This document shows, piece by piece, positions 1 through 64,000 of a stretch of DNA of 64,000 bases. The translations under genes were made by a program, and so were the position numbers. Every line of letters starts with the position of its first letter. Within the stretch, counting starts at the first letter, position 1. Source of the stretch: Kofleriaceae bacterium (GTDB lineage: Bacteria > Myxococcota_A > Polyangia > Haliangiales > Haliangiaceae); NCBI GenBank assembly GCA_018058095.1, contig JAGPCO010000005.1, positions 1 through 64,000 on the forward strand, written 5' to 3'. The notes below the pieces were generated by a model. It was not told where the DNA came from and made no database searches. It was given only the letters and a program-made list of their open reading frames with translations.

Positions 1-510
1 CAACTCCGCGATCACCTGTCGCCGTTCGTCGGCGGACATCGCGTGGCGCAACGCCGGGAACACCACGCGCTCCTCCTGCGCCAGGTGGGCCTCGAGCTTC
101 GCCGTGAGCGCGGGCAGCACGGCCGCCAGCGCGCGCCGACCGTCGGCAGCGGTCGCGTCCTCGCTCCGCGCCGCCAGCGCGGCGTCGAGCGCCGCCAGCG
201 CGGCGGCGTGTTCGCCGTGCTCGGCGATCATGTCGTCGAGCGCGGCGTCGACCACCGGCGACCACCCGCGCAGGCGCGGCGCCAGGCTGAGCTCCTCGTC
301 GGCGACGTGCAGCGGCAGCGCCTCGGTGAAGTAGCGCCGGGTCGCGGCGCACGCCTCGGCCACCTGCCCGGCCGGGTGCTCGGTGTCCTGGCCCAGCGTC
401 GCCGCCAGCGCCAGGAAGTGGCGGATCCGACCGTGGCAGGCCTGCAGCAGGCCGAGCAGCTCGTCGTCGTCCGTGCCCGCCTGCGACGGGCGTGGTCGCA
501 GGCCGGTCAC
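1..510 (-). CDS. Hemerythrin HHE-domain protein (3' end outside window)
   Basis: Last gene of the leftward TetR operon. It starts with a GTG at 510-508 that overlaps the upstream TGA (GTGA). The visible 170 codons form a four-helix hemerythrin-like bundle with the expected ligand spacing: H26, H68 with E72, H98, and H142 with E146 in a HxxxE context (residues AHLAQEE). HHE proteins bind a di-iron centre and sense or store O2, NO or iron; which ligand applies here cannot be told. The stop codon lies beyond position 1, so the true length is unknown. Operon partners (cupin, membrane protein, TetR) suggest a small stress-responsive unit. Confidence 0.85.
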   Translation of the reverse strand, partial: MTGLRPRPSQAGTDDDELLGLLQACHGRIRHFLALAATLGQDTEHPAGQVAEACAATRRYFTEALPLHVADEELSLAPRLRGWSPVVDAALDDMIAEHGEHAAALAALDAALAARSEDATAADGRRALAAVLPALTAKLEAHLAQEERVVFPALRHAMSADERRQVIAEL

Positions 511-929
511 GCCACCTCGGGCCGGGCCCAGTGCCGCAGCGCCAGCACGCCGGTCCAGGCCACCGCGGTGGTCATCGCCAGCGCGCCGACCAGGACGAAC
601 ACCGGCGAGGTGCCGAGGTAGACCTCGCCCAGGATCCCGGCCGGCATGAGCAGGCCGGCCAGGCCGAGCGTGGCGGCGCTGGTGCGGGCCCGGTCCGACG
701 CGGCGCCGAGCCGCACCAGCACGAAGCCCAAGGCCAGGTTGAGCAGCGAGAACAGCGCGCCATGGACGTGGGCCAGGCGCGACTCGAAGTGGGCGCCGGT
801 CGAGTAGCTGGCCTGCCAGGCTTCCTTGTCGGGCGCGAAGTCGCGCAGGTAGATCAGCACGAAGCCGTAGACCATGAAGCCGGCCATCACCAGCAGGCCG
901 CCGCCGATGTTGTAGCGCCCGGTCTTCAT
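507..929 (-). CDS. Small four-helix integral membrane protein
   Basis: 140 residues with about four hydrophobic segments (roughly residues 9-28, 55-74, 84-102, 110-130) and a conserved-looking AHVHG motif at the start of the second helix. It begins at an ATG that overlaps the cupin stop (ATGA, 929-926) and its own stop overlaps the hemerythrin start, so translation is coupled on both sides. I do not recognise a named family; the His-containing second helix is reminiscent of small heme or isomerase-like membrane proteins, but that is a guess. It probably works with the downstream hemerythrin-like protein in the inner membrane. Confidence 0.75.
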   Translation of the reverse strand: MKTGRYNIGGGLLVMAGFMVYGFVLIYLRDFAPDKEAWQASYSTGAHFESRLAHVHGALFSLLNLALGFVLVRLGAASDRARTSAATLGLAGLLMPAGILGEVYLGTSPVFVLVGALAMTTAVAWTGVLALRHWARPEVA

Positions 930-1468
930 CGCCCACCTCCCGCGCCGGCGCCCACCGGCGGCTGTGCCGTCACCGCGTGGTGGACCAGCAGCACCAGGTC
1001 GGTGCCCGGATCGGGCTCGACCAGGTGCGGCACCCGAGCCGCCAGGCCGACGGCGTGGCCGGCGTCGAGGCGCAGGCGCTGGCCGCTGGCGAGCACGGTG
1101 CCGGCGCCGCGCAGCGCGACGATCGTCACCGCCGCCGGCGCGTCGTGTTCGGGCAGGACCTCACCGGCGCGCAGGACGATGGTCGCGACCTTGAGGCCGG
1201 CCCCGGTCCACGCCACCCTGGCCTCGCGCGCGGGGCCGGGGCCGAGCGTGGCTGGGACCTCGAAGACTTGCACTGGCGGCCCGCTCGCAACCGCGGGTGC
1301 GTCGTGCGCGTGGTCAGACTCGGCGCTCGACGGGTGGCGTGAGGTGGCGCCGGCGGCGACGGGAGGTGGCGTGGCGGGCCCGGCGCAGGCCGCGAAAGTC
1401 AGGGCGGCGACGAGCCAAGGCCAGCGAGTCGGTGTGATCAGGAGACGGGGAAGGGAGGAGGGGTTCAT
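926..1468 (-). CDS. Cupin-domain lipoprotein
   Basis: 180 residues. A signal peptide (basic N-terminus, hydrophobic 17-27) ends in lipobox TFAAC with Cys28. After a Pro/Ala/His-rich linker a single cupin fold covers about residues 75-165; visible cupin features are the glycine turn in RAGEVLPEHDAP and the second motif near RVPHLVEPDPG. Cupins of this type bind a metal through His/Glu side chains; here H106 of PEHD and the later His are candidates. The ATG at 1468 overlaps the TetR stop (ATGA). Likely an envelope-anchored sensor or small-molecule binding protein controlled by the adjacent TetR. Confidence 0.75.
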   Translation of the reverse strand: MNPSSLPRLLITPTRWPWLVAALTFAACAGPATPPPVAAGATSRHPSSAESDHAHDAPAVASGPPVQVFEVPATLGPGPAREARVAWTGAGLKVATIVLRAGEVLPEHDAPAAVTIVALRGAGTVLASGQRLRLDAGHAVGLAARVPHLVEPDPGTDLVLLVHHAVTAQPPVGAGAGGGR

Positions 1469-2112
1469 CGCGTCGCTGCCTTTCGTGGCCGCCGTGGCGG
1501 CCGTTGCGCCGACCCGGTGGGGGCCAGCAGGGTGAGGAGGCCGGCGCGCACGGCGCGGCCGCGCTCGTCGGCACCGGCGCCATCGGACGAGGCGTGGCGC
1601 CCGCCCAGGGCCAGCGCCTGCACCGTGCCCATCACGATCGTCGCCAGCACCTCGGCCTCGAGGTCGGCGCGGAACAGGCCCGCGGCCTGGCCGTCTCGCA
1701 CGCAGGTCCGGACGAAGGTGCGGGTGCGGCCGACGCAGGCCGCCAGCCGGGCCGAGCCGTCGCTCGGCAGCGCCAGCTGGAACTGCTCCGACAGCACCAG
1801 GCGGAGGATGCCGCGCTGCTGCCCGACGGCAGCCGCGCGCGCCTCGATGAAGGCGACCAGGCGCCGGTCGGCCGGCAACGCCGGCTCCGGCAGCGTGGCG
1901 TCTAGCACCTGCTCGACCCGCGCCACCACCGCCGCGAGCAGGGCCTCCAGCGACGGGAAGTGGCGGAAGATCGCGCCGGTGCTGAGCCCGACCGCGTCGG
2001 CCAGCGCCCGGGTCGACAGCGTTGCGATGCCACGGCTGGCGATCAGGCGCAGGGCGGCGTCCACCAGCTCGAGCTGGCGCTCCTTGGTCGGGCGGCGTGG
2101 GGTCGACACCAT
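1465..2112 (-). CDS. TetR/AcrR-family transcriptional repressor
   Basis: 215 residues. The N-terminal HTH is clear: TLSTRALADAVGLSTGAIFRHF at about residues 32-53, the TetR signature with the recognition helix ending in YxHF-like FRHF. The C-terminal half is the usual variable ligand/dimer domain. First gene of a four-gene operon whose members all overlap by ATGA/GTGA. A palindrome (2118-2131) lies immediately upstream, inside a promoter whose -10 ends six bases before a GTG at 2109, so the mRNA may be leaderless from codon 2; ATG 2112 is the formal choice. The open frame continues upstream to 2337, but this part has no family features and crosses the operator. Expected to repress its own operon. 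Confidence 0.88.
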   Translation of the reverse strand: MVSTPRRPTKERQLELVDAALRLIASRGIATLSTRALADAVGLSTGAIFRHFPSLEALLAAVVARVEQVLDATLPEPALPADRRLVAFIEARAAAVGQQRGILRLVLSEQFQLALPSDGSARLAACVGRTRTFVRTCVRDGQAAGLFRADLEAEVLATIVMGTVQALALGGRHASSDGAGADERGRAVRAGLLTLLAPTGSAQRPPRRPRKAATR

Positions 2113-2115
2113 AAG

Positions 2116-2144
2116 AGAGTAAGTGCTTACTTGCAGTCTGGCAA
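2116..2144 (-). promoter_or_regulatory. TetR promoter with embedded palindromic operator
   Basis: Reading leftward: -35 TTGCCA (2144-2139), 17-base spacer, -10 TACTCT (2121-2116). The perfect inverted repeat AGTAAG-TG-CTTACT (2118-2131) overlaps the -10 and spacer, a typical TetR autorepression site. The box ends six bases before GTG 2109. Promoter strength is inferred from base match only. Confidence 0.65.
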
Positions 2145-2360
2145 GCGCCGCGTCGCCCTGGCGGATCGAGTGGCCGGGTCGCCAGGCCCAGGCGCGCTCG
2201 CGATCGAGGGTGGCGACTCGCCTGGCCAGCCGCGGCGCGTCGCGCGCGATCACGGCGGCTTGGGGTGCCGAGGCTGGTTCGGGGCGTCGATCGGTCTGAC
2301 CGATCGACATGACCGGGGTGCCCACGACGAGTGGCACATGCGGTGCAACCCAGGGTCGAC

Positions 2361-4919
2361 ATGCGCCACCTCACTCGCCGCCTGCTCGCTGCTCTGTGCT
2401 TCACCGCCGCCGCCGCCGCCACCACGGCGTGCACGGGCCCTGACTACGACGAGCTGGCGATCGACTGCGAGGGCAAGTGCGACGGCCTCAGCTCGATCCG
2501 GGCCCTGGTCGCCGACGCCAAGAAGCTCGACCTGCAGGACCTGGCCGGCATCGGCGCGGGCTACGCGACCGAGGCGCTCAACGACGCGCTGTCGTCGTCG
2601 CAGTATGGCGGCCTGCAGCTCAGCCCGACCGAGCTGTACGCGCCGGCCTCGGTCGCCGCCGGTGACCTCACGCTCAAGAACCTCGACACCCTGGTGTCGG
2701 GCCTGGCGGCTCGGCTGGGAGAGAGCGCGCTGACCACCGAGGTCAACGCCATCCGCGCCGACTACCTGCAGAGCAGCGGCAAGAAGGCCTACGCCGAGAG
2801 CTCGTTCCGCATCCGCGCCAGCCTGGGCCACGCCTGGAACGTGGCCAGCCGCGGCTTCGGCGAGGACGCCACCGCGTCGGCCACGCTCGGCTTCGCCGCC
2901 GACGCCGACCTCGAGGCGCGGATCATCGCCGCCCACGGCAACGAGTACCGGGCCCTGTCGAGCGCGCCGCTGGCCGCCATCAAGACCGCGCGTGGCTTCG
3001 TGCTGCCGCGCAGCAGCGAGGACCTGCGGGCCATGGCCCCGGGCGAGTCGTTCGCCCTGGCCGGGCGCGGCCGCCTCGGCATCAACCTCGGCGCCGGAGT
3101 GCCCATCCTGATCGCCAACCCGGCCTCGTGGCTGACCTACAGCCTGGTCATCACCGCCGGCCTGCGGGCCCAGCTCGAAGGCGAGATGGACGTGCAGCTG
3201 GTCCGGCTGCGCGGCGACGAGGTGGTGATCGACGTCGGCGTGCAGAAGTCGCGGCTGGCCCAGGCCTACGTCGCCCTCAGCGATGGCTGGGGCGTGTCGG
3301 GCCTGGTCGAGCGCCGGGTCAACATCGGCGGGGCCCAGGTCGACCTCGGCCGCCTGGTCGACAAGGCGGTGTCGTCGCGGATCAACGCCAAGCTCAGCCT
3401 GATCGACGCTTCGGTGTCGCGCACGCAGACGGCGATGCGTATGTCGGTCGCGCGCCTGCGCTTCGACCTCGGCGGTGACGACCCGACCGGGGCGCGCGAG
3501 CAGGCGCTGGCCCAGGCCCTGCGCGGCGACGTCCGCCTGGCCCAGGCCCTGGCCGCGCGCGGCGACGCCGGCGTCATCGCCGACTTCGACATGGTGCGCT
3601 CGGGCGCCTCGGCCATCTCCTACGCCGGCGTCGACGTGCTCGGCATGAAGTTCTACCGCGAGCGGGCCGCCAGCGAGGGCTCGGCCACCATCCAGACCCC
3701 CGGCGGCGCGCTCGCCCTCATGTGGGAGAGCCTGCACCGCGAGTCGGGCTGGTTCTTCACCTCGCACGGGTTCACGCGGGTCGGCGTGGCCGGCCTGCGC
3801 TTCGACGCGCGCGAGCCCGGCGTGGCCAAGGGCGAGACCAACCTGTTCCTGCAGACGCAGGAGGGTGACGAGCACATGGAGCGCGACAAGGTCATCGACC
3901 AGATCGACTCGATCATCGTCGCCATGGCCGGGCGCGACGCGCTGGCCGCCCTCGAGCGCAAGGGCAACCAGCTCGAGCGCTACATCGTCGAGCGCTGCCC
4001 GCTGCCGGTCGATCCGCCCGGCGGCGGCCAGGCCCCGGCCTTCAGCGAGAGCTGCAACCTGAACCTCATCCGCAACGACGCCCAGGTCGCCTCGCTGCGG
4101 GCCGGCGCCCTGGCCGACTTTGACGCCGCCATCACCGGCCTGCCGACCCAGGCCCAGGACCTGCTGCACGGCCTGGGTGACCTGCGCCTGGCCTCGCAGT
4201 CGATCGAAGATCCGCGCGACCTGGCGGCCGGGCCGACCGCGTCGTTCGTGTTCGACTTCCGGCTCGACGACACCGCCCTGCGCCAGGTCATGCGGCAGGA
4301 GAAGCAGGCGCTGACCAACGCCGTGGTCCGCCTGATGGAGGCGACCCAGCTCGACCGCGTCGGCGCCAGCGACGCCGGCGCGGCGCGGGCCGAGATCGCC
4401 GAGCGCTCACGCGCCACCGCGCGGGCCATGGGCGACATCTTCGCCAAGCACGCCGACCAGTACCAGCGCCTGCTGTCGATCGACGGCGCCTCGATCGAGG
4501 GCCTGGGGCCCATCGGCGCCAACGCGCTCGAGCTGCGCTTCGCGGTCGACTCTGGCAACCGCCCGCTGTACGACCGCGCGGTCAGCAGCTCGGTCGCGCA
4601 GTCGCGGGCCCAGGTGGTCGGCGCCCTGTTCGACGAGCTGCGGGCCAAGGCCAAGGACATGCCGTCGTCGGGCGGCAGCCGGGCCGCGCACCCCGAGCAG
4701 ATCGCCTCGTACGGCCTCATGTCGCTGGCCCCGGTCACCAGCACCGAGGCCCGGGTCAGCTTCAAGACCGACAACGACAGCTGCTTCATCTGCCCGTCGC
4801 GCGACCGCTACGACGAGGCCGGCTTCGCCAGCCTCGATCGCTTCGCCAAGGGCCCCGACGCCTCGCCCATCGCCGCCGGCCTGTTCGACGTCGACGCCAT
4901 CATCGACGCGCCGCGCTAG
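2361..4919 (+). CDS. Large lipoprotein of unknown function
   Basis: 852 residues. Start chosen at ATG 2361 because it gives a classical lipoprotein signal (MRHLTRRLL, hydrophobic stretch, lipobox TTAC with Cys near 24); the frame is open for ten codons upstream. The mature protein is soluble-looking, mixed alpha/beta, with few Cys. Four Cys stand out: an early pair in AIDCEGKCDGL, which looks like a small metal or disulfide site, and a late CFIC in NDSCFICPSRDRYDE at about residues 809-812. I recognise no domain. Probably anchored in the outer membrane, facing the periplasm or surface. It stands alone, divergent from the TetR operon. Confidence 0.8.
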   Translation: MRHLTRRLLAALCFTAAAAATTACTGPDYDELAIDCEGKCDGLSSIRALVADAKKLDLQDLAGIGAGYATEALNDALSSSQYGGLQLSPTELYAPASVAAGDLTLKNLDTLVSGLAARLGESALTTEVNAIRADYLQSSGKKAYAESSFRIRASLGHAWNVASRGFGEDATASATLGFAADADLEARIIAAHGNEYRALSSAPLAAIKTARGFVLPRSSEDLRAMAPGESFALAGRGRLGINLGAGVPILIANPASWLTYSLVITAGLRAQLEGEMDVQLVRLRGDEVVIDVGVQKSRLAQAYVALSDGWGVSGLVERRVNIGGAQVDLGRLVDKAVSSRINAKLSLIDASVSRTQTAMRMSVARLRFDLGGDDPTGAREQALAQALRGDVRLAQALAARGDAGVIADFDMVRSGASAISYAGVDVLGMKFYRERAASEGSATIQTPGGALALMWESLHRESGWFFTSHGFTRVGVAGLRFDAREPGVAKGETNLFLQTQEGDEHMERDKVIDQIDSIIVAMAGRDALAALERKGNQLERYIVERCPLPVDPPGGGQAPAFSESCNLNLIRNDAQVASLRAGALADFDAAITGLPTQAQDLLHGLGDLRLASQSIEDPRDLAAGPTASFVFDFRLDDTALRQVMRQEKQALTNAVVRLMEATQLDRVGASDAGAARAEIAERSRATARAMGDIFAKHADQYQRLLSIDGASIEGLGPIGANALELRFAVDSGNRPLYDRAVSSSVAQSRAQVVGALFDELRAKAKDMPSSGGSRAAHPEQIASYGLMSLAPVTSTEARVSFKTDNDSCFICPSRDRYDEAGFASLDRFAKGPDASPIAAGLFDVDAIIDAPR

Positions 4920-5079
4920 CAGTCCGACTCCGGCAGGAGCGAGCCCGCGGGTCGCGAGCGACGACGACCGCGCCGGCAGCAGTCCCCTCGATGGCGGTCG
5001 CGCCGCCGCCCCCGACGCGAGCGGCCCGGCCTGCTCGGAGTCCGACCCCGCAACAGGGCACGCGAACCACGGCGACGGC

Positions 5080-5246
5080 GCCTGCCCACAGCGGTCCCGC
5101 CGGGGACTGTGGTGGCTTCCCAACCGGATTCTTTCGAATCCGTCCCTGACCCCACCCGGCGGAGCCGGGTGTCAGGGTCACGGTCCAGGGTGAAAACACC
5201 CTCAGGGCCCTCCTACTCAGGCCCGGGCGGACTGCTGTGGGCAGGC
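5080..5246. repeat. 167-base palindromic island (REPIN/MITE-like)
   Basis: Bounded by an 18-base inverted repeat with one mismatch: GCCTGCCCACAGCGGTCC (5080-5097) against the complement of 5229-5246. Inside are at least four stem-loops in a row: CCACAG..CTGTGG (5087-5112), GGATTC-TTTC-GAATCC (5126-5141), a long stem around 5143-5177 (CCCTGAC..GTCAGGG with CCCGG/CCGGG), and AGGGTG-AAAA-CACCCT (5186-5201). The adjacent RAYT transposase makes REP/REPIN origin the leading idea; other genome copies cannot be checked here. Confidence 0.6.
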
Positions 5247-5400
5247 GCTCCCCCTCTCCACGCGCCGCACCGCCCCTCCACGCCGCGCGCCTGTCCACAG
5301 CAGAAGGCTTTAGCCGACGCCCGGGCCGGTCCACGCCCGGAATCGCCGCGCCGAGCGTGCATGCATCCCGGAAATTCGCCTCCCGCCCGACGAAAACCCG

Positions 5401-5429
5401 TTGCCATCATCGCCGCGACAATATATAAG
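5401..5429 (+). promoter_or_regulatory. RAYT promoter, leaderless geometry
   Basis: -35 TTGCCA (5401-5406), 17-base spacer, -10 TATAAG (5424-5429; five of six bases of the sigma70 consensus). The ATG of the RAYT follows after exactly six bases, so transcription should begin at or next to the start codon. No Shine-Dalgarno sequence is present. Confidence 0.7.
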
Positions 5430-5435
5430 CCCTAA

Positions 5436-6254
5436 ATGTTTCCATCCGCCGCCCGTCCCCGCAGCGACCGCCGTCGCCGCGCCGTGCCGGCCGGGGCCCA
5501 GGTCAGCTTCGACGACCTCATCCGCGGCATCACCCCGCCGCCGCGTCAGCCACGCCTGCGCCGCCGCGGCCGCCCGCCCATGCAGCACCGCAACTCGGTC
5601 AAGCGCTGCCGGAGACCTCGCTTCGCGAGGACCACCGTCCACCACGTCAGCCTGCGCACCGTCGACACCCTGCCCAACCTGCGCACCCGCGCCGGCCTCG
5701 ACGTCCTGGAACGCGCCCTGCTCGGCGCGCGCGACCACACCCGCGTCACCGGCTTCCGCGTCCTGCACTACGCCCTCGAGGGCAACCACCTCCACCTCAT
5801 CGTCGAGGCCGACGATGACACTGCGCTGTCGCGCGGCATGAAGGGCCTGGCGATCCGCCTGGCCCGCGGCTGGAACTCCGCGTTCGGCCGGCGCGGTCGC
5901 GTCTTTTCCGACCGCTACCACGCCCGCCCGGTCACCTCGCCGACGCAGATGCGCAACACCCTGCGCTACGTGCTCTTCAATCACGTGAGTCACTCCATCC
6001 GGGATTGGCAGGCGAATCGCGGCCAGCTACGCCAGCGCCTGCGCTTCTTCGAGCCCGACCGCTGGTCGTCGGGTCGATGGTTCCCGACGAAGTCGGGTGT
6101 CTGGGTCATCGACGGGTCGCCGCCGCCCGCTGGCTCCCCGGTGTCCCCTCCCTCCACCTGGCTCGCCCGCGAGGGCTGGCTCCGCGCTGGCGGGCCGATC
6201 GATCCGGTCGAGCTGCTGGACCGACGGCCTCCACGCCCTCCACGCGCGCGATGA
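5436..6254 (+). CDS. REP-associated tyrosine transposase (RAYT, IS200/TnpA_REP family)
   Basis: 272 residues. The Y1 HUH-nuclease core occupies about residues 62-190. The metal-binding HUH pair is HLH 118-120 in EGNHLHLIVEA, and the single catalytic tyrosine is most likely Y178 in TLRYVLFNHVSH, the position equivalent to the Tyr in RAYT LRYIHxNP motifs. DRYHARPV (159-166) is the usual family spacer motif. The Arg-rich N-terminus (1-60) and Pro-rich C-terminus (200-272) are longer than in enterobacterial RAYTs. RAYTs are domesticated single-copy relatives of IS200 that cut REP hairpins; the hairpin island just upstream fits. No terminal ends or partner gene are visible, so it is not a complete IS. 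Confidence 0.88.
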   Translation: MFPSAARPRSDRRRRAVPAGAQVSFDDLIRGITPPPRQPRLRRRGRPPMQHRNSVKRCRRPRFARTTVHHVSLRTVDTLPNLRTRAGLDVLERALLGARDHTRVTGFRVLHYALEGNHLHLIVEADDDTALSRGMKGLAIRLARGWNSAFGRRGRVFSDRYHARPVTSPTQMRNTLRYVLFNHVSHSIRDWQANRGQLRQRLRFFEPDRWSSGRWFPTKSGVWVIDGSPPPAGSPVSPPSTWLAREGWLRAGGPIDPVELLDRRPPRPPRAR

Positions 6255-6300
6255 CGGTTCCCCGTCTCCTGAGCGTGTCGGACTCCTGGCAGACCACCTA

Positions 6301-6337
6301 GATCAGGCACGGGCACGGGGCACGGGTACGGGGCAGG
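6301..6337. repeat. Degenerate GGGCAC hexamer repeat
   Basis: Tandem GGCACGGG/GGTACGGGG units directly after GATC. An inverted counterpart built of GTGCCC units, ending in GATC, lies at 8125-8160 on the other side of the two-gene operon. Simple-sequence tract with no coding role. Confidence 0.5.
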
Positions 6338-6396
6338 GCGACCTCGAACCGCCTGCGGCGTTTCTCGGCACCCTGCGGGCGTGGGAGGATGCGGCC

Positions 6397-7191
6397 ATGT
6401 CCGCACCGCCGGCCGACGATCCGATCACCGTCGACGCCCTCACCGGCGGGCCGGGCGGGTGGAGCCTGCGCCAGCGCAAGCGCGGCCACCGCCACAGCAC
6501 CGACGATCTCCTGACCGGCTGGTACGCGCTCGAGGTCGCGCCGGCGCCGCGTCGCCTGCTCGACCTCGGCGCCGGCATCGGCGGCGTCGGCCTGATCGCG
6601 CTGTGGCGCGCACCCGGCGCCAGCCTGGTGGCGATCGAGGCACAGGAGATCAGCCACCACCTCCTGGTCGAGAACGTCGCCGCCAACCAGCTGGGCGACC
6701 GGGTCCAGCCCGTCCTGGGTGACCTGCGTGAGGTGCGCCTGGGCCCCGACTTCGACCTGGTCACCGGCAGTCCGCCGTACTGGGACGTGGCCGACGGCGT
6801 GGTCCCGGCCGACCCGCAGAAGGCTCACGCCCGGTTCGAGCTGCGCGGCGACGTGCGCGACTACGCGCGGGCGGCCCGGGCCCACCTCACCCCGACCGGG
6901 CACTTCGTGTTGTGCTTCCCGACCGTGCAGCGGGCGCGGGCCGAGGCCGCGCTGGCGGCGGCCGACCTGGCGCTGGTGCGGGCGCGCGACGTGGTGCCGC
7001 GCGCCGGCGCCGCGCCGCTGTTCTCGCTGCTGGCGGCGACGCCGGTGCGCCCCGGGCTGGCGGCGCCGATCGAGGAGCCGGTCCACGTGGTGCGCGACGC
7101 CGCCGGGGCGCCGACCGCGGCGCACCAGGCGGTGCGAGCCAGCCTGGGGTTCGCGTCGACCGGAGCGCCTGCGGTAGGCTCGGCGCCATGA
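6397..7191 (+). CDS. TrmN6/YfiC-like N6-adenine methyltransferase
   Basis: 264 residues. Class I SAM-dependent Rossmann fold: motif I DLGAGIGGVG (56-65), the acidic motif II end EAQE (81-84), and the catalytic N/S-PPY motif as SPPY (125-128), which places it with N6-adenine methyltransferases acting on nucleic acid. The N-terminal QRKRGHRHSTDDLLTG (residues 26-41) matches the conserved TrmN6 start, where the RH..TD motif contacts substrate or SAM. In E. coli TrmN6 methylates A37 of tRNA-Val; substrate here is inferred. Its stop overlaps the next start (ATGA, 7188-7191), so it is translationally coupled to the asparaginase-like gene. Start at ATG 6397; the upstream frame is open but contains only the hexamer repeat. 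Confidence 0.8.
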   Translation: MSAPPADDPITVDALTGGPGGWSLRQRKRGHRHSTDDLLTGWYALEVAPAPRRLLDLGAGIGGVGLIALWRAPGASLVAIEAQEISHHLLVENVAANQLGDRVQPVLGDLREVRLGPDFDLVTGSPPYWDVADGVVPADPQKAHARFELRGDVRDYARAARAHLTPTGHFVLCFPTVQRARAEAALAAADLALVRARDVVPRAGAAPLFSLLAATPVRPGLAAPIEEPVHVVRDAAGAPTAAHQAVRASLGFASTGAPAVGSAP

Positions 7192-8078
7192 TCCTCGTCC
7201 ATGGTGGAGCCGGGCAGCTCACGCCCGATCGTCACGATCGCCTGCGTGCCGGCGTACGCGCCGCCGCCGCCGCTGGCCGCGCCGTGCTCGACCGCGGCGG
7301 CGTCGCCCTCGACGCGGTGGTGGCGGCGGTGCGCCTGCTCGAGGACGACCCGGAGTTTGGCGCCGGCCTCGGCTCGGCCCTGACCCGCGACGGCACGGTC
7401 GAGACCTGCGCCTCGGTCATGGACGGCCGTCGCCGCCGCGCCGGCGCGGTCGCCGCCGCGCCCGACCTCGGCATGCCGGTCATCGTCGCGCGGGCGGTGA
7501 TGGAGCAGGGCGAACACGTCATCCTCGCCGGCGCCGCCGCCCAGCGTTACGCCGCCGAGATCGGCCTGGCCCCGGCCGCGCCCGGCGCGCTCATCACGCC
7601 GCGCGCCCACGCCCAGCTGCACGAGCTGGCCCGGGCCGGCGGCACCGCGGCGGCGCAGGCGGCGCTCGGCGAGGGCGGCGGGGTCGGGGCGGTGGCGCGT
7701 GACCGCCAGGGTGGCTTCGCCGCCGCCACCTCGGCCGGCGGCACCATCTATCGCCGGCCTGGCTGCATCGACGACTCGTGCGTGCCCGGCGTCGGCACCT
7801 GGGCCGACGAGGAGGTCGCGGTGTCGACCAGCGGCGGCGAGGCGCTGTTCCGCACCGCGCTGGCCCACGACATCGCCCGTCGCGTCGGTGACGGCACCGG
7901 CCTGCGGGTCGCCGTGAAGGAGGCGTTCGCCCGCCTGCGCGAGGTCGCCCCAACCGGCGCCGCCGGCGCCATCGTCGTCAGCCGCGACGCCTGGGTCGCC
8001 CTGCAGCTCGGCCCGGCCATGCCGGTGGCGTGGATCGACGACTTCGGCCCGGGCGACGCCCTCGGCTTCCCGGCCTAG
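7188..8078 (+). CDS. Isoaspartyl peptidase/L-asparaginase homologue lacking the catalytic threonine
   Basis: 296 residues, Ntn-hydrolase fold of the plant-type asparaginase (IaaA) family: N-terminal ILVHGGAG (2-9), ALDAVVAAVRLLEDDPEFGAGLGS and the region around residues 163-185. In active enzymes the autoprocessing site reads GTVGAVA, with the Thr as nucleophile. Here it reads GGGVGAVARD, so Gly165 replaces the Thr; the second Thr of the ATSTGG motif is Ala (ATSAGG), and the substrate loop GRVGDSP is replaced by GCIDDSC. Autocleavage and hydrolysis by the known mechanism should be impossible. Either a pseudoenzyme or an altered activity. Reading frame is intact and codon use normal, so it is probably expressed, coupled to the methyltransferase. 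Confidence 0.85.
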   Translation: MILVHGGAGQLTPDRHDRLRAGVRAAAAAGRAVLDRGGVALDAVVAAVRLLEDDPEFGAGLGSALTRDGTVETCASVMDGRRRRAGAVAAAPDLGMPVIVARAVMEQGEHVILAGAAAQRYAAEIGLAPAAPGALITPRAHAQLHELARAGGTAAAQAALGEGGGVGAVARDRQGGFAAATSAGGTIYRRPGCIDDSCVPGVGTWADEEVAVSTSGGEALFRTALAHDIARRVGDGTGLRVAVKEAFARLREVAPTGAAGAIVVSRDAWVALQLGPAMPVAWIDDFGPGDALGFPA

Positions 8079-8124
8079 CAGGACGCTGAGAAACGCCGCG
8101 CAGCGGCGGTTCTCGCGTCCTGCT
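8077..8124. repeat. Long imperfect hairpin at operon end (REP-like or terminator)
   Basis: Arms AGCAGGACG..TGAGAA..CGCCGC and GCGGCG..TTCTC..CGTCCTGCT pair over about 22 bases around a short GCA loop, beginning at the last stop codon. There is no U tract, so either a Rho-independent-like stop of unusual kind or a REP element; compare 47499-47567, which has the same CTGA(G/A)AA inner sequence. Confidence 0.55.
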
Positions 8125-8160
8125 CCCGTGCCCGTGCCCGTGCCCGAGCCCGTGCCCGAT
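8125..8160. repeat. GTGCCC hexamer repeat
   Basis: About five copies of CCCGTG/CCCGAG ending in GATC, the inverted counterpart of the tract at 6301-6337. It abuts the promoter of the following gene. Confidence 0.55.
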
Positions 8161-8181
8161 CTGAGCCGTCCGCCGACCAGC

Positions 8182-8187
8182 TACACT
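8182..8187 (+). promoter_or_regulatory. -10 box of leaderless DMP19-like gene
   Basis: TACACT ends six bases before ATG 8194, the spacing repeated at many starts in this window. No clear -35 is visible 17 bases upstream. Confidence 0.45.
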
Positions 8188-8193
8188 CCGGCG

Positions 8194-8739
8194 ATGCCGG
8201 CCATGACGTCCGTGATCGTGTCGCAGGGCAGCTTCGCCAGCGACGACCCGTACGACCTCATCAACTCCAACCTGACGGTGGTCAACCTGCTGCGCGAGGA
8301 GGGCTACCCGCCCGAGCAGCTGCCGGCAGCCGCCCGCGCCAGCTACTGGGTCGACTTCTACCGGGCGCAGATGAGCAACGGCGGCTTCCCGCAGCTGGTC
8401 TACAACGCGCGCTGGGACGCCACCGTGGTGGCCGAGATCGAGGCCGGCCTGGCGCTCATGGGCGCCGCCGAGCACCTGGCCCTGTTCCGCACCCTGGCGG
8501 CGCGGGTGGCGGCGCTGCCGGCCGACGAGCTGGCGGCCTTCCTCCGCTCCAACCTGTTCGGGCCCAACCCGACGCGCGATCTGCTGCGCGACGACGCCTA
8601 CTTCGCGCTGGCCCGGCAGCACGACCTGGTGGCGATCGGCCACGCCTTCCTGCGCGGGCTGCCCGACCTGCGGGTGTTGTCGATCGACGACATGTTCGCC
8701 GCGCTCGAGCAGGTGCTCGGCCGCCCCATCGCGCGCTGA
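8194..8739 (+). CDS. DMP19/DUF4375-like protein
   Basis: 181 residues, soluble. The family signature WxxFxxQxxNGGFxQxxxN is present as YWVDFYRAQMSNGGFPQLVYN at about residues 49-69, followed by helices typical of the DMP19-like (DUF4375) fold. Function in bacteria is not established; the Neisseria protein DMP19 is a DNA mimic, but most DUF4375 members lack its acidic surface. The C-terminal part after residue 120 is Leu/Asp-rich helix. ATG 8194 chosen because of the TACACT box six bases upstream; ATG 8203 is possible. Confidence 0.65.
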   Translation: MPAMTSVIVSQGSFASDDPYDLINSNLTVVNLLREEGYPPEQLPAAARASYWVDFYRAQMSNGGFPQLVYNARWDATVVAEIEAGLALMGAAEHLALFRTLAARVAALPADELAAFLRSNLFGPNPTRDLLRDDAYFALARQHDLVAIGHAFLRGLPDLRVLSIDDMFAALEQVLGRPIAR

Positions 8740-8782
8740 GGCCTGGCCTGCAACCAGGCTCGGCATCCTGCTAGGCTGCGCC

Positions 8783-9439
8783 GTGGCCATCGGATCGCTG
8801 TCGGAGCTCGTCGCGGTCGATCACCCGCGCTTTCGCCTGGTCGAGTCCGGCATCTTCGTCGACCGGGTGGTGACCGAGTGCCTGGGCTACAGCTGCCGCG
8901 AACACGTGGCTGGCGCGGCCGAACCCCAGGTCCGGCTCGACGCCTGCTGCCAGCACGGCGCCGACGTCGACGTCGGCGAGCGCGACCAGATCCTGGCCCG
9001 TGCCGCCGCCATCGCCGCCGTGCTCCGGCCCGAGGCGGCGGCGGCGCCGTGGTTCGCGCCCGAGGTCGAGGCCGACCCCGACTTTCCGTCGGGCGCGCGC
9101 ACCCGCACCACCCGGCTCGACGACGGCTGCGTGTTCCTGGCCCACGACCGGCGCGGCTGCGCCATCCACCGCGCCGCGCTCGAGGGCGGCTGGGACCTGC
9201 ACGGGGTCAAGCCGATGATCTGCCGGCTGTGGCCGCTGACCTGGGACGAGGACTCGCTCGGGCTGGCCGACGACTACGTCGACTACACCTGCACCGCCGA
9301 GGCCAGCGCGCCGACCGTGTACCGCGGCGCTCGCGCCGCCCTGGCCGCGCTGTTCGGCGCCGCCCTGGTCGACGCGCTCGACGCCGTCGAGGCCACCGTG
9401 CTGGCGCGCGGCCCGCGCCGGTTGCCGGTGGTGCGGTGA
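8783..9439 (+). CDS. YkgJ/DUF3109-type Cys-cluster protein
   Basis: 218 residues starting at GTG 8783, with TAGGCT five bases upstream. Cys are distributed as in Zn/Fe-chelating YkgJ-DUF3109 proteins: ECLGYSC near residues 33-38, DACCQHG at 54-55, a single Cys in RRGCAIHRAALEGG (about 134), KPMICRLWPL (about 152) and a late DYTC. The H-G-V-K-P-x-x-C-R-x-W-P core is highly typical of this family, whose members probably bind an Fe-S or Zn site. Substrate unknown. It stands alone, ending 120 bases before the convergent FHA regulator. Confidence 0.72.
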   Translation: MAIGSLSELVAVDHPRFRLVESGIFVDRVVTECLGYSCREHVAGAAEPQVRLDACCQHGADVDVGERDQILARAAAIAAVLRPEAAAAPWFAPEVEADPDFPSGARTRTTRLDDGCVFLAHDRRGCAIHRAALEGGWDLHGVKPMICRLWPLTWDEDSLGLADDYVDYTCTAEASAPTVYRGARAALAALFGAALVDALDAVEATVLARGPRRLPVVR

Positions 9440-9562
9440 GCGATCCCACGTCGTCGTGATCGATGCCGGAGCGCTCGACGAGGAGCGGCCACGATCACGT
9501 CGATGCTCACGATGACGCCGAGGCGGATGGAGCGCCGGCGCCCATCGACGAGCCGGCCCGGC

Positions 9563-10924
<1,362 letters not shown>

Positions 10925-10935
10925 CGCGCCAGCTT

Positions 10936-11096
10936 AGGGCCCGGGAAGGGGCAACTCAATCGTTCTCGCGAACGATCCATCCCCGGGGGCTGCGTTGCTC
11001 CTCGGTCACGTACCGACGGGTATGCTCCCTCGTCGCGCCTTGCCCGCGGGGCGGCTCGTTCGCGAGCTCCGATCGAGTTGCCCCTTTCCGGGCCCT
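10936..11096. repeat. 161-base inverted-repeat element
   Basis: Left end AGGGCCCGGGAAGGGGCAAC (10936 on) pairs with the complement of the right end at 11077-11096; 27 terminal bases match with two mismatches, and pairing continues inward through CTCGCGAACGA (10964-10974) and CCCCG/GCCCG blocks, giving arms near 39 bases. It lies between the adaptor stop and the FHA gene, and its left end overlaps the -10 box of the FHA gene. Could act as a bidirectional terminator or a MITE-like element; size is close to that of the 5080-5246 element. Confidence 0.65.
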
Positions 11097-11120
11097 TACC
11101 GCAGACTGCGCGCGCGCGCG

Positions 11121-12107
11121 TCAGCGCCGGACCGAGACCAGCGCCTTGCCGCCGATGAGGGCGCGGCGGTCGGTGCTCGGCCCGACCTCGAGGTCGGCGT
11201 CGGCCACGTCGAAGTCGAGGGGCGGCTCGAGCGTGCGGTTGACGTTCTTCACCACCGCCACCAGCGGCGCGCCGGGCTTGTCCTCGAAGGTGACGTCGAC
11301 CGTGTCCTCCAGCTGGACCTCCTCGCGCAGGGTCTGGGGCACCGCGAAGCGGACGATGAGCTGGTCGGGATCGAAGATGCGGGCGACCGGCATGCCGCGC
11401 CCGGCCATCTGCCCCTCCTGCACGGTCACGATCGACACCACGCCGGCGATGGGCGCGGCCAGGGTGCTGTTGCCGAGCAGCTCCCCGGCGCGGGCCAGGC
11501 CGATGCGCACGCTGGCCAGCCCGGCCTCGGCCGCGCTGACCCGGCTGTAGGCGGCCGACGCCGCCGCCTGCGCGTCCTTGACCGCCGAGCGCGAGCCGGC
11601 GCCGCCGGCCTCCATCTCGCGCGCCTGGCTCAGGCCGCGGCTCGCGGTCGAGGCCGCGGTGCGGGCCTCGGCCAGCTGGGCCAGGGCCACGGCCTCCTGC
11701 TGCTTGGCCGCCTCGAACTGTCGCTCGACGTCGCGCTTGTCGAGCACCAGCAGCGGGTCGCCCACGTTGACCGCCTGGCCCTCCTTGACCAGCACCTTCT
11801 CGACCTTGCCGTCGAACTCGGCGGTGACGACCTTGGCCCCGCGCGAGCTGACCACGCCGATGAAGGGATCGATGGCCGGCTTGGTCACGACGGCCGGGGC
11901 GGGCAGGCCCGGCCCGCTGCTGCCGCCGCCGCTGCCGCCCAGCGGCGGCGCGGCCGGTCCCGACGAGCCGCATCCAGTCGCCGCGGCGGCCATCGCCACC
12001 CCGGCCACGACGGCGCACCACGCCGCCCAGCGCCGGTGCGCCGCCTGGACGTGGACGCGGTCGTCGCCGCGATCAGCGGCGGGCAGGTTGCGCGGCGGGC
12101 TTGGCAC
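11121..12107 (-). CDS. Lipoprotein membrane-fusion (HlyD/RND-type) adaptor
   Basis: 328 residues in the longest form. Signal peptide with lipobox ATGC at about residue 46 (MAAAATGCGSS), so the mature adaptor is lipid-anchored. Order: biotinyl-lipoyl half motif (VVTAEFDGKVEKVLVKEGQAV), coiled-coil hairpin rich in Ala/Gln/Glu (about 125-205), second lipoyl half (STLAAPIAGVVSIVTVQEG) and beta barrel. Its start overlaps the end of the C39 transporter gene by 35 bases; a GTG at 12056 just after that stop would be a shorter alternative. It is the second adaptor in this three-gene operon. Lipoprotein adaptors usually serve RND or MacB pumps, so its pairing with a C39 ABC exporter is unusual. Confidence 0.85.
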   Translation of the reverse strand: MPSPPRNLPAADRGDDRVHVQAAHRRWAAWCAVVAGVAMAAAATGCGSSGPAAPPLGGSGGGSSGPGLPAPAVVTKPAIDPFIGVVSSRGAKVVTAEFDGKVEKVLVKEGQAVNVGDPLLVLDKRDVERQFEAAKQQEAVALAQLAEARTAASTASRGLSQAREMEAGGAGSRSAVKDAQAAASAAYSRVSAAEAGLASVRIGLARAGELLGNSTLAAPIAGVVSIVTVQEGQMAGRGMPVARIFDPDQLIVRFAVPQTLREEVQLEDTVDVTFEDKPGAPLVAVVKNVNRTLEPPLDFDVADADLEVGPSTDRRALIGGKALVSVRR

Positions 12108-14403
12108 CGGCGGCCTCCTTGCTGGCGGGGGATGGGGCGGCCATGGCCGGGGAGTTGCCCTGGCTGGCCAGGACCAGCTTGTGGTAGGTGCCTTGCTTGG
12201 CCATGAGCGCGGCGTGGTTGCCCTGCTCGACCACCTGGCCGTTCTCCATCACCACGATGAGGTCGTAGTTCTGCACCGTCGACAGGCGGTGTGCCACCGT
12301 GATCTGGGTGCAGCCGAGGTGGCGCAGGTTGGCCACGATCTGGGCCTCGGTCGCGTTGTCGAGCGCCGAGGTCGCCTCGTCGAACAGCAGCACGCGCGGC
12401 TCGCGCAGCACGGCCCGGGCGATGGCGATGCGCTGGCGCTGGCCACCCGACAGCGAGGCGCCGCCATCGGAGATCGGGGTGTCGAACCCGAGCGGCATGG
12501 CGTTGATGTCGTCGACGAGCGCCGCCATCTTGGCCGCGGTCCGGATCTTGTCGAGGCTGGCGTCGGGCACGGTCAGGGCGATGTTCTCGCGGATGCTCGA
12601 GCCGAACACGAACGGGTGCTGCGGCACCATGCCGAGCTGCTGCCGCACCGCCTGCAGGTCGTACTCGTGCACGTTGACGCCGTCGTAGAAGATCTTGCCG
12701 GCGCTCGGCACCAGCGTGCCGGCCAGCAGGTGGAGCAGGGTGCTCTTGCCCGAGCCCGACGGGCCGACCAGCGCGACCTTGGCGCCGACCGGGATGTCGA
12801 GGCTGACGTGCTGGAGCACCCACGGCCGGTCGGGCGCGTAGCGGAACGACACGTCCTTGAGCGCCAGCTCGCCGCGCAGGCGCGGCGGCGGCTTGACCTT
12901 GTCGCGATCCTGCTCGGCCGGCGTCTTCATGACGTCGTCGATCCGGCCGGCGTAGCCCTTGAGCAGCTGCATCTGCAGCAGGCTCTCGATCAGCTGTGAC
13001 AGCGGGCCGAACAGGCTCATCGCCAGCGAGTTCATGGCCAGCATGTCCCCCAGCGAGATCTGCTTCTTCATGACCGCGTTGGTGCCGACGGCGAGGATGA
13101 TCATCGGCGACAGCTGGGCCACGGTGGTGCGCAGGGCGTCGATGACCGCGGTCAGGCGGCCCCGGCGCAGGCCGACGTTCATGACGTCGGCGTACAGGCT
13201 CGACCACTTCTCGACCGCGATACGCTCGGCCCCGGCGGTCTTGAGGGTCTCCATGCCGCCGAGGAGCTGGACCAGGTAGCTCTGCGACTTGGCCTGGCGG
13301 TCGAGGTCCTCCGACATCAGGCGCATGTTGCGCGAGCGCGCCGCCAGGTAGATCAGCCCGGGCAGCAGGGCCAGGCCCATCGCCACCAGGCCCATCGCCA
13401 TGTTGACCCACATGATGACGACGGCGTAGAGCAGGACGAAGACGCCGTCGATGATGGCCGACAGCGTCTGCGAGGTCACGACCTCACGCATCGTCGCGTT
13501 GCTGCCGACCCGCATCATGAGGTCACCCGACGAGCGCTTCTGGAAGAAGCCGATCGGCAGCGCGACCATGTGATCGAGGAAGCCGAGGGTCAGCTTGGCG
13601 TCGAGCAGCGTGCGCAGGTGGATCATCAGGTGCGACCGGATCATGCCGCCGAGCGCCTCGAACAGGACCATGCCGACGATGGCGCCGATGAGCACCCACA
13701 AGAGCGAGTAGTCGCTGCGCGGCACGACCTGGTCGATGACCCGGCCGGTGATGAGCGGCAGGATCATGGCCAGGAGGCGCAGCACCAGGGACACGACGAT
13801 GATCTTGGTCAGGAGGCTGCTCTCGTTGAACAGCTCGCGCAGGTACGGCCGGGCGTTGCCGTCCTTGGACTTCTCCTTGGCGAACGCCGTCGTCGGCTTG
13901 ACCTCGATGGCGACGCCGGTGAACTTCTGCCGGAACTCCTCGACCGACAGCTCGCGGGTGCCGACCGCGGGGTCGACGATGAGCAGCTTGCCGCCGCGCA
14001 GGACGCGGTCGAACACCACGAAGTGGTTGAACTCCCAGTGCAGGATCGTGCCGCGCGGCAACATCTCGACCTGCGGCACGTCGACCTTGATGCCGCGCGC
14101 GAACAGGCCGAACCGGCCGGCGCCGTCGACGATGGCGCGGGCGGTGACGCCATCACGCGTGACGTTGATCGAGCTGCGCACCGCGCTCAGCGGCACCTCC
14201 TTGCCGTGGAAGTGCAGCACCATGGTCAGGCAGGCGGCGCCGCAGTCGGAGTACTCCAGCTGCGAGATGTACGGGATCTCGCGCGCCCCGACCTTGTCGG
14301 TGATGCGGGCCAGGGCCGGGAAGCGGTCGAGCAGGCTGCGCTTGATCGGCGCCGACGGCGGCGGCGACGTGGGAGGCGCGCTGGGGGGAGGGGTGTCGGT
14401 CAC
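12073..14403 (-). CDS. Peptidase C39-containing ABC exporter
   Basis: 776 residues, complete three-part architecture. C39 cysteine peptidase domain about 40-170: catalytic C54 in YSDCGAACL, H127 in EFNHFVVFD, D144 in IVDPAVG. Transmembrane ABC exporter domain about 200-490 with six helices. ATPase domain about 530-750: Walker A GPSGSGKST, signature LSGGQRQR, Walker B VLLFDEATSALD and H-loop AHRLS. Such proteins cut double-glycine leaders in the cytoplasm and pump the cargo out. All catalytic residues are present, so both activities are expected. It is flanked by two adaptors in one operon; a divergent TolC and two double-glycine leader proteins follow. Confidence 0.96.
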   Translation of the reverse strand: MTDTPPPSAPPTSPPPSAPIKRSLLDRFPALARITDKVGAREIPYISQLEYSDCGAACLTMVLHFHGKEVPLSAVRSSINVTRDGVTARAIVDGAGRFGLFARGIKVDVPQVEMLPRGTILHWEFNHFVVFDRVLRGGKLLIVDPAVGTRELSVEEFRQKFTGVAIEVKPTTAFAKEKSKDGNARPYLRELFNESSLLTKIIVVSLVLRLLAMILPLITGRVIDQVVPRSDYSLLWVLIGAIVGMVLFEALGGMIRSHLMIHLRTLLDAKLTLGFLDHMVALPIGFFQKRSSGDLMMRVGSNATMREVVTSQTLSAIIDGVFVLLYAVVIMWVNMAMGLVAMGLALLPGLIYLAARSRNMRLMSEDLDRQAKSQSYLVQLLGGMETLKTAGAERIAVEKWSSLYADVMNVGLRRGRLTAVIDALRTTVAQLSPMIILAVGTNAVMKKQISLGDMLAMNSLAMSLFGPLSQLIESLLQMQLLKGYAGRIDDVMKTPAEQDRDKVKPPPRLRGELALKDVSFRYAPDRPWVLQHVSLDIPVGAKVALVGPSGSGKSTLLHLLAGTLVPSAGKIFYDGVNVHEYDLQAVRQQLGMVPQHPFVFGSSIRENIALTVPDASLDKIRTAAKMAALVDDINAMPLGFDTPISDGGASLSGGQRQRIAIARAVLREPRVLLFDEATSALDNATEAQIVANLRHLGCTQITVAHRLSTVQNYDLIVVMENGQVVEQGNHAALMAKQGTYHKLVLASQGNSPAMAAPSPASKEAAGAKPAAQPARR

Positions 14404-14414
14404 ATCGACTCCGT

Positions 14415-16604
<2,190 letters not shown>

Positions 16605-16700
16605 GATGCGATCGCGCGGGCCGGGTCACCACGCGGATCCGCAGTGTAGCAGAACCACCAGAGGTGGACCGGCGAGCGCGCGGCGGGTGCGGTTCTCGGG

Positions 16701-16706
16701 GATAAT
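16701..16706 (+). promoter_or_regulatory. -10 box of leaderless TolC gene
   Basis: GATAAT (five of six consensus bases) ends six bases before ATG 16713. No recognisable -35 in the GC-rich sequence upstream, so an activator may be required. Confidence 0.55.
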
Positions 16707-16712
16707 CACGCC

Positions 16713-18299
16713 ATGATGCCCCGCTGGTGCTCGTTGCTCGCTGTCCTGCTCGTCGTGGCCCCGGCCACCGGCGCGGCCCAGCCCGACGAGGACGAGGCCC
16801 GGCCGGCCCGTCCACGCCCAGGCCGCGCCGGGAGCGCCGCCGCCGCGGCCCCCGAGGCGGACGCGGCGGCGCCGGTCGGCCCCGAGCGGGTCGCGCTCGA
16901 CGAGCTGATGGCCCTCGCGGTCCGGCAGAGCACCACCCTGGCCCTGGCCAACGCCGGCCGGGAGATCGCCATCCTGCAGCGCGAGGTCGCCTCGGCGCCC
17001 GACCAGTGGCGAGTCTCTCTGGGCGCCGATCTCACCAAGAAGCCGTACCTCGAGGCCAACGTGCTCGATCAGTCGACGGTGCGGGTCAACGGCGGCGCCA
17101 GCAAGCGCCTGCCCACCGGCGGCACCTTCCAGCTCGGCCTGGGCACGTCGCTCTTCACCAGCCGCCTGGTCGACGATCCGACCACGGCGGGCGACGAGTC
17201 GGCGGTCACCGGCGAGCAGGCCGTGACCTCGGCCCAGCTCGACCTGCGCCAGCCGCTGCTGCGTGGCCGCGGCGGCGTCGGCGTGGCCGATCGCAGCCGG
17301 GCCGAGGTCAGCGCCGACCGGGCCACGCTCGACGCCTACGAGCAGGGCGCGGCCACCGTGCGTGACCTGGTGAGCGCCTACTGGGAGCTGGTCTTCGCCC
17401 ACGCCGCGGTCGGCGTGCGTCAGACCTCGACCAAGCTGGCGCGCGAGCAGCTGCGGATCACCAACAACATCGCACGCACCGGGGTCCTGCCCGAGAACGC
17501 GCGCAAGGCCGCCGTGTACGGCGTGGCGCTGCGCGAGGAGGCCGAGCTGCGAGCCGGGCTCGACGTCGAGAACGCCTCCATCGCGCTGCGCCGCCTGGCC
17601 GGCTTGCCGATCGGCCCCGGCGAGATCCTGCTCGAGCCGTCCGACGCGCTGGTCGTGACCGATCGGCAGTGGGACCTCGACGATGCCCTGCGCCGGGCGC
17701 GCAAGCGCAACCCGCGCATCGCCGCGGCCCGCCTCGGCATCAAGCTGTCGCAGATCGACGTCGACGTGGCCGCCAACGGCGTGTTCCCGCGGCTGGATCT
17801 GTCGCTCGCGCTCGGCGCCGCCGGGGTCGGCGCCGACCTCGGGTCCAGCTTCGAGACGCTGCAGGGCAGCGAGCGGTCGTTCCAGGTGACCGCTGGCGTG
17901 GCCATGAGCTACGAGATCGGCGGCGCCGCGCGCGCGGCCGCCGCCGCCGCGCGTATCGCCCACACCGCCGGCGAGCTCACCGCGGCCGAGGTCGAGCGTG
18001 AGATCACCGCCGCCGTCATCCAGGCGGTGCACCAGGTCCAGGCCGCGCAGAAGCGGGCCGAGGTGGCCGCCCGCGCGGTCGAGATGGCCGAGGCCAACCT
18101 GGGAGCCGAGCAGGTCGCGTTCCGAGCCGACCGCTCGACCAACTTCCAGGTCTTCCAGCGCCAGGCCGAGGTCGACGAGGCTCGCCTGCTGCAGGCGCGG
18201 TCGGTCGTCGATTACTACAAGGCCGAGGTCCAGGTCGAGTACCTGACCGGCGGCCTGCTGACCCGGTACGGCATCGAGGTCACCAAGCCCAGGCGGTAG
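16713..18299 (+). CDS. TolC-family outer-membrane efflux channel
   Basis: 528 residues with Sec signal peptide (MMPRWCSLLAVLLVVAPATGAAQ). After a Pro/Ala/Asp-rich tether (24-55) two OEP repeats follow, at about 60-285 and 310-515, with the long heptad helices and the amphipathic sequences expected for the periplasmic tunnel (for example TTLALANAGREIAILQREVA). TolC proteins trimerise into an outer-membrane duct joined to the inner-membrane pump by an adaptor. Divergently transcribed from the exporter operon with 108 bases between starts. The GATAAT box six bases before ATG 16713 supports this start over the adjacent ATG at 16716. Confidence 0.92.
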   Translation: MMPRWCSLLAVLLVVAPATGAAQPDEDEARPARPRPGRAGSAAAAAPEADAAAPVGPERVALDELMALAVRQSTTLALANAGREIAILQREVASAPDQWRVSLGADLTKKPYLEANVLDQSTVRVNGGASKRLPTGGTFQLGLGTSLFTSRLVDDPTTAGDESAVTGEQAVTSAQLDLRQPLLRGRGGVGVADRSRAEVSADRATLDAYEQGAATVRDLVSAYWELVFAHAAVGVRQTSTKLAREQLRITNNIARTGVLPENARKAAVYGVALREEAELRAGLDVENASIALRRLAGLPIGPGEILLEPSDALVVTDRQWDLDDALRRARKRNPRIAAARLGIKLSQIDVDVAANGVFPRLDLSLALGAAGVGADLGSSFETLQGSERSFQVTAGVAMSYEIGGAARAAAAAARIAHTAGELTAAEVEREITAAVIQAVHQVQAAQKRAEVAARAVEMAEANLGAEQVAFRADRSTNFQVFQRQAEVDEARLLQARSVVDYYKAEVQVEYLTGGLLTRYGIEVTKPRR

Positions 18300-18510
18300 G
18301 GCCGCTCCCGGGGTCGCCCATATGGCCGGACCCGCGACGCCACTTCGACCACCTGGGGGGGCCACCCGCGGCCTGGTCCCTACACCCCCGGGCGTCACCG
18401 CCGGTCGTCGCCCTCGGTCGGCAGGATCCTCTGCGGTAAGCGCCTGATCTCACACGGACTGCCACCCTGATTCACCCGGCACGCTCCTCGCAAGGCCACT
18501 GGCCGTAGCC

Positions 18511-19125
18511 ATGACGAAGCCCGCCCCTCCCCGCTTCCCCACCATCGCCGGCCTCGAGCTCGACCGCGTGATCGGTGGTGCCAGCTGGTCGTACGCGGCG
18601 CCCAAGGACTCGCTCGCCTCGCTGGTCGAGTCGCGCTCGGTGTCGGAGGCGTGGTCGATGACCCGCGCGCCCCTGGCGATGCCGGGGGTCGCGCCGGTGA
18701 TCAGCTCGACCATGGGCAGCAGCCTCGGTCTCGGCGGTCATGGTGGCTGGGCGGCGCTGGCGCACGAGGCCAGCGGCGCCGACGCCGAGGTGGCCCAGGC
18801 CCCGGCCTGGGCGCTGGGTGACGAGGCGCCGGCGCTGGCTGCAGCCTCGCCGTTCAGCGGTGGCGAGGCCGAGGCGGCGGTGTTCGACCTCGCCGCGTAC
18901 TTCCCGGAGGTCGACGCCCCCCTCCACCTCGATGCCGACGATCCCGCGTTCGCGCCGGTGCAGGGCCAGGCCCCGGGCGCCGACGACGAAGGTGGCGCCG
19001 ACGACTTCGACGCCGATCTCGAGCTGGCGTCCATCGCCGCGTTCGCGAGTGATGGCAGCCCGGCCAAGGTCGACTTCGGCGTGCCGCGGCTGAGCCCCGA
19101 CGCCGATACCTTGCTCATCGAGTAG
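18511..19125 (+). CDS. Candidate secreted protein with double-glycine leader (cargo 1)
   Basis: 204 residues. Leader MTKPAPPRFPTIAGLELDRV-IGG: relative to the cut after Gly23 it has V-4, D-6, L-7, E-8, exactly the colicin V-type pattern (NELDSVSGG). The mature part (181 residues, starting ASWSYAAPK) has no Cys, is acidic (a run near 130-150 rich in Asp/Glu), and is otherwise Ala/Gly/Ser-rich without known domain. Position directly after the TolC gene of a C39 exporter makes it the likely substrate. It is far longer than ordinary microcins or RiPP precursors. A strong hairpin terminator follows at 19151. No clear ribosome-binding site precedes ATG 18511. Confidence 0.72.
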   Translation: MTKPAPPRFPTIAGLELDRVIGGASWSYAAPKDSLASLVESRSVSEAWSMTRAPLAMPGVAPVISSTMGSSLGLGGHGGWAALAHEASGADAEVAQAPAWALGDEAPALAAASPFSGGEAEAAVFDLAAYFPEVDAPLHLDADDPAFAPVQGQAPGADDEGGADDFDADLELASIAAFASDGSPAKVDFGVPRLSPDADTLLIE

Positions 19126-19150
19126 CGGTCCCCGCCACCCGATCCCGAAC

Positions 19151-19170
19151 AGGCTGCCTCCGGGCAGCCT
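19151..19170 (+). terminator. Rho-independent-like terminator after cargo 1
   Basis: Perfect 8-base stem AGGCTGCC-TCCG-GGCAGCCT followed by GTCGTCGTTT, a partial T tract, 25 bases after the stop codon. Confidence 0.7.
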
Positions 19171-19179
19171 GTCGTCGTT

Positions 19180-19244
19180 TCGGCGCGTCGCCGTCCCGGC
19201 CCGACACCTCGCCGTCTCGGCGCGTCGCCGTCCCGGCCCGACAC
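19180..19244. repeat. Tandem direct repeat, period 37
   Basis: The 28-base unit beginning TCGGCGCGTCGCCGTCCCGG occurs at 19180-19207 and 19217-19244 without mismatch, with partial copies on both sides. It fills the 375-base gap between the two cargo genes (19126-19500); the rest of the gap holds the terminator and the upstream region of cargo 2. Confidence 0.75.
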
Positions 19245-19500
19245 GTCGCCGTCTCGGCCCCGGCGTGCACGTCCGGCCCGGCCGGCCGTCGCCGGGGCTG
19301 GGAACGCCCCACCTGGGGGACCGGCCCTCGATCGTAGGCTCGACCCTAAGGGATCGAAACCCGTGGTTTACGGTCGTGGGGGGGACAGGCTCGCCTCCCG
19401 ACCCGAAATCACCCGGAACTGGGTCCGAAGTGCTGAATGATTGGTAAGGCGACGAACGGCACGAACATCGCATAGGGGGAAGGCAGGAGGAAACGAAGCC

Positions 19501-20676
19501 ATGAAGCGCAACAGCATCACCGAGATCGAGACCCTGAACCTGGACGACGTGCGTGGCGGTTGTGGCGGCGGCGGGGGCGGCGGCGCCCAGCGCGGTCGTG
19601 GCGACGGCTCGGGCGGCTGCCACGACCAGCCGGTCGCGCAGTCGGTGGTGCCGACCGCGGCCCCGCTCAAGCCGTTGACCACCGCGGGTCTGTTCGAGCT
19701 CGGTGGACTCGAGCCAGCGGCCGAGGTCGCCACGATCGCGGCCGAGATCGACGTCGCCGAGGCGCCCCCGGTCGCCATGGTGTGTGGCACCCACGCCGCG
19801 CCGGGCGCCAGCGCGCCGGTCGTGCTGGCCAGCGCCAGCGCCAGCGCCGACTACGGCGCCGAGACCCAGGCGGTCACGGCCGAGGCGCCCCAGGAGCTGA
19901 CCTACGGCAGCTTCGCGCCGCTCGGCGCCGTGCTGGCCCCGCCGGCCACCGCCACCGTGTACGCCGACACCACCACCGAGCCGGCCGCGCCGGTCGAGGA
20001 GCCGGCGCCGGTGCCGGCCGATGATGGCGCGGCCTGCGCGGCCGATGACGGCGGCTGCGACGACGACGACGACTGCGACGACGACGATGACGATGACGAC
20101 GATGACCGCGACGAGGACGAGCAGCAGCTGCAGCCCGAGACGCCCGCGGCCGCCCCGGTCGACTCGACCATGGGTGGCATCATCGCTGGCAAGGACTGGA
20201 GCAACGCCCCGGGCGCCGGCGCCACCGCCTCGATCGCCGCCAGCGCGACCGCCGAGGACGACGGCGAGATCATCGCCAGCAAGGACTTCATGTCGACCCC
20301 GGTCGCCGAGGTCGCTCCGGCCGCCACCTTCGAGGCGGCGGCGTGGGCCCCGGCCACCATCGACGGCTGGTCGGGCAGCGTCGGCACCGACGCCGGCCTG
20401 GCCACGGCCGAGGCGAGCGCCGACTTCGGCGCTCTCGCCACCACTGGCATGGGCTGGCTCGACGGCGCGCTCGACCAGGTGGTGAACACCGTCGGCGAGT
20501 ACAGCCCGGAGGCGGCGGCGGTCATCGACCAGGCCGTGACCCCGGCGCTGGCGACCGCGACCGAGGCGGCGCCCCAGGTGCTGAGCTCGCTGTCGCTGCC
20601 CAGCGATGACGGCGCCGAGCCGACCAGCCTGCGCGGCAACGCCATGAACGTGGGTAGCGCCAACCGCTACTTCTGA
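19501..20676 (+). CDS. Candidate secreted Asp-rich protein with double-glycine leader (cargo 2)
   Basis: 391 residues. Leader MKRNSITEIETLNLDDVR-GG gives V-4, D-6, L-7 before the cut after Gly20; the mature chain starts CGGGGGGGAQRGRGDG. A good ribosome-binding site (AGGAGG, 19487-19492) fixes ATG 19501. The mature protein is Ala/Thr/Glu-rich with Cys confined to the first quarter and to an Asp-run (about residues 184-210, CDDDDDC then eleven more Asp/Glu) that looks like a multivalent cation-binding patch. A motif repeats about 30 residues apart: IIAGKDW (near 227) and IIASKDF (near 257). No known domain. Likely exported by the adjacent C39 pump; role unknown (surface adhesin, toxin or biomineral-binding protein are all possible). 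Confidence 0.75.
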   Translation: MKRNSITEIETLNLDDVRGGCGGGGGGGAQRGRGDGSGGCHDQPVAQSVVPTAAPLKPLTTAGLFELGGLEPAAEVATIAAEIDVAEAPPVAMVCGTHAAPGASAPVVLASASASADYGAETQAVTAEAPQELTYGSFAPLGAVLAPPATATVYADTTTEPAAPVEEPAPVPADDGAACAADDGGCDDDDDCDDDDDDDDDDRDEDEQQLQPETPAAAPVDSTMGGIIAGKDWSNAPGAGATASIAASATAEDDGEIIASKDFMSTPVAEVAPAATFEAAAWAPATIDGWSGSVGTDAGLATAEASADFGALATTGMGWLDGALDQVVNTVGEYSPEAAAVIDQAVTPALATATEAAPQVLSSLSLPSDDGAEPTSLRGNAMNVGSANRYF

Positions 20677-20797
20677 TCGGCGGTCGGAGGGCGGCGCGCC
20701 GCTCTCACCTGCCCACGCTCCACCTCCTGGCGGGGCGGGTCGACACCCTCGGTGACCCCGGGGGTGTTCGCGTTTTCGGCGCGCCGGCGGCGGCCGG

Positions 20798-21265
20798 CTA
20801 CAGCGTCGGCGTGCAGTTGTTGGCGACGCAGGTCAGGCCACCCGGACAGCCGCCCAGTTCATTACCCTGGAAGTTGCCGCAGGCGATGGCGCAGCCCCAG
20901 GTCATGGTCTGGCCCATCGGCGCGAAGCCAAGGCCACACACCGGCGTGCCGACGCCGCCGGTATACGCGGCCACGCACATCGCGTTGCCACCGGCCGGCG
21001 GGGTCATCGAGTTGGCCGGGGTGGTGCCGCACGACGCCGTGCAGAAGCCGACGGTGGCGTTCATCTGCGTCACCGCGCAGGTCGGCGCGCTGGCCGGGCA
21101 CGGCATGGCCTGGCTGCACACCTGGCCGATCCCCATCGCCCCGGTGCTGGCGTCGGGCGTGGTGTCGACCGCGGCATCCGGATCGCCGGGCAGGGGGTCG
21201 TCACCGCCGCTGCAGCTCGTGGCCGCCAGCGTGAGCGCCGCCGTGATCATCGTCATCTTGAGCAT
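20798..21265 (-). CDS. Cys-rich lipoprotein
   Basis: 155 residues from ATG 21265, preceded by GGAGG. Lipobox AATSC at about Cys18, then a short acidic tether (DPDAAVDTTPDAST). The mature part has ten or more Cys in small loops (GQVCSQAMPCPASAPTC, GFCTASC, WGCAIACGNF, GGCPGGLTCVANNC), as in secreted disulfide-rich modules common in myxobacterial surface proteins. Function unknown. Convergent-side neighbour is the cargo 2 gene, 120 bases away; no regulatory link is evident. Confidence 0.78.
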   Translation of the reverse strand: MLKMTMITAALTLAATSCSGGDDPLPGDPDAAVDTTPDASTGAMGIGQVCSQAMPCPASAPTCAVTQMNATVGFCTASCGTTPANSMTPPAGGNAMCVAAYTGGVGTPVCGLGFAPMGQTMTWGCAIACGNFQGNELGGCPGGLTCVANNCTPTL

Positions 21266-21369
21266 CGCGTCCTCCAGCACGCACGGTAGCCCGGTCGCGG
21301 CCGCCGTGGCAAAAGGAGCCGACCAACATGCGGTGACATCGCCGGCGCGGCGCGGCTATGGTCGCGGCC

Positions 21370-23187
<1,818 letters not shown>

Positions 23188-23520
23188 GCGCCGGCGCCAG
23201 CGCGTTGCACCTGGCGACTACTTCGCCCCGCTGGCGACGTGGCTGGCCAAGGAGAACGCCGGGCAGACCTGCGGCTGGTAGGCGCCGGCGCCAGCGATTT
23301 GCACCTGGCGACTACTTCGCCCCTCCGGGCTGGGCGGGGCACCTACATCGCCGCCGATGTCGCGACGCCGCTGACCCGCGCTTGCGATCGCGCTTACCGA
23401 ACGTTGTGCCGCGCTGCCGCATCGCCGCCTACACGGAGCGACATCTCCGTCGAGGATCGGGCGGATCGTCCTCGGAAAATTTCAGATCCCACTGGACTTG
23501 GTATCGCAGGATGCCAAAGG

Positions 23521-25737
23521 ATGGTGACGATGGACTCGAACAAGCGTGCTGGTGCAGGTCTTGGCACGAACGAGCTGGTGGACGGTCGCTACAAGATCGT
23601 CAAGGTGGTGGGGGAGGGCGGCATGGGCACCGTCTACCTGGCCGAACACACGCTCATCCGCCGCCGGGTCGCGGTCAAGGTGCTCCACCCCGAGCTGGCG
23701 TCCGACCGCTCGGTGGTCGAGCGCTTCCTCAACGAGGCGCGCGCCGCCGGCACGCTCGGCCACGCCAACATCGTCGAGTCGACCGACATGGGTTTCCTCG
23801 ACCAGCACGATGGCAAGGGCCGGGTCCCGTACATCGTCTTCGAGTACCTCGAGGGAGCGCTCCTGACCGAGGAGGTGCACCGCCTCGGCGCGCTGTCGCC
23901 GCGGCGCGCCGCCAACATCGCCCGCCAGATCGCCTCGGCCCTGCAGGCCGCGCACGCGGCGGGCATCATCCACCGCGACCTCAAGAGCGACAACGTGTAC
24001 CTGACCGAACGTGGCGACGTGGTCGACCACGTCAAGGTGCTCGACTTCGGCATCTCGAAGTTCATGGAGCACAGCAGCGACGAGCGGACCCGGCGCGGCA
24101 TGCTGATGGGCACGCCCGAGTTCATGGCGCCCGAGCAGATCACCGACCCCGACCACATCGACGCCCGCGTCGACGTCTACGCGCTCGGCGTCATCCTGTA
24201 CGAGATGCTGGCCGGCCGCCGGCCGTTCCAGGGCGACGACCCGCGCACGTTGCTGCACCGCATCGTCCACTCCGAGGCGCCGCCGATCGACCGGCCGGAG
24301 GTGCCGCGCGCGCTGTTCGACATCCTCGACCGCATGCTGGCCAAGCACCCGGCCGATCGCTTCCAGTCGATGGACGAGGCCGAGGCGGCCCTGACCCAGC
24401 ACATCACCAGCATCGAGGTCGGGGTGCGACGCACCCGCGGCATCCCGGTGCAGACGATGAGCGACGCCGTCGGCAACCAGCCCTGGTCGGGGAGCCCGCC
24501 GGTCAACACGCCCTGGCCGGTGGTGGCCAGCTCGGTCAGCCTGCCGACCCCACCCAAGGGGCGCTCACCCGCGCTGCTGTACGGCATGGTCGGGGCCGGC
24601 GTCCTGATCGGCGCGGTCGGCCTGTTCGTCGGCATGCGCCACGGCCAGAAGGCGGCGCCGGCCACCACGCCGATGGCCGCCGCCTCCATCCCACGCTCCG
24701 ACGAGCCGGCCCCGGCCAGCAAGATCAAGGTCCAGTTCCAGTCGGCCACGCCGGGCGCCAAGGTCACCTTCCGTCGCCGCATCACCGCCGCGCCCAGCGC
24801 GGTCGACGTCGTCGCCACCGACATCGTCGAGCTGGTCGAGGTGTCCGCGCCTGGCCACAAGACGGTGCGCTACTGGCTCACCATCGACCGGCCCACCACG
24901 CTGACCGCGACCTTGCCGCCTGGCAACGGCTTCGTCGAGGCGTCGGAGGCGGAGACCCTGGTCGCCCTGGGCGAGGCCGAGGCCGAGCCGGTCGCCATCG
25001 CCGCGGCCGCGCCGTCCACGCACGCGTCGGCGCTGCCAGCCGTGGCCGCCAAGGCGCCGGCCAGCGCCGTGGCGCCGAACCGGATCGCCGCGGTGGGCCC
25101 GGCGCGGGCCAGCGTGGTGGCGCCAGCACGCGCGGCCGCGCCGGCCGTGGCGGCCGCGCCGGTCGTCACGCCGCGCAAGATCGGCAAGGCCGCGGCCGAG
25201 GCCGACGCGGTCGCCGTGGCCTCGGGGCCACGCACCAACCGCATCACCTCGGCCGATCAGCCGCCGCCGGCGCCGGCGCCGGTGGCGCCGACCATGGCCA
25301 CCGTCGAGACGCCGGCGCCAGTCGCGCCGCCGGTGGCGCGCGAGCCGGCCCGCGAGGCCGTGCCCACCCCGGCCATCGCCAAGGCGGTGCCGGTCGAGAC
25401 CGCGGCGCCGACGGCGACCAAGCCGGTGGCGCCGACCTCGGTCGCCAACCTCAGCATCGATCGCGGTCACCTGGGCGCCGTGGTCGGCAAGCACCGCGGC
25501 GAGGTGCTCGGCTGCCTGGCCGCCGGCAAGAAGGACAACAAGGCGCTCAAGGGCGCGGTCACCGTGGCCATGCAGGTCGACGCCTCGGGCCGGGTGGTGC
25601 GGCCGCAGATCAACTCGACCCTCAAGGGCGCGCCGACGGTGTCGGCCTGCGTGCTCAAGTCGGTCGCCAGCTGGAAGTTCCCGGCCCGCCCGGGGCAACC
25701 GGCGGCCTCGGCCTCGTACACCTTCACCCTCAACTGA
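23521..25737 (+). CDS. Transmembrane Ser/Thr protein kinase with AgmX/PglI-like C-terminus
   Basis: 738 residues. Hanks-type kinase domain about 24-295: glycine loop GEGGMG (31-36), catalytic Lys53 in VAVKVL, HRD 151-153, DFG 175-177, APE 203-205; all present, so active. One membrane helix at 351-372. Extracytoplasmic part: PEGA-like beta segment (about 385-455), a long Ala/Pro-rich linker, and a final domain (about 645-738) with conserved C..GAVTVAMQVDASGRV and SVASWKF, the AgmX/PglI or TonB-C-like module of myxobacterial gliding proteins. ATG 23521 chosen; ATG 23530 is equally possible. It could phosphorylate FHA-binding partners such as the regulator at 9563, but this is unlinked inference. 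3' end overlaps the convergent esterase by eight bases. Confidence 0.92.
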   Translation: MVTMDSNKRAGAGLGTNELVDGRYKIVKVVGEGGMGTVYLAEHTLIRRRVAVKVLHPELASDRSVVERFLNEARAAGTLGHANIVESTDMGFLDQHDGKGRVPYIVFEYLEGALLTEEVHRLGALSPRRAANIARQIASALQAAHAAGIIHRDLKSDNVYLTERGDVVDHVKVLDFGISKFMEHSSDERTRRGMLMGTPEFMAPEQITDPDHIDARVDVYALGVILYEMLAGRRPFQGDDPRTLLHRIVHSEAPPIDRPEVPRALFDILDRMLAKHPADRFQSMDEAEAALTQHITSIEVGVRRTRGIPVQTMSDAVGNQPWSGSPPVNTPWPVVASSVSLPTPPKGRSPALLYGMVGAGVLIGAVGLFVGMRHGQKAAPATTPMAAASIPRSDEPAPASKIKVQFQSATPGAKVTFRRRITAAPSAVDVVATDIVELVEVSAPGHKTVRYWLTIDRPTTLTATLPPGNGFVEASEAETLVALGEAEAEPVAIAAAAPSTHASALPAVAAKAPASAVAPNRIAAVGPARASVVAPARAAAPAVAAAPVVTPRKIGKAAAEADAVAVASGPRTNRITSADQPPPAPAPVAPTMATVETPAPVAPPVAREPAREAVPTPAIAKAVPVETAAPTATKPVAPTSVANLSIDRGHLGAVVGKHRGEVLGCLAAGKKDNKALKGAVTVAMQVDASGRVVRPQINSTLKGAPTVSACVLKSVASWKFPARPGQPAASASYTFTLN

Positions 25738-26377
25738 CGACGGCGCGTACCGCCGCGAACGCGGCCGGGAGCAGCGTCGGCACCGACGCCAGCAGCTGGT
25801 GATCGTCGTCGACCTCGACCAGGGTGACCAGGTCGGGGTGGCGGCTGGCCATCTGCCGCGACAGCGCGGGGTCGACCACGTCGTCGCGCTGGCCGTGGGC
25901 GATCCACGTCGGCACCCGCAGGGTCGGCCAGCCGTCCCCGGCGGCGTCGATCGCCGCCACGTCGTCGGCGAAGCCGATGTCGACCAGGGCCGGGCGCCCG
26001 GTCGTGTGATCGAGCACCTCGAGGCTGCCGGTGGCGCGCCAGGCCGCCCAGGCCGGCTCGCCGATCCGGCGCCGCCAGCGCTCGATCAGCCGGAACGCCG
26101 GCGCCAGCAGCACCAGCCCGCGCACCAGCTCGGTCCGCTCGGCCAGCCGGGCCGCGGCCAGGCCACCGAGCGACGAGCCGATCAGCACCGCCGGCCTGCC
26201 AGCCATGGCCCGCTCGACCTCGGCCAGGATCGCCGTCAGCCGCAGCTGCGCCAGCGACGGCCGGCGCAGGTCGAGGCAGTCGAGCTCGATGCCGCGCTGG
26301 CCGAAGTAGGAGGCGAAGGCTCGCCCCTTGGCCGAGCCCGGCCCCGACGCGAAGCCGTGCAGGTAGAGCACACGCAC
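25730..26377 (-). CDS. YqiA-like alpha/beta-hydrolase esterase
   Basis: 215 residues from GTG 26377, with TAGGGT (26389-26384) six bases upstream. UPF0227/YqiA fold: start RVLYLHGFASGPGSAKG (about 2-18), nucleophile elbow GSSLGG (Ser near 69), acid and His in the late segments GQRDDVV and DDDHQL. E. coli YqiA cleaves acyl-CoA and short esters; substrate here unknown. Lacks a signal peptide, so cytoplasmic. Overlaps the kinase stop tail-to-tail by eight bases. Confidence 0.85.
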   Translation of the reverse strand: MRVLYLHGFASGPGSAKGRAFASYFGQRGIELDCLDLRRPSLAQLRLTAILAEVERAMAGRPAVLIGSSLGGLAAARLAERTELVRGLVLLAPAFRLIERWRRRIGEPAWAAWRATGSLEVLDHTTGRPALVDIGFADDVAAIDAAGDGWPTLRVPTWIAHGQRDDVVDPALSRQMASRHPDLVTLVEVDDDHQLLASVPTLLPAAFAAVRAVVS

Positions 26378-26421
26378 CGCGCCACCCTACTCGATCGTCG
26401 ACCGCCCGGCGTGGGCCCTGG

Positions 26422-28203
26422 TCAGCGCGGGCAGCTGCGGTGTGCGGTCGGGTTGTCGCGATACTCGGTCGAGTCGACCACCGCGCAGTTGCTGCGGATG
26501 AGGGTCTTGAGGTCGTTGTACTCCTGCCAGCTCACCGCCAGCGAGTCGAACACCAGCGGGATGCTGCTGGCGGTGCTGATCTGCGTGCGCAGGGCGGCCA
26601 GGCGGTCGCCGGCGCGGCCGGTGTCCCAGATGGTGGAGAAGTTGCGCTCGTAGGCCGAGATGACCCCGCCGAACTGCGCGCCCTCGAGGACGAGCATGTT
26701 CTCGAAGGTGCCGTGCTCGGCGTTGTACGACAGGTTGTAGCTGCCGCTGATCAGCTTGGCGCCGTCGATGACCACGTACTTGTGGTGCATCTGCACGGCG
26801 TACGAGTGGTCCCACCGGTACGAGTACACCTTGTAGCGCACGTCGATGCCGGCGTCGGCGAGGTACTTGCCGTACAGGTAGTCGCTGCGGGTGCAGTCGT
26901 ACACCGTGCGCGGGTCGTTGCCGGCGCCGGCCAGGCAGGTCGAGACCCGGGCCTCCTGCTGGTCGTCGCCGGTGCGGGAGATGAACTCCTGCTGGTCGAG
27001 GTAGACCTTGATGTCGATCGACGGGTCGGCCTGCTTCTTGGCGACCAGCGCCTCGGCGACCGGGCGCAGCCGGAAGTGGCCCGACGCGATGTGGATCGAG
27101 TCCTGCGCCGCCTCGATCGCGGCGACCAGGGCGTCGGCCACCTCGGTCTTGGTGTAGTCGAACGAGAAGGTCGTGCCGGTCGGGGCCACCTTGAAGTTGG
27201 GCGAGGTGAACAGGGCGCTGGCGCCGGGGTCGCTCGCGGCCGGGAGGCTGGCCGACGACAGCTCGAACGGCAGGGCGGCCGCCAGCTGGAAGTCGCGCGA
27301 GTGGGCCCACAGCAGGTCGAACTCGTGCTGGTAGGCGGTGGCCAGGCCAGGGGCGCCGCCGATGAACAGCGTGTTCTCGTCGAAGCTCTGCGCCGCCGTG
27401 AACGACCAGTTGGCGCTGCCGGTGACCAGGGTGGCGCTGGCGGCGCGCTCGGCGACGTCGCGCGGACCATCGATGATGGCCAGCTTGTGGTGCAGGATCT
27501 TGTTGACGTAGCGGACGTCGACCCCGGCCTGCTCGAGCCGGCCCGACTTGCTGGCCCGGCGCGCGGCCAGGTCGACGATCTTGCGGTCCTCGTTGGCGGT
27601 CTCGAACAGGAAGCGGACCTTGATCCCGCGCTGCACCGCCTCGGCCAGCGCGGTCCCGACCTCGGCGTCGGAGTAGCTGTACATCGCGATGTCGACCGAG
27701 TGCTTGGCGTCGCGGATGAGCTGGGCGATGCGCTTGGTGTGGGTGCTGGCGGCCGGTTGCGGCGAGAACACCGCCTCGATCTTGAGCCCGTCATCGAGCA
27801 GGCCCTTGCTGCGGGCGTACTCGAGCAGCATCTCCAGCGTGCGCGGGCCGACGTAGGGGATGGCGTCGAGCTCGGCCAGGGTGTCGAACGGGTTGTCGTC
27901 GCCGGTGCCGGCCACGCGGTCGGCGCCGTTGCGGGCGTTCACGATGTTGCCGGCGACCCGGGCCGACAGGCCGCCGTCGTCGTCGAGCTCGGCCTTGGTC
28001 ACGGCCGGGTCGTTGACCAGGCGCAGGACCGCCAGCGCCTCGGCCGAGCCCTCGGCCATCGAGTCGGCCTTGCCGGCCGCGCTGTCGAGCTCGCCGTCCT
28101 CGACGTCGGCGTCGTCGGCGCAGCCGCCGGCGAAGGCCAGGGCGGCGGCGGCGGTCAGGAGCAGGCTGGACAGGGCAAAGCGGGCCGGGCGGTGCGTGGT
28201 CAT
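26422..28203 (-). CDS. Phospholipase D-family lipoprotein with helix-hairpin-helix
   Basis: 593 residues. Lipobox AGGC at Cys28 (ATG 28203 chosen because it starts the signal peptide). An acidic tether, then a helix-hairpin-helix-like motif (LDAIPYVGPRTLEMLLEYA about 105-123). Two PLD catalytic HKD motifs: H238-x-K240 in HHKLAIIDG and H473-x-K475 in HHKYVVIDG, each followed by the family GSxNWS / GSYNLS sequence, so the two halves form one active site. PLD enzymes hydrolyse phosphodiesters of lipids or nucleic acids; the helix-hairpin-helix may favour DNA as substrate, for instance scavenged extracellular DNA, but lipid is equally possible. Surface or periplasmic, lipid-anchored. Confidence 0.9.
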   Translation of the reverse strand: MTTHRPARFALSSLLLTAAAALAFAGGCADDADVEDGELDSAAGKADSMAEGSAEALAVLRLVNDPAVTKAELDDDGGLSARVAGNIVNARNGADRVAGTGDDNPFDTLAELDAIPYVGPRTLEMLLEYARSKGLLDDGLKIEAVFSPQPAASTHTKRIAQLIRDAKHSVDIAMYSYSDAEVGTALAEAVQRGIKVRFLFETANEDRKIVDLAARRASKSGRLEQAGVDVRYVNKILHHKLAIIDGPRDVAERAASATLVTGSANWSFTAAQSFDENTLFIGGAPGLATAYQHEFDLLWAHSRDFQLAAALPFELSSASLPAASDPGASALFTSPNFKVAPTGTTFSFDYTKTEVADALVAAIEAAQDSIHIASGHFRLRPVAEALVAKKQADPSIDIKVYLDQQEFISRTGDDQQEARVSTCLAGAGNDPRTVYDCTRSDYLYGKYLADAGIDVRYKVYSYRWDHSYAVQMHHKYVVIDGAKLISGSYNLSYNAEHGTFENMLVLEGAQFGGVISAYERNFSTIWDTGRAGDRLAALRTQISTASSIPLVFDSLAVSWQEYNDLKTLIRSNCAVVDSTEYRDNPTAHRSCPR

Positions 28204-28432
28204 GGCTGGTGCCCGGACGAGCAAGGTCCGGGCCGCGGACACCGGGGATCGGCGCCTGCAATTTCAGCCGGTTGGGTCGGGTCTGTCCTCCCCATGGACG
28301 GTCCGCTAGCCGGCCGCGACGGGCCGGCTGGCAGCTCGATCGGCCAGTCGCGTGGCCAGCGCGGGCGGTCGCTGGCACGACCACCGACCCCGGCGGCGTG
28401 CCCGGGGCCAGAGTGCGCTATACGCAGGCGTC

Positions 28433-29068
28433 GTGGCCGAGCAGCTGACCTTTGCCCTGGTAGCGCTGTCGGCGGTGTTCTTCGTCATCGATCCGCTCGC
28501 CAACGTCCCGATCTTCCTGTCGGTCACCAGCCGGTTCGACGACGCGCAGCGGCGCCGGGTCGCCGGCCGCGCCGCCCTGGCGGCGTGGGTCACCCTGTGT
28601 GTGTTCGCCGGCGCCGGCGGCCTCATCTTCAAGGCGTTCGGCATCAGCCTGGGCGCGTTCAAGGCCGCGGGCGGCATCATGCTGCTGCTGATGTCGATCG
28701 ACATGATGCGGGCGCAGCCCTCGCCGACCCGGACCACGGTCGAGGAGCAGGACGACAGCCGGCACCGCGACGACATCGCCATCGTCCCGCTCGCCATCCC
28801 CATGCTGGCCGGACCAGGCGCGATCGCCACCGTCATGGTGCTGATGAGCCGGGCCGGCTGGAAGGTGATGCCGTCGCTGGCGGTGTTCGTGGCGGTGTCG
28901 ATCACCTGCGGCGTGGCCTGGCTGCTGATGCGCTCGGCGGCGCGGGTCGAGAAGATCCTGCCCCGCACCCTGCTGCGCGCGATCGAGCGGGTGATGGGGC
29001 TGCTGCTGGCCTCGGTCGCGGTCGAGTTCCTGGCGGGCGGCATCCGCGACCTGATCGCGCTATCGTGA
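28433..29068 (+). CDS. MarC-family integral membrane protein
   Basis: 211 residues from GTG 28433, chosen because the first helix (AEQLTFALVALSAVFFVIDP) begins there and the family length is about 210. Six predicted helices in two inverted halves with the family motifs FFVIDPLANVPIFLSVT and PLAIPMLAGPGAIAT. MarC/UPF0056 proteins were once linked to antibiotic resistance, wrongly; their transport function is unsettled. Divergent from the PLD gene; only six bases separate its stop from the next gene, so the two are probably co-transcribed. Confidence 0.88.
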   Translation: MAEQLTFALVALSAVFFVIDPLANVPIFLSVTSRFDDAQRRRVAGRAALAAWVTLCVFAGAGGLIFKAFGISLGAFKAAGGIMLLLMSIDMMRAQPSPTRTTVEEQDDSRHRDDIAIVPLAIPMLAGPGAIATVMVLMSRAGWKVMPSLAVFVAVSITCGVAWLLMRSAARVEKILPRTLLRAIERVMGLLLASVAVEFLAGGIRDLIALS

Positions 29069-29074
29069 ACGCCC

Positions 29075-29746
29075 ATGGCCCACCTCCGGTCTGCAGCCTC
29101 CTGGTCGACCCTCGTCCTCGCCGCCGCCCTGGCCGCGGCGCTGCCTGCATGTGGCGGCGGCAGCAAGAAGACGGTCGAGGCGCCGCCGGCGCCGGCGTCG
29201 ACGCTGGCGGTGACCTGCGCTGACGCCGCCGCCGTGCTCGGCCCGCTCGGCGCGGCCCAGCTCGGCAAGGACCGCCCCGACGCCGAGGCGGTGCGGCTCG
29301 CGGTCGAGGAGGTGGTGCGGGCCGAGTGCGCGGCGGGGCCGTGGAGCCCCGAGGTGCTGGCCTGTGTGGGCGAGGCGACGGCCGACACCGTCGATGGCTG
29401 CCACAAGCTCCTGCCGGACCCGCAGGCCGACGCGTTCGACGCCGCGCTCGACGCCCGCATGAAGGCCCTGCTGAGCCCGCCGGTCACGCCCCCAGGTGGT
29501 GGCGGCAAGGGCAGCTCCGACGACGCGGCGGACGGGGGCTCGGGCACGCTGGGCGGGAGCAACCCGACCGCCACCGGGGACGGCGTCAAGGTCGAGCGCA
29601 AGACGCGGGGCCGCAAGGTCATCAAGAAGGACACGGCCGGCGATGGCGCCGACCCGTGTGACGGCGGCGAGGCCGACCCGGACGACGGCGGCGAGGCCGA
29701 CCCGTGTGACGGCGGCGAGGCCGACGGCGGCTTCTTCCGGCGCTGA
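29075..29746 (+). CDS. Lipoprotein with acidic C-terminal octapeptide repeats
   Basis: 223 residues; lipobox LPAC at about Cys26 followed by GGGSKK. A mainly helical domain with three Cys (about 48, 88, 100, 110 region: TCADAAAVL..RAECAAG..LACVGEA..GCHKLL) ends near residue 130. Then a Gly/Ser linker and a basic patch (KVERKTRGRKVIKKD), and finally three 24-base tandem repeats encoding DPCDGGEA / DPDDGGEA / DPCDGGEA. No known domain. A TATCGT box eight bases before ATG 29075 could supply its own near-leaderless transcript inside the MarC gene. Confidence 0.75.
   Translation: MAHLRSAASWSTLVLAAALAAALPACGGGSKKTVEAPPAPASTLAVTCADAAAVLGPLGAAQLGKDRPDAEAVRLAVEEVVRAECAAGPWSPEVLACVGEATADTVDGCHKLLPDPQADAFDAALDARMKALLSPPVTPPGGGGKGSSDDAADGGSGTLGGSNPTATGDGVKVERKTRGRKVIKKDTAGDGADPCDGGEADPDDGGEADPCDGGEADGGFFRR
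29651..29722. repeat. Three 24-base coding tandem repeats
   Basis: GACCCGTGTGACGGCGGCGA units at 29651-29674, 29675-29698 (GGAC for TGTG) and 29699-29722; the first and third are identical, suggesting recent slippage or gene conversion within the lipoprotein gene. Confidence 0.85.
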
Positions 29747-29815
29747 GGCCGGGCGGCGCCGGCGCGGGTCGCTTTTGCTTCGTCCGTGCGGCCGGACGTG
29801 CTACCCGATCGCGCC

Positions 29816-32116
<2,301 letters not shown>

Positions 32117-32168
32117 CCGCACCGCCATCACCGCGGCGATGGCGCGGCAACGACCGTTCGTTCCGTGC

Positions 32169-32197
32169 TTGACAACGAATAAGCGATGGCTTATTGA
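32169..32197 (+). promoter_or_regulatory. ArsR-operon promoter with embedded operator
   Basis: -35 TTGACA (32169-32174, perfect), 17-base spacer, -10 TATTGA (32192-32197), then six bases to ATG 32204. A perfect inverted repeat AATAAGC-GATG-GCTTATT (32178-32195) fills the spacer, the expected site for an ArsR dimer. Confidence 0.78.
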
Positions 32198-32203
32198 TTC
32201 TTC

Positions 32204-32533
32204 ATGGTCGGCGCGTCGGCGATGCAGGATCGGGTGTTCCAGGCGCTGGCCGATCCGAGCCGGCGCGCGATCTTCGAGTCACTCACGCGTGGTGAGGCCG
32301 CGGTGAAGGACCTCACCGCGCGGTTCTCCATCTCGCAGCCGGCGGTGTCCCAGCACCTCGCTGCGCTCCGGGAGGCAGGGCTGGTCAGCGGCCGCCGCGA
32401 CGGGCGTTGCGTCTTCTACCGGGTCGAGGCGGCCGGGCTCACGCCGCTCATCGACTGGATCAGTCACTACCGCGCCTTCTGGACCGATCGTGTCGGTCGC
32501 CTCGAACAACTCCTCAAGAAGCTGGACCCATGA
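32204..32533 (+). CDS. ArsR/SmtB-family HTH regulator
   Basis: 109 residues. Winged helix with the family core [19 protein letters not shown] (about 13-31) and recognition region [20 protein letters not shown]. No Cys or His metal-site motif is seen, so it belongs to the non-metal branch usually paired with SRPBCC/AHSA1 genes. ATG 32204 lies six bases after the -10; ATG 32222 (MQDRVF) would be the family-typical start if a leader exists. Stop overlaps the next start (ATGA). Predicted autorepressor of the three-gene operon. Confidence 0.9.
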
Positions 32534-32985
32534 CCCACCGTGAACGACCCGGCCGCGAGGCGGGCACGATCTCGCTCGACCTCGACCTGCACCATTCGCC
32601 GGCCACCGTGTGGCGGGCCCTGACCGAGCCCGCGCTGCTGGCGGAGTGGCTGCTGCCGGTGGTCGAGCGCGAGCTGGCGCTGGCGCCGGGGAGCCAGTTC
32701 ACCTTCCAGGCCCCACCACACGGGGCGTGGGATGGCAGCGTCCGGTGCCGACTGCTCGAGATCGAGCCGCTGCGCCGTCTGCGGTACAGCTGGGTCGTCG
32801 ATGACACCCGCGGGATCGATACCGAGGTGACCTTCGTGCTGGCCGCGACCGAGCACGGGACCCGGCTGTCGATCACTCACTCGGGCTTCAAGCTGCCTGC
32901 GCAGAAGGGGGCGATGGGCGGGACCGAGTACGGCTGGACCATGATGACCGGGCGGCTGGCCGAGCTGCTGGGGCGGGTGTCGTGA
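32530..32985 (+). CDS. SRPBCC/AHSA1-family protein
   Basis: 151 residues. START-like fold of the activator-of-Hsp90-ATPase type: HHSPATVWRALTEPALLAEWLLP near residues 20-42, central RLLEIEPLRRLRYSW and the C-terminal helix GGTEYGWTMMTGRLAEL. These proteins have a hydrophobic cavity for lipids or small ligands; in ArsR-linked pairs the role is undefined. Coupled by ATGA upstream and GTGA downstream. Confidence 0.88.
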   Translation: MTHRERPGREAGTISLDLDLHHSPATVWRALTEPALLAEWLLPVVERELALAPGSQFTFQAPPHGAWDGSVRCRLLEIEPLRRLRYSWVVDDTRGIDTEVTFVLAATEHGTRLSITHSGFKLPAQKGAMGGTEYGWTMMTGRLAELLGRVS

Positions 32986-33344
32986 ACGTCGCGCTGTGGG
33001 TGCTGCAGGGCCTGCTGGCCGCCCATACGGCGATGGGCGCGGTGTGGAAGCTGTCCAACTCGGAGCAAGCCGTGCCGTCGCTGCGGGCGCTCCCTCACGG
33101 GGTGTGGCTGGCGCTCGCGGGGGTGGAGCTGCTGTGCGTGATCGGCCTGCTGGTGCCGGTGGTGGCGCGCAGCCAGATGGCCATCGCGGTCACCGCCGCC
33201 GCGGTGATCGGCGCCGAGATGGTGCTGTTCGGGGTGGTCCACCTGCGCGCCAGCGTCGGCGGGCACGGGCAGCTGGTGTACTGGATGGTCGTGCTGGCCC
33301 TGTGCGCCGCGCTCGTGGCTGGTCGCCTCTCGTCCGGACGATGA
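32982..33344 (+). CDS. DoxX-like small membrane protein
   Basis: 120 residues, four helices (about 1-20, 40-60, 65-85, 95-113). GTG 32982 overlaps the preceding TGA. Arrangement WVLQGLLAAHTAMGAVWKL at the start and the pattern of four short helices resemble DoxX-like (DUF4267/DoxX_2) proteins that commonly follow ArsR and AHSA1 genes. Possibly involved in quinone or thiol redox at the membrane. Confidence 0.75.
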   Translation: MNVALWVLQGLLAAHTAMGAVWKLSNSEQAVPSLRALPHGVWLALAGVELLCVIGLLVPVVARSQMAIAVTAAAVIGAEMVLFGVVHLRASVGGHGQLVYWMVVLALCAALVAGRLSSGR

Positions 33345-33395
33345 GGGGCTCCGTCGTGGCGGCGGGCCCGGGCCGGCCGGCATGAGATCCGACGC

Positions 33396-34346
33396 CTACT
33401 TCTTCTTGGGGAGCTTCCAGTCGCCGGCCTTGAAGCCGTCGTAGTCGATGACCAGGCAAACCGGGGCGTCGGCGGCGTCGAGGGCCCAGTACACGTGGTA
33501 TGGGCCGGGCCGGGCGGTCGCGCACAGGAGGTTGCGACCGCTGGAAGAGTCGACCAGGCGGTCGACGGTGCCGACCGCGACCTGGCTGCCGTCGGCGGGG
33601 CCCAGGTCGGCCGCGCTGATCTGCACCACACCGGCCCGGACCTGCTCGGCGGTGGCGGCGTCCATCAGGGCCAGCGTGTGGCCGGCCAGCTCGATCGCCG
33701 GGGCGTCCTCGGCGGTGCGGGGCGGCTTCTGTCCATCGAAGTGCGCCACCACCCAGCGGGCGATGGGCGGGCGGCCGACGTGCACCACCAGCGCGGCCCA
33801 GCGGATGACGCCGCCGGTGTTGGCCAGGCTCTGCATGACCCGGTATTTGCCGGGGGCGACGGCGCGGGCCAGCGTGCGGCTGCGCTTGCCGCCGGTGGGC
33901 GCGGCCGGATCACCCAGGACGATCCGGCCCGAGGTGATGACCAGCGGGGTGGCGAGGTGGCGCAGCTCGATGCGGGCCGGTCCGAACTGCTCGCCGTAGC
34001 GCAGCAGGCGGCCGACGTCGCGCGCCGGCGTCAGCTCTCCGCCGGGACCGGCCGGGACGACGCGCGGCGCGGGTGGTGCGGCCAGCGGCAGCACCGGCCG
34101 TGGTGGCGGCGGCGGCAGCGATGGGGCCCGCACCGGTCGCACCGGCGCGACGGCGTCCTGGCGCCGTGCTCTGGGCGGGCCGGCCGCCGGTGCCTTGGCC
34201 GGCCTGGCCGCCGACGCCGCCCGCTTCGGCGCCGTCGCTGGCGCCGCCTTCGCCTTCGCCTTCGCCTTCGCCGCCACCTTGACCTTGGCTGGGGCCGCCT
34301 TCGCCTTCGCCTTGGTCACCTTCGCCTTCGGGTTCGCCTTGGCCAT
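33396..34346 (-). CDS. Histone H1-like Lys/Ala/Pro tail fused to DUF4241-like domain
   Basis: 316 residues from ATG 34346 (TACGCT box eight bases upstream). Residues 1-95 are a very basic KAKAKA/KVK repeat and then a Pro/Arg-rich stretch, like histone H1-type proteins of Myxococcota that bind DNA. Residues about 110-316 form a globular domain with PGKYRVMQSLAN, GPYHVYWALDAADAPVCLVIDYDGF, matching DUF4241. The combination suggests a nucleoid- or nucleic-acid-tethered DUF4241 protein; enzyme function of that family is unknown. Convergent with the DoxX gene. Confidence 0.7.
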   Translation of the reverse strand: MAKANPKAKVTKAKAKAAPAKVKVAAKAKAKAKAAPATAPKRAASAARPAKAPAAGPPRARRQDAVAPVRPVRAPSLPPPPPRPVLPLAAPPAPRVVPAGPGGELTPARDVGRLLRYGEQFGPARIELRHLATPLVITSGRIVLGDPAAPTGGKRSRTLARAVAPGKYRVMQSLANTGGVIRWAALVVHVGRPPIARWVVAHFDGQKPPRTAEDAPAIELAGHTLALMDAATAEQVRAGVVQISAADLGPADGSQVAVGTVDRLVDSSSGRNLLCATARPGPYHVYWALDAADAPVCLVIDYDGFKAGDWKLPKKK

Positions 34347-34430
34347 CGGCCGGCAGCGTAGCATCGCCCGGCGCGGCGCCGGGTTCTGCCACGCACCTCC
34401 ACGTCGCCCGGCGCCCTCGCGCCCGCACGT

Positions 34431-34446
34431 GTGAACCTCGGTTCAC
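34431..34446. promoter_or_regulatory. Palindromic operator-like site
   Basis: GTGAACC-TC-GGTTCAC, perfect 7-base arms, 59 bases before the barrel gene start and 85 bases upstream of the divergent H1-like gene. Shape and position suit a regulator of the divergent pair; no regulator gene is adjacent. Confidence 0.5.
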
Positions 34447-34504
34447 GTCTTCGTCAACCGTGGGGAACACGGCGCCCGGCACGGCCCTTGCTGCGGTGCC
34501 GGGC

Positions 34505-35221
34505 ATGCGTCACCTCCGCTCCACCGTCATCCTGTCCGCGCTCGCTCCCGCCGCTCTCGTCCCCGCCGCCCACGCCGACGAGGCCCCGGCCGCGCTCGGC
34601 GCCGCCCGCACCAGCACCAGCACCTCCCCGTACAGCTTCGGCGGGCGGATCGGCGGCTGGGGCTTCCACCGCAGCGCCAGCGCCGGCGCCGACGACCGGC
34701 GCAACGACTGGGACGAGTGCCGCATGAACGGGGTCGGCGTGTTCGCCGAGCGCGTCCTGCGCGGTCCTGCCTACCTCCAGGTCGGGCTCGATGCGTACTT
34801 CAGCGAGACGTTCCCGATGCGGCCGCCCCCCGAGAGCGACCTCCCCATCAATCGGGTGTCGGGGCTGCTGTCCGTCGGCGCCGGGTTGCGCACCCAGCTG
34901 GCGTCCCGCCTGACCGGGCACGCCGAGCTCGGCGTCGGCGTCGAGCTGACCCGGGTGTCGGTGCCGTACGGCGACACCCACATCGACGATCAGCTGGCGA
35001 TCCCCGAGGCCTTCGTCGGCCTCGGCGGCGACGTGCGGGTCGGCCGCGGCCTGTACCTGGGCGCGACGCTGCGGGTCCATGCCATGGGCAACTTCGAGTA
35101 CGACCCGGCCCTGCTCGAGATGCAGCCAGGGTGGACCTCGCCGCCAGCGGCCGAGGTGGTGTTCGATCCCTCGCTCGACGTCGCCGCCCAGGGCCAGTTC
35201 TTCGTCCGCCGCGACCTGTGA
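34505..35221 (+). CDS. Outer-membrane beta-barrel-like protein
   Basis: 238 residues. Sec signal MRHLRSTVILSALAPAALVPAAHA-DE. The mature chain alternates polar and hydrophobic residues in strands such as VGVFAERVLRGPAYLQVGLDAYF, GLLSVGAGLRTQLAS, HAELGVGVELTRVSV, FVGLGGDVRVGRGLYLGATLRVH, and ends in FFVRRDL. This fits an eight- or ten-stranded barrel of about 24 kDa. No named family. Stand-alone, with the palindrome upstream. Confidence 0.7.
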   Translation: MRHLRSTVILSALAPAALVPAAHADEAPAALGAARTSTSTSPYSFGGRIGGWGFHRSASAGADDRRNDWDECRMNGVGVFAERVLRGPAYLQVGLDAYFSETFPMRPPPESDLPINRVSGLLSVGAGLRTQLASRLTGHAELGVGVELTRVSVPYGDTHIDDQLAIPEAFVGLGGDVRVGRGLYLGATLRVHAMGNFEYDPALLEMQPGWTSPPAAEVVFDPSLDVAAQGQFFVRRDL

Positions 35222-35269
35222 CCGCTTGCGGCGCCGGCCGGCGGTGGTAGCGTCGACGGCGGAGGCGTC

Positions 35270-36265
35270 ATGCAGACCAGATCGACCCGGTCAGGGATCC
35301 CGACGGTGACGGTGGTGCTGGGGATCGCGTGTGTGGTCCCGTTCGTGCTGGCGGCGCTCGACGATCGGCACGGCGCGGGCGCCTCGCCCGACGACGAGGC
35401 CTACGTCGGCTCGCGCTACGCGGCCGAGCGGGCGGCGCGGGCCGAGCTCGAGCGCGCCGAGGCCGAGGCCGAGGCCGAGGCGGCCGCGGCGGAGGAGGCG
35501 CAGCCCACGCTGGCCGCCGACGTGGTGGTGACCGAGCTGCTGTCGCCGGCCCGGGCCGTGCCCGGGGAGGTGTTCCGTGCGGTGCAGCTGGGCGGCAGCA
35601 GCGGCGAGTTCCTGCCCGAGGCGGCGCGGGTGCGGGTCGACCAGTTCCGGACCCGGACCGGCGCCAGCGTCGAGTACGACTTCGACGAGTGGACCCTGCA
35701 CGGCATCACGGTGACCGCCGCGGCCGACGACGCCGCGGTCGCCGCGGCCGTGACCCAGCTGTGGAGCGAGCCGACCATGGTCGGCAGCCGCCAGGTCTGG
35801 CTCGGCGAGATGATCCACGGCCGCTTCGGCGCCCGCGCCAGCCTGGAGGCGCGCTTCGACGAGGTCACCTTCGTGTTCGACCGCTACCTGCCGGTCGACG
35901 CGCTGCTGGCCGATCCGACCAGTCCGTTGCCGATCCTGGGCCAGCCGATCGATGGCCTCGGCGCCGCGCTCGGGGTGGCGCTGCACGGCGAGGAGGGCCG
36001 CTACTTCGCCCGGCTGCCTGGCCTGGGCACCGACGGCGCCGAGTGCAAGCTGGACGTCGCCGCCAACCTGAAGACCCGACGCGCGCGCGAGTACCTGCTC
36101 GGGTGCGATCTGCCGACGGCGGCGGCCCTGCGCGACGCCCTGGTCGAGCGCTGGGGCCAGCCCACGGTCGACGCCGACTCGGGCGACCTGCGCTGGCGCA
36201 CCGGCAAGGTGACCCGCGTCTTCACGCTGACCGACGACGGCTTCGTCCTCACGGTGTCGTCGTGA
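35270..36265 (+). CDS. Membrane-anchored protein of unknown function
   Basis: 331 residues preceded by GGAGG-like sequence (35262-35266). One N-terminal membrane helix (12-30), a short Glu/Ala coiled coil built of AEAEAEAE (about 57-78), and a periplasmic domain with one Cys pair (AECKLDVAAN, LLGCDLPT). No family recognised. Its stop overlaps the universal-stress-protein start (GTGA), so the two are co-expressed. Confidence 0.7.
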   Translation: MQTRSTRSGIPTVTVVLGIACVVPFVLAALDDRHGAGASPDDEAYVGSRYAAERAARAELERAEAEAEAEAAAAEEAQPTLAADVVVTELLSPARAVPGEVFRAVQLGGSSGEFLPEAARVRVDQFRTRTGASVEYDFDEWTLHGITVTAAADDAAVAAAVTQLWSEPTMVGSRQVWLGEMIHGRFGARASLEARFDEVTFVFDRYLPVDALLADPTSPLPILGQPIDGLGAALGVALHGEEGRYFARLPGLGTDGAECKLDVAANLKTRRAREYLLGCDLPTAAALRDALVERWGQPTVDADSGDLRWRTGKVTRVFTLTDDGFVLTVSS

Positions 36266-37170
36266 CCGCGCGTGGGCCGATCCTGGTCGCGACCGACTTC
36301 TCGCCGGCGGCCGACCTCGCGCTCGACCGCGCCATCGCCCTGGCCCGCGAGCACCAGGCCGAGGTGGTGCTGGCCTACGGCGAGGCCTTCGTCGACCGCA
36401 GCCCGATCGGCGACGAGGGCGCGGTGATGAGCGAGCTGGGCGCGCTGGCCGAGTCGCTGCGCGCCGACGAGCGGCGCGAGCTCGAGGCCCGGCTGGCCCG
36501 GGTCGGCGCCGCCGGCGTGACCGGCCGGGTCCTCGCCCGCGAGGGCGCGCCGGGCGAGCTGGTGCCGGCGCTGGCGGCCGAGCTGGGGGCGTGGCTGGTG
36601 GTGATCGGCACCCATGGCCGGACCGGGATCACCCGCTTCCTGCTCGGCAGCGTGGCCGAGCTGGTGGTGCGACGGACCGCGTGTGACGTCCTGGTGGTGC
36701 GGGCCAGCGCCGCCCCGGCGAGCGGCGCGTTCCGCGAGCTCGTCGTCGCCACCGACTTCTCGGCCCCGGCCGAAGCGGCGCTGCGGGCGGCCGTGGCCCT
36801 GGCCGTCCCCGGGGCCCGGGTCCGCCTGGTCCACAGCTGGCAGTACCCGGTCGGGGCGTGGGGCCTCAACCTGCTCGGCGAGCACAGCCGCGCCGCCAGC
36901 ACGGTGCGTGAGGCGATCACCAGCACCGCCCAGGCCAACCTCGACCGCCTGGTGGCGGCCCACCAGAAGGACGGCGTCACCGTCGAGGGCCTGCTGGTCG
37001 AGGGCCCGGCCGCGTCGGCGGTGACCGACCTGGCCGAGCGCGAGCAGGTCGATCTCATCGCCATCGCCACCCACGGCCACCGCGGGGTCGAGCGCTGGCT
37101 GCTCGGCAGCGTGGCCGAGGCCACGGTCCGGCACGCGCCGTGTTCGGTCCTCGTCGTCCACGCCCACTGA
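36262..37170 (+). CDS. Tandem universal stress protein (two UspA domains)
   Basis: 302 residues from GTG 36262. Two Usp folds: about 1-145 (ILVATDFSPAADLALDRAIALA..VVIGTHGRTGITRFLLGSVAELVVRRTACDVLVVR) and 150-302 (LVVATDFSAPAEAALRAA..IAIATHGHRGVERWLLGSVAEATVRHAPCSVLVVH). Both carry the ATP-binding motif G-x2-G-x9-G-S, so nucleotide-binding type. Such tandem Usps buffer stress and long starvation. Coupled to the anchored protein upstream. Confidence 0.93.
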   Translation: MTARGPILVATDFSPAADLALDRAIALAREHQAEVVLAYGEAFVDRSPIGDEGAVMSELGALAESLRADERRELEARLARVGAAGVTGRVLAREGAPGELVPALAAELGAWLVVIGTHGRTGITRFLLGSVAELVVRRTACDVLVVRASAAPASGAFRELVVATDFSAPAEAALRAAVALAVPGARVRLVHSWQYPVGAWGLNLLGEHSRAASTVREAITSTAQANLDRLVAAHQKDGVTVEGLLVEGPAASAVTDLAEREQVDLIAIATHGHRGVERWLLGSVAEATVRHAPCSVLVVHAH

Positions 37171-37201
37171 GGCCGCACGGCCCCGCTCCCGCGCGGCGTG
37201 T

Positions 37202-38359
37202 TCAGTCGTCGAGCAGGCCGGCGCGGACGAACGCGTCGAACCCGGGGAAGTGCTGCTCGGGCTGGTCCGCCCAGTCGGGCCACAGCAGCACCGGGGCCTC
37301 GCCGGCGGCGTCGGCCGCGGCCAGATCGAAGTAGTAGTAGTCGCCGCTGTACTCGTCGGCGAACGGCAGCAGCTTGCCTGGCCCGACTCGCGGGTCGTGC
37401 CGCAGCGCCAGCTGGTAGTGCTCGCGCAGGTCGTGCAGGTGGGCGTGGGCGCCGTCGACCGCGTACACGCGCGCGAAGCGGTACTCGCCGGCGCCGAGCG
37501 AGGTCATGAAGGCGCGGTAGCTGGGCGGCAGGCGCACGCCCAGCTCGGCCTCCAGCGCGTCGAGCGCGGCCGGCGGGCAGGGCCCGGCCGGGTGTGACTC
37601 CGGGTCGGCCCGGACCTGGTCGAGCAGGGCGCCCAGGTCGGGCCCGGCCGCGGCTGGGTCGGCCTCGGCCACGTCGCCGCTGCGGCGGCGCTCGGCCATG
37701 GTGGCGATGGCCGCGCGCCACTCCAGCATGCCCTCGGCCGCCATGCGGAACAGGCGGTAGATCGGGCTCTCGCGCGGCGCCGTGCTGGCGTCGGCCGCCG
37801 GCGCGGTGTCGGGCAGCTCGAGCTCGAGCGTGACCACGCCGCCGTCGGCCGACCGGGTGTGGTGTTCGACCAGGCCGGTCAGCAGGTCGATCATCGAGGT
37901 GTTCTCGGCCAGCACCTCGCACCGGAACCGGCGCACGCCGCGTTCGCGCGCCGCCGCCATCAGGCGCATGAGGAGCAGCGTGCCCAGGCCCTGGCCGTGC
38001 AGCTCGTCGAGCACCGCCACCGCCGCCTCGGCGACGGCCGGGTCGTCGGCCAGCCGGATGAAGCGGGCCACGCCCAGGCCCTCGGGGCCGTCGGCGCCGG
38101 TCGGCACCCGCTCGGCGCCGATCGCCAGGTGGCGCTCGCCGTCGAGCTCGGTCAGGTACGACAGCTCGCGCTCGGTCAGGTGGTCCTTGGGCGCGAAGAA
38201 CCGCAGGTAGCGGCTCTCCGGCGACAGGCGCGCGAAGCCCTTGCGGACCAGCTCCTTGTCGCTCGCCCGCACCAGGCGCAGCTGCACCGGCGTGCCGTCG
38301 CGCAACCGCGCCAGCTCGGCGTAGTCGGCGTCGAAGTAGCGCTGCACCAGGAACCTCAT
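37202..38359 (-). CDS. GNAT acetyltransferase fused to SMI1/KNR4 (SUKH) domain
   Basis: 385 residues. GNAT domain about 20-190 with the acetyl-CoA loop motif A as ELHGQGLGTLLLMRLM (R/Q-x-x-G-x-G/A), an arrangement typical of Pat-type lysine acetyltransferases (start VQLRLVRASDKELVRKGFARLSPESRYLRFF). A linker holds charged helix, then the SMI1/KNR4 module at about 265-385 (LDALEAELGVRLPPSYRAFMTSLGAGEYRF). SUKH domains are known as immunity proteins of polymorphic toxins and as scaffold modules; here a targeting or sensing role for the acetyltransferase is possible. I do not know this fusion from described systems. Confidence 0.82.
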   Translation of the reverse strand: MRFLVQRYFDADYAELARLRDGTPVQLRLVRASDKELVRKGFARLSPESRYLRFFAPKDHLTERELSYLTELDGERHLAIGAERVPTGADGPEGLGVARFIRLADDPAVAEAAVAVLDELHGQGLGTLLLMRLMAAARERGVRRFRCEVLAENTSMIDLLTGLVEHHTRSADGGVVTLELELPDTAPAADASTAPRESPIYRLFRMAAEGMLEWRAAIATMAERRRSGDVAEADPAAAGPDLGALLDQVRADPESHPAGPCPPAALDALEAELGVRLPPSYRAFMTSLGAGEYRFARVYAVDGAHAHLHDLREHYQLALRHDPRVGPGKLLPFADEYSGDYYYFDLAAADAAGEAPVLLWPDWADQPEQHFPGFDAFVRAGLLDD

Positions 38360-38399
38360 CGACGCGTCCGGCCACGCCGCCCGACGCGTCAGGAAGCGA

Positions 38400-38810
38400 T
38401 CAGCCCTCGCCGGGCTCGAGCGTGAGCGCCGCCAGCTTGTTCTCCTCCTTGGCGGCGTCGTCGGCGCCGGGCAGCGCCTTCTTCTGCTCGGTGATGTTGG
38501 GCCAGGCCGCGGCCCCGGCGGCCTGGGCCTTGAGCGGGCCCGGCCAGTTGCCGGTGTCGAGCTCGCCGGCCTTCTTCACGCCGGTCACCAGCGCGTTGAT
38601 GTCCTTGTACATGGCCCACTTCGCGGGGAGCTCGCTCTCCTCGAAGATGGCGGTGGTCGGGCACTCCGGCTCACACGCCCCGCAGTCGATACACTCGTCG
38701 GGGTTGATGGCGAGGGAGTTCTTGCCCTCGTAGAAGCAGTCGACCGGGCACACCGCGACGCAGTCGGTGTACTTGCACTTCACGCACGGATCGGCAACGA
38801 CGTACGCCAT
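38400..38810 (-). CDS. fdxA: 7Fe/8Fe ferredoxin FdxA-type
   Basis: 136 residues. The first 60 match Fdx[21 protein letters not shown] then [28 protein letters not shown]. Cluster ligands C9, C17, C21, C25 and C40, C43, C46, C50 are present, C12 extra. C-terminal 75 residues are longer than usual (FdxA about 107) and Ala/Lys-rich. GGAG precedes ATG 38810 at the right distance. Carries electrons for redox enzymes in the cytoplasm. Two adjacent palindromes at 38867-38897 may be its operators. Confidence 0.92.
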
Positions 38811-38866
38811 GACTCTCTCTCCTGGCCTGACCGCCCTGCTTCGCGGCGGAAATCTCGTCGCGATAT

Positions 38867-38897
38867 CCAGGGAGTAGCCCTGGCAGGGATAGCCCTG
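38867..38897. promoter_or_regulatory. Paired palindromes upstream of fdxA
   Basis: CCAGGG-AGTAG-CCCTGG (38867-38883) directly followed by CAGGG-ATAG-CCCTG (38884-38897). Two near-identical inverted repeats in tandem, 57-87 bases before the fdxA start, resemble a double binding site for a dimeric regulator. Confidence 0.5.
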
Positions 38898-38989
38898 TGT
38901 GTAGGAGAAAACGCCGGCGATTTCCAGTCGGGCGCCGGAGAATCGCGGCGGCTTGGCGATCGGCCTGGGTTGGGGCAGAGTCGCGGCCG

Positions 38990-39457
38990 ATGTTGCGCCT
39001 TGTCCTGTCGTGGTCGCTGCCGCCGCTCCTGCTGCTGGGGGCGTGCCAGCAAGGCTCGCCGCCGGCGCCGGCCGCCAGCGCGGCGTCTGCGCCGGGCCGG
39101 GTCGCGGCCGCGGCCGGCGCGCCGACCCCCACGCCGGCGGGGGCGGCCGCCGCACCTCCGACCGCGTCGGCCGCGGCCGCGCCCGTGGCCGTGCCGCCCG
39201 GCGGTGACGGCTACGCCGGTGACGTCGATCGCATCTGCAACGTGCTCGAGTACTCCGGCGCGCTCACCAACCCCGAGGTCAGCCCGATCTTCGCCACCGC
39301 GCAGTGGCTCGGCCAGGCCCTGCAGACCGAGCAGGGCCGGCAGTTCCTGGCCCGGGTCCAGCCTCTCACCGGCGCCGCCAAGGCCGACGCCCTCGACGAC
39401 GAGGCGCGCCGGGTCGGGCTCACCAGCTGCCCGCTGGCCGACGCCTGGCGGCGCTGA
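38990..39457 (+). CDS. Small Cys-containing lipoprotein
   Basis: 155 residues; signal [19 protein letters not shown] with Cys19 as lipid site. A long Ala/Pro tether (20-70) leads to an 80-residue helical domain with two Cys ([10 protein letters not shown] and [10 protein letters not shown]) and the motif [10 protein letters not shown]. No family recognised. Transcribed divergently from fdxA; 180 bases separate the starts. Confidence 0.72.
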
Positions 39458-39513
39458 CCTCGGGCGCGTACACCTGCATTGACCCCACCCGCGGTTGGCG
39501 GGACCATGTGGCC

Positions 39514-40356
39514 ATGGTGCCCTCCTGGAGGTGGCGGATCGCCGGCGCGGCCGCCGTGGGTGTCGGGTTGGTGGCCGGCTGCACGGTCGAGAAGGTCACG
39601 TTCGGCGGCGCGGTCGACGCCGTCGTGCAGCCGGGCGCCGACGCGCCGTTCGGCGACCTCGACGGTGACGGCGTGGAGGGGGCGGCGGACAACTGCCCGC
39701 TGGTGGGCAACCCCGGGCAGTTCGACGAGGACGCCGACGGCCTCGGCAACGAGTGCGACAACTGCCCGTACATCACCAACGCCGACCAGGCCGACGTCGA
39801 TCTGGACGGCGTTGGCGACCCGTGCGACCGCTCGGCCTCCACCGCCGAGCGGTTGGTCTTCTTCGACGGCTTCGACACCGATCGCCCGGAGTGGACGCTG
39901 ACGGGGTTCACTCGTGAGGGCGGCCTGCTGGTGGGGCGCCTGATGACGACCCACGCGGTCGTCACCCTCCCGTCCGGGACCACGACGACCGCCGCGGTGA
40001 CCCGCCTGCGCTCGTACTCGCCCGGCAACCTGGGCATGCTCAGCGGCGGGGTCTACCTCGGCAGCTACCCGGCCAACCATCTCCGCTGCGGCATCGAACC
40101 CAGCGGCGGCTTGCCGCAGCTGGGCATGGTGCTGGTCGAGGCCGGGCAGGTCGTGCGTTCCGACGTCACCCCGATCGGCTCGCTCAACCTGCCGGTCGAT
40201 CTCGAGCTGTGGGTCGGGCGTTGCACCTACCGGTCCGCCGGTATGGAGAGCATCATCACCTCCACCCTGACCGGCGCGGTGCCCGGCAACGCTGGCTTCA
40301 CCACGACCGAGCTGGGGACGGAGCTGGAGTACTTCGCGGTGTACGGCCCGCACTGA
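39514..40356 (+). CDS. Thrombospondin type-3 repeat lipoprotein
   Basis: 280 residues from ATG 39514. Lipobox VAGC near residue 22. Two Ca-binding thrombospondin type-3 repeats: [17 protein letters not shown] (about 45-61) and [19 protein letters not shown], with a third [12 protein letters not shown]. Then a beta-sandwich (about 108-280, [14 protein letters not shown]..) resembling a lectin-like fold. Calcium-dependent surface protein, typical of myxobacteria. Confidence 0.8.
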
Positions 40357-40410
40357 GCCGTCGGCGTTTCGCACCAGGTAGGTCGAGCCGCCGCGCCGCG
40401 CCAGGTGGGT

Positions 40411-41001
40411 TCACGTGCATCCGACGACGACGGTGCTGCCGAGCAGGGCGCGGTGGTAGGCCGGGTCGCGCGCGGCGATGGCGCGCAGGGTGGTGGCGGC
40501 GGCCTCGCAACGCAGGCCGAGCACCTGGCTGCGCACCTGCTTGGCCAGCTGCAGCGTGACCGCGTCGGTCGCCACCTCGGGCAACGGCCGCAGCAGCGAC
40601 GGAGGTGGGGCCGGCGCCGGCGGCGCGGCCGCGGCCGGGGCGGTCGCCTGCGGGCCGGTCACCTGCCCGGGCAGCGGCGCCAGCGCCGGCGCGTCGTCGA
40701 GCGTCGGTGTCGCCAGCGCGCCGATGGCCAGCGCCCCGCCGGCGATGAGCGCGCCGTAGCCGAGCAGGCAGCCCCCCAGCAGGCAGCCGAGGGTGTTGAG
40801 GTCGCGCTCGGTGCTGCCCTCCTTGCCGCCGCTCAGATCGGCCAGGACGAGGCCGCCGGCGAGGGCCAGGCCGACGCCGCTGGCGACGGCGACGGTCTTG
40901 CCGGTGCGCGTGGTGGCGCAGCCGGGTGCGAGCAGCGCGGCGATGAGGCTGAGGGCCACGAGCGGGCGAAGTGGGGTGTGCCGGTGGGTGGAGTCGATCA
41001 T
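40411..41001 (-). CDS. Lipoprotein A of a related pair
   Basis: 196 residues. ATG 41001 preferred (AGGAA ten bases upstream) over ATG 41049, which would overlap the preceding stop. Lipobox LAPGC at about Cys27, then a hydrophobic segment (SGVGLALAGGLVLADL) and a second one with CLLGGCLLGYG. The C-terminal 60 residues (LAKQVRSQVLGLRCEAAATTLRAIAARDPAYHRALL) match in pattern the end of its upstream neighbour, so the two are paralogues. Function unknown; both sit in one leftward operon. Confidence 0.7.
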   Translation of the reverse strand: MIDSTHRHTPLRPLVALSLIAALLAPGCATTRTGKTVAVASGVGLALAGGLVLADLSGGKEGSTERDLNTLGCLLGGCLLGYGALIAGGALAIGALATPTLDDAPALAPLPGQVTGPQATAPAAAAPPAPAPPPSLLRPLPEVATDAVTLQLAKQVRSQVLGLRCEAAATTLRAIAARDPAYHRALLGSTVVVGCT

Positions 41002-41045
41002 GGCGAGTTCCTGGGGAGGCGGGGAGGTGGGTGGTGTCGACAGGT

Positions 41046-41486
41046 TCATCGCACAGCCTGGCGGCACGTCTGGACCGCCGGGTCGAGCTCGAGGCTGACG
41101 GCGTAGGCGTGGTCCTTCGAGTCGATCGAACGCAGGGTCATCAGCGCGGCGTCGCACCGCCCGGACCGGATCAGCGCGCGCACCTGCAGGGCCGAACGCA
41201 GGGTCTCGGGCGAGGTGGCCTCGACCGGCAGCATCACGGTCGCGGCCACCGGCCCGCCTGGCTGGCCCGGCAGCGGCTCGGTGCGCGGCTGCGACAGGCC
41301 TCGCCATGCCAGGTAACCCGCGGTGCCGATCGCGGTGGTGATCACAAGGGTGGCGATCACGTCGCCGCTGTCGGGGGGGACCAGGGTGTTGTCGACTGGG
41401 GAGACCGAAATACAGCCGGTCAGGGTGGAGACGGACAGGATCAGGGCGAGCAGGCGAGGCGAAGTGGCAGAGGCGAAGGTCGTCAT
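41046..41486 (-). CDS. Lipoprotein B of a related pair
   Basis: 146 residues from ATG 41486. Lipobox LTGC near Cys23, one hydrophobic helix (DVIATLVITTAIGTAGYLAW). C-terminal segment ALQVRALIRSGRCDAALMTLRSIDSKDHAY aligns with the matching part of the downstream paralogue, including the lone Cys and a terminal Cys. Upstream lies the 15-base motif shared with position 57799. Confidence 0.7.
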   Translation of the reverse strand: MTTFASATSPRLLALILSVSTLTGCISVSPVDNTLVPPDSGDVIATLVITTAIGTAGYLAWRGLSQPRTEPLPGQPGGPVAATVMLPVEATSPETLRSALQVRALIRSGRCDAALMTLRSIDSKDHAYAVSLELDPAVQTCRQAVR

Positions 41487-41519
41487 GATGGACCCACCAA
41501 TGAGCACACCCCGTGCCAC

Positions 41520-41534
41520 TGGTCCGACCATTGC
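41520..41534. promoter_or_regulatory. Shared 15-base motif, copy 1
   Basis: TGGTCCGACCATTGC occurs here and again at 57799-57813. The core TGGTC-C-GACCA is palindromic. Read rightward, GG and GC are ten bases apart as in a sigma54 -24/-12 site. The start at 41486 lies 34 bases away, leftward. Confidence 0.5.
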
Positions 41535-41637
41535 CATGGCGGCTCAGATACCTGAAATAGCTAGGATGATCTGCCGGGGCTGGTTGAAGAACCACCACCG
41601 TGCTGGGGCCGCCTGCCGGGCTGTCGACAGGTCCGGC

Positions 41638-41666
41638 TTGACATCGTGTCCATATGACACTATCTA
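41638..41666 (+). promoter_or_regulatory. Promoter of phosphatase-kinase operon, leaderless geometry
   Basis: -35 TTGACA (41638-41643, perfect), 17-base spacer, -10 TATCTA (41661-41666), six bases, then GTG 41673. The spacer holds GTGTC-CATAT-GACAC (41646-41660), an operator-like inverted repeat. Confidence 0.72.
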
Positions 41667-41672
41667 GAGTGT

Positions 41673-42470
41673 GTGACGAACACTAAGTCGAGCGAGCCAG
41701 GCCTCGCGGCGCGGGCCGCCAGCGTGATCGGCGGCGAGCACCACCGGACCCGGCGGCGCAGCCAGGACGCCGCCGCCTGCGTGACCGGACCGGGCTGGGC
41801 GGTGGTGGTGGTGTGTGACGGTTGCGGCTCGGCGCCGCGGTCGGAGCTGGGCGCCGAGCTGGGCGCGCAGGCGTGGGCCCACGGCCTCGCCCGCGCCCTG
41901 GCCGCTGGCGCGCCGCTGTCGCGCGCGTTGTGGGACCAGGTCTCGATCGACGTGGTGCGGACGCTGGGCGTGCTGGCCGCCCAGCTCGGGCCACGCGACC
42001 AGGTCGTGCGCGACAGCCTGCTGTTCACGGTGGTCGCCGCCGTCTACGCCGGCGGCCAGCGCGCGGTGTTCGCGATCGGCGACGGCGCCTTCGCCATCGA
42101 CGGCGTGGTCACGCCGCTCGGCCCGTTCCCCGACAACACCCCGCCGTACCCGATGTACGCGCTGACCGGCGCGCCGGTGCCGAGCCGGGTGATCGTCGAG
42201 CCGGCGCCGGCGCGCGGCAGCCTGCTGGTGGCCACCGACGGCGTCGACCCGCTGCCGGCCGGTGAGCTGGGTGCGCTGGCCGACGACGCGCGCCTGGTGA
42301 CCCACCCCGACGCGCTGCGCCGGCACCTGCACGGGTGGACCGCGGCCGGCGAGCAGGTCGACTGGCGGGCCGGGCGCGTGATGCGGCGCGCCGCCCGCCT
42401 GCGCGACGACGTCGCCGTCGGCATCATCCGCTGGGATCGCGGCGCCGGCGCCGGCGGAGCGGCGTCGTGA
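41673..42470 (+). CDS. PP2C-family protein phosphatase (TerY-P/YegK-like)
   Basis: 265 residues from GTG 41673. PP2C motifs: early Asp in RSQDA (D32), metal-binding CDGCGS (D49-G50), IGDGA (D137), LLVATDGVD (D189) and the final RDDVAVGI (D near 249). This is the short PP2C_2 type found in bacterial triads with a kinase and a vWA protein. It should remove phosphate from Ser/Thr, probably reversing the next gene. Stop overlaps the kinase start (GTGA). Confidence 0.82.
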   Translation: MTNTKSSEPGLAARAASVIGGEHHRTRRRSQDAAACVTGPGWAVVVVCDGCGSAPRSELGAELGAQAWAHGLARALAAGAPLSRALWDQVSIDVVRTLGVLAAQLGPRDQVVRDSLLFTVVAAVYAGGQRAVFAIGDGAFAIDGVVTPLGPFPDNTPPYPMYALTGAPVPSRVIVEPAPARGSLLVATDGVDPLPAGELGALADDARLVTHPDALRRHLHGWTAAGEQVDWRAGRVMRRAARLRDDVAVGIIRWDRGAGAGGAAS

Positions 42471-44185
42471 GCCGGACCGTGTACCTCGACGGCGAGCGCC
42501 GCGTGCTGGCGGCCAGCCGCGTGCTGGCCGAGGGTGGCGAGGCCGAGGTGCACGACCTCGGCGGCGGCCTGGTCGGCAAGCTGTGGAAGGCGCCCGACCA
42601 CCCCGACTACACCGGCCTGCCCGAGGCGCAGGCGGCGGCGCGCGAGCGGCTGCGGGTGTACCCGGCCAAGCTCGACGCGCTGGCCGCGCTGGCCGCGAGC
42701 GGGCGCCTGCCAGCCGGGGCGATCGCGCCGACCGGGCGTATCAGCCGCGACAAGCGTGGCGTCGAGGTCATCGGCTTCGCCATGGCGCGTATCGCCGGCG
42801 AGCCGCTGCACGCGTGGAGCGAGGCGGCCGCCCGGCGCCGGCTCGGGGTGACGCCGGCGCAGGTGGTGCGGGTGCTGCTGGCGCTGCGCGTGCTGGTCGA
42901 GGCGGTGCACCAGGCCGGCGTGGTCATCGGCGACTTCAACGACCTCAACGTGCTGGTCGACGGCGACACCCCGGCGCTGATCGATCTCGACAGCGCGCAG
43001 CTTGGCGGCTGGGCCTGCCCGATGTTCACCGACCGCTTCGTCGACCCGCGCCTGCTCGGGCCGACCGCGCCGGCGCTGGCGGCGAGCCGGCCTGGCCTCG
43101 GGCTGGCCCGGCCGCACGACGTCGGCAGCGACTGGTTCGCGTTCGCGGTGATGGCCTTCCGCTCGCTCGTCGGCGTGCACCCGTACGGCGGCGTGCACCG
43201 GCCGCCGGCGCCGGCGCGGCCGCTGCCGCCGCTCGAGCGGGCGCGCCAGGGCGTCACCGTGGCTCACCCCGACGTCGTGTATCCGCGTTCTGCCCCGCCG
43301 CTGCAGGTGTTGCCGGCGCCGGTGCTGGCCTGGTTCGAGGCGTGCTTCTCCGGCGGCGTCCGGGTGGCGATGCCGACGCACCTCCTGGCCGGCCTGCGCT
43401 TCGCCACCTGCAGCGGCTGCGGCCTCGACCACGCACGAGCGGCCTGCCCGCGCTGCGTCGGGGTGACGGTCACCGTGCCGGCGGCGACCGTGCGCGGCGC
43501 GCTGCGGGTGGTCGACCTGGCGCTGACGGCGCTGGCGCCGTCGACGGTCGAGGTCGACGCTGGCGATCGGGCCGGCGCGGCGTGGTGGTGGAGCGGTGAC
43601 ACCTTGTGGCGGCGCGGCGTGTTCGGGCCCGAGCGGGTCGGCGCCGTGCTTGGTGGCCAGGCCCGGTGCTGGATCGGCCCGGCCTTCGGCGTCGGCTTCT
43701 ACCGCGCCGGCGGGCTCACCGTCGGTTTCCTGGTCCGGCCCGACCGCGCCGGCCTCGACGACCGCGTGGCCCTGCCGCCGATGCGCGGCCAGCTGGTGGC
43801 GGCCCACGCCACGCTCAGCGCCGGCCGGGCCTGGCTCGGCTGGACCACCGCCTTCGCCGGTCGGCTGCACCAGCAGCTGGTGGTGCTCGACCGGGCCGGC
43901 GCGGTGCTGGCCCATGCCGACGTCGACGTGGCCGCCGCCGCCGTCGATCCGGACCTCGCCTGGATGGCCGGCCTGGCCGGCGCGGTCGCCGCCGGCGACG
44001 CCTTGTTCGTGCCGACCGACGACGGCCTGGTGCGGGTCGAGCTGGTCGCCGGCGCGCCCGCGGTGACCCGCACCTTCGCCGACACCCGCGGCCTGGTCGG
44101 CCCGGCCGACGTCCTCCACCTCGGTCCGCGCGGGCTCGACGTCGTCCGCGCCGGCCGCGCCCTCCGCCTCGAGCTCACGCCCTGA
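42467..44185 (+). CDS. Divergent protein kinase with zinc ribbon (TerY-P/YegI-like)
   Basis: 572 residues from GTG 42467. N-lobe Lys in VGKLWK (38-41). Catalytic loop VVIGDFNDLNVLV: D156 takes the place of the HRD Asp and N161 the metal Asn; IDLDS (D173) replaces DFG. A zinc ribbon follows (C315, C318, C327, C330 in CSGCG..CPRC). The C-terminal 230 residues are beta-rich, perhaps a propeller (repeats such as ARCWIGPAFGVGFYRAGGLTVGF and LVRVELVAGAPAV). Order kinase - Zn ribbon resembles E. coli YegI, a partner of phosphatase YegK and vWA protein YegL. All phosphotransfer residues present, so likely active. Confidence 0.78.
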   Translation: MSRTVYLDGERRVLAASRVLAEGGEAEVHDLGGGLVGKLWKAPDHPDYTGLPEAQAAARERLRVYPAKLDALAALAASGRLPAGAIAPTGRISRDKRGVEVIGFAMARIAGEPLHAWSEAAARRRLGVTPAQVVRVLLALRVLVEAVHQAGVVIGDFNDLNVLVDGDTPALIDLDSAQLGGWACPMFTDRFVDPRLLGPTAPALAASRPGLGLARPHDVGSDWFAFAVMAFRSLVGVHPYGGVHRPPAPARPLPPLERARQGVTVAHPDVVYPRSAPPLQVLPAPVLAWFEACFSGGVRVAMPTHLLAGLRFATCSGCGLDHARAACPRCVGVTVTVPAATVRGALRVVDLALTALAPSTVEVDAGDRAGAAWWWSGDTLWRRGVFGPERVGAVLGGQARCWIGPAFGVGFYRAGGLTVGFLVRPDRAGLDDRVALPPMRGQLVAAHATLSAGRAWLGWTTAFAGRLHQQLVVLDRAGAVLAHADVDVAAAAVDPDLAWMAGLAGAVAAGDALFVPTDDGLVRVELVAGAPAVTRTFADTRGLVGPADVLHLGPRGLDVVRAGRALRLELTP

Positions 44186-44240
44186 CCCGCGCGCTCGCGC
44201 GGCCTCGCGTTCCGCCCTCAACCGCCACAAGGAGCCCACG

Positions 44241-45305
44241 ATGTCCACCTCTCGCAAGCCGCTGCCCCTGCCTCCGCTGTTCGACGCCCGTCACGCCGCC
44301 GACTCCGGCTACCGGCCCGACGCCGCCGCCGTCGCCGCCGAGGCCGCGACCTGGCGCCGCGCCCACGGGCTGCGGCCGTCGGCGGTCGACGACCTGCGCC
44401 TGCACCTGTTGCTGATCGACGTGCAGAAGGACTTCTGCTTCCCCGACGGCTCGCTGTACGTGGCCGGCCGGTCCGGCACCGGCGCGGTCGACGACTCGCG
44501 CCGCATCGCCCAGACCATCTACACCAACCTCGACGTCATCACCGACATCACGACGACGATGGACACCCACGTCGCGTACCAGATCTTCTTCCCCAGCTTC
44601 TGGCTCGACCGCGACGACGCGCCGCTGACCGCGCACCGGGTCATCAGCGCCGACGAGGTGGCGCGCGGCGACGTGCGGCCCAACCCGGCCATGGCCAAGT
44701 GGCTGTGTGGGGGCAACTACACCTGGCTGTGCCAGCAGGCCCGGCACTACTGCGCCGAGCTGGAGAAGGCCGGCAAGTACCAGCTGTACCTGTGGCCGCC
44801 GCACTGCCTGCTCGGCTCCGACGGCCACGCCCTGGTCGGCGTGGTGCAGGAGGCGCGCCTCCTGCACGCGTTCGCGCGCACGTCGCAGTCGCTGGTCGAG
44901 GTCAAGGGCGGCAACCCGCTGACCGAGAACTACTCGGTGCTGCGGCCGGAGGTGGTCAGCCGCTTCGACGGCGGCACCCTGGCCCAGCGCAACACCAGCT
45001 TCCTCAAGACGCTGCTGTCGGCCGACGCGGTGGTCATCGCCGGCCAGGCCGCCAGCCACTGCGTCAAGAGCACGATCGACGACCTGCTGGCCGAGATCGT
45101 CGCCACCGATCGCAACCTGGCCAAGAAGATCTTCCTCCTGACCGACTGCATGTCGGCGGTGACCGTGCCCGACGGCAAGGGCGGCTTCGCGGTCGACTTC
45201 ACCCAGGCCGCGACCGACGCGCTCGGCCGCTTCGCCGCCGCCGGCATGAACCTCATCACCTCGGCCGATCCGCTGCGCGAGACGGTGCTGGCCCGCCTGC
45301 GCTGA
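44241..45305 (+). CDS. Isochorismatase/nicotinamidase-family hydrolase
   Basis: 354 residues; AAGGAG precedes ATG 44241. Catalytic Asp60 in LLLIDVQKDF, metal-site D108 and H110 in TMDTHVAYQIFF, catalytic C274 in AASHCVKSTI. Nicotinamidases bind zinc with such an Asp-His pair and deamidate nicotinamide to nicotinate in NAD recycling. It is longer than the usual 180-220 residues by an N-terminal extension (1-50) and internal insertions (about 115-205). Placement inside a phospho-signalling operon suggests a role in NAD level or signal turnover. Confidence 0.85.
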   Translation: MSTSRKPLPLPPLFDARHAADSGYRPDAAAVAAEAATWRRAHGLRPSAVDDLRLHLLLIDVQKDFCFPDGSLYVAGRSGTGAVDDSRRIAQTIYTNLDVITDITTTMDTHVAYQIFFPSFWLDRDDAPLTAHRVISADEVARGDVRPNPAMAKWLCGGNYTWLCQQARHYCAELEKAGKYQLYLWPPHCLLGSDGHALVGVVQEARLLHAFARTSQSLVEVKGGNPLTENYSVLRPEVVSRFDGGTLAQRNTSFLKTLLSADAVVIAGQAASHCVKSTIDDLLAEIVATDRNLAKKIFLLTDCMSAVTVPDGKGGFAVDFTQAATDALGRFAAAGMNLITSADPLRETVLARLR

Positions 45306-45368
45306 CCTGGCCCCGGTCCACCAACCCTCACTCCCTCCCTCCGTCACGTCCCTCACCAGGAGCTCGAC

Positions 45369-46166
45369 ATGTCCAAGCGCAACGACGATTCCAAGCCCAC
45401 CCCGTCCGTGACCTCCCTCCTGGCCGACGCCCACAAGGACGGCACGCTGTCGGTCGGGGCCATGGCCGCCCTCGACGTGGTCGACCTCGGCGCCGAGATC
45501 CAGGCCGGGCTCGGGGTCAACCTCGACGACGTCACCGCCAGCGAGGTGCTGCTGGTGACCATGATGCCCGACGACTCCGCCTCGATCGCCAGCGCCGGCA
45601 ACACCGCGGCGGTGCGCGACGGCCACAACGCCGTGCTCGAGGCGCTGGGCAAGAGCAAGCAGGCCGGCGACGTGCTGGTCCACACGCGTTACCTCAACGG
45701 CCACGTGCTCACCCCGTACGCGCCGCTCGACCAGGCCGTGGCCATGACCAGCAAGAACTACGACCCCAGCCTGGGCACGCCGCTGTACGACCAGGCCGTG
45801 GTCGTGCTCGGCACCGTCGTCGCCAAGGCCCAGCAGCTGGCCCAGGCCGGCATCGCCGTGCGCACGGTGACGCTGATCATCACCGACGGCGGCGACTACG
45901 GCTCGACCCGGTTCCGCGCCCGCGACGTACGCGCGCTGGTGACCGACCTCCTGGCCCAGGAGCACCACGTCGTCGCCGCCATGGGCATCTCCGACGGCAG
46001 CACCGACTTCCGCGCCGTGTTCCGCGACATGGGCATCCCCGACCGCTGGATCATGACGCCGGGCAGCTCGGCCGCCGAGATCCGGCGCGCCTTCCAGGTG
46101 TTCTCGCGCTCGGCCGCCAGCGGCGCCGGCGCCGCCACCTTCGCGCTGGGTGGGTTCGGCAACTAG
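45369..46166 (+). CDS. von Willebrand factor A-domain protein (TerY/YegL-like)
   Basis: 265 residues; CAGGAGC precedes ATG 45369. Metal-ion-dependent adhesion site intact: D68-x-S70-x-S72 (MMPDDSASI), T137 in SLGTPLYD, D173 in IITDGGDYGS. vWA proteins of this type are cytoplasmic partners of PP2C and kinase in Ter-dependent stress modules and probably serve as the substrate or scaffold. No signal peptide. Last gene of the operon, followed by a hairpin at 46168. Confidence 0.85.
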   Translation: MSKRNDDSKPTPSVTSLLADAHKDGTLSVGAMAALDVVDLGAEIQAGLGVNLDDVTASEVLLVTMMPDDSASIASAGNTAAVRDGHNAVLEALGKSKQAGDVLVHTRYLNGHVLTPYAPLDQAVAMTSKNYDPSLGTPLYDQAVVVLGTVVAKAQQLAQAGIAVRTVTLIITDGGDYGSTRFRARDVRALVTDLLAQEHHVVAAMGISDGSTDFRAVFRDMGIPDRWIMTPGSSAAEIRRAFQVFSRSAASGAGAATFALGGFGN

Positions 46167-46167
46167 T

Positions 46168-46185
46168 GTCCGCACCGGCGCGGAC
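46168..46185 (+). terminator. Hairpin after vWA gene
   Basis: GTCCGC-ACCGGC-GCGGAC two bases after the stop codon at 46166, followed by GTGTTCC. Short T content; a terminator is likely but not certain. Confidence 0.55.
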
Positions 46186-46230
46186 GTGTTCCGAAGGGAA
46201 GGTGGGCCGTTTGCTGTGAACACCCGGTGG

Positions 46231-46236
46231 TATGGT
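46231..46236 (+). promoter_or_regulatory. -10 box of leaderless lipoprotein gene
   Basis: TATGGT, six bases before ATG 46243. No good -35. Confidence 0.45.
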
Positions 46237-46242
46237 CGCCAG

Positions 46243-46839
46243 ATGCAGCGATGGTGGGTGCTCGTGATCCTTCTGGCGGCGTGCGGCGGCGACGATGTCG
46301 GTGGAGCCCCAGACGCACCGCCCGCTGACGCCGCGGCGATCGATGGAGCGGTATCCCCCCTGGTAGGGCAGTGGTCGTATGCAGGCGATCCGGCCCTGCC
46401 CATCGTGAGCTACACGTTCGATAGCGATGGGACCTTTGTGGTTGTCGACGACGGTGGGTCCGAAGCCGGGACCTATACGCTCGCGGGTCCGGGACGCCTC
46501 AGCATGACCTCGGGAGGGGAAACGGTGGTCACCGACTACGTCGTGACGAGCAACCAGCTCTTGCTCGGCGCGCTGATCCCTCAGGGCTCGGTCAGCGGGC
46601 TGGTCGGGGTGTGGAGCTCGACGGCGATCGCGCAGAGCGGAACGTCGACGACCACGGTCACCCTCAACAGCGACATGACCGGGACCTTGGCGGTGACGAC
46701 CTCGAGCACGCAGAGCATCGACGGTACATGGGTCGCCGAGACGGGGGGGCTGGCACTCACCCTGACGGGCCTGGGCGTCCAGCACTACAAATCGATCGGA
46801 GCGACGGGCATCGGGCTCCTCTACTTCACGAAGAGCTGA
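46243..46839 (+). CDS. Lipocalin-like repeat lipoprotein
   Basis: 198 residues; lipobox LLAAC then GGDDVGGAPDAPPADAAA tether. Two similar half-domains: LVGQWSYAGD..TFDSDGTFVV (about 39-60) and LVGVWSSTAI..TLNSDMTGTLAV (about 122-150), each beginning GxW like bacterial lipocalin-like domains. Ligand unknown. GC content is lower than in neighbouring genes, which may point to a different history. Confidence 0.68.
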   Translation: MQRWWVLVILLAACGGDDVGGAPDAPPADAAAIDGAVSPLVGQWSYAGDPALPIVSYTFDSDGTFVVVDDGGSEAGTYTLAGPGRLSMTSGGETVVTDYVVTSNQLLLGALIPQGSVSGLVGVWSSTAIAQSGTSTTTVTLNSDMTGTLAVTTSSTQSIDGTWVAETGGLALTLTGLGVQHYKSIGATGIGLLYFTKS

Positions 46840-46939
46840 GTTCTGCAAGGCGATGGTGCCGGCGCGCCGCGCGACGACGCGTCGTGGCGGCGCACCTTCG
46901 ACGCCGAGCTGCGCGGCTGAGCAGCGCGGGCCGGCGGCC

Positions 46940-47407
46940 TTACCCGGCCGCGACCACGACGGTCGGCTCGTGGGTGACCGCGAAGTTGACCGAGCGCGCG
47001 ATGAAGCACAGGGCGGGGACGCGGTGGTGTAGCGCCTGGGCCGGCTCGACCATCGAGGCGGCGCTCACCGTGACCCGCGGCCGCAGGGTGACGCCGGTGA
47101 ACTCCCCGCTGCCGTCGTCATGCTCGATCATCGTGCCGACCGCCTGGTCGACGTAGGCGACGATGTTGACCCCGGCGTCGGCGCACAGGTGCAGGTACCA
47201 GAGCATGTGGCACTGCGACAGCGACGCGACCAGCAGCTGCTCGGGGTTCCAGCGCGCCTTGTCGCCGCGGAACGCCGGGTCGGACGACGCCGGGATCGTC
47301 GGCGGCCCGTCCGCTGCGACCTCGTGATCGCGCCGGTAGGCACGGTAGTCGCGGGTGCCTTGCCCTGCGTTGCCGGTCCAGGTCACCGTCGTCTCGTAGG
47401 TGTGCAT
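46940..47407 (-). CDS. OsmC/Ohr-family peroxidase-like protein
   Basis: 155 residues from ATG 47407. OsmC fold with two redox Cys: SLSQCHMLWYL (near 75) and PALCFIARSVN (near 136), spaced as in OsmC-type thiol peroxidases. The motif RWNPEQLLVASLSQCH is characteristic. Reduces organic hydroperoxides; cytoplasmic. A long hairpin lies upstream (47499-47567). Confidence 0.88.
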   Translation of the reverse strand: MHTYETTVTWTGNAGQGTRDYRAYRRDHEVAADGPPTIPASSDPAFRGDKARWNPEQLLVASLSQCHMLWYLHLCADAGVNIVAYVDQAVGTMIEHDDGSGEFTGVTLRPRVTVSAASMVEPAQALHHRVPALCFIARSVNFAVTHEPTVVVAAG

Positions 47408-47498
47408 GCGCGCATGCTGCGTGATGTCGCGGCGCGGCGCCAGAGTGCATCTCACTACCCAGCGCGGGTTGCGACCATCGCGCCGCGCGCTGGGTCTC

Positions 47499-47567
47499 GC
47501 AGCCTGCTGAAAACACGGAGCCCGTCCCGTCCGCTGGAGCCGCCGGCACGGGCTTTCAGCAGTCTGC
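47499..47567. repeat. 69-base imperfect palindrome (REP-like or terminator)
   Basis: Ends GCAGCCTGCTGAAA (47499-47512) and TTTCAGCAGTCTGC (47554-47567) pair with one mismatch; inner GCCCGT/ACGGGC pair too. It abuts the stop codon of the methyltransferase, so may end that leftward transcript. Similar end sequence to 8077-8124. Confidence 0.6.
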
Positions 47568-48202
47568 TAGCGGCGCGCGAGCAGGTAGCAGCGCTGGCTC
47601 GGGTGCTCGACCTCGGGGTACGGCGCGCGGTCGAGGCGCGCCTCCAGCGTGAAGCCCGCGCCCTCCAGCGCGGCGATCACCGCCGACGGGTGATGCCAGA
47701 TGAAGTCGAGCGAGGTCGGCCGGCCGAACAGCTCGTCGACGTGGACGCGTTGGTCGCCGGCGTGGAAGGCCAGCGCGAGCAGGCCGCCAGGCGCGAGCAC
47801 CCGCGCGAACTCGGCGAGCGCGCGCGGGACGTCGGCCGGGTCGAGGTGGACGATGGCGTAGAAGCCGACCACGGCCCGGACCGACCCGGTCGTGTGCGGC
47901 AGCGCGAAGAAGTCGGCCTCGGTGAACGCCACGCCAGGGACCGCGCGGCGGGCCTCGGCCACCATCGCCGGGCTGAGGTCGACGCCTTCGACCGCGGCGC
48001 CGAGCGAGGCCAGGAAGCGGCTGACCTGGCCCGGTCCGCACCCGACCTCGAGCATGGGGCCGTCGCTGCATCGCTCGGCCAGCGCCTGCAGGAAGGCCCG
48101 ATCGAGCGGTTTGCCCGCCAGCTCGTCGAACAGGGCCTCGCGGTAGGCCCCGGCGATCGCGTCATATCCGCGGCGCAGCGCCTCGCCACGCGGGTCACTC
48201 AT
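47567..48202 (-). CDS. Class I SAM-dependent methyltransferase
   Basis: 211 residues from ATG 48202 (MSDPRGEAL). Motif I LEVGCGPGQVSRFLA (about 50-64), motif II GVDLSPAMVAEAR, post-I FFALPHTTGSVRAVVGFY, motif IV HLDPADVPRAL. UbiE/Coq5-like small-molecule methyltransferase of the Methyltransf_11/25 group; substrate unknown. The frame is open ten codons further upstream. Confidence 0.85.
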   Translation of the reverse strand: MSDPRGEALRRGYDAIAGAYREALFDELAGKPLDRAFLQALAERCSDGPMLEVGCGPGQVSRFLASLGAAVEGVDLSPAMVAEARRAVPGVAFTEADFFALPHTTGSVRAVVGFYAIVHLDPADVPRALAEFARVLAPGGLLALAFHAGDQRVHVDELFGRPTSLDFIWHHPSAVIAALEGAGFTLEARLDRAPYPEVEHPSQRCYLLARR

Positions 48203-48251
48203 GCCGCCTCGTACCACGCCGCCGATCCTCACCCCCGATCACGTCCCCCCC

Positions 48252-48307
48252 GATCACGTCGTCACGACCTGATCGGAGGGATCACGTCGTCACGACCTGA
48301 TCGGAGG
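48252..48307. repeat. Two perfect 28-base tandem repeats, each a palindrome
   Basis: GATCACGTCGTCACGACCTG plus ATCGGAGG occurs at 48252-48279 and 48280-48307 without change. Within each unit GATCACGTCGT-C-ACGACCTGATC is an 11-base inverted repeat with one mismatch. The rest of the 250-base gap 48203-48452 holds no gene. Confidence 0.85.
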
Positions 48308-48452
48308 CGGCGATCGGAGGCGGTCGTGTGGCCAAGTGGGCGGAAGTTCGAGGGTGGGGTGTCCGGGAGTGGGCGAGGGGCGGACGGGCCGGACAGGAGT
48401 GTCCGGTTGGCCGGACGGGTGATCGGGCAAGTGGTCGGAATGAGGGGAAAGG

Positions 48453-49346
48453 TTGCGGCAGGTGGCCGGCAAGGTGTGGAGATGCTTTGATCTAGCGGTG
48501 CGAGTCGCAACGGGAGTGATGGTCGTGTTGGCGCTGAGCGCGGGAGCGCCGGCGCGCGCAGAGAAGGACGACGGGCCGAACTTGTGGGCCAAGGCGCGCA
48601 AGCCAAGCAGTGGGGCGAGCGAGGCGATCGGCGGGTACAGCGCGGGGTGTGTCGGCGGGGCCTTCGCGTTGCCGCGGCGCGGGGCCGGCTGGCGCGTGGT
48701 GAGGCCGGCGCGGCGGCGCTACTTCGGACATGAGGTGCTGGTGAGCTACTTGCGCGACCTCGGCCGCGCCGTGGCCGACGCCGGGCTGGGGCCGCTGGCG
48801 GTGGGCGACCTGTCGATGCCGCGCGGCGGCCCGGCCCCGAGCGGCCACGCCAGCCACCAGTCGGGGCTCGATGTCGACCTCGGCTACGGCGCGGCCGGCA
48901 CCGCGCTGGCGCAGGCCTCGGTCGTCGATCGCCCGCGCAAGGTGGTCGGCCCGGCCTGGGGCGAGCGGCCGCTGGCGGTGCTGCGCCTGGCCGCGGCCGA
49001 CCCGCGCGTCGCCCGCATCTTCGTCCACCCGGCCATCAAGCAAGCTGTATGCACCGCGACCGCGGCGCTGCCGGCGCCCGAGCGGGCCTGGCTGCGCGTC
49101 CTGCGGCCGTGGTGGGGCCACGACGACCACTTCCACGTCCGCCTGCACTGCCCGGCCGGCAACACCGCGTGCCAGGCCCAGGACCCGATCGCCGACGGCG
49201 ACGGCTGCGCCGAGCTGGCGTGGTGGCTCGACCCCGCGCGCGACGCCGAACGCGCCAAGGAGCAGCAGGGCTACCAGGCCCGCGTCGGCGCCCGCCCGCC
49301 GTTGCCCGCGCCGTGCGCCGCCGTGCTGGCTGCTCCGGCGCGCTGA
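48453..49346 (+). CDS. mepA: Penicillin-insensitive murein endopeptidase (M74, MepA)
   Basis: 297 residues. Signal peptide VATGVMVVLALSAGAPARA-EK. MepA metal motifs: SGHASHQSGLDVDLGY (His/Asp at about 131-140) and WWGHDDHFHVRLHCP (about 219-233), with YSAGCVGGAFALP near 61-73. LAS-type metallopeptidase that cuts DD- and LD-crosslinks of peptidoglycan in the periplasm. Start is uncertain: TTG 48453 follows GAGGGGAAAGG, but GTG at 48462 or 48474 would keep the signal. Confidence 0.9.
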   Translation: MRQVAGKVWRCFDLAVRVATGVMVVLALSAGAPARAEKDDGPNLWAKARKPSSGASEAIGGYSAGCVGGAFALPRRGAGWRVVRPARRRYFGHEVLVSYLRDLGRAVADAGLGPLAVGDLSMPRGGPAPSGHASHQSGLDVDLGYGAAGTALAQASVVDRPRKVVGPAWGERPLAVLRLAAADPRVARIFVHPAIKQAVCTATAALPAPERAWLRVLRPWWGHDDHFHVRLHCPAGNTACQAQDPIADGDGCAELAWWLDPARDAERAKEQQGYQARVGARPPLPAPCAAVLAAPAR

Positions 49347-49376
49347 CGCCGTGACTCGGCGGCTGGCCGGGCCGAC

Positions 49377-50360
49377 TCAGGCCCCCGCGAGCATCGTCAT
49401 CGCCGCGACCTCGTCGTCGGCGATGGCCTTGCACAGCCCGGACGCGGCGACCAGGTGCTGGGCCTGCCCGTCCCGCGCGCACTGCGTGAGCAGGCCCGCG
49501 ATCGCGGTCCAGTGGCTGGCCGAACGCGCGAAGCGCGCGCGGGCCGCGACGACGACCTTGGCCGCCGCCGGCACCAGCTCGGCCACCTCGTCGAGGAAGT
49601 CCCGATACAGGCATCGAAAGAGCGCGCCCCCGGTGCCGGCTCGCTCCATGAGGTCTGCCGCCAGCTGGAGGTCCTCGGCCGGCGACCTGGCCTTGGCGAG
49701 CCAGGCCGGTAGGGAGCGGGCGAGCTTGGCCAGCCCAGGCGCCCCCATGCCACCGAAGTCCGGGGCGAGGTAGCGCCGCGCGTTGTTGCGGACGGCGAGC
49801 ATCGCGGCGCGGCCGAGGTCGACGCGGTCGCCCGCGCGGATCGTGTAGGCCCGCGCCCGCGCCGACATCGGGCCCCGGGCGTGTCGGGCGGCCTCGAGCG
49901 CTCGCCGCGGCACGCGCCGGACCGAGCCCTGCTGCACCGTGTCGACGACCTCGACCTCGTCGTCGACGAGCCGCAGCGCCGCGACGAAGTGCCCGGCGAA
50001 GTGTGGCGGTCGCTCGAAGTACGGCAGGTAGAAGCAGTCGAGCTGAAGGCCCACCGGTCGCGCTTCGCGGAGGTGCTGCTCGAGCCGAGCCCAGGCCTTC
50101 GTCCTCGAGCTGGTCTCCTCCGCGTGCAGGGACACGCCGAGGTTCGTGCACGCTGCCTCGGTCAGCGCGAAGGGCTTGCTCCGTCCGCCGAGGAACGGCA
50201 GGGGCAGGCTGGCGAGGTTGAGGTACACGAAGCCGAGCGCCTCGCCCAGCCCGAACAGCATGGGCTCCGACAGCTCGCATCCGATCGCGCGCAGCAGCGT
50301 GCCGGTCGCGACCGTCTCGCAGTGCACGCCGCGGAAGATCGGGAGCGTGCCGGTCGACAT
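49377..50360 (-). CDS. BtrH N-terminal/DUF4872-type protein
   Basis: 327 residues. The start GVHCETVATGTLLRAIGCELSEPMLFGLGEALGF (about 11-44) is the BtrH N-terminal signature, with a papain-like catalytic Cys14. In butirosin synthesis BtrH transfers the acyl chain from carrier protein to the antibiotic. The His and Asp partners are probably in HFAGHFVAALRL and EVVDTVQQG. C-terminal half is helical (DUF4872). No biosynthetic cluster is nearby, so substrate is unknown. Confidence 0.75.
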   Translation of the reverse strand: MSTGTLPIFRGVHCETVATGTLLRAIGCELSEPMLFGLGEALGFVYLNLASLPLPFLGGRSKPFALTEAACTNLGVSLHAEETSSRTKAWARLEQHLREARPVGLQLDCFYLPYFERPPHFAGHFVAALRLVDDEVEVVDTVQQGSVRRVPRRALEAARHARGPMSARARAYTIRAGDRVDLGRAAMLAVRNNARRYLAPDFGGMGAPGLAKLARSLPAWLAKARSPAEDLQLAADLMERAGTGGALFRCLYRDFLDEVAELVPAAAKVVVAARARFARSASHWTAIAGLLTQCARDGQAQHLVAASGLCKAIADDEVAAMTMLAGA

Positions 50361-50447
50361 CGGCCACGTCTACCACGCGCCGGGGCGTGGTCACCGCGTA
50401 GTGGCGCCTGGGATCGACGCCGCGCCCACCGCCGCGCCGCTCCGGCG

Positions 50448-50453
50448 TACCAT
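50448..50453 (+). promoter_or_regulatory. -10 box of leaderless GH114 gene
   Basis: TACCAT, six bases before ATG 50460. Confidence 0.4.
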
Positions 50454-50459
50454 CTCCTC

Positions 50460-51359
50460 ATGCACACGCCTCGCCAGGCTCGCCCCGTCGCCTGCCTCGT
50501 CGCCGCCGCCGCGCTCGTGCTGCTGCCCGCCTGCGGCGACGACCCGGCCTCCTCCGCGGCCGACGCCGATCCGACTCGGCCCGACGCCGATCCGACCCGG
50601 CCCGACGCCGACCCCAACGCGCCCGACGCCGGGCCGACCGTCGTCGGCCCGCTGCCGCCGGCCAACGCGCCGGTCGACTACCAGCTCGGCGGCGCCTACT
50701 CGCCGCCGGCCGGCGTGATGATCGTGTCGCGCGACCGCACGGCGGCGCCGGCGGCCGGCCTGTACAACATCTGTTACGTCAATGGCTTCCAGATCCAGCC
50801 CGACGAGGAGGCGCTGTGGCTGGCCGACCACCCCGACCTCATCCTGCGCGACGGCCAGGGCAACCCGGTCATCGACGTCGACTGGAACGAGATGCTGATC
50901 GACGTCGGCACCCCGGCCAAGCGCGAGGCGGTGGCGGCCATCGTCGGCGACTGGATCCGCGGCTGCGTCGGCGCTGGCTACGACGCGGTCGAGATCGACA
51001 ACCTCGACTCGTTCTCGCGCTCGGGTGGCCGCCTGGCCGAGGCCGACGCGGTCGCCGCGATGCGCCTGTTCGCCGACGCCGCCCACGCCGCCGGCGTGCC
51101 CATCGCCCAGAAGAACTCGGCCGAGATCGTCGGCCGCCGGGCCGAACTCGGCACCGACTTCGTCGTCGCCGAGGAGTGCAACCGCTACGGCGAGTGCGAC
51201 GTGTACACCGGCGCCTACGGCGACGCGGTCATCGTCATCGAGTACCGCCGGGCCGATTTCACCGTCGGCTGCCGCGACTTCCCGCAGCTGTCGATCGTGC
51301 TGCGCGATCTCGACCTGGTGCCGGCCGGCGCCGGCGGCTACGTGTTCGAGGGCTGCTGA
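50460..51359 (+). CDS. GH114 endo-alpha-1,4-polygalactosaminidase-like lipoprotein
   Basis: 299 residues. Lipobox LPAC, then the repeats DADPTRP DADPTRP DADPNAP as tether. TIM-barrel GH114 domain about 75-299: GLYNICYVNGFQIQ, the putative catalytic acid in AVEIDNLDSFSRSGG, PIAQKNSAEIV, DFVVAEECNRYGECDVY. Family members hydrolyse galactosaminogalactan and the Pel polysaccharide. Probably surface-attached and used against foreign or own biofilm matrix. 3' end overlaps the convergent ligase by 22 bases. Confidence 0.85.
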   Translation: MHTPRQARPVACLVAAAALVLLPACGDDPASSAADADPTRPDADPTRPDADPNAPDAGPTVVGPLPPANAPVDYQLGGAYSPPAGVMIVSRDRTAAPAAGLYNICYVNGFQIQPDEEALWLADHPDLILRDGQGNPVIDVDWNEMLIDVGTPAKREAVAAIVGDWIRGCVGAGYDAVEIDNLDSFSRSGGRLAEADAVAAMRLFADAAHAAGVPIAQKNSAEIVGRRAELGTDFVVAEECNRYGECDVYTGAYGDAVIVIEYRRADFTVGCRDFPQLSIVLRDLDLVPAGAGGYVFEGC

Positions 51360-52615
51360 GCGGCCAGCGCCGCCCGCGCCGCCGCGGCGTCGTCGAACGG
51401 TAGCTCGCGCCCGGCCACCTCCTGCACGGTCTCGTGGCCCTTGCCGGCGATGATCACCACGTCGTCGGCGCCGGCCTCGGCCACTGCCCAGGCGATGGCG
51501 GCGGCGCGGTCGAGCTCGACGTGCCAGCGCGCCCGCTCGCGCGTCGGTGAGGCCCCGGCCTGGATCTCGGCGGCGATCGCCGCCGGCGCCTCGTGGCGCG
51601 GGTTGTCGGTGGTGAGCACCACCAGGTCGGCCAGGTCGTCGGCGATCTTGCCCATCTGCGGCCGCTTGCCACGGTCGCGCAGGCCGCCGCAGCCGAACAC
51701 GCACAAGAGGCGCCCGCCGGCCGGGGTGATCGCCCGCGCCGTGGTCAGCGTGCCGAGCAGCCCGTCGGGGGTGTGCGCGTAGTCGACCACCACCAGCGGC
51801 CGCGTCGCCACCACCTCGAACCGCCCACGTACGCCGCGAAAGGCCGCCAGGCCGGCGCGGATGGCCGCCGGCGGGTAGCCCAGCGCCGCCGTCGCCAGCG
51901 CCGCCGCCAGCGCGTTCTGCGCGTGCACCGCGCCGGTCACGCCCAGGACGAGCTCGCCGCCGAGCGCGTCGGCCAGCGGCGATGGCCGTAGCAGGAGGTG
52001 CGTGCGGCCGACCGCGCAGGTGACCGAGGCCGCGGCCAGGTCGGGCGCGCCGCCGGTCACGCCGAGCACCGAGTACCAGCGCCGCGTCACCCCGGTTGGG
52101 ATGACCTCGGCCAGGAGGCTCGACGCCGGGTCGTCGGCGTTGAGCACGGCCACGCCGTCCGCCGGCAGCGCCATGAACAGCTGGGCCTTGGCCGCCAGGT
52201 AGGCCTCGACCGAGCCGTGCATGTCGAGGTGGTCGCGCGTGAGGTTGGTGAACACCGCCACCGTCGGCGGCCAGCGCCGGCCGAGCCCGGCCGCCAGCGC
52301 CTTCGACGTGGTCTCGAGCGCCAGCGTGCGCACCCCGAGCTCGACCGCGCGCTCGACGGTGCCGAGGAACTCGCGCACCGGGTCGGGGCACGGCACCTGC
52401 TCGCCAGCGACCCACGCCCCCAGCGTGGTCAGGCGCGCGGCCGGCTCGCCGGCGGCGGCGACGATGGCCTCGACCATCGTCGTGGTCGTGGTCTTGCCGT
52501 TGGTGCCGGTCACCGCGACCGTGCGCAGGCGCGGGTGAGCGGCGGCGAAGCGGGCGACGAACTCGGGCGGCAGCGTCGGCGGCAGCACCGGTCCCGGGCC
52601 GGGCCCGGTGCTCAC
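51338..52615 (-). CDS. MurE-like ligase lacking the N-terminal domain
   Basis: 425 residues from GTG 52615, the only start in frame after the upstream stop at 52641. Central ATP domain: P-loop VAVTGTNGKTTTT (about 29-41), ETTSKALAAGL, DHLDMHGSVEAYLAAKA, GRFEVV. C-terminal domain: DYAHTPDGL, GCGGLRDRGKRPQMG, TTDNPRHEAP (DNPR is the diaminopimelate-recognition motif of MurE), GKGHET. The first 90-100 residues of ordinary MurE, which hold UDP-MurNAc, are absent. ATP-dependent amide ligase of unknown substrate; probably not the housekeeping MurE. Confidence 0.82.
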   Translation of the reverse strand: MSTGPGPGPVLPPTLPPEFVARFAAAHPRLRTVAVTGTNGKTTTTTMVEAIVAAAGEPAARLTTLGAWVAGEQVPCPDPVREFLGTVERAVELGVRTLALETTSKALAAGLGRRWPPTVAVFTNLTRDHLDMHGSVEAYLAAKAQLFMALPADGVAVLNADDPASSLLAEVIPTGVTRRWYSVLGVTGGAPDLAAASVTCAVGRTHLLLRPSPLADALGGELVLGVTGAVHAQNALAAALATAALGYPPAAIRAGLAAFRGVRGRFEVVATRPLVVVDYAHTPDGLLGTLTTARAITPAGGRLLCVFGCGGLRDRGKRPQMGKIADDLADLVVLTTDNPRHEAPAAIAAEIQAGASPTRERARWHVELDRAAAIAWAVAEAGADDVVIIAGKGHETVQEVAGRELPFDDAAAARAALAAQQPSNT

Positions 52616-52640
52616 GCGCGCGGCGTCGGGTCCGGGTCGG

Positions 52641-53141
52641 TCACTGCCATCCGGTGCATTCACCGGACGGGCTCCACTGCACGCACTCGTTGGCGGGCGC
52701 GGCCCAGCTGGTGCACTCACCCGACGGGCTCCACTGCACACACTCGTTGGCCGGCATGGCGTCGCCGGCCCAGCCGATACACTCGCCGGCCGGGCTCCAC
52801 TGCACGCACTCGTTGGCCGGCATGGCCGCGTCGCCGGCCCAGCCGACACACTCGCCCGACGGGCTCCACTGCACGCACTCGCTGGCCGGCATGGCCGCGT
52901 CGCCGGCCCAGCCGACACACTCGCCGGCCGGGCTCCACTGCACGCACTCGGCCGCCGGCATGGCCTGGTCGGCGCCGGGCCCGGCCTGCATCGGCTGGCC
53001 ACCGCTGCCGGGCGCGCCGCCGGGCTGGCCGGGGTACGTCACGCCCGGCTGCGGCTGGGCCGGGACACAGCCAGCCAGCGCCGAGCCACCCATGCCCATC
53101 GACAGGGCGAGCTGAAGGAACCGCGAGCGATCGATGTTCAC
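52641..53141 (-). CDS. Cys/Trp repeat lipoprotein
   Basis: 166 residues from GTG 53141. Signal has an RSRFLQ motif, Tat-like, with lipobox LAGC at Cys25. Residues about 65-166 are five tandem copies of ECVQWSPxGECxGW, separated by AGDAAMPA(N/S/A) linkers in the first four. Each copy has two Cys and two Trp, giving ten Cys at fixed spacing, either five disulfide loops or metal sites. I know no family with this repeat. It is followed 25 bases later by the MurE-like gene and may be co-transcribed. Confidence 0.8.
   Translation of the reverse strand: MNIDRSRFLQLALSMGMGGSALAGCVPAQPQPGVTYPGQPGGAPGSGGQPMQAGPGADQAMPAAECVQWSPAGECVGWAGDAAMPASECVQWSPSGECVGWAGDAAMPANECVQWSPAGECIGWAGDAMPANECVQWSPSGECTSWAAPANECVQWSPSGECTGWQ
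52650..52960. repeat. Five tandem 57-69-base repeats in the lipoprotein gene
   Basis: The block GGGCTCCACTGCACGCACTC recurs about every 69 bases across the gene, with CACTCGCC or CACTCACCC(G) preceding it; the first interval is shorter. Reading frame is kept in every unit. Confidence 0.85.
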
Positions 53142-53237
53142 GCCGCAGGTGGTAGCGCACCCGGGCGCCCCGATCCAGTCGCATCGCCGAAACGCGGCGG
53201 GCCACGGCCGACGTCCGGGACGGCCCCTGGCCCGGGC

Positions 53238-53345
53238 GGGGCAAGTTGCCCCGGCGGCGAGAACCAGGCTTCACGATCGGCGCCACGCCGCACCACCGTG
53301 CCCCGCCAGGCGTCACCGATGGCGTCGCCTGGCCTGGTCCAGGCC
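53238..53345. other. Two perfect palindromes in the intergenic gap
   Basis: GGGGCAA-G-TTGCCCC at 53238-53252 and GGCCTGG-T-CCAGGCC at 53331-53345 lie between the divergent lipoprotein genes. Possible operators or short hairpins; nothing else noted in this 222-base gap. Confidence 0.4.
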
Positions 53346-53363
53346 TTGCTGGTGCCGCCTGCC

Positions 53364-54884
53364 ATGAGCCCGCGTCCCCACCGCCCGCCGCCCCGCCGCC
53401 TCCTCGTCGGCCCGCTGGTCGCCGCCGCGCTCGCTGCGTGTGGCGAGTCCCCCGGCGCCGACTCGGATGCCTCCTCACCGGGAGCCGACGCGGCCGAGTC
53501 CAGGGCCGACGCCGCCACCTCACCCGACGGTCCGACCGGCCCGACCGGCCCAGGCTGGGTCCGCCTCATCGGCGGCGCCGATCGTGAGGTGGCGACGGCG
53601 ATGGCGCCGCTCGGTGGCGGCGCGGTCGCGCTGCTCGGCACCTTCAACCGCGCGCTCGACCTCGGCCCCACGCCGGTCACCGCGCCACACGACGGCAACG
53701 CCTTCATCGCCGGGTTCGCCGCCGACGGCGCGGTGCGCTGGGTCCGCACCCTGCGCGCGACCGACGATCCGTCCACCACCATCGGCCCCGACTCGCCGCT
53801 CTACCCCGGGCCACCCCGGATCGACGCCACCCACCTCGTCAGTGACGGCGCCGGCAACGCCTTCGTCGTCGGCCGGTTCCTCGGCCTGCTCGACGCCGGC
53901 GTCGGGGCGCCGCTGCGCAGCGGCGAGCGCGCCGACCTCACCGGCGCCGGCAGCAGCCTGTTCGTCGTCAAGCTCGGCCCAACCGGCGCGCCGCTGTGGG
54001 CCATGTCGCCGAGCCGCGTCGGCGGCGACAACGGCGAGGTCGTGGCCGCGGCCGTGGCCGACGACGGCGCGCTGGTGCTGGCCGGCACCGCGTTCGGCGG
54101 GGTCCGCTTCGGCGCCGTCGACGTGGCCGGGCCGGGCTTCGTCGTTCGCCTCGGCGCCGACGGCGCACACCTCATGAGCCGGGCGTTGCCGACGCCGCTG
54201 CACGCCGCCGCGGTCACCACCGGCCCGGGCGGCGCGATCTACCTGGTCGGCGCCGACGGCCTCACCCTCGATGGCCACGTCGCCGCCGGGCTGTACGCGC
54301 TCGCGCTCGACGGCGGCGGCGCCACTCGCTGGCTGGTCGGCTTCGGCGGCACCGCCGCGCCCAGCGCCGCCGTGCTGGCGCGGCCGGGCCAGGCGGGCGC
54401 GCACCTGATCGTGGCCGGCGAGCACTTCGGCGGCGTCGACCTCGGCGCCGGCCCCTGGCCGACCGCCACCTTCGGCGACGCCTTCGTGCTGGCCCTGGCC
54501 CCGGCCGATGGGGCCCCGCGCTGGCACCGCACCCTCGGCGATGGCGACACCCAGCTGGTGACCGCGGCCACGCTCGACGGTCCCGACCGCGTGCTCGTGA
54601 CCGCCAGCTTCCTCGGCCAGCTCGACTTCGGCACCGGCCCGCTGCGTAACCCCGAGCGCAACGCCCACGTCGCGGTGGCCGCCCTCGAGGTCGCGACCGG
54701 CGCGGCGCTGTGGGCGCACGCGGTCGGCCTCGGTGGCGAGACCGCGGCGCGGGCGGTGGTCGCCGACCAGCACCTGTGGCTGGCCGGGTACACCTACGGG
54801 TCCATCGATCTCGGCGCGGGCGCCGCCGCGGCGACCGGCAGCGCCGACGCCTTCATCGGCCAGGCTGGCTGGGCCTGGCGCTGA
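53364..54884 (+). CDS. Beta-propeller-like lipoprotein
   Basis: 506 residues; lipobox LAAC then an Asp/Ser/Ala tether (GESPGADSDASSPGADAAES). The rest is repeated beta blades of the SBBP-like kind: GTFNRALDLG, GNAFVVGRFLGLLDAG, GALVLAGTAFGGVRFG, HLIVAGEHFGGVDLG, VLVTASFLGQLDFG, LWLAGYTYGSIDLG. Six to seven such blades, as in myxobacterial surface beta-propellers of unknown ligand. Confidence 0.82.
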   Translation: MSPRPHRPPPRRLLVGPLVAAALAACGESPGADSDASSPGADAAESRADAATSPDGPTGPTGPGWVRLIGGADREVATAMAPLGGGAVALLGTFNRALDLGPTPVTAPHDGNAFIAGFAADGAVRWVRTLRATDDPSTTIGPDSPLYPGPPRIDATHLVSDGAGNAFVVGRFLGLLDAGVGAPLRSGERADLTGAGSSLFVVKLGPTGAPLWAMSPSRVGGDNGEVVAAAVADDGALVLAGTAFGGVRFGAVDVAGPGFVVRLGADGAHLMSRALPTPLHAAAVTTGPGGAIYLVGADGLTLDGHVAAGLYALALDGGGATRWLVGFGGTAAPSAAVLARPGQAGAHLIVAGEHFGGVDLGAGPWPTATFGDAFVLALAPADGAPRWHRTLGDGDTQLVTAATLDGPDRVLVTASFLGQLDFGTGPLRNPERNAHVAVAALEVATGAALWAHAVGLGGETAARAVVADQHLWLAGYTYGSIDLGAGAAAATGSADAFIGQAGWAWR

Positions 54885-54905
54885 GCGCGCCGCGGCGGGC
54901 CTGGC

Positions 54906-55997
54906 TCACGGCGAGCAGGCGGGCGGTCGCACCACGGTCACCTTGCCGGTCGCGACGTCGACCAGGCCGATGCGGCCCGGGGCCGGTCCACCGGTGATGA
55001 CCACCAGCGTGCCCTGGCCGCCGCGCACCAGCATGGCCTCGCCGCGGTGGCCGGCGGCGGGTGGGGCGGCCGCGTCGTCGTCGGGCGCGGCGTCCGGCGC
55101 CGGTGCCCACAGTGCGGTCAGGTCGACGCGCTTGCCGAGCTTGCCGGTCACCACGTTCTGCAGCACGAGGGTGGTGGCCTGCTCCTCGAGGAAGGCCCAG
55201 GTCGCGCCGTCGACCTGGGTCACCGCCTGGCCGGCGGTGCCGAAGCTGCGGCCACGGGCTCCGGCGACAGGACCGCCGACGTCGGCGATCTTGCGGCCCT
55301 TGCCGCTGTACAGCGCCCCGCGCGCGCCCGGCCCGGTGCAGGTGCTGGCGCTGATGAAGATGGTCTCGTCGAGCATCTTGACCGCGCCGCACTTGAACTC
55401 GGCGCGCGCGTACTTGAACTGGCCGAGCTTCTTGCCGGCCACGCTGTCCCACAGCTCGGCCCGACCCTTACCCGCGGCGGCGTCGCCGAGCAGGACCACG
55501 GCGCGCGTGGCGCTGGCGGCGGCGCGCAGCTGCTCGGCGCCGGCGCCCTTGGGCCGCAGGGTCGCGCACACCCCGTTGCTGCGGCACACCTCGACGGTGC
55601 TGGCGGTCGAGGTCACCGTGACCCGGTGGTCGAACAGCGCGATCGGCTGCGGCTTGGGCGCCTCGCCCAGCCGCTCGTAGGTGCTGGTGGTGAGGTTGAC
55701 CGAGTAACACTCGTTGAGGTCGGCGCCGTCGGAGGCGCAGAACTGAACCCAGTCGGCGCCGGCGGCGGCGGCGCGGACGATGGCCGGGCGGTCGCCGTGG
55801 CCGATGCAGGTGGCGATGGGCGGCGGCGCGTCGGGGATGGACTCCGGCCGGGCGTCGGGCAGCTTGGCCGGGTCGGGCACCTCGACCACCGTCGGTTGGG
55901 TCGGGCCGCAGCCGGAGCCGAGCCCGGCGCCGACGAGCGCGGCGGCGCAGGTCAGGCCCAGGGTTCCGGCGAGCAAGGCACGTGGCACGAGCACCAT
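54906..55997 (-). CDS. Lipoprotein of unknown function
   Basis: 363 residues from ATG 55997; GTG 55988 is an alternative, since TAGGAT (56001-55996) ends seven bases before it. Lipobox GSGC. Cys-containing beta-rich domain (IATCIGHGDRPAI, ADWVQFCASDGADLNECYSVNL, STVEVCRSNGVCATL, EFKCGAVKML). No family recognised. It converges on the propeller gene, 21 bases apart. Confidence 0.72.
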   Translation of the reverse strand: MVLVPRALLAGTLGLTCAAALVGAGLGSGCGPTQPTVVEVPDPAKLPDARPESIPDAPPPIATCIGHGDRPAIVRAAAAGADWVQFCASDGADLNECYSVNLTTSTYERLGEAPKPQPIALFDHRVTVTSTASTVEVCRSNGVCATLRPKGAGAEQLRAAASATRAVVLLGDAAAGKGRAELWDSVAGKKLGQFKYARAEFKCGAVKMLDETIFISASTCTGPGARGALYSGKGRKIADVGGPVAGARGRSFGTAGQAVTQVDGATWAFLEEQATTLVLQNVVTGKLGKRVDLTALWAPAPDAAPDDDAAAPPAAGHRGEAMLVRGGQGTLVVITGGPAPGRIGLVDVATGKVTVVRPPACSP

Positions 55998-56127
55998 CCT
56001 ACCCGACCCGTCGCCACGCCGCCGGCCTGGCCGTCGGGGAACGCCGGCCTGGCCGTCGGCGGCGGCTGGCATGGCTTCGAGGGAGGCGACGCGATCCAAG
56101 CGGTTCTCCGGCGCGCCCGGCGCGCCT

Positions 56128-56168
56128 GGTGCGATCGTAGCGTAACCTCGGTGCGATCGCCTCGTAAC
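56128..56168. promoter_or_regulatory. Direct repeats upstream of cytochrome P460 gene
   Basis: GGTGCGATCG followed after three bases by CGTAAC occurs twice with a 22-base period (starting 56128 and 56150), 86-126 bases before the gene. Two helical turns apart, as for an activator bound side by side. Confidence 0.5.
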
Positions 56169-56253
56169 GCCGCTCGGGCCCCGGCGCTTACATAACCGTT
56201 GGCCGTCCTCGCCGGCGGCTGCCCCGACCTCCCTCTGACCAGGTAGACGCCCC

Positions 56254-56829
56254 ATGACGACGACGTGGATGACTCCGATGACCCCAGCCGTGCTGGCCGT
56301 GCTGGCCGCGTGTGGCGGCGGCGGCGCGCCCGGCGCCGGTGGCTCGAAGATGGATCGCATGATGAGCGAGGGCATGGCGATGCAGCCCGACCCCGACAGC
56401 GCGTTCGGGCCGCTCACGGTCGGCGCCGACTGGATGACCTACGCCAAGGTCAACAAGGCCAGCTTCCCGTCGGAGACGCACGGCGGTCGGCTGGTCGACG
56501 TGTACGTCAACCCGACCGGGCAGGCGGCGTACCAGCAAGATGACGCCGAGCTGCCGGTCGGCACCGTGATCGTCAAGACGTCGAAGCAGGCCGACGGTGG
56601 CGCCGGGCCGCTGTTCGTGATGGAGAAGCGGGCCGCCGGCTACGCGCCCGACCACGGCGACTGGTACTACGCCATCCACTGGGCCGAGCCCGACGCGACC
56701 TGGGCCAAGAAGCTGGGTGGGCCGGTGTACTGGCGCACGCCGTCGCCGCGCGCCGCGTACTGCAGCGACTGCCACGACGGCTACGATCGCGGCGTCGGCG
56801 GCGTGCCGGCCGAGCAGCGGGCCTGGTAG
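56254..56829 (+). CDS. Cytochrome P460-family lipoprotein
   Basis: 191 residues. Lipobox LAAC followed by GGGGAPGAGG. Cytochrome P460 domain with heme c motif C170-S-D-C173-H174 near the C-terminus (AAYCSDCHDGYDRG) and the upstream family pattern (VYVNPTGQAAY; VMEKRAAGYAPDHGDWYYA). P460 cytochromes oxidise hydroxylamine or NO; many distant members have unknown substrates. The cross-linking Lys may be one of those in KTSKQADG or EKRA, unproven. Convergent with the hydrolase after a short inverted repeat (CGCCG-CTCTT-CGGCG). Confidence 0.82.
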   Translation: MTTTWMTPMTPAVLAVLAACGGGGAPGAGGSKMDRMMSEGMAMQPDPDSAFGPLTVGADWMTYAKVNKASFPSETHGGRLVDVYVNPTGQAAYQQDDAELPVGTVIVKTSKQADGGAGPLFVMEKRAAGYAPDHGDWYYAIHWAEPDATWAKKLGGPVYWRTPSPRAAYCSDCHDGYDRGVGGVPAEQRAW

Positions 56830-56850
56830 CAGCGCCGCCGCTCTTCGGCG

Positions 56851-57774
56851 TCAGGCGCGGCCCCAGGCATCGATCCGCGCCGCCAGCACGGAGGGCGCCT
56901 CGCACGCCAGGAAGTGGCCGACCCCGCGCAGCACCTCGGCCTGGTACGGACCGGTGAAGAAGCGGTCCTGCCCGCGCGCCGCCGCCGGGGTGATGCAGCC
57001 GTCGTCGGCGCCGTGCAGGTACAGCGTGGGCGTGGTGATGAGCGTGCGCAGGCGGCGCAGGCGGGCGGGCACGGCGGTCAGCGGGCGCAGCAGGGCCCGG
57101 TACGGCGCGATCGGCGCCGGCCAGCCGGCGGCCAGGTCGGCGTGCAGCGCGGCGCGTGCCGGCGCCGGCAGCTGGTAGCCGGGGGACCACGCGCGCCACA
57201 GCGCGTCGATGGCCGCGAAGTCGTCGGCGGCGGCGCGCCGGGCCGCGCCCGGGAGCTGGAACGCGCCCATGTAGCGGCTGCGGCGCAGCTGAGCCGGCGT
57301 GACGTTGGCCAGGAGCGCGCGCACGTGCGGCACCGACATCAGGCTGGCGCTGGCCAGCCGCGTTGCGTGCGGGCCGGTCAGGAGGTCGACGGCGAGGACC
57401 GCGCCCCAGTCGTGGCCGATCAGGTGCACCGGCGACCCGGGCAGGGCGGTGGTCAGGTGATCGAGCCAGGTGATCAGGTCGGCGCCCAGGGCCTCGACGG
57501 TGTGATCGAGCACGCGCGCGCCGCGCCGGCTGGGCTGGTGCGATGGGCCGACGCCACGTAGCCACGGCGCCAGCCACGACCAGCCGGCCGCGCGCAGGGC
57601 CCGGGCCAGCGGCAGGAAAGACGCGGGGTGATCCGGGAAGCCGTGCTGGATCAGCGCCACCGGGTGAGGGCCACCCTGCCGAAGGTCGGACAGGGCGGAC
57701 AGTGATCCTGTCCGGGTCTGGACGACCAGCGTCCGTTCGCCACCCGCGGGCCGGTCGTAATTATCTGAAATCAT
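56851..57774 (-). CDS. Alpha/beta-hydrolase, epoxide-hydrolase/dehalogenase-like
   Basis: 307 residues from ATG 57774. Nucleophile elbow GHDWGAV (about 117-123) has Asp as nucleophile, typical of epoxide hydrolases and haloalkane dehalogenases; oxyanion motif QHGFPDHPASF. Cap domain about 145-215; second acid in HGADDGCI; final His in GVGHFLACE. No signal peptide. Divergent from the next lipoprotein gene, with the 15-base motif between them. Confidence 0.85.
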   Translation of the reverse strand: MISDNYDRPAGGERTLVVQTRTGSLSALSDLRQGGPHPVALIQHGFPDHPASFLPLARALRAAGWSWLAPWLRGVGPSHQPSRRGARVLDHTVEALGADLITWLDHLTTALPGSPVHLIGHDWGAVLAVDLLTGPHATRLASASLMSVPHVRALLANVTPAQLRRSRYMGAFQLPGAARRAAADDFAAIDALWRAWSPGYQLPAPARAALHADLAAGWPAPIAPYRALLRPLTAVPARLRRLRTLITTPTLYLHGADDGCITPAAARGQDRFFTGPYQAEVLRGVGHFLACEAPSVLAARIDAWGRA

Positions 57775-57798
57775 GTGAGGCTGTGCCCTCTCGCCCAG

Positions 57799-57813
57799 TG
57801 GTCCGACCATTGC
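57799..57813. promoter_or_regulatory. Shared 15-base motif, copy 2
   Basis: TGGTCCGACCATTGC, identical to 41520-41534, 25 bases upstream of the leftward hydrolase start and nine bases before ATG 57822. Followed by A, so TGG-N10-GCA fits the sigma54 -24/-12 pattern; the palindromic core would equally suit a repressor. Confidence 0.5.
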
Positions 57814-57821
57814 ACCGAGTG

Positions 57822-58691
57822 ATGGACATGGCCCGCCTCAGCAACTCCCCCATCCTGACCGTCCTGCCCGCCCTGGCTGTCACCGTGGCCTCGAGCCTCG
57901 CGACCGTCGCATGTGTCGACGATGGCGAGCAAGCCGCGCCGACCGCGGCCGAGGTGGCGGCCTGCCCCAGCACGACGTTCCGGATCGGCGAGGTCCGGCT
58001 GCCGCAGCGCAGCACCGAGGTCGCGACCTCCGGCTTCGACCTCGACGGCACGCGCGGCGGCGACACCTCGACCGACAACCAGCTCGGCGGCGCCTACGCC
58101 ATGTTCAGCACCATGAGCGGCCTCGATCTCGGGGCGGGCCCGAACCAGCGGCTGGCCACCAGCGTGCGGTGGGCAGTGCGGGTGCATGAGTGCGCCGACC
58201 TCGGCGTGCGCGGCGTGACGCTGGTCGACCTGGACCGCGCGCCGGCCGAGGTCGACCCGGCGGACCTCGCCGTCGGCGCGATCGTCGCCGGCACCGCGAC
58301 GATGACCGCCGGGGCCGGCGCGGTGCCGCTCGCCACCCTGGGCGACGCCATGGAGGCGCAGGCCGACGCCGGCTGGCTCCCGGCCGGCGACCTCACCGTG
58401 CGCATCGGCGCCATCGACGGCAGCACCATCGAGGCCGCCATCGGCCTGGCGGTCGACCCGGCCGCCGCCCAGGTCGCGCTGGCGGCGCCGGTCGCCGCCG
58501 TCTTCAACGCCGCACCACCGGCCCGGGTCGCCCTGTACACCGAGTCGCTCGACGACGACGGCGACGGCGTCATCAGCGCGGCCGAGGTGCAGACCAGCCC
58601 GACCTACGCCGCCCTGCTCGCGCCCGACCTCGAGGACACCGCCGGTGCGCCGCGCCTGTCGGCCGGCTTCATCGTGCGGGCGACGCGGTAG
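57822..58691 (+). CDS. Lipoprotein with EF-hand-like loop
   Basis: 289 residues from ATG 57822 (or 57828). Lipobox TVAC. Beta-rich mature protein with Cys pair (AACPSTTF, HECADLG). One Ca-loop-like sequence DDDGDGVISAAEV near residue 246 matches EF-hand spacing D-x-D-x-D-G-x-I-x-x-x-E. No family recognised. Confidence 0.72.
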   Translation: MDMARLSNSPILTVLPALAVTVASSLATVACVDDGEQAAPTAAEVAACPSTTFRIGEVRLPQRSTEVATSGFDLDGTRGGDTSTDNQLGGAYAMFSTMSGLDLGAGPNQRLATSVRWAVRVHECADLGVRGVTLVDLDRAPAEVDPADLAVGAIVAGTATMTAGAGAVPLATLGDAMEAQADAGWLPAGDLTVRIGAIDGSTIEAAIGLAVDPAAAQVALAAPVAAVFNAAPPARVALYTESLDDDGDGVISAAEVQTSPTYAALLAPDLEDTAGAPRLSAGFIVRATR

Positions 58692-58737
58692 CGCGGGCGA
58701 AGTCGACGCCTCGCGGGGATGCAGTAGTGTCGGCCGC

Positions 58738-60093
58738 ATGTCCATCGACTTCCAGGCCATCGAGGCGCAGGTCGTTCGTGCCGCTTCGCTCCCGACCCGG
58801 ACCGACGTCGTGGCCGCGTGCCGGTCGCTGGCGGCGCTGACGCCCGCGGACAAGATCCTCGCGCTGCGGAGCTTCGTCGAGCGGGATCGGCGGCGCCGAG
58901 CCGCAGGGCGCAGCGGCGACTGGGTGCCCCACACGTTCGTCCAGGGCGCGATCGGGACGCACGAGGTGCTGCCGTGGACGAGGTCGGACGTCGACTTCAT
59001 CCTGGACGCGATCGTCGAGGAGACCGGGTGTCTCCCGCCGGCCCTGGCGGTGCGCGCGGTGCGGCAGTTCACGGCGGGGCACGAGCTCGACGCCTCGCTT
59101 CGACGCGCGATCGCACGCACCGCTCGGGCGATGTGGCCGGACGACGACGGCGAAGGGGTGCCGTTCCGGGATGCGGCGGCCGCGTTGCGGACCCTGATCG
59201 GGGCGCCGGTCGGGGCCGCCGGGAAGCGGGGGCGGGTGGTGCCTGGCCGGGCTGCGAAGAAGGCCGCGTCGTCCGCGACGAAGGCCGCGCCATCCGCTCC
59301 CCGCACGAAGCAGGCGCGACCCCGCGCCGCCCCGGCCAGGGCCTCCTTCGCCGAGCTGGTGAAGCGGCACATGAAGGAGGCGTGCCCAAGCTACCGGTAC
59401 GTGAGCACGGGCGGCGGATCGGGGCCGCTCGTCACGTTCGAGCGCCCGACCAGCAAGCAGCGGCCCCACCTGCAGCAGCAGGTCGTGTTCCAGAAGGGGC
59501 TACACGGGGCGTCGTGGTTCCGGGTCAACCTGTTCGCGATGGTCACCGCCACCGGGGCGAACGGGCCAATGCCGCACACCGTGCTCGAGGGTGCGTCGCT
59601 TGGTAAGGACGTGCGGTTCGCGACCACCGCCGAGCTGGACGCGGCGCTCGGCGCCGCCTGCGCTGGCCTCGAGCGCGGCGCCGCCGCCGCGTTCGCCCGG
59701 GTCGAGCGCCGCTACCTCGCGCTCGACCGCCTGTTCTCCACCCTGGTGGCCGAGTACACCCGCTTCCTGGCCACCGACGGCGCTCGCCTGGCGCCGGGCG
59801 ACTTTCACGACACCGAGGGCAGCAACCCGCCGACGATCAAGGCGTTCGACGTGTTCGTCCGTTTCCTGACCCGGCGCAAGCTGATGCCGGTCGACCGAGC
59901 GATCGATCTGATCACGCCGCTCTGGCGCTTCTGGCACCACGGACGGCCGATGCGGGCGACGGACTACCTCAAGGGCGAGTACTACGATTGCACGCGGTGC
60001 GATGCGTTCGTCACGCGCGCGCGCGGCCAGCTGGTGGCGCGCAAGCTCCCTGGGTTCGGGACGCACCACGCGTTCGTTTGCAAGAAACACTGA
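58738..60093 (+). CDS. Protein of unknown function with C-terminal Cys cluster
   Basis: 451 residues; TAGTGT ends seven bases before ATG 58738. N-terminal helical domain (1-150), basic Ala/Lys/Arg/Pro linker (170-205), then a domain with AELVKRHMKEACPSYRY and WFRVNLFAMVTATGAN. C-terminal YDCTRCDAF..HAFVCKKH (about 421-450) looks like a small zinc site. No signal peptide. I recognise no family. Its GC content is slightly lower than the surroundings and it is flanked by lipoprotein genes. Confidence 0.7.
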   Translation: MSIDFQAIEAQVVRAASLPTRTDVVAACRSLAALTPADKILALRSFVERDRRRRAAGRSGDWVPHTFVQGAIGTHEVLPWTRSDVDFILDAIVEETGCLPPALAVRAVRQFTAGHELDASLRRAIARTARAMWPDDDGEGVPFRDAAAALRTLIGAPVGAAGKRGRVVPGRAAKKAASSATKAAPSAPRTKQARPRAAPARASFAELVKRHMKEACPSYRYVSTGGGSGPLVTFERPTSKQRPHLQQQVVFQKGLHGASWFRVNLFAMVTATGANGPMPHTVLEGASLGKDVRFATTAELDAALGAACAGLERGAAAAFARVERRYLALDRLFSTLVAEYTRFLATDGARLAPGDFHDTEGSNPPTIKAFDVFVRFLTRRKLMPVDRAIDLITPLWRFWHHGRPMRATDYLKGEYYDCTRCDAFVTRARGQLVARKLPGFGTHHAFVCKKH

Positions 60094-60144
60094 GCGATCG
60101 CGCCCGGCGCCCCTTCGCGTCGGGGCGGAGGGGCCCGACCGCGC

Positions 60145-60540
60145 TCACGGCGCCGGGACGTAGAGCGAGCCGCTGGCCTCGCACGCGGCCTGGACCTCGG
60201 CCGGGGTGGTCGAGCCGCTCGGGTCGTACTGCCAGACCACCGTGCAGAAGCCGGCCGCCGTGATCGCGCAGCCGCCGAGCGACGCGCTGGCGTCACACGG
60301 GGTGGCGCGGCGCGAGGCGGTGGCGTCGTCACACGAGGCGACCAGCACCTCGGCGTCGCCGTAGAAGTCGGCGCACTGCCCGCGCGACCCGGCGGTGACC
60401 TCGTCGTCGATACACGACGCGTAGTAGTCCGGGCTGCACACGTCGGACCCGGCGCCGTCATCGCCGCCACACCCGGTGGCGACCGCGACGACGATGGCGA
60501 GGCGCACGAACCACGACGCCGGCGAGCTGGGGTGCATCAT
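60145..60540 (-). CDS. Small Cys-rich lipoprotein
   Basis: 131 residues from ATG 60540 with TATGGT (60552-60547) six bases upstream. Lipobox VATGC; CGGDDGAGSD tether. Eight more Cys (DVCSPDYYASCIDDE, GQCADFYG, ASCDDAT, TPCDAS, GGCAITAAGFCTVV, AACEAS). Disulfide-stabilised surface protein of unknown role. Confidence 0.72.
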   Translation of the reverse strand: MMHPSSPASWFVRLAIVVAVATGCGGDDGAGSDVCSPDYYASCIDDEVTAGSRGQCADFYGDAEVLVASCDDATASRRATPCDASASLGGCAITAAGFCTVVWQYDPSGSTTPAEVQAACEASGSLYVPAP

Positions 60541-60621
60541 CCTGGCACCATACGCCGTCGGCGGCCGTCGTGCCCGACTCGATCGAGCGCGGCCGAGGTG
60601 TTCAGGACCGGGCCCGACCCA

Positions 60622-61143
60622 TCACAGGTTGGCCGGGTGCGGGATGACCCGCACCGTGCGCTCGTCGCGGGCGCTGCGGCCGGCCACGTCGGTCACCTCG
60701 ACGGTGAGGCGGACGTCCATGCCGACCAGCTCGTCGTCGTCGGCGATACGCAGGATGAGCAGGCGGCCGAGCATCTCGAACGCGCCCGGGCTGCCCACCG
60801 CGGGGTCGAGCCCCTGGGTGAAGCTGCTGGCGTCGAGGTCGACCGCCGCGCCGCCGATGGCGGCGAAGGCGCGAAACGACGTGGTCGGGTTGCTCGGATC
60901 GCCCAGGCGATCGGGGTTGCCGGCGACGACGCCGCGGGTGCGCATGCTGACGACGAAGTGGTAGCCGCCCTGCGGGCCCTGCACCACCTGGAAGTCCTGG
61001 CCGGTGGTGATCGGCTCGAACACCAGATCGCCGGTGCCGAGCTCGACCTCGGCCGGCCCGGTCGGGGCGTCAGCGGCGCCACCGTCGTCGCCCGCGCCGC
61101 AGCCAGCCAGCGCGAGCATCGCCGCCAGCACGACCGGCCTCAC
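60622..61143 (-). CDS. Lipoprotein of unknown function
   Basis: 173 residues from GTG 61143, which overlaps the TGA of the Kelch gene (GTGA), so translation is coupled. Lipobox ALAGC; CGAGDDGGAADAP tether. Beta-sandwich-like body (LVFEPITTGQDFQVVQGPQGGYHFVVSMRTRGV.., VEVTDVAGRSARDERTV). No family recognised. Partner of the Kelch lipoprotein in a two-gene operon. Confidence 0.75.
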   Translation of the reverse strand: MRPVVLAAMLALAGCGAGDDGGAADAPTGPAEVELGTGDLVFEPITTGQDFQVVQGPQGGYHFVVSMRTRGVVAGNPDRLGDPSNPTTSFRAFAAIGGAAVDLDASSFTQGLDPAVGSPGAFEMLGRLLILRIADDDELVGMDVRLTVEVTDVAGRSARDERTVRVIPHPANL

Positions 61144-62399
61144 AGGCACAGGCAGCTGCAGGCGTCGCCTCGACGCGCGCAGCTCTCCCCGGTGCGGGCC
61201 GCCAGCCGCTCGGCCCAGCCGCCGCCGGCCAGGTCGAACGTCCACACGTCGTCGAGGTGGGTGCAGTCCGACTCCCCACCGAACACCACCAGCCGATCCG
61301 GCAGCGCGGCCACCGCCGGGGTCGACCGGCGCTCGGGTGCGGCCGGGTCCTCGGTGACGTAGCCGGCCGGGATCTCGCGCGGGTTGCCGAGGCAACCCGG
61401 GCTGACGCCGGTGAACATGTCGCCGCCGGCCAGCACGCTCCAGGTGCCGGCGGTGGGATCGAACGCCCACAGGTCGTTGCCCGTGCCCGGATCGACGTGG
61501 CCGCCGAACATCAAGTAGCGGTCGCCGGTGGCGTCGTAGCTCAGCGTCGCGCTGAACCGGCCGGCCGGGGCCATGCCGCTCCCGTCATGCAGCCGGCTCC
61601 ACACCCCGGTCGCCAGGTCGAGCGCGTACAGGTCGCCCAGGCCGGGGCTGACGAAGTCGCCGACCTGGCCGCCGTACACCACCAGGCGGCCGCGCATCGG
61701 GTCGTGGGTGCCGGCGATGAACACCCGCGTCGTCGGCGCCGTGCCGGTGGTGGTCAGCTGGGTCCAGGCCGCGCCGTCGAACACCCAGGTGTCGCTGGCC
61801 GGCTGGATGGTCAGGCCGCTGACGTTGGTGCCGCCGCCATGGACGTAGGTGCGGCCGGTCGCGGCGTCGTGGACCATCGTCGCGAAGTAGCGTGGGGCTG
61901 GGCCGCCGGCGCCGTCGTGCAGCCGGGTCCAGGCCTGGCTGGCCAGATCGAGCGCCCACAGGTCGGCATGCAGCGTGTAGTTGCCGGTGGCCCCGGTCGC
62001 GCGGTAGCGCCCGCCGAACATCAACATGCGGCCGGCGCCGTCGAGGGCGGCGGCGTGGCGGCCGCGCGCCGACGGGCCGGCGCCGGTGGCCTGGGCCCAT
62101 CCGGTGGTGGGGTCGAGCAGCCAGGTCTCGTCGAGGTACCGCACCTGCGGCTGCTGGTTGACGACCGGGCCATCGTCGCCGCCGAAGATGACGAAGCGGC
62201 CGGTGGTCGGATCGGCCACGCCGACCAGATCGGACCGGCCGCCGGGCCGGGCCTCACCCCAGCCCGCGTCGGCGCCGGCGCCGGGCGCGTCGACGGTGGC
62301 GGCGGCGCCGTCGTCGCCGCAGGCGCCGAGGCCGGCGGCCAGGGCGAGCGCGAGCCAGCGGGCGGGGTGATACGACACGGGCGAGCGAAGTGGCGGCAC
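61140..62399 (-). CDS. Kelch-repeat lipoprotein
   Basis: 419 residues from GTG 62399 with TATAGT (62411-62406) six bases upstream. Lipobox LGAC then CGDDGAAATVDAPG. Five to six Kelch blades: GRFVIFGGDD..LDETWLLD, GRMLMFGGRY..DLWALD, GRTYVHGGG..DTWVFD, GRLVVYGGQ..DLYALD, DRYLMFGGHV..DLWAFD, DRLVVFGGES..DVWTFD. Ends in a Cys-rich tail (GDACSCLCL). Surface beta-propeller, galactose-oxidase-like fold, no catalytic Cys/Tyr site identified. Confidence 0.88.
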   Translation of the reverse strand: MPPLRSPVSYHPARWLALALAAGLGACGDDGAAATVDAPGAGADAGWGEARPGGRSDLVGVADPTTGRFVIFGGDDGPVVNQQPQVRYLDETWLLDPTTGWAQATGAGPSARGRHAAALDGAGRMLMFGGRYRATGATGNYTLHADLWALDLASQAWTRLHDGAGGPAPRYFATMVHDAATGRTYVHGGGTNVSGLTIQPASDTWVFDGAAWTQLTTTGTAPTTRVFIAGTHDPMRGRLVVYGGQVGDFVSPGLGDLYALDLATGVWSRLHDGSGMAPAGRFSATLSYDATGDRYLMFGGHVDPGTGNDLWAFDPTAGTWSVLAGGDMFTGVSPGCLGNPREIPAGYVTEDPAAPERRSTPAVAALPDRLVVFGGESDCTHLDDVWTFDLAGGGWAERLAARTGESCARRGDACSCLCL

Positions 62400-62406
62400 G
62401 CCCGGA

Positions 62407-64000
62407 CTATACGGCGGTCGCGGCCGGGCGGGGCTCGCCGATGACCTGGTGCTCGACCAGGCGCCGGTACACGCCGGCCCGGGCCATCAGCTCGTCGTGG
62501 CGGCCGCTCTCGACGACGCGGCCGCCGTCGAGCACGACGATGCGGTCGGCGTCGCGCACGGTCGACAGCCGGTGGGCGACGACCAGCGTGGTGCGGCCCT
62601 TCATCAGGCGGGCCAGCGCGGCCTGGACCTGGGCCTCGCTCTCGGCGTCGAGGTTCGAGGTCGCCTCGTCGAGGATGAGCACGCGCGGGTCGGCCAAGAG
62701 GGCGCGGGCGATGGCCAGCCGCTGCTTCTGCCCGCCCGACAGCTTGACGCCGCGCTCGCCGATCATCGTCGCGTAGCCGTCGGGGAAGCCGGTGATGAAG
62801 TCGTGCGCGCCGGCGTCGCGCGCGGCCTGCTCGACCGCGGCGTCGCTGGCGTCGTCGACGGCGTAGGCGATGTTGGCGCGGATGGTGCCGGCGAACAGCA
62901 CCGGCTCCTGCGCGACCATGGCCATGGCCCGGCGCAGCTCGGCCAGGCGCAGCGTGCGCACGTCGGCGCCGTCGAGCCGGACCGCGCCGGCGGCGACATC
63001 GTCGAAGCGCAGCAGCAGGTGCAGCAGCGTGCTCTTGCCCGAGCCCGACGGCCCGACCAGCGCCACCACCTGGCCGGGCGCCACCGTCAGGCTGACGTCG
63101 CGCAGCACCGGCGCGTCGGGCCGGGCCGCGTAGGTGAACTCGACGTGGTCGAACTCGACCGCGCCGCCGCCGGCCGGCAGCGGCGCCGGCGCCGCCGGGT
63201 CGCGGATGGCCGGCACGGTGTCGATGATGGCGAACAGCCGCTCGGTCGCGCCGGCGGCGCGCTGCAGCGAGCCCCACAGCGACGAGATCTCGGCCAGCGC
63301 GCCGGCGACGAGGAAGGTGTACAGGAAGAACTTGGTCAGCTCGCCGGCGGTGAGGTCGCCGGCGATCATGGCCCGCCCGCCCATCCAGATCATGGCCGCC
63401 ACCGCCAGGTAGCCGGCCGCGGTGGCGGTGGCGAAGAACGAGGCGCGCCAGCGCACCAGCTGCAGCGTGCGGGCGAACGCGCCCTCGACGCCCTGGCGGT
63501 AACGCCCGGCCTCGTGCCGCTCGCGCACGAACGCCTGCACGGTGGCGATGGCGCCGAGCGACTCCTGCACCGTGCCCGACACCCGGGCCAGCTCGTCCTG
63601 CACGTCCTTGCTGCGCCGGCGGATCGACTTGCCGAAGTACACCGTGACCAGGACGATGGGCGGGATGACCGCCAGCATCGACAGCGTGAGCTTGGCGTCG
63701 ATCACGAACAGGAAGATGAGGCCGCCGACCAGCTGGAGCAGGTTGCGCAGGGCCATCGACAGCTCGGTCCCGACCACACCCTCGACCACGGTCACGTCCG
63801 ACGACAGCCGGCCGACCAGCTCGCCGGTGCGGCGCTCGTGAAACCACGCCAGCGGCAGGGTCAGCAGGCGGTCGACCACCAGCACGCGCAGGTCGGCGAC
63901 GACCCGCTCGCCCAGCCAGCTCATGGTGTAGTGGCGCAGCCAGATGAGGCCGGCGTGGCCGACGAAGGCGACGCACAGGATGAGGGTGATGCGGTCGAGC
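62407..64000 (-). CDS. ABC transporter, fused permease-ATPase (5' end outside window)
   Basis: At least 531 codons; the frame stays open to position 64000, so the start is beyond the window. The visible part begins in the membrane domain before LRHYTMSWLGERVVADLRV. ABC membrane region to about 63200, then ATPase: Walker A LVGPSGSGKST, signature KLSGGQKQR, Walker B VLILDEATSNLD, H-loop AHRLS. MsbA/LmrA-like half transporter that works as a homodimer, exporting lipid or drug. The Met at 63924 is internal, not the start. Confidence 0.93.
   Translation of the reverse strand, partial: LDRITLILCVAFVGHAGLIWLRHYTMSWLGERVVADLRVLVVDRLLTLPLAWFHERRTGELVGRLSSDVTVVEGVVGTELSMALRNLLQLVGGLIFLFVIDAKLTLSMLAVIPPIVLVTVYFGKSIRRRSKDVQDELARVSGTVQESLGAIATVQAFVRERHEAGRYRQGVEGAFARTLQLVRWRASFFATATAAGYLAVAAMIWMGGRAMIAGDLTAGELTKFFLYTFLVAGALAEISSLWGSLQRAAGATERLFAIIDTVPAIRDPAAPAPLPAGGGAVEFDHVEFTYAARPDAPVLRDVSLTVAPGQVVALVGPSGSGKSTLLHLLLRFDDVAAGAVRLDGADVRTLRLAELRRAMAMVAQEPVLFAGTIRANIAYAVDDASDAAVEQAARDAGAHDFITGFPDGYATMIGERGVKLSGGQKQRLAIARALLADPRVLILDEATSNLDAESEAQVQAALARLMKGRTTLVVAHRLSTVRDADRIVVLDGGRVVESGRHDELMARAGVYRRLVEHQVIGEPRPAATAV

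Follow-up and report, generated by a model that had tools for sequence, protein, structure and literature searches.

We identified, in a 64,000-nucleotide stretch of Kofleriaceae DNA (hereafter the window), a compact same-strand operon at 41673-46166 that encodes, in this order, a PP2C phosphatase, a YegI-like kinase, an enlarged nicotinamidase-family hydrolase and a vWA protein. These four genes form one conserved unit, whose promoter and the family's NAPRT promoters have predicted NrtR-type operators in common. We read the operon as an NrtR-controlled, phosphorylation-switched NAD-salvage module, with a probability of about 0.55; that it belongs, more broadly, to the NAD regulon as a module centred on a nicotinamidase-family enzyme is highly probable, and the full mechanism proposed below stands at roughly even odds.

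TerY-P/YegKIL-type triads of kinase, phosphatase and vWA protein are known; judging from sequence, the fixed nicotinamidase-family fourth member and the NrtR-type control appear to be new here. No earlier description of the four-gene set was found among the open-access papers searched. To our knowledge, no pathway has been settled for E. coli YegI, PphC or YegL, and a triad wired to NAD salvage would give such systems a concrete and testable substrate and signal.

Operon layout and promoter

An earlier note, made from the letters of the window, had placed the genes for the phosphatase, the kinase and the vWA protein in a single operon, as is found here with the hydrolase gene as fourth member (Table 1), and its start at 41638 coincides exactly with the first base of the promoter's TTGACA. 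The PP2C and kinase genes both begin with GTG and overlap by 4 bp; gaps of 55 bp (kinase-hydrolase) and 63 bp (hydrolase-vWA) follow, AAGGAG/AGGAG-like sites preceding the ATG of each of the two downstream genes.

Table 1. Positions of the operon's genes, promoter and predicted operators in the window
Feature	Position	Strand	Basis
Promoter TTGACA, 17-bp spacer, TATCTA	41638..41666	+	Sequence; layout recurs in related genomes
Operator 1, predicted NrtR-type palindrome GTGT-N7-ACAC, within the promoter spacer	41646..41660	.	Motif match
Operator 2, second predicted GTGT-N7-ACAC, 23 bp downstream, over the PP2C start codon	41669..41683	.	Motif match
PP2C-type protein phosphatase (PphC/YegK-like)	41673..42470	+	Pfam PP2C_2 E 3e-19; E. 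coli PphC match; catalytic Asp motifs conserved
YegI-like kinase, Zn ribbon and beta-rich C-terminal domain	42467..44185	+	YegI hmmsearch, AlphaFold, PDB kinase matches
Enlarged nicotinamidase-family cysteine hydrolase	44241..45305	+	AlphaFold fold, PDB matches, catalytic residues
vWA-domain protein, intact MIDAS (YegL/TerY-like)	45369..46166	+	hhalign to YegL; MIDAS residues

A generic sigma-70 scan made no call at the promoter, owing to its weak -10 hexamer; the composite TTGACA-NN-GTGT-N7-ACACTA occurs once in the window, with 0 occurrences expected in shuffles. The palindrome GTGT-N7-ACAC has just two matches in the 64 kb, both at this promoter, and their tandem spacing of 22-23 bp is found again in relatives. 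Within the window's family the box lies upstream of 17/17 sister operons and 11/11 NAPRT promoters, and 43 of its 44 matches in 288.5 kb fall at module or NAPRT promoters. More widely, it stands ahead of PP2C in 25/31 bacterial loci (background 0.022 per 350 bp) and in 0/57 viral loci. The AGTGT-N7-ACAC format is that of the sites established with EMSA and a crystal structure for AraR, a regulator of the NrtR family (PMC4666351), and an NrtR is encoded in the genome (G000:C65, NrtR_WHD E 1e-27). The operon is apparently switched by this NAD regulator of the cell.

The nicotinamidase-family hydrolase

The hydrolase, with 354 aa, is far longer than PncA/Pnc1 (about 185-216 aa; about 140 extra residues relative to E. 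coli PncA), and its relation to nicotinamidases emerged only through profiles and predicted fold. A PDB sequence search returned no match at E 0.01, and the matches to Pfam Isochorismatase (3e-4) and to the NCBIfam nicotinamidase model (4e-7) both fall under the respective cut-offs. The 15 highest-Z PDB matches of its AlphaFold model (pLDDT 95.4) are all nicotinamidases or pyrazinamidases (VIA-align, Z 22.5-17.6), the next family following at Z 17.4, a boundary margin below 1.

The earlier note had described an enlarged isochorismatase-family enzyme with all catalytic residues. This holds for the catalytic triad, D60 and K222 being invariant among 182 aligned sequences and C274 present in 181/182; the metal site needs correction. 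Three of the four M. tuberculosis PncA ligands (D108 and H110 of Asp-x-His, H188 of WPxH) are kept and invariant in the sequence alignment, and the fourth position is F117, this His being replaced by Phe or Ser across the myxobacterial clade. F117 as a sign of a dead enzyme was dropped, since nicotinamidases of Pyrococcus and yeast use three metal ligands. The hydrolase shares with PncA/Pnc1 the catalytic Asp/Lys/Cys, the D-x-H and WPxH metal site and the fold, but departs from them by an additional helix at the N-terminus, by an insertion, by this Phe, and by its coupling to a kinase/phosphatase/vWA set.

A canonical PncA, 55% identical to that of E. coli, is also encoded in the window's genome, and relatives carry a separate NAPRT-NadE-NrtR-PncA locus, which makes the operon hydrolase a second, possibly diverged copy here. 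It may be a neofunctionalised relative acting on another amide, or mainly as a sensor, with salvage left to the canonical PncA and the module still serving as an NAD-regulon signalling unit. The coexistence of both proteins in most family genomes, the substituted metal ligand and the added length speak for such a divergence, which we nevertheless regard as rather unlikely: the catalytic residues and three-ligand metal site are conserved, the nearest folds are nicotinamidases and not other amidases, and short homologues are located in NAPRT operons, where they appear to replace PncA. In one relative (L192), a single operon reads NAPRT-enzyme-vWA-PP2C-kinase, and a search with E. coli PncA found no full-length canonical PncA there.

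Signalling partners and genomic context

Profiles of all three signalling partners match E. coli YegI, PphC(YegK) and YegL, in agreement with the homology initially proposed. The YegI hmmsearch retrieved the kinase at E 5e-30 (decoys at 1.6 or above), and the fold was upheld by an AlphaFold model (pLDDT 90.8) matching kinase structures in the PDB. K38 (88/89), D156 (90/90), N161 (90/90) and D173 (89/90) are conserved, counted over the sequences that are not gapped there. The zinc ribbon already noticed in this kinase (C315-x2-C318-x8-C327-x2-C330) adjoins the kinase domain and is retained by roughly half the family (the long clade), phage-type kinases being without it. For the C-terminal domain, Foldseek gave LRRK2 (kinase plus WD40) as the top match, with an rmsd of 25 A, so calling it a propeller stays a guess. 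The vWA protein has no Pfam match and only a weak direct hmmsearch relation to YegL (E 0.0037, best decoy 0.84); profile-profile comparison by hhalign gave a probability of 97. Its MIDAS (D68-x-S70-x-S72, T137, D173) is intact, as first read, and conserved in 104 vWA proteins, with S70 replaced by Thr in 6.

The TerY-P triad was reportedly described by Anantharaman et al. in 2012. Like the window's operon, it unites a vWA protein, a PP2C and a Ser/Thr kinase that carries a Zn ribbon at its C-terminus (PMC11090510), but the module adds a fixed nicotinamidase-family enzyme and an extra beta-rich C-terminal domain on the kinase. As far as its neighbours were annotated, its setting is NAD salvage with NrtR-type boxes, and not one of Ter or restriction genes. 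The E. coli yegI-pphC(yegK)-yegL genes have no hydrolase nearby, and the YegI C-terminus differs from that of the module's kinase.

NrtR, NAPRT, NadE, NadD and ADP-ribosylglycohydrolase are repeated neighbours of the module. Once antisense shadows (clusters 4 and 8) had been set aside, the top four ORF clusters by frequency among those recurring in both bacterial and viral neighbourhoods were NAPRT, NrtR, NadE and ADP-ribosylglycohydrolase. An NrtR gene adjoins 21/34 bacterial triad loci, which, like the GTGT-N7-ACAC operator, recalls an NrtR regulon; no paper placing a kinase/phosphatase/vWA set within this regulon was found in the open-access literature. These neighbours and the shared NrtR-type operator bear out the proposed link to NAD chemistry. 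A neighbour first taken as NAPRT in L038 was rejected as a DUF418 protein, and in L056 there was no NCBIfam match.

The earlier note had also matched the three signalling genes to the TerY-P triad of Ter stress systems and raised a possible stress or phage response. The link to Ter systems appears weak: within the subset of ORFs that was annotated, recurrent neighbours are NAD genes, with no Ter genes among them, and PADLOC gave no solid match. A TerY-P-type stress or anti-phage cassette, with the hydrolase as an NAD-directed effector, is quite improbable. In its favour are the similarity of each partner to YegI/PphC/YegL, the occurrence of TerY-P triads alongside CoCoNuT defence systems and a report of a TerY-P-like module with anti-phage activity of its own (PMC11090510). 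Against it, PADLOC matches were weak and limited to the kinase domain (PD-T4-6, 2.8e-6), with none for the other three proteins; the neighbours are NAD-synthesis genes and not NADases; the operon-type copy is present in 23/30 genomes of the window's family, a near-fixed rather than patchy chromosomal distribution; and huge phages themselves carry the module.

Distribution and proposed mechanism

The hydrolase is a fixed member of a four-gene unit. All four genes co-localise in 28 dereplicated bacterial loci and 45/56 dereplicated viral loci, spanning myxobacteria, Acidobacteria, Elusimicrobia, cyanobacteria and viruses, and a reciprocal search with viral kinases recovered the hydrolase in 17/18 loci. 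Linkage to triads elsewhere, on which the earlier note had made its reading depend, extends to many phyla and phages. A chance insertion of an isochorismatase gene into the YegKIL-type operon of one genome, which the E. coli genes without it might have suggested, is refuted by the hydrolase gene following the kinase gene in 23/23 related genomes carrying the operon and adjoining it in 10/10 genomes with this kinase type (phylum sample of 331 genomes), by the identical gene set in differing order in phages, and by the correlation of inter-locus distances across module genes (Mantel 0.74-0.78, p 0.001). The hydrolase, present in 40/331 genomes of this sample, can also work alone, as in 46/80 bacterial loci, mostly cyanobacterial, fewer than two triad genes lie within 8 kb.

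For the NAD-salvage module, we propose the following mechanism. ADP-ribose is the effector in other NrtR proteins; here, NrtR would repress the operon until relieved by NAD breakdown. The kinase would phosphorylate the vWA protein and/or the enzyme, PP2C would reverse this, and the MIDAS vWA protein may act as a phosphorylation-dependent scaffold setting the enzyme's activity or partners. The enzyme would deamidate nicotinamide, or a close relative, and the resulting nicotinate would supply NAPRT, NadD and NadE in turn. Huge phages, which often carry the unit beside NAPRT, NadE and NadD, could thereby keep or rebuild NAD during infection. In a wider and more tentative version, the phospho-signalling system might sense NAD or ADP-ribose status to switch the nicotinamidase, and have spread between bacteria and huge phages that defend or remodel the host NAD pool, for example against NAD-depleting immunity.

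Phage-encoded NAD repletion is known from NadV/NadM/NadR genes, in papers that describe the nicotinamide phosphoribosyltransferase route (PMC7824862, PMC9503650), whereas module-bearing phages have nicotinamidase/NAPRT/NadD/NadE and a phospho-signalling set. That many huge phages carry the module points to a regulated route of NAD salvage in phages, one which those papers do not describe and which bears on NAD-depletion immunity. GenBank huge phages with terminase genes are among the viral loci holding all four genes. As phage markers, PF03237 was too insensitive (8/49 loci) and phrog_2 performed better (24/40 loci), yet the latter also matched 11/14 control genomes; the four phrog_2 matches checked individually were terminase large subunits.

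Operon layout and protein families

The PP2C phosphatase and kinase genes overlap by 4 bp, the kinase-hydrolase and hydrolase-vWA gaps measure 55 bp and 63 bp, and the hydrolase and vWA ATGs are each preceded by a Shine-Dalgarno-like AAGGAG/AGGAG motif, in a high-GC genome of 7.6 Mb and 97% completeness.

Coordinates of the four module genes in the window
Feature	Position	Strand	Basis
PP2C phosphatase gene	41673-42470	+	sequence
Kinase gene	42467-44185	+	sequence
Cysteine hydrolase gene, 354 aa	44241-45305	+	sequence
vWA protein gene	45369-46166	+	sequence

Family profiles matched E. coli PphC (PP2C, E 8e-16; best shuffled decoy 0.48), YegI (kinase, E 5e-30; decoy 1.6), PncA (hydrolase, E 1e-11; decoy 0.048) and, weakly, YegL (vWA, E 0.004; decoy 0.84; hhalign probability 97). 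The kinase model (pLDDT 90.8) matched protein kinases in the PDB and places a Zn ribbon before ~230 residues of beta structure. Conservation of K38 (88/89 aligned sequences), D156 (90/90), N161 (90/90) and D173 (89/90) answers the refuting condition set earlier, namely that D156, N161 and D173 would fail to align to kinase folds. For the hydrolase (pLDDT 95.4), the top PDB matches were nicotinamidases (Drosophila nicotinamidase, Z 22.5; yeast Pnc1, 22.2; Acinetobacter PncA, 21.5), other isochorismatase-like families following from Z 17.4, narrowly below the last members of the leading nicotinamidase block (17.6). In an alignment of 182 sequences, among them E. coli PncA, its residues D60, K222, D108, H110 and H188 were invariant and C274 was kept in 181. 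The position of the additional M. tuberculosis-type metal histidine is occupied by His in cyanobacterial enzymes and in most of those from phages, and by Phe/Ser in the myxobacterial clade. At the sequence level, the active sites of the module are intact.

A four-gene unit in bacteria and phages

The enzyme was present in 25 of 35 genomes of the order, and its operon-type form, found in 23 genomes of the family, had the kinase upstream and the vWA gene downstream in all 23. In a 331-genome sample of the phylum, the enzyme occurred in 40 genomes and a long-type kinase in 10, each time with the enzyme directly downstream on the same strand (10/10). Among the best 80 of 579 loci from a genome-contig scan for the enzyme, at least two genes of the PP2C-kinase-vWA triad lay within 8 kb at 34 (myxobacteria, Acidobacteria, Elusimicrobia and some cyanobacteria, with two records labelled as candidate-phylum bins that are possibly misbinned), and the other 46, mostly cyanobacterial, lacked such a pair within that distance. 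Bacterial loci with all four genes followed the order PP2C-kinase-enzyme-vWA in 28/28 dereplicated cases, two script-labelled bacterial loci with another order being phage records (L029, L031). At the level of gene content and order, this comparison shows the four genes to be one conserved unit.

Across loci L064-L111, the enzyme was solitary in most sampled filamentous cyanobacteria, the triad being absent within 8 kb, and a full-length kinase of the module type was not found in most of the solitary-enzyme genomes tested; either triad loss or an ancestral state would account for this arrangement. Locus L038, titled Comamonas sp. KCTC 72670, carries a myxobacterial-type operon with a 70% identical enzyme, and its organism label is probably wrong.

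IMG/VR yielded 70 enzyme loci (56 dereplicated), with all three partners at 45 of the 56, mostly ordered enzyme-vWA-PP2C-kinase, and in GenBank the module genes also occurred in huge-phage records 595 kb and 485 kb long. Of 40 records tested with a profile of the terminase large subunit, 24 gave a match, including L115 and L121, both with a long, bacterial-type kinase; four matches were confirmed by PHROGs, and the remaining records are phage according to the IMG/VR classification. PHROGs matched only two of the four module proteins, always in function-unknown groups. The aligned phage enzyme stretches L127:8001-8867 and L163:8001-8879 contain an in-frame stop codon, explained either by an artefact at the start site or end of the match or by a reassigned stop codon.

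NAD genes, operator and proposed mechanism

Neighbouring ORFs were clustered unsupervised, setting aside module genes and antisense shadows, and clusters were identified by Pfam. Recurrent clusters comprised nicotinate phosphoribosyltransferase (NAPRT), NrtR (Nudix plus NrtR winged helix), NAD synthetase, ADP-ribosylglycohydrolase and a NadD-like nucleotidyltransferase, at least one of which lay in the examined flanks of 24/34 bacterial triad loci and 28/56 viral loci. A single contig of G018, a genome from a sister genus of the window's family, carries NAPRT-enzyme(short)-vWA-PP2C-kinase (L192), and a full-length canonical PncA match was not found in that genome. At L238, from the phylum sample, NrtR and NAPRT diverge from PP2C-kinase-enzyme-vWA with three operator-like boxes in between, and in several cyanobacteria NrtR diverges from PP2C, with ADP-ribosylglycohydrolase genes between PP2C and kinase (L074, L088). 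On Variovorax megaplasmids, a short-type enzyme adjoins NrtR/Nudix, NAD synthetase and ADP-ribosylglycohydrolase genes (L026) or macro-domain, NUDIX, vWA and NAD kinase genes (L027), surroundings that constitute a plasmid-borne NAD/ADP-ribose island.

The window promoter, TTGACA-N17-TATCTA, encloses the palindrome GTGT-N7-ACAC, with a second copy 23 bp downstream; the 64-kb window has no further match, and 0.45 were expected in all of it. Within the family, the box occurred in 17/17 module and 11/11 NAPRT promoters, which account for 43 of the 44 matches that 288.5 kb of its DNA contained. In bacterial loci across phyla it lay upstream of PP2C in 25/31 and of NrtR in 19/23 (background 0.022 per 350 bp), and it was not found upstream of PP2C in viral copies. 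Judged from sequence, this distribution shows an operator shared among module and NAPRT promoters. Proven sites of BtAraR, a regulator of the NrtR family, share this format, e.g. AGTGTTACTTTTACACC (PMC4666351), and we infer that the family's NrtR binds the box. In L033-L053, L073-L099 and sister loci the box is often tandem at 22-26 bp spacing, which suggests cooperative binding of two dimers.

A canonical PncA, 55% identical to that of E. coli, is also encoded in the window genome, making the operon enzyme a second nicotinamidase-family protein of the lineage, which may be a regulated isozyme or have a changed substrate. PncA, NrtR, NadE and NAPRT share one locus in relatives and lie on separate contigs here. 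NadA is present, so de novo NAD synthesis probably exists as well.

ADP-ribose acts as effector for NrtR in Shewanella and in Synechocystis (PMC4666351). In the mechanism that we consider most likely, ADP-ribose rising from NAD breakdown would release NrtR and allow operon expression, and the enzyme would supply nicotinate to NAPRT. Phospho-control would presumably target the vWA protein and/or the enzyme, whose phosphorylation state the kinase/phosphatase pair would tune and the MIDAS vWA protein would relay as a scaffold. In phages, the role of the module with NAPRT, NadE and NadD would be to maintain or restore NAD. Both the triad and nicotinamidase are already known; no description of their joining as one NrtR-boxed, phage-borne unit was found in the open-access literature searched, and two papers on NAD and jumbo phages describe NadV, NadM and NadR, with isochorismatase and PP2C absent (PMC7824862, PMC9503650).

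Other features of the window

An unusual pairing fuses a GNAT acetyltransferase to a C-terminal SUKH/SMI1-KNR4 domain (37202-38359, -). A CTG-rich hexamer repeat array of ~400 bp spans 15894-16290. The N-terminal part of a Mur-ligase ORF (51338-53002, -) contains a 69-bp tandem repeat (52647-52965, ~4 copies, 90%), which replaces the normal Mur N-terminal domain.
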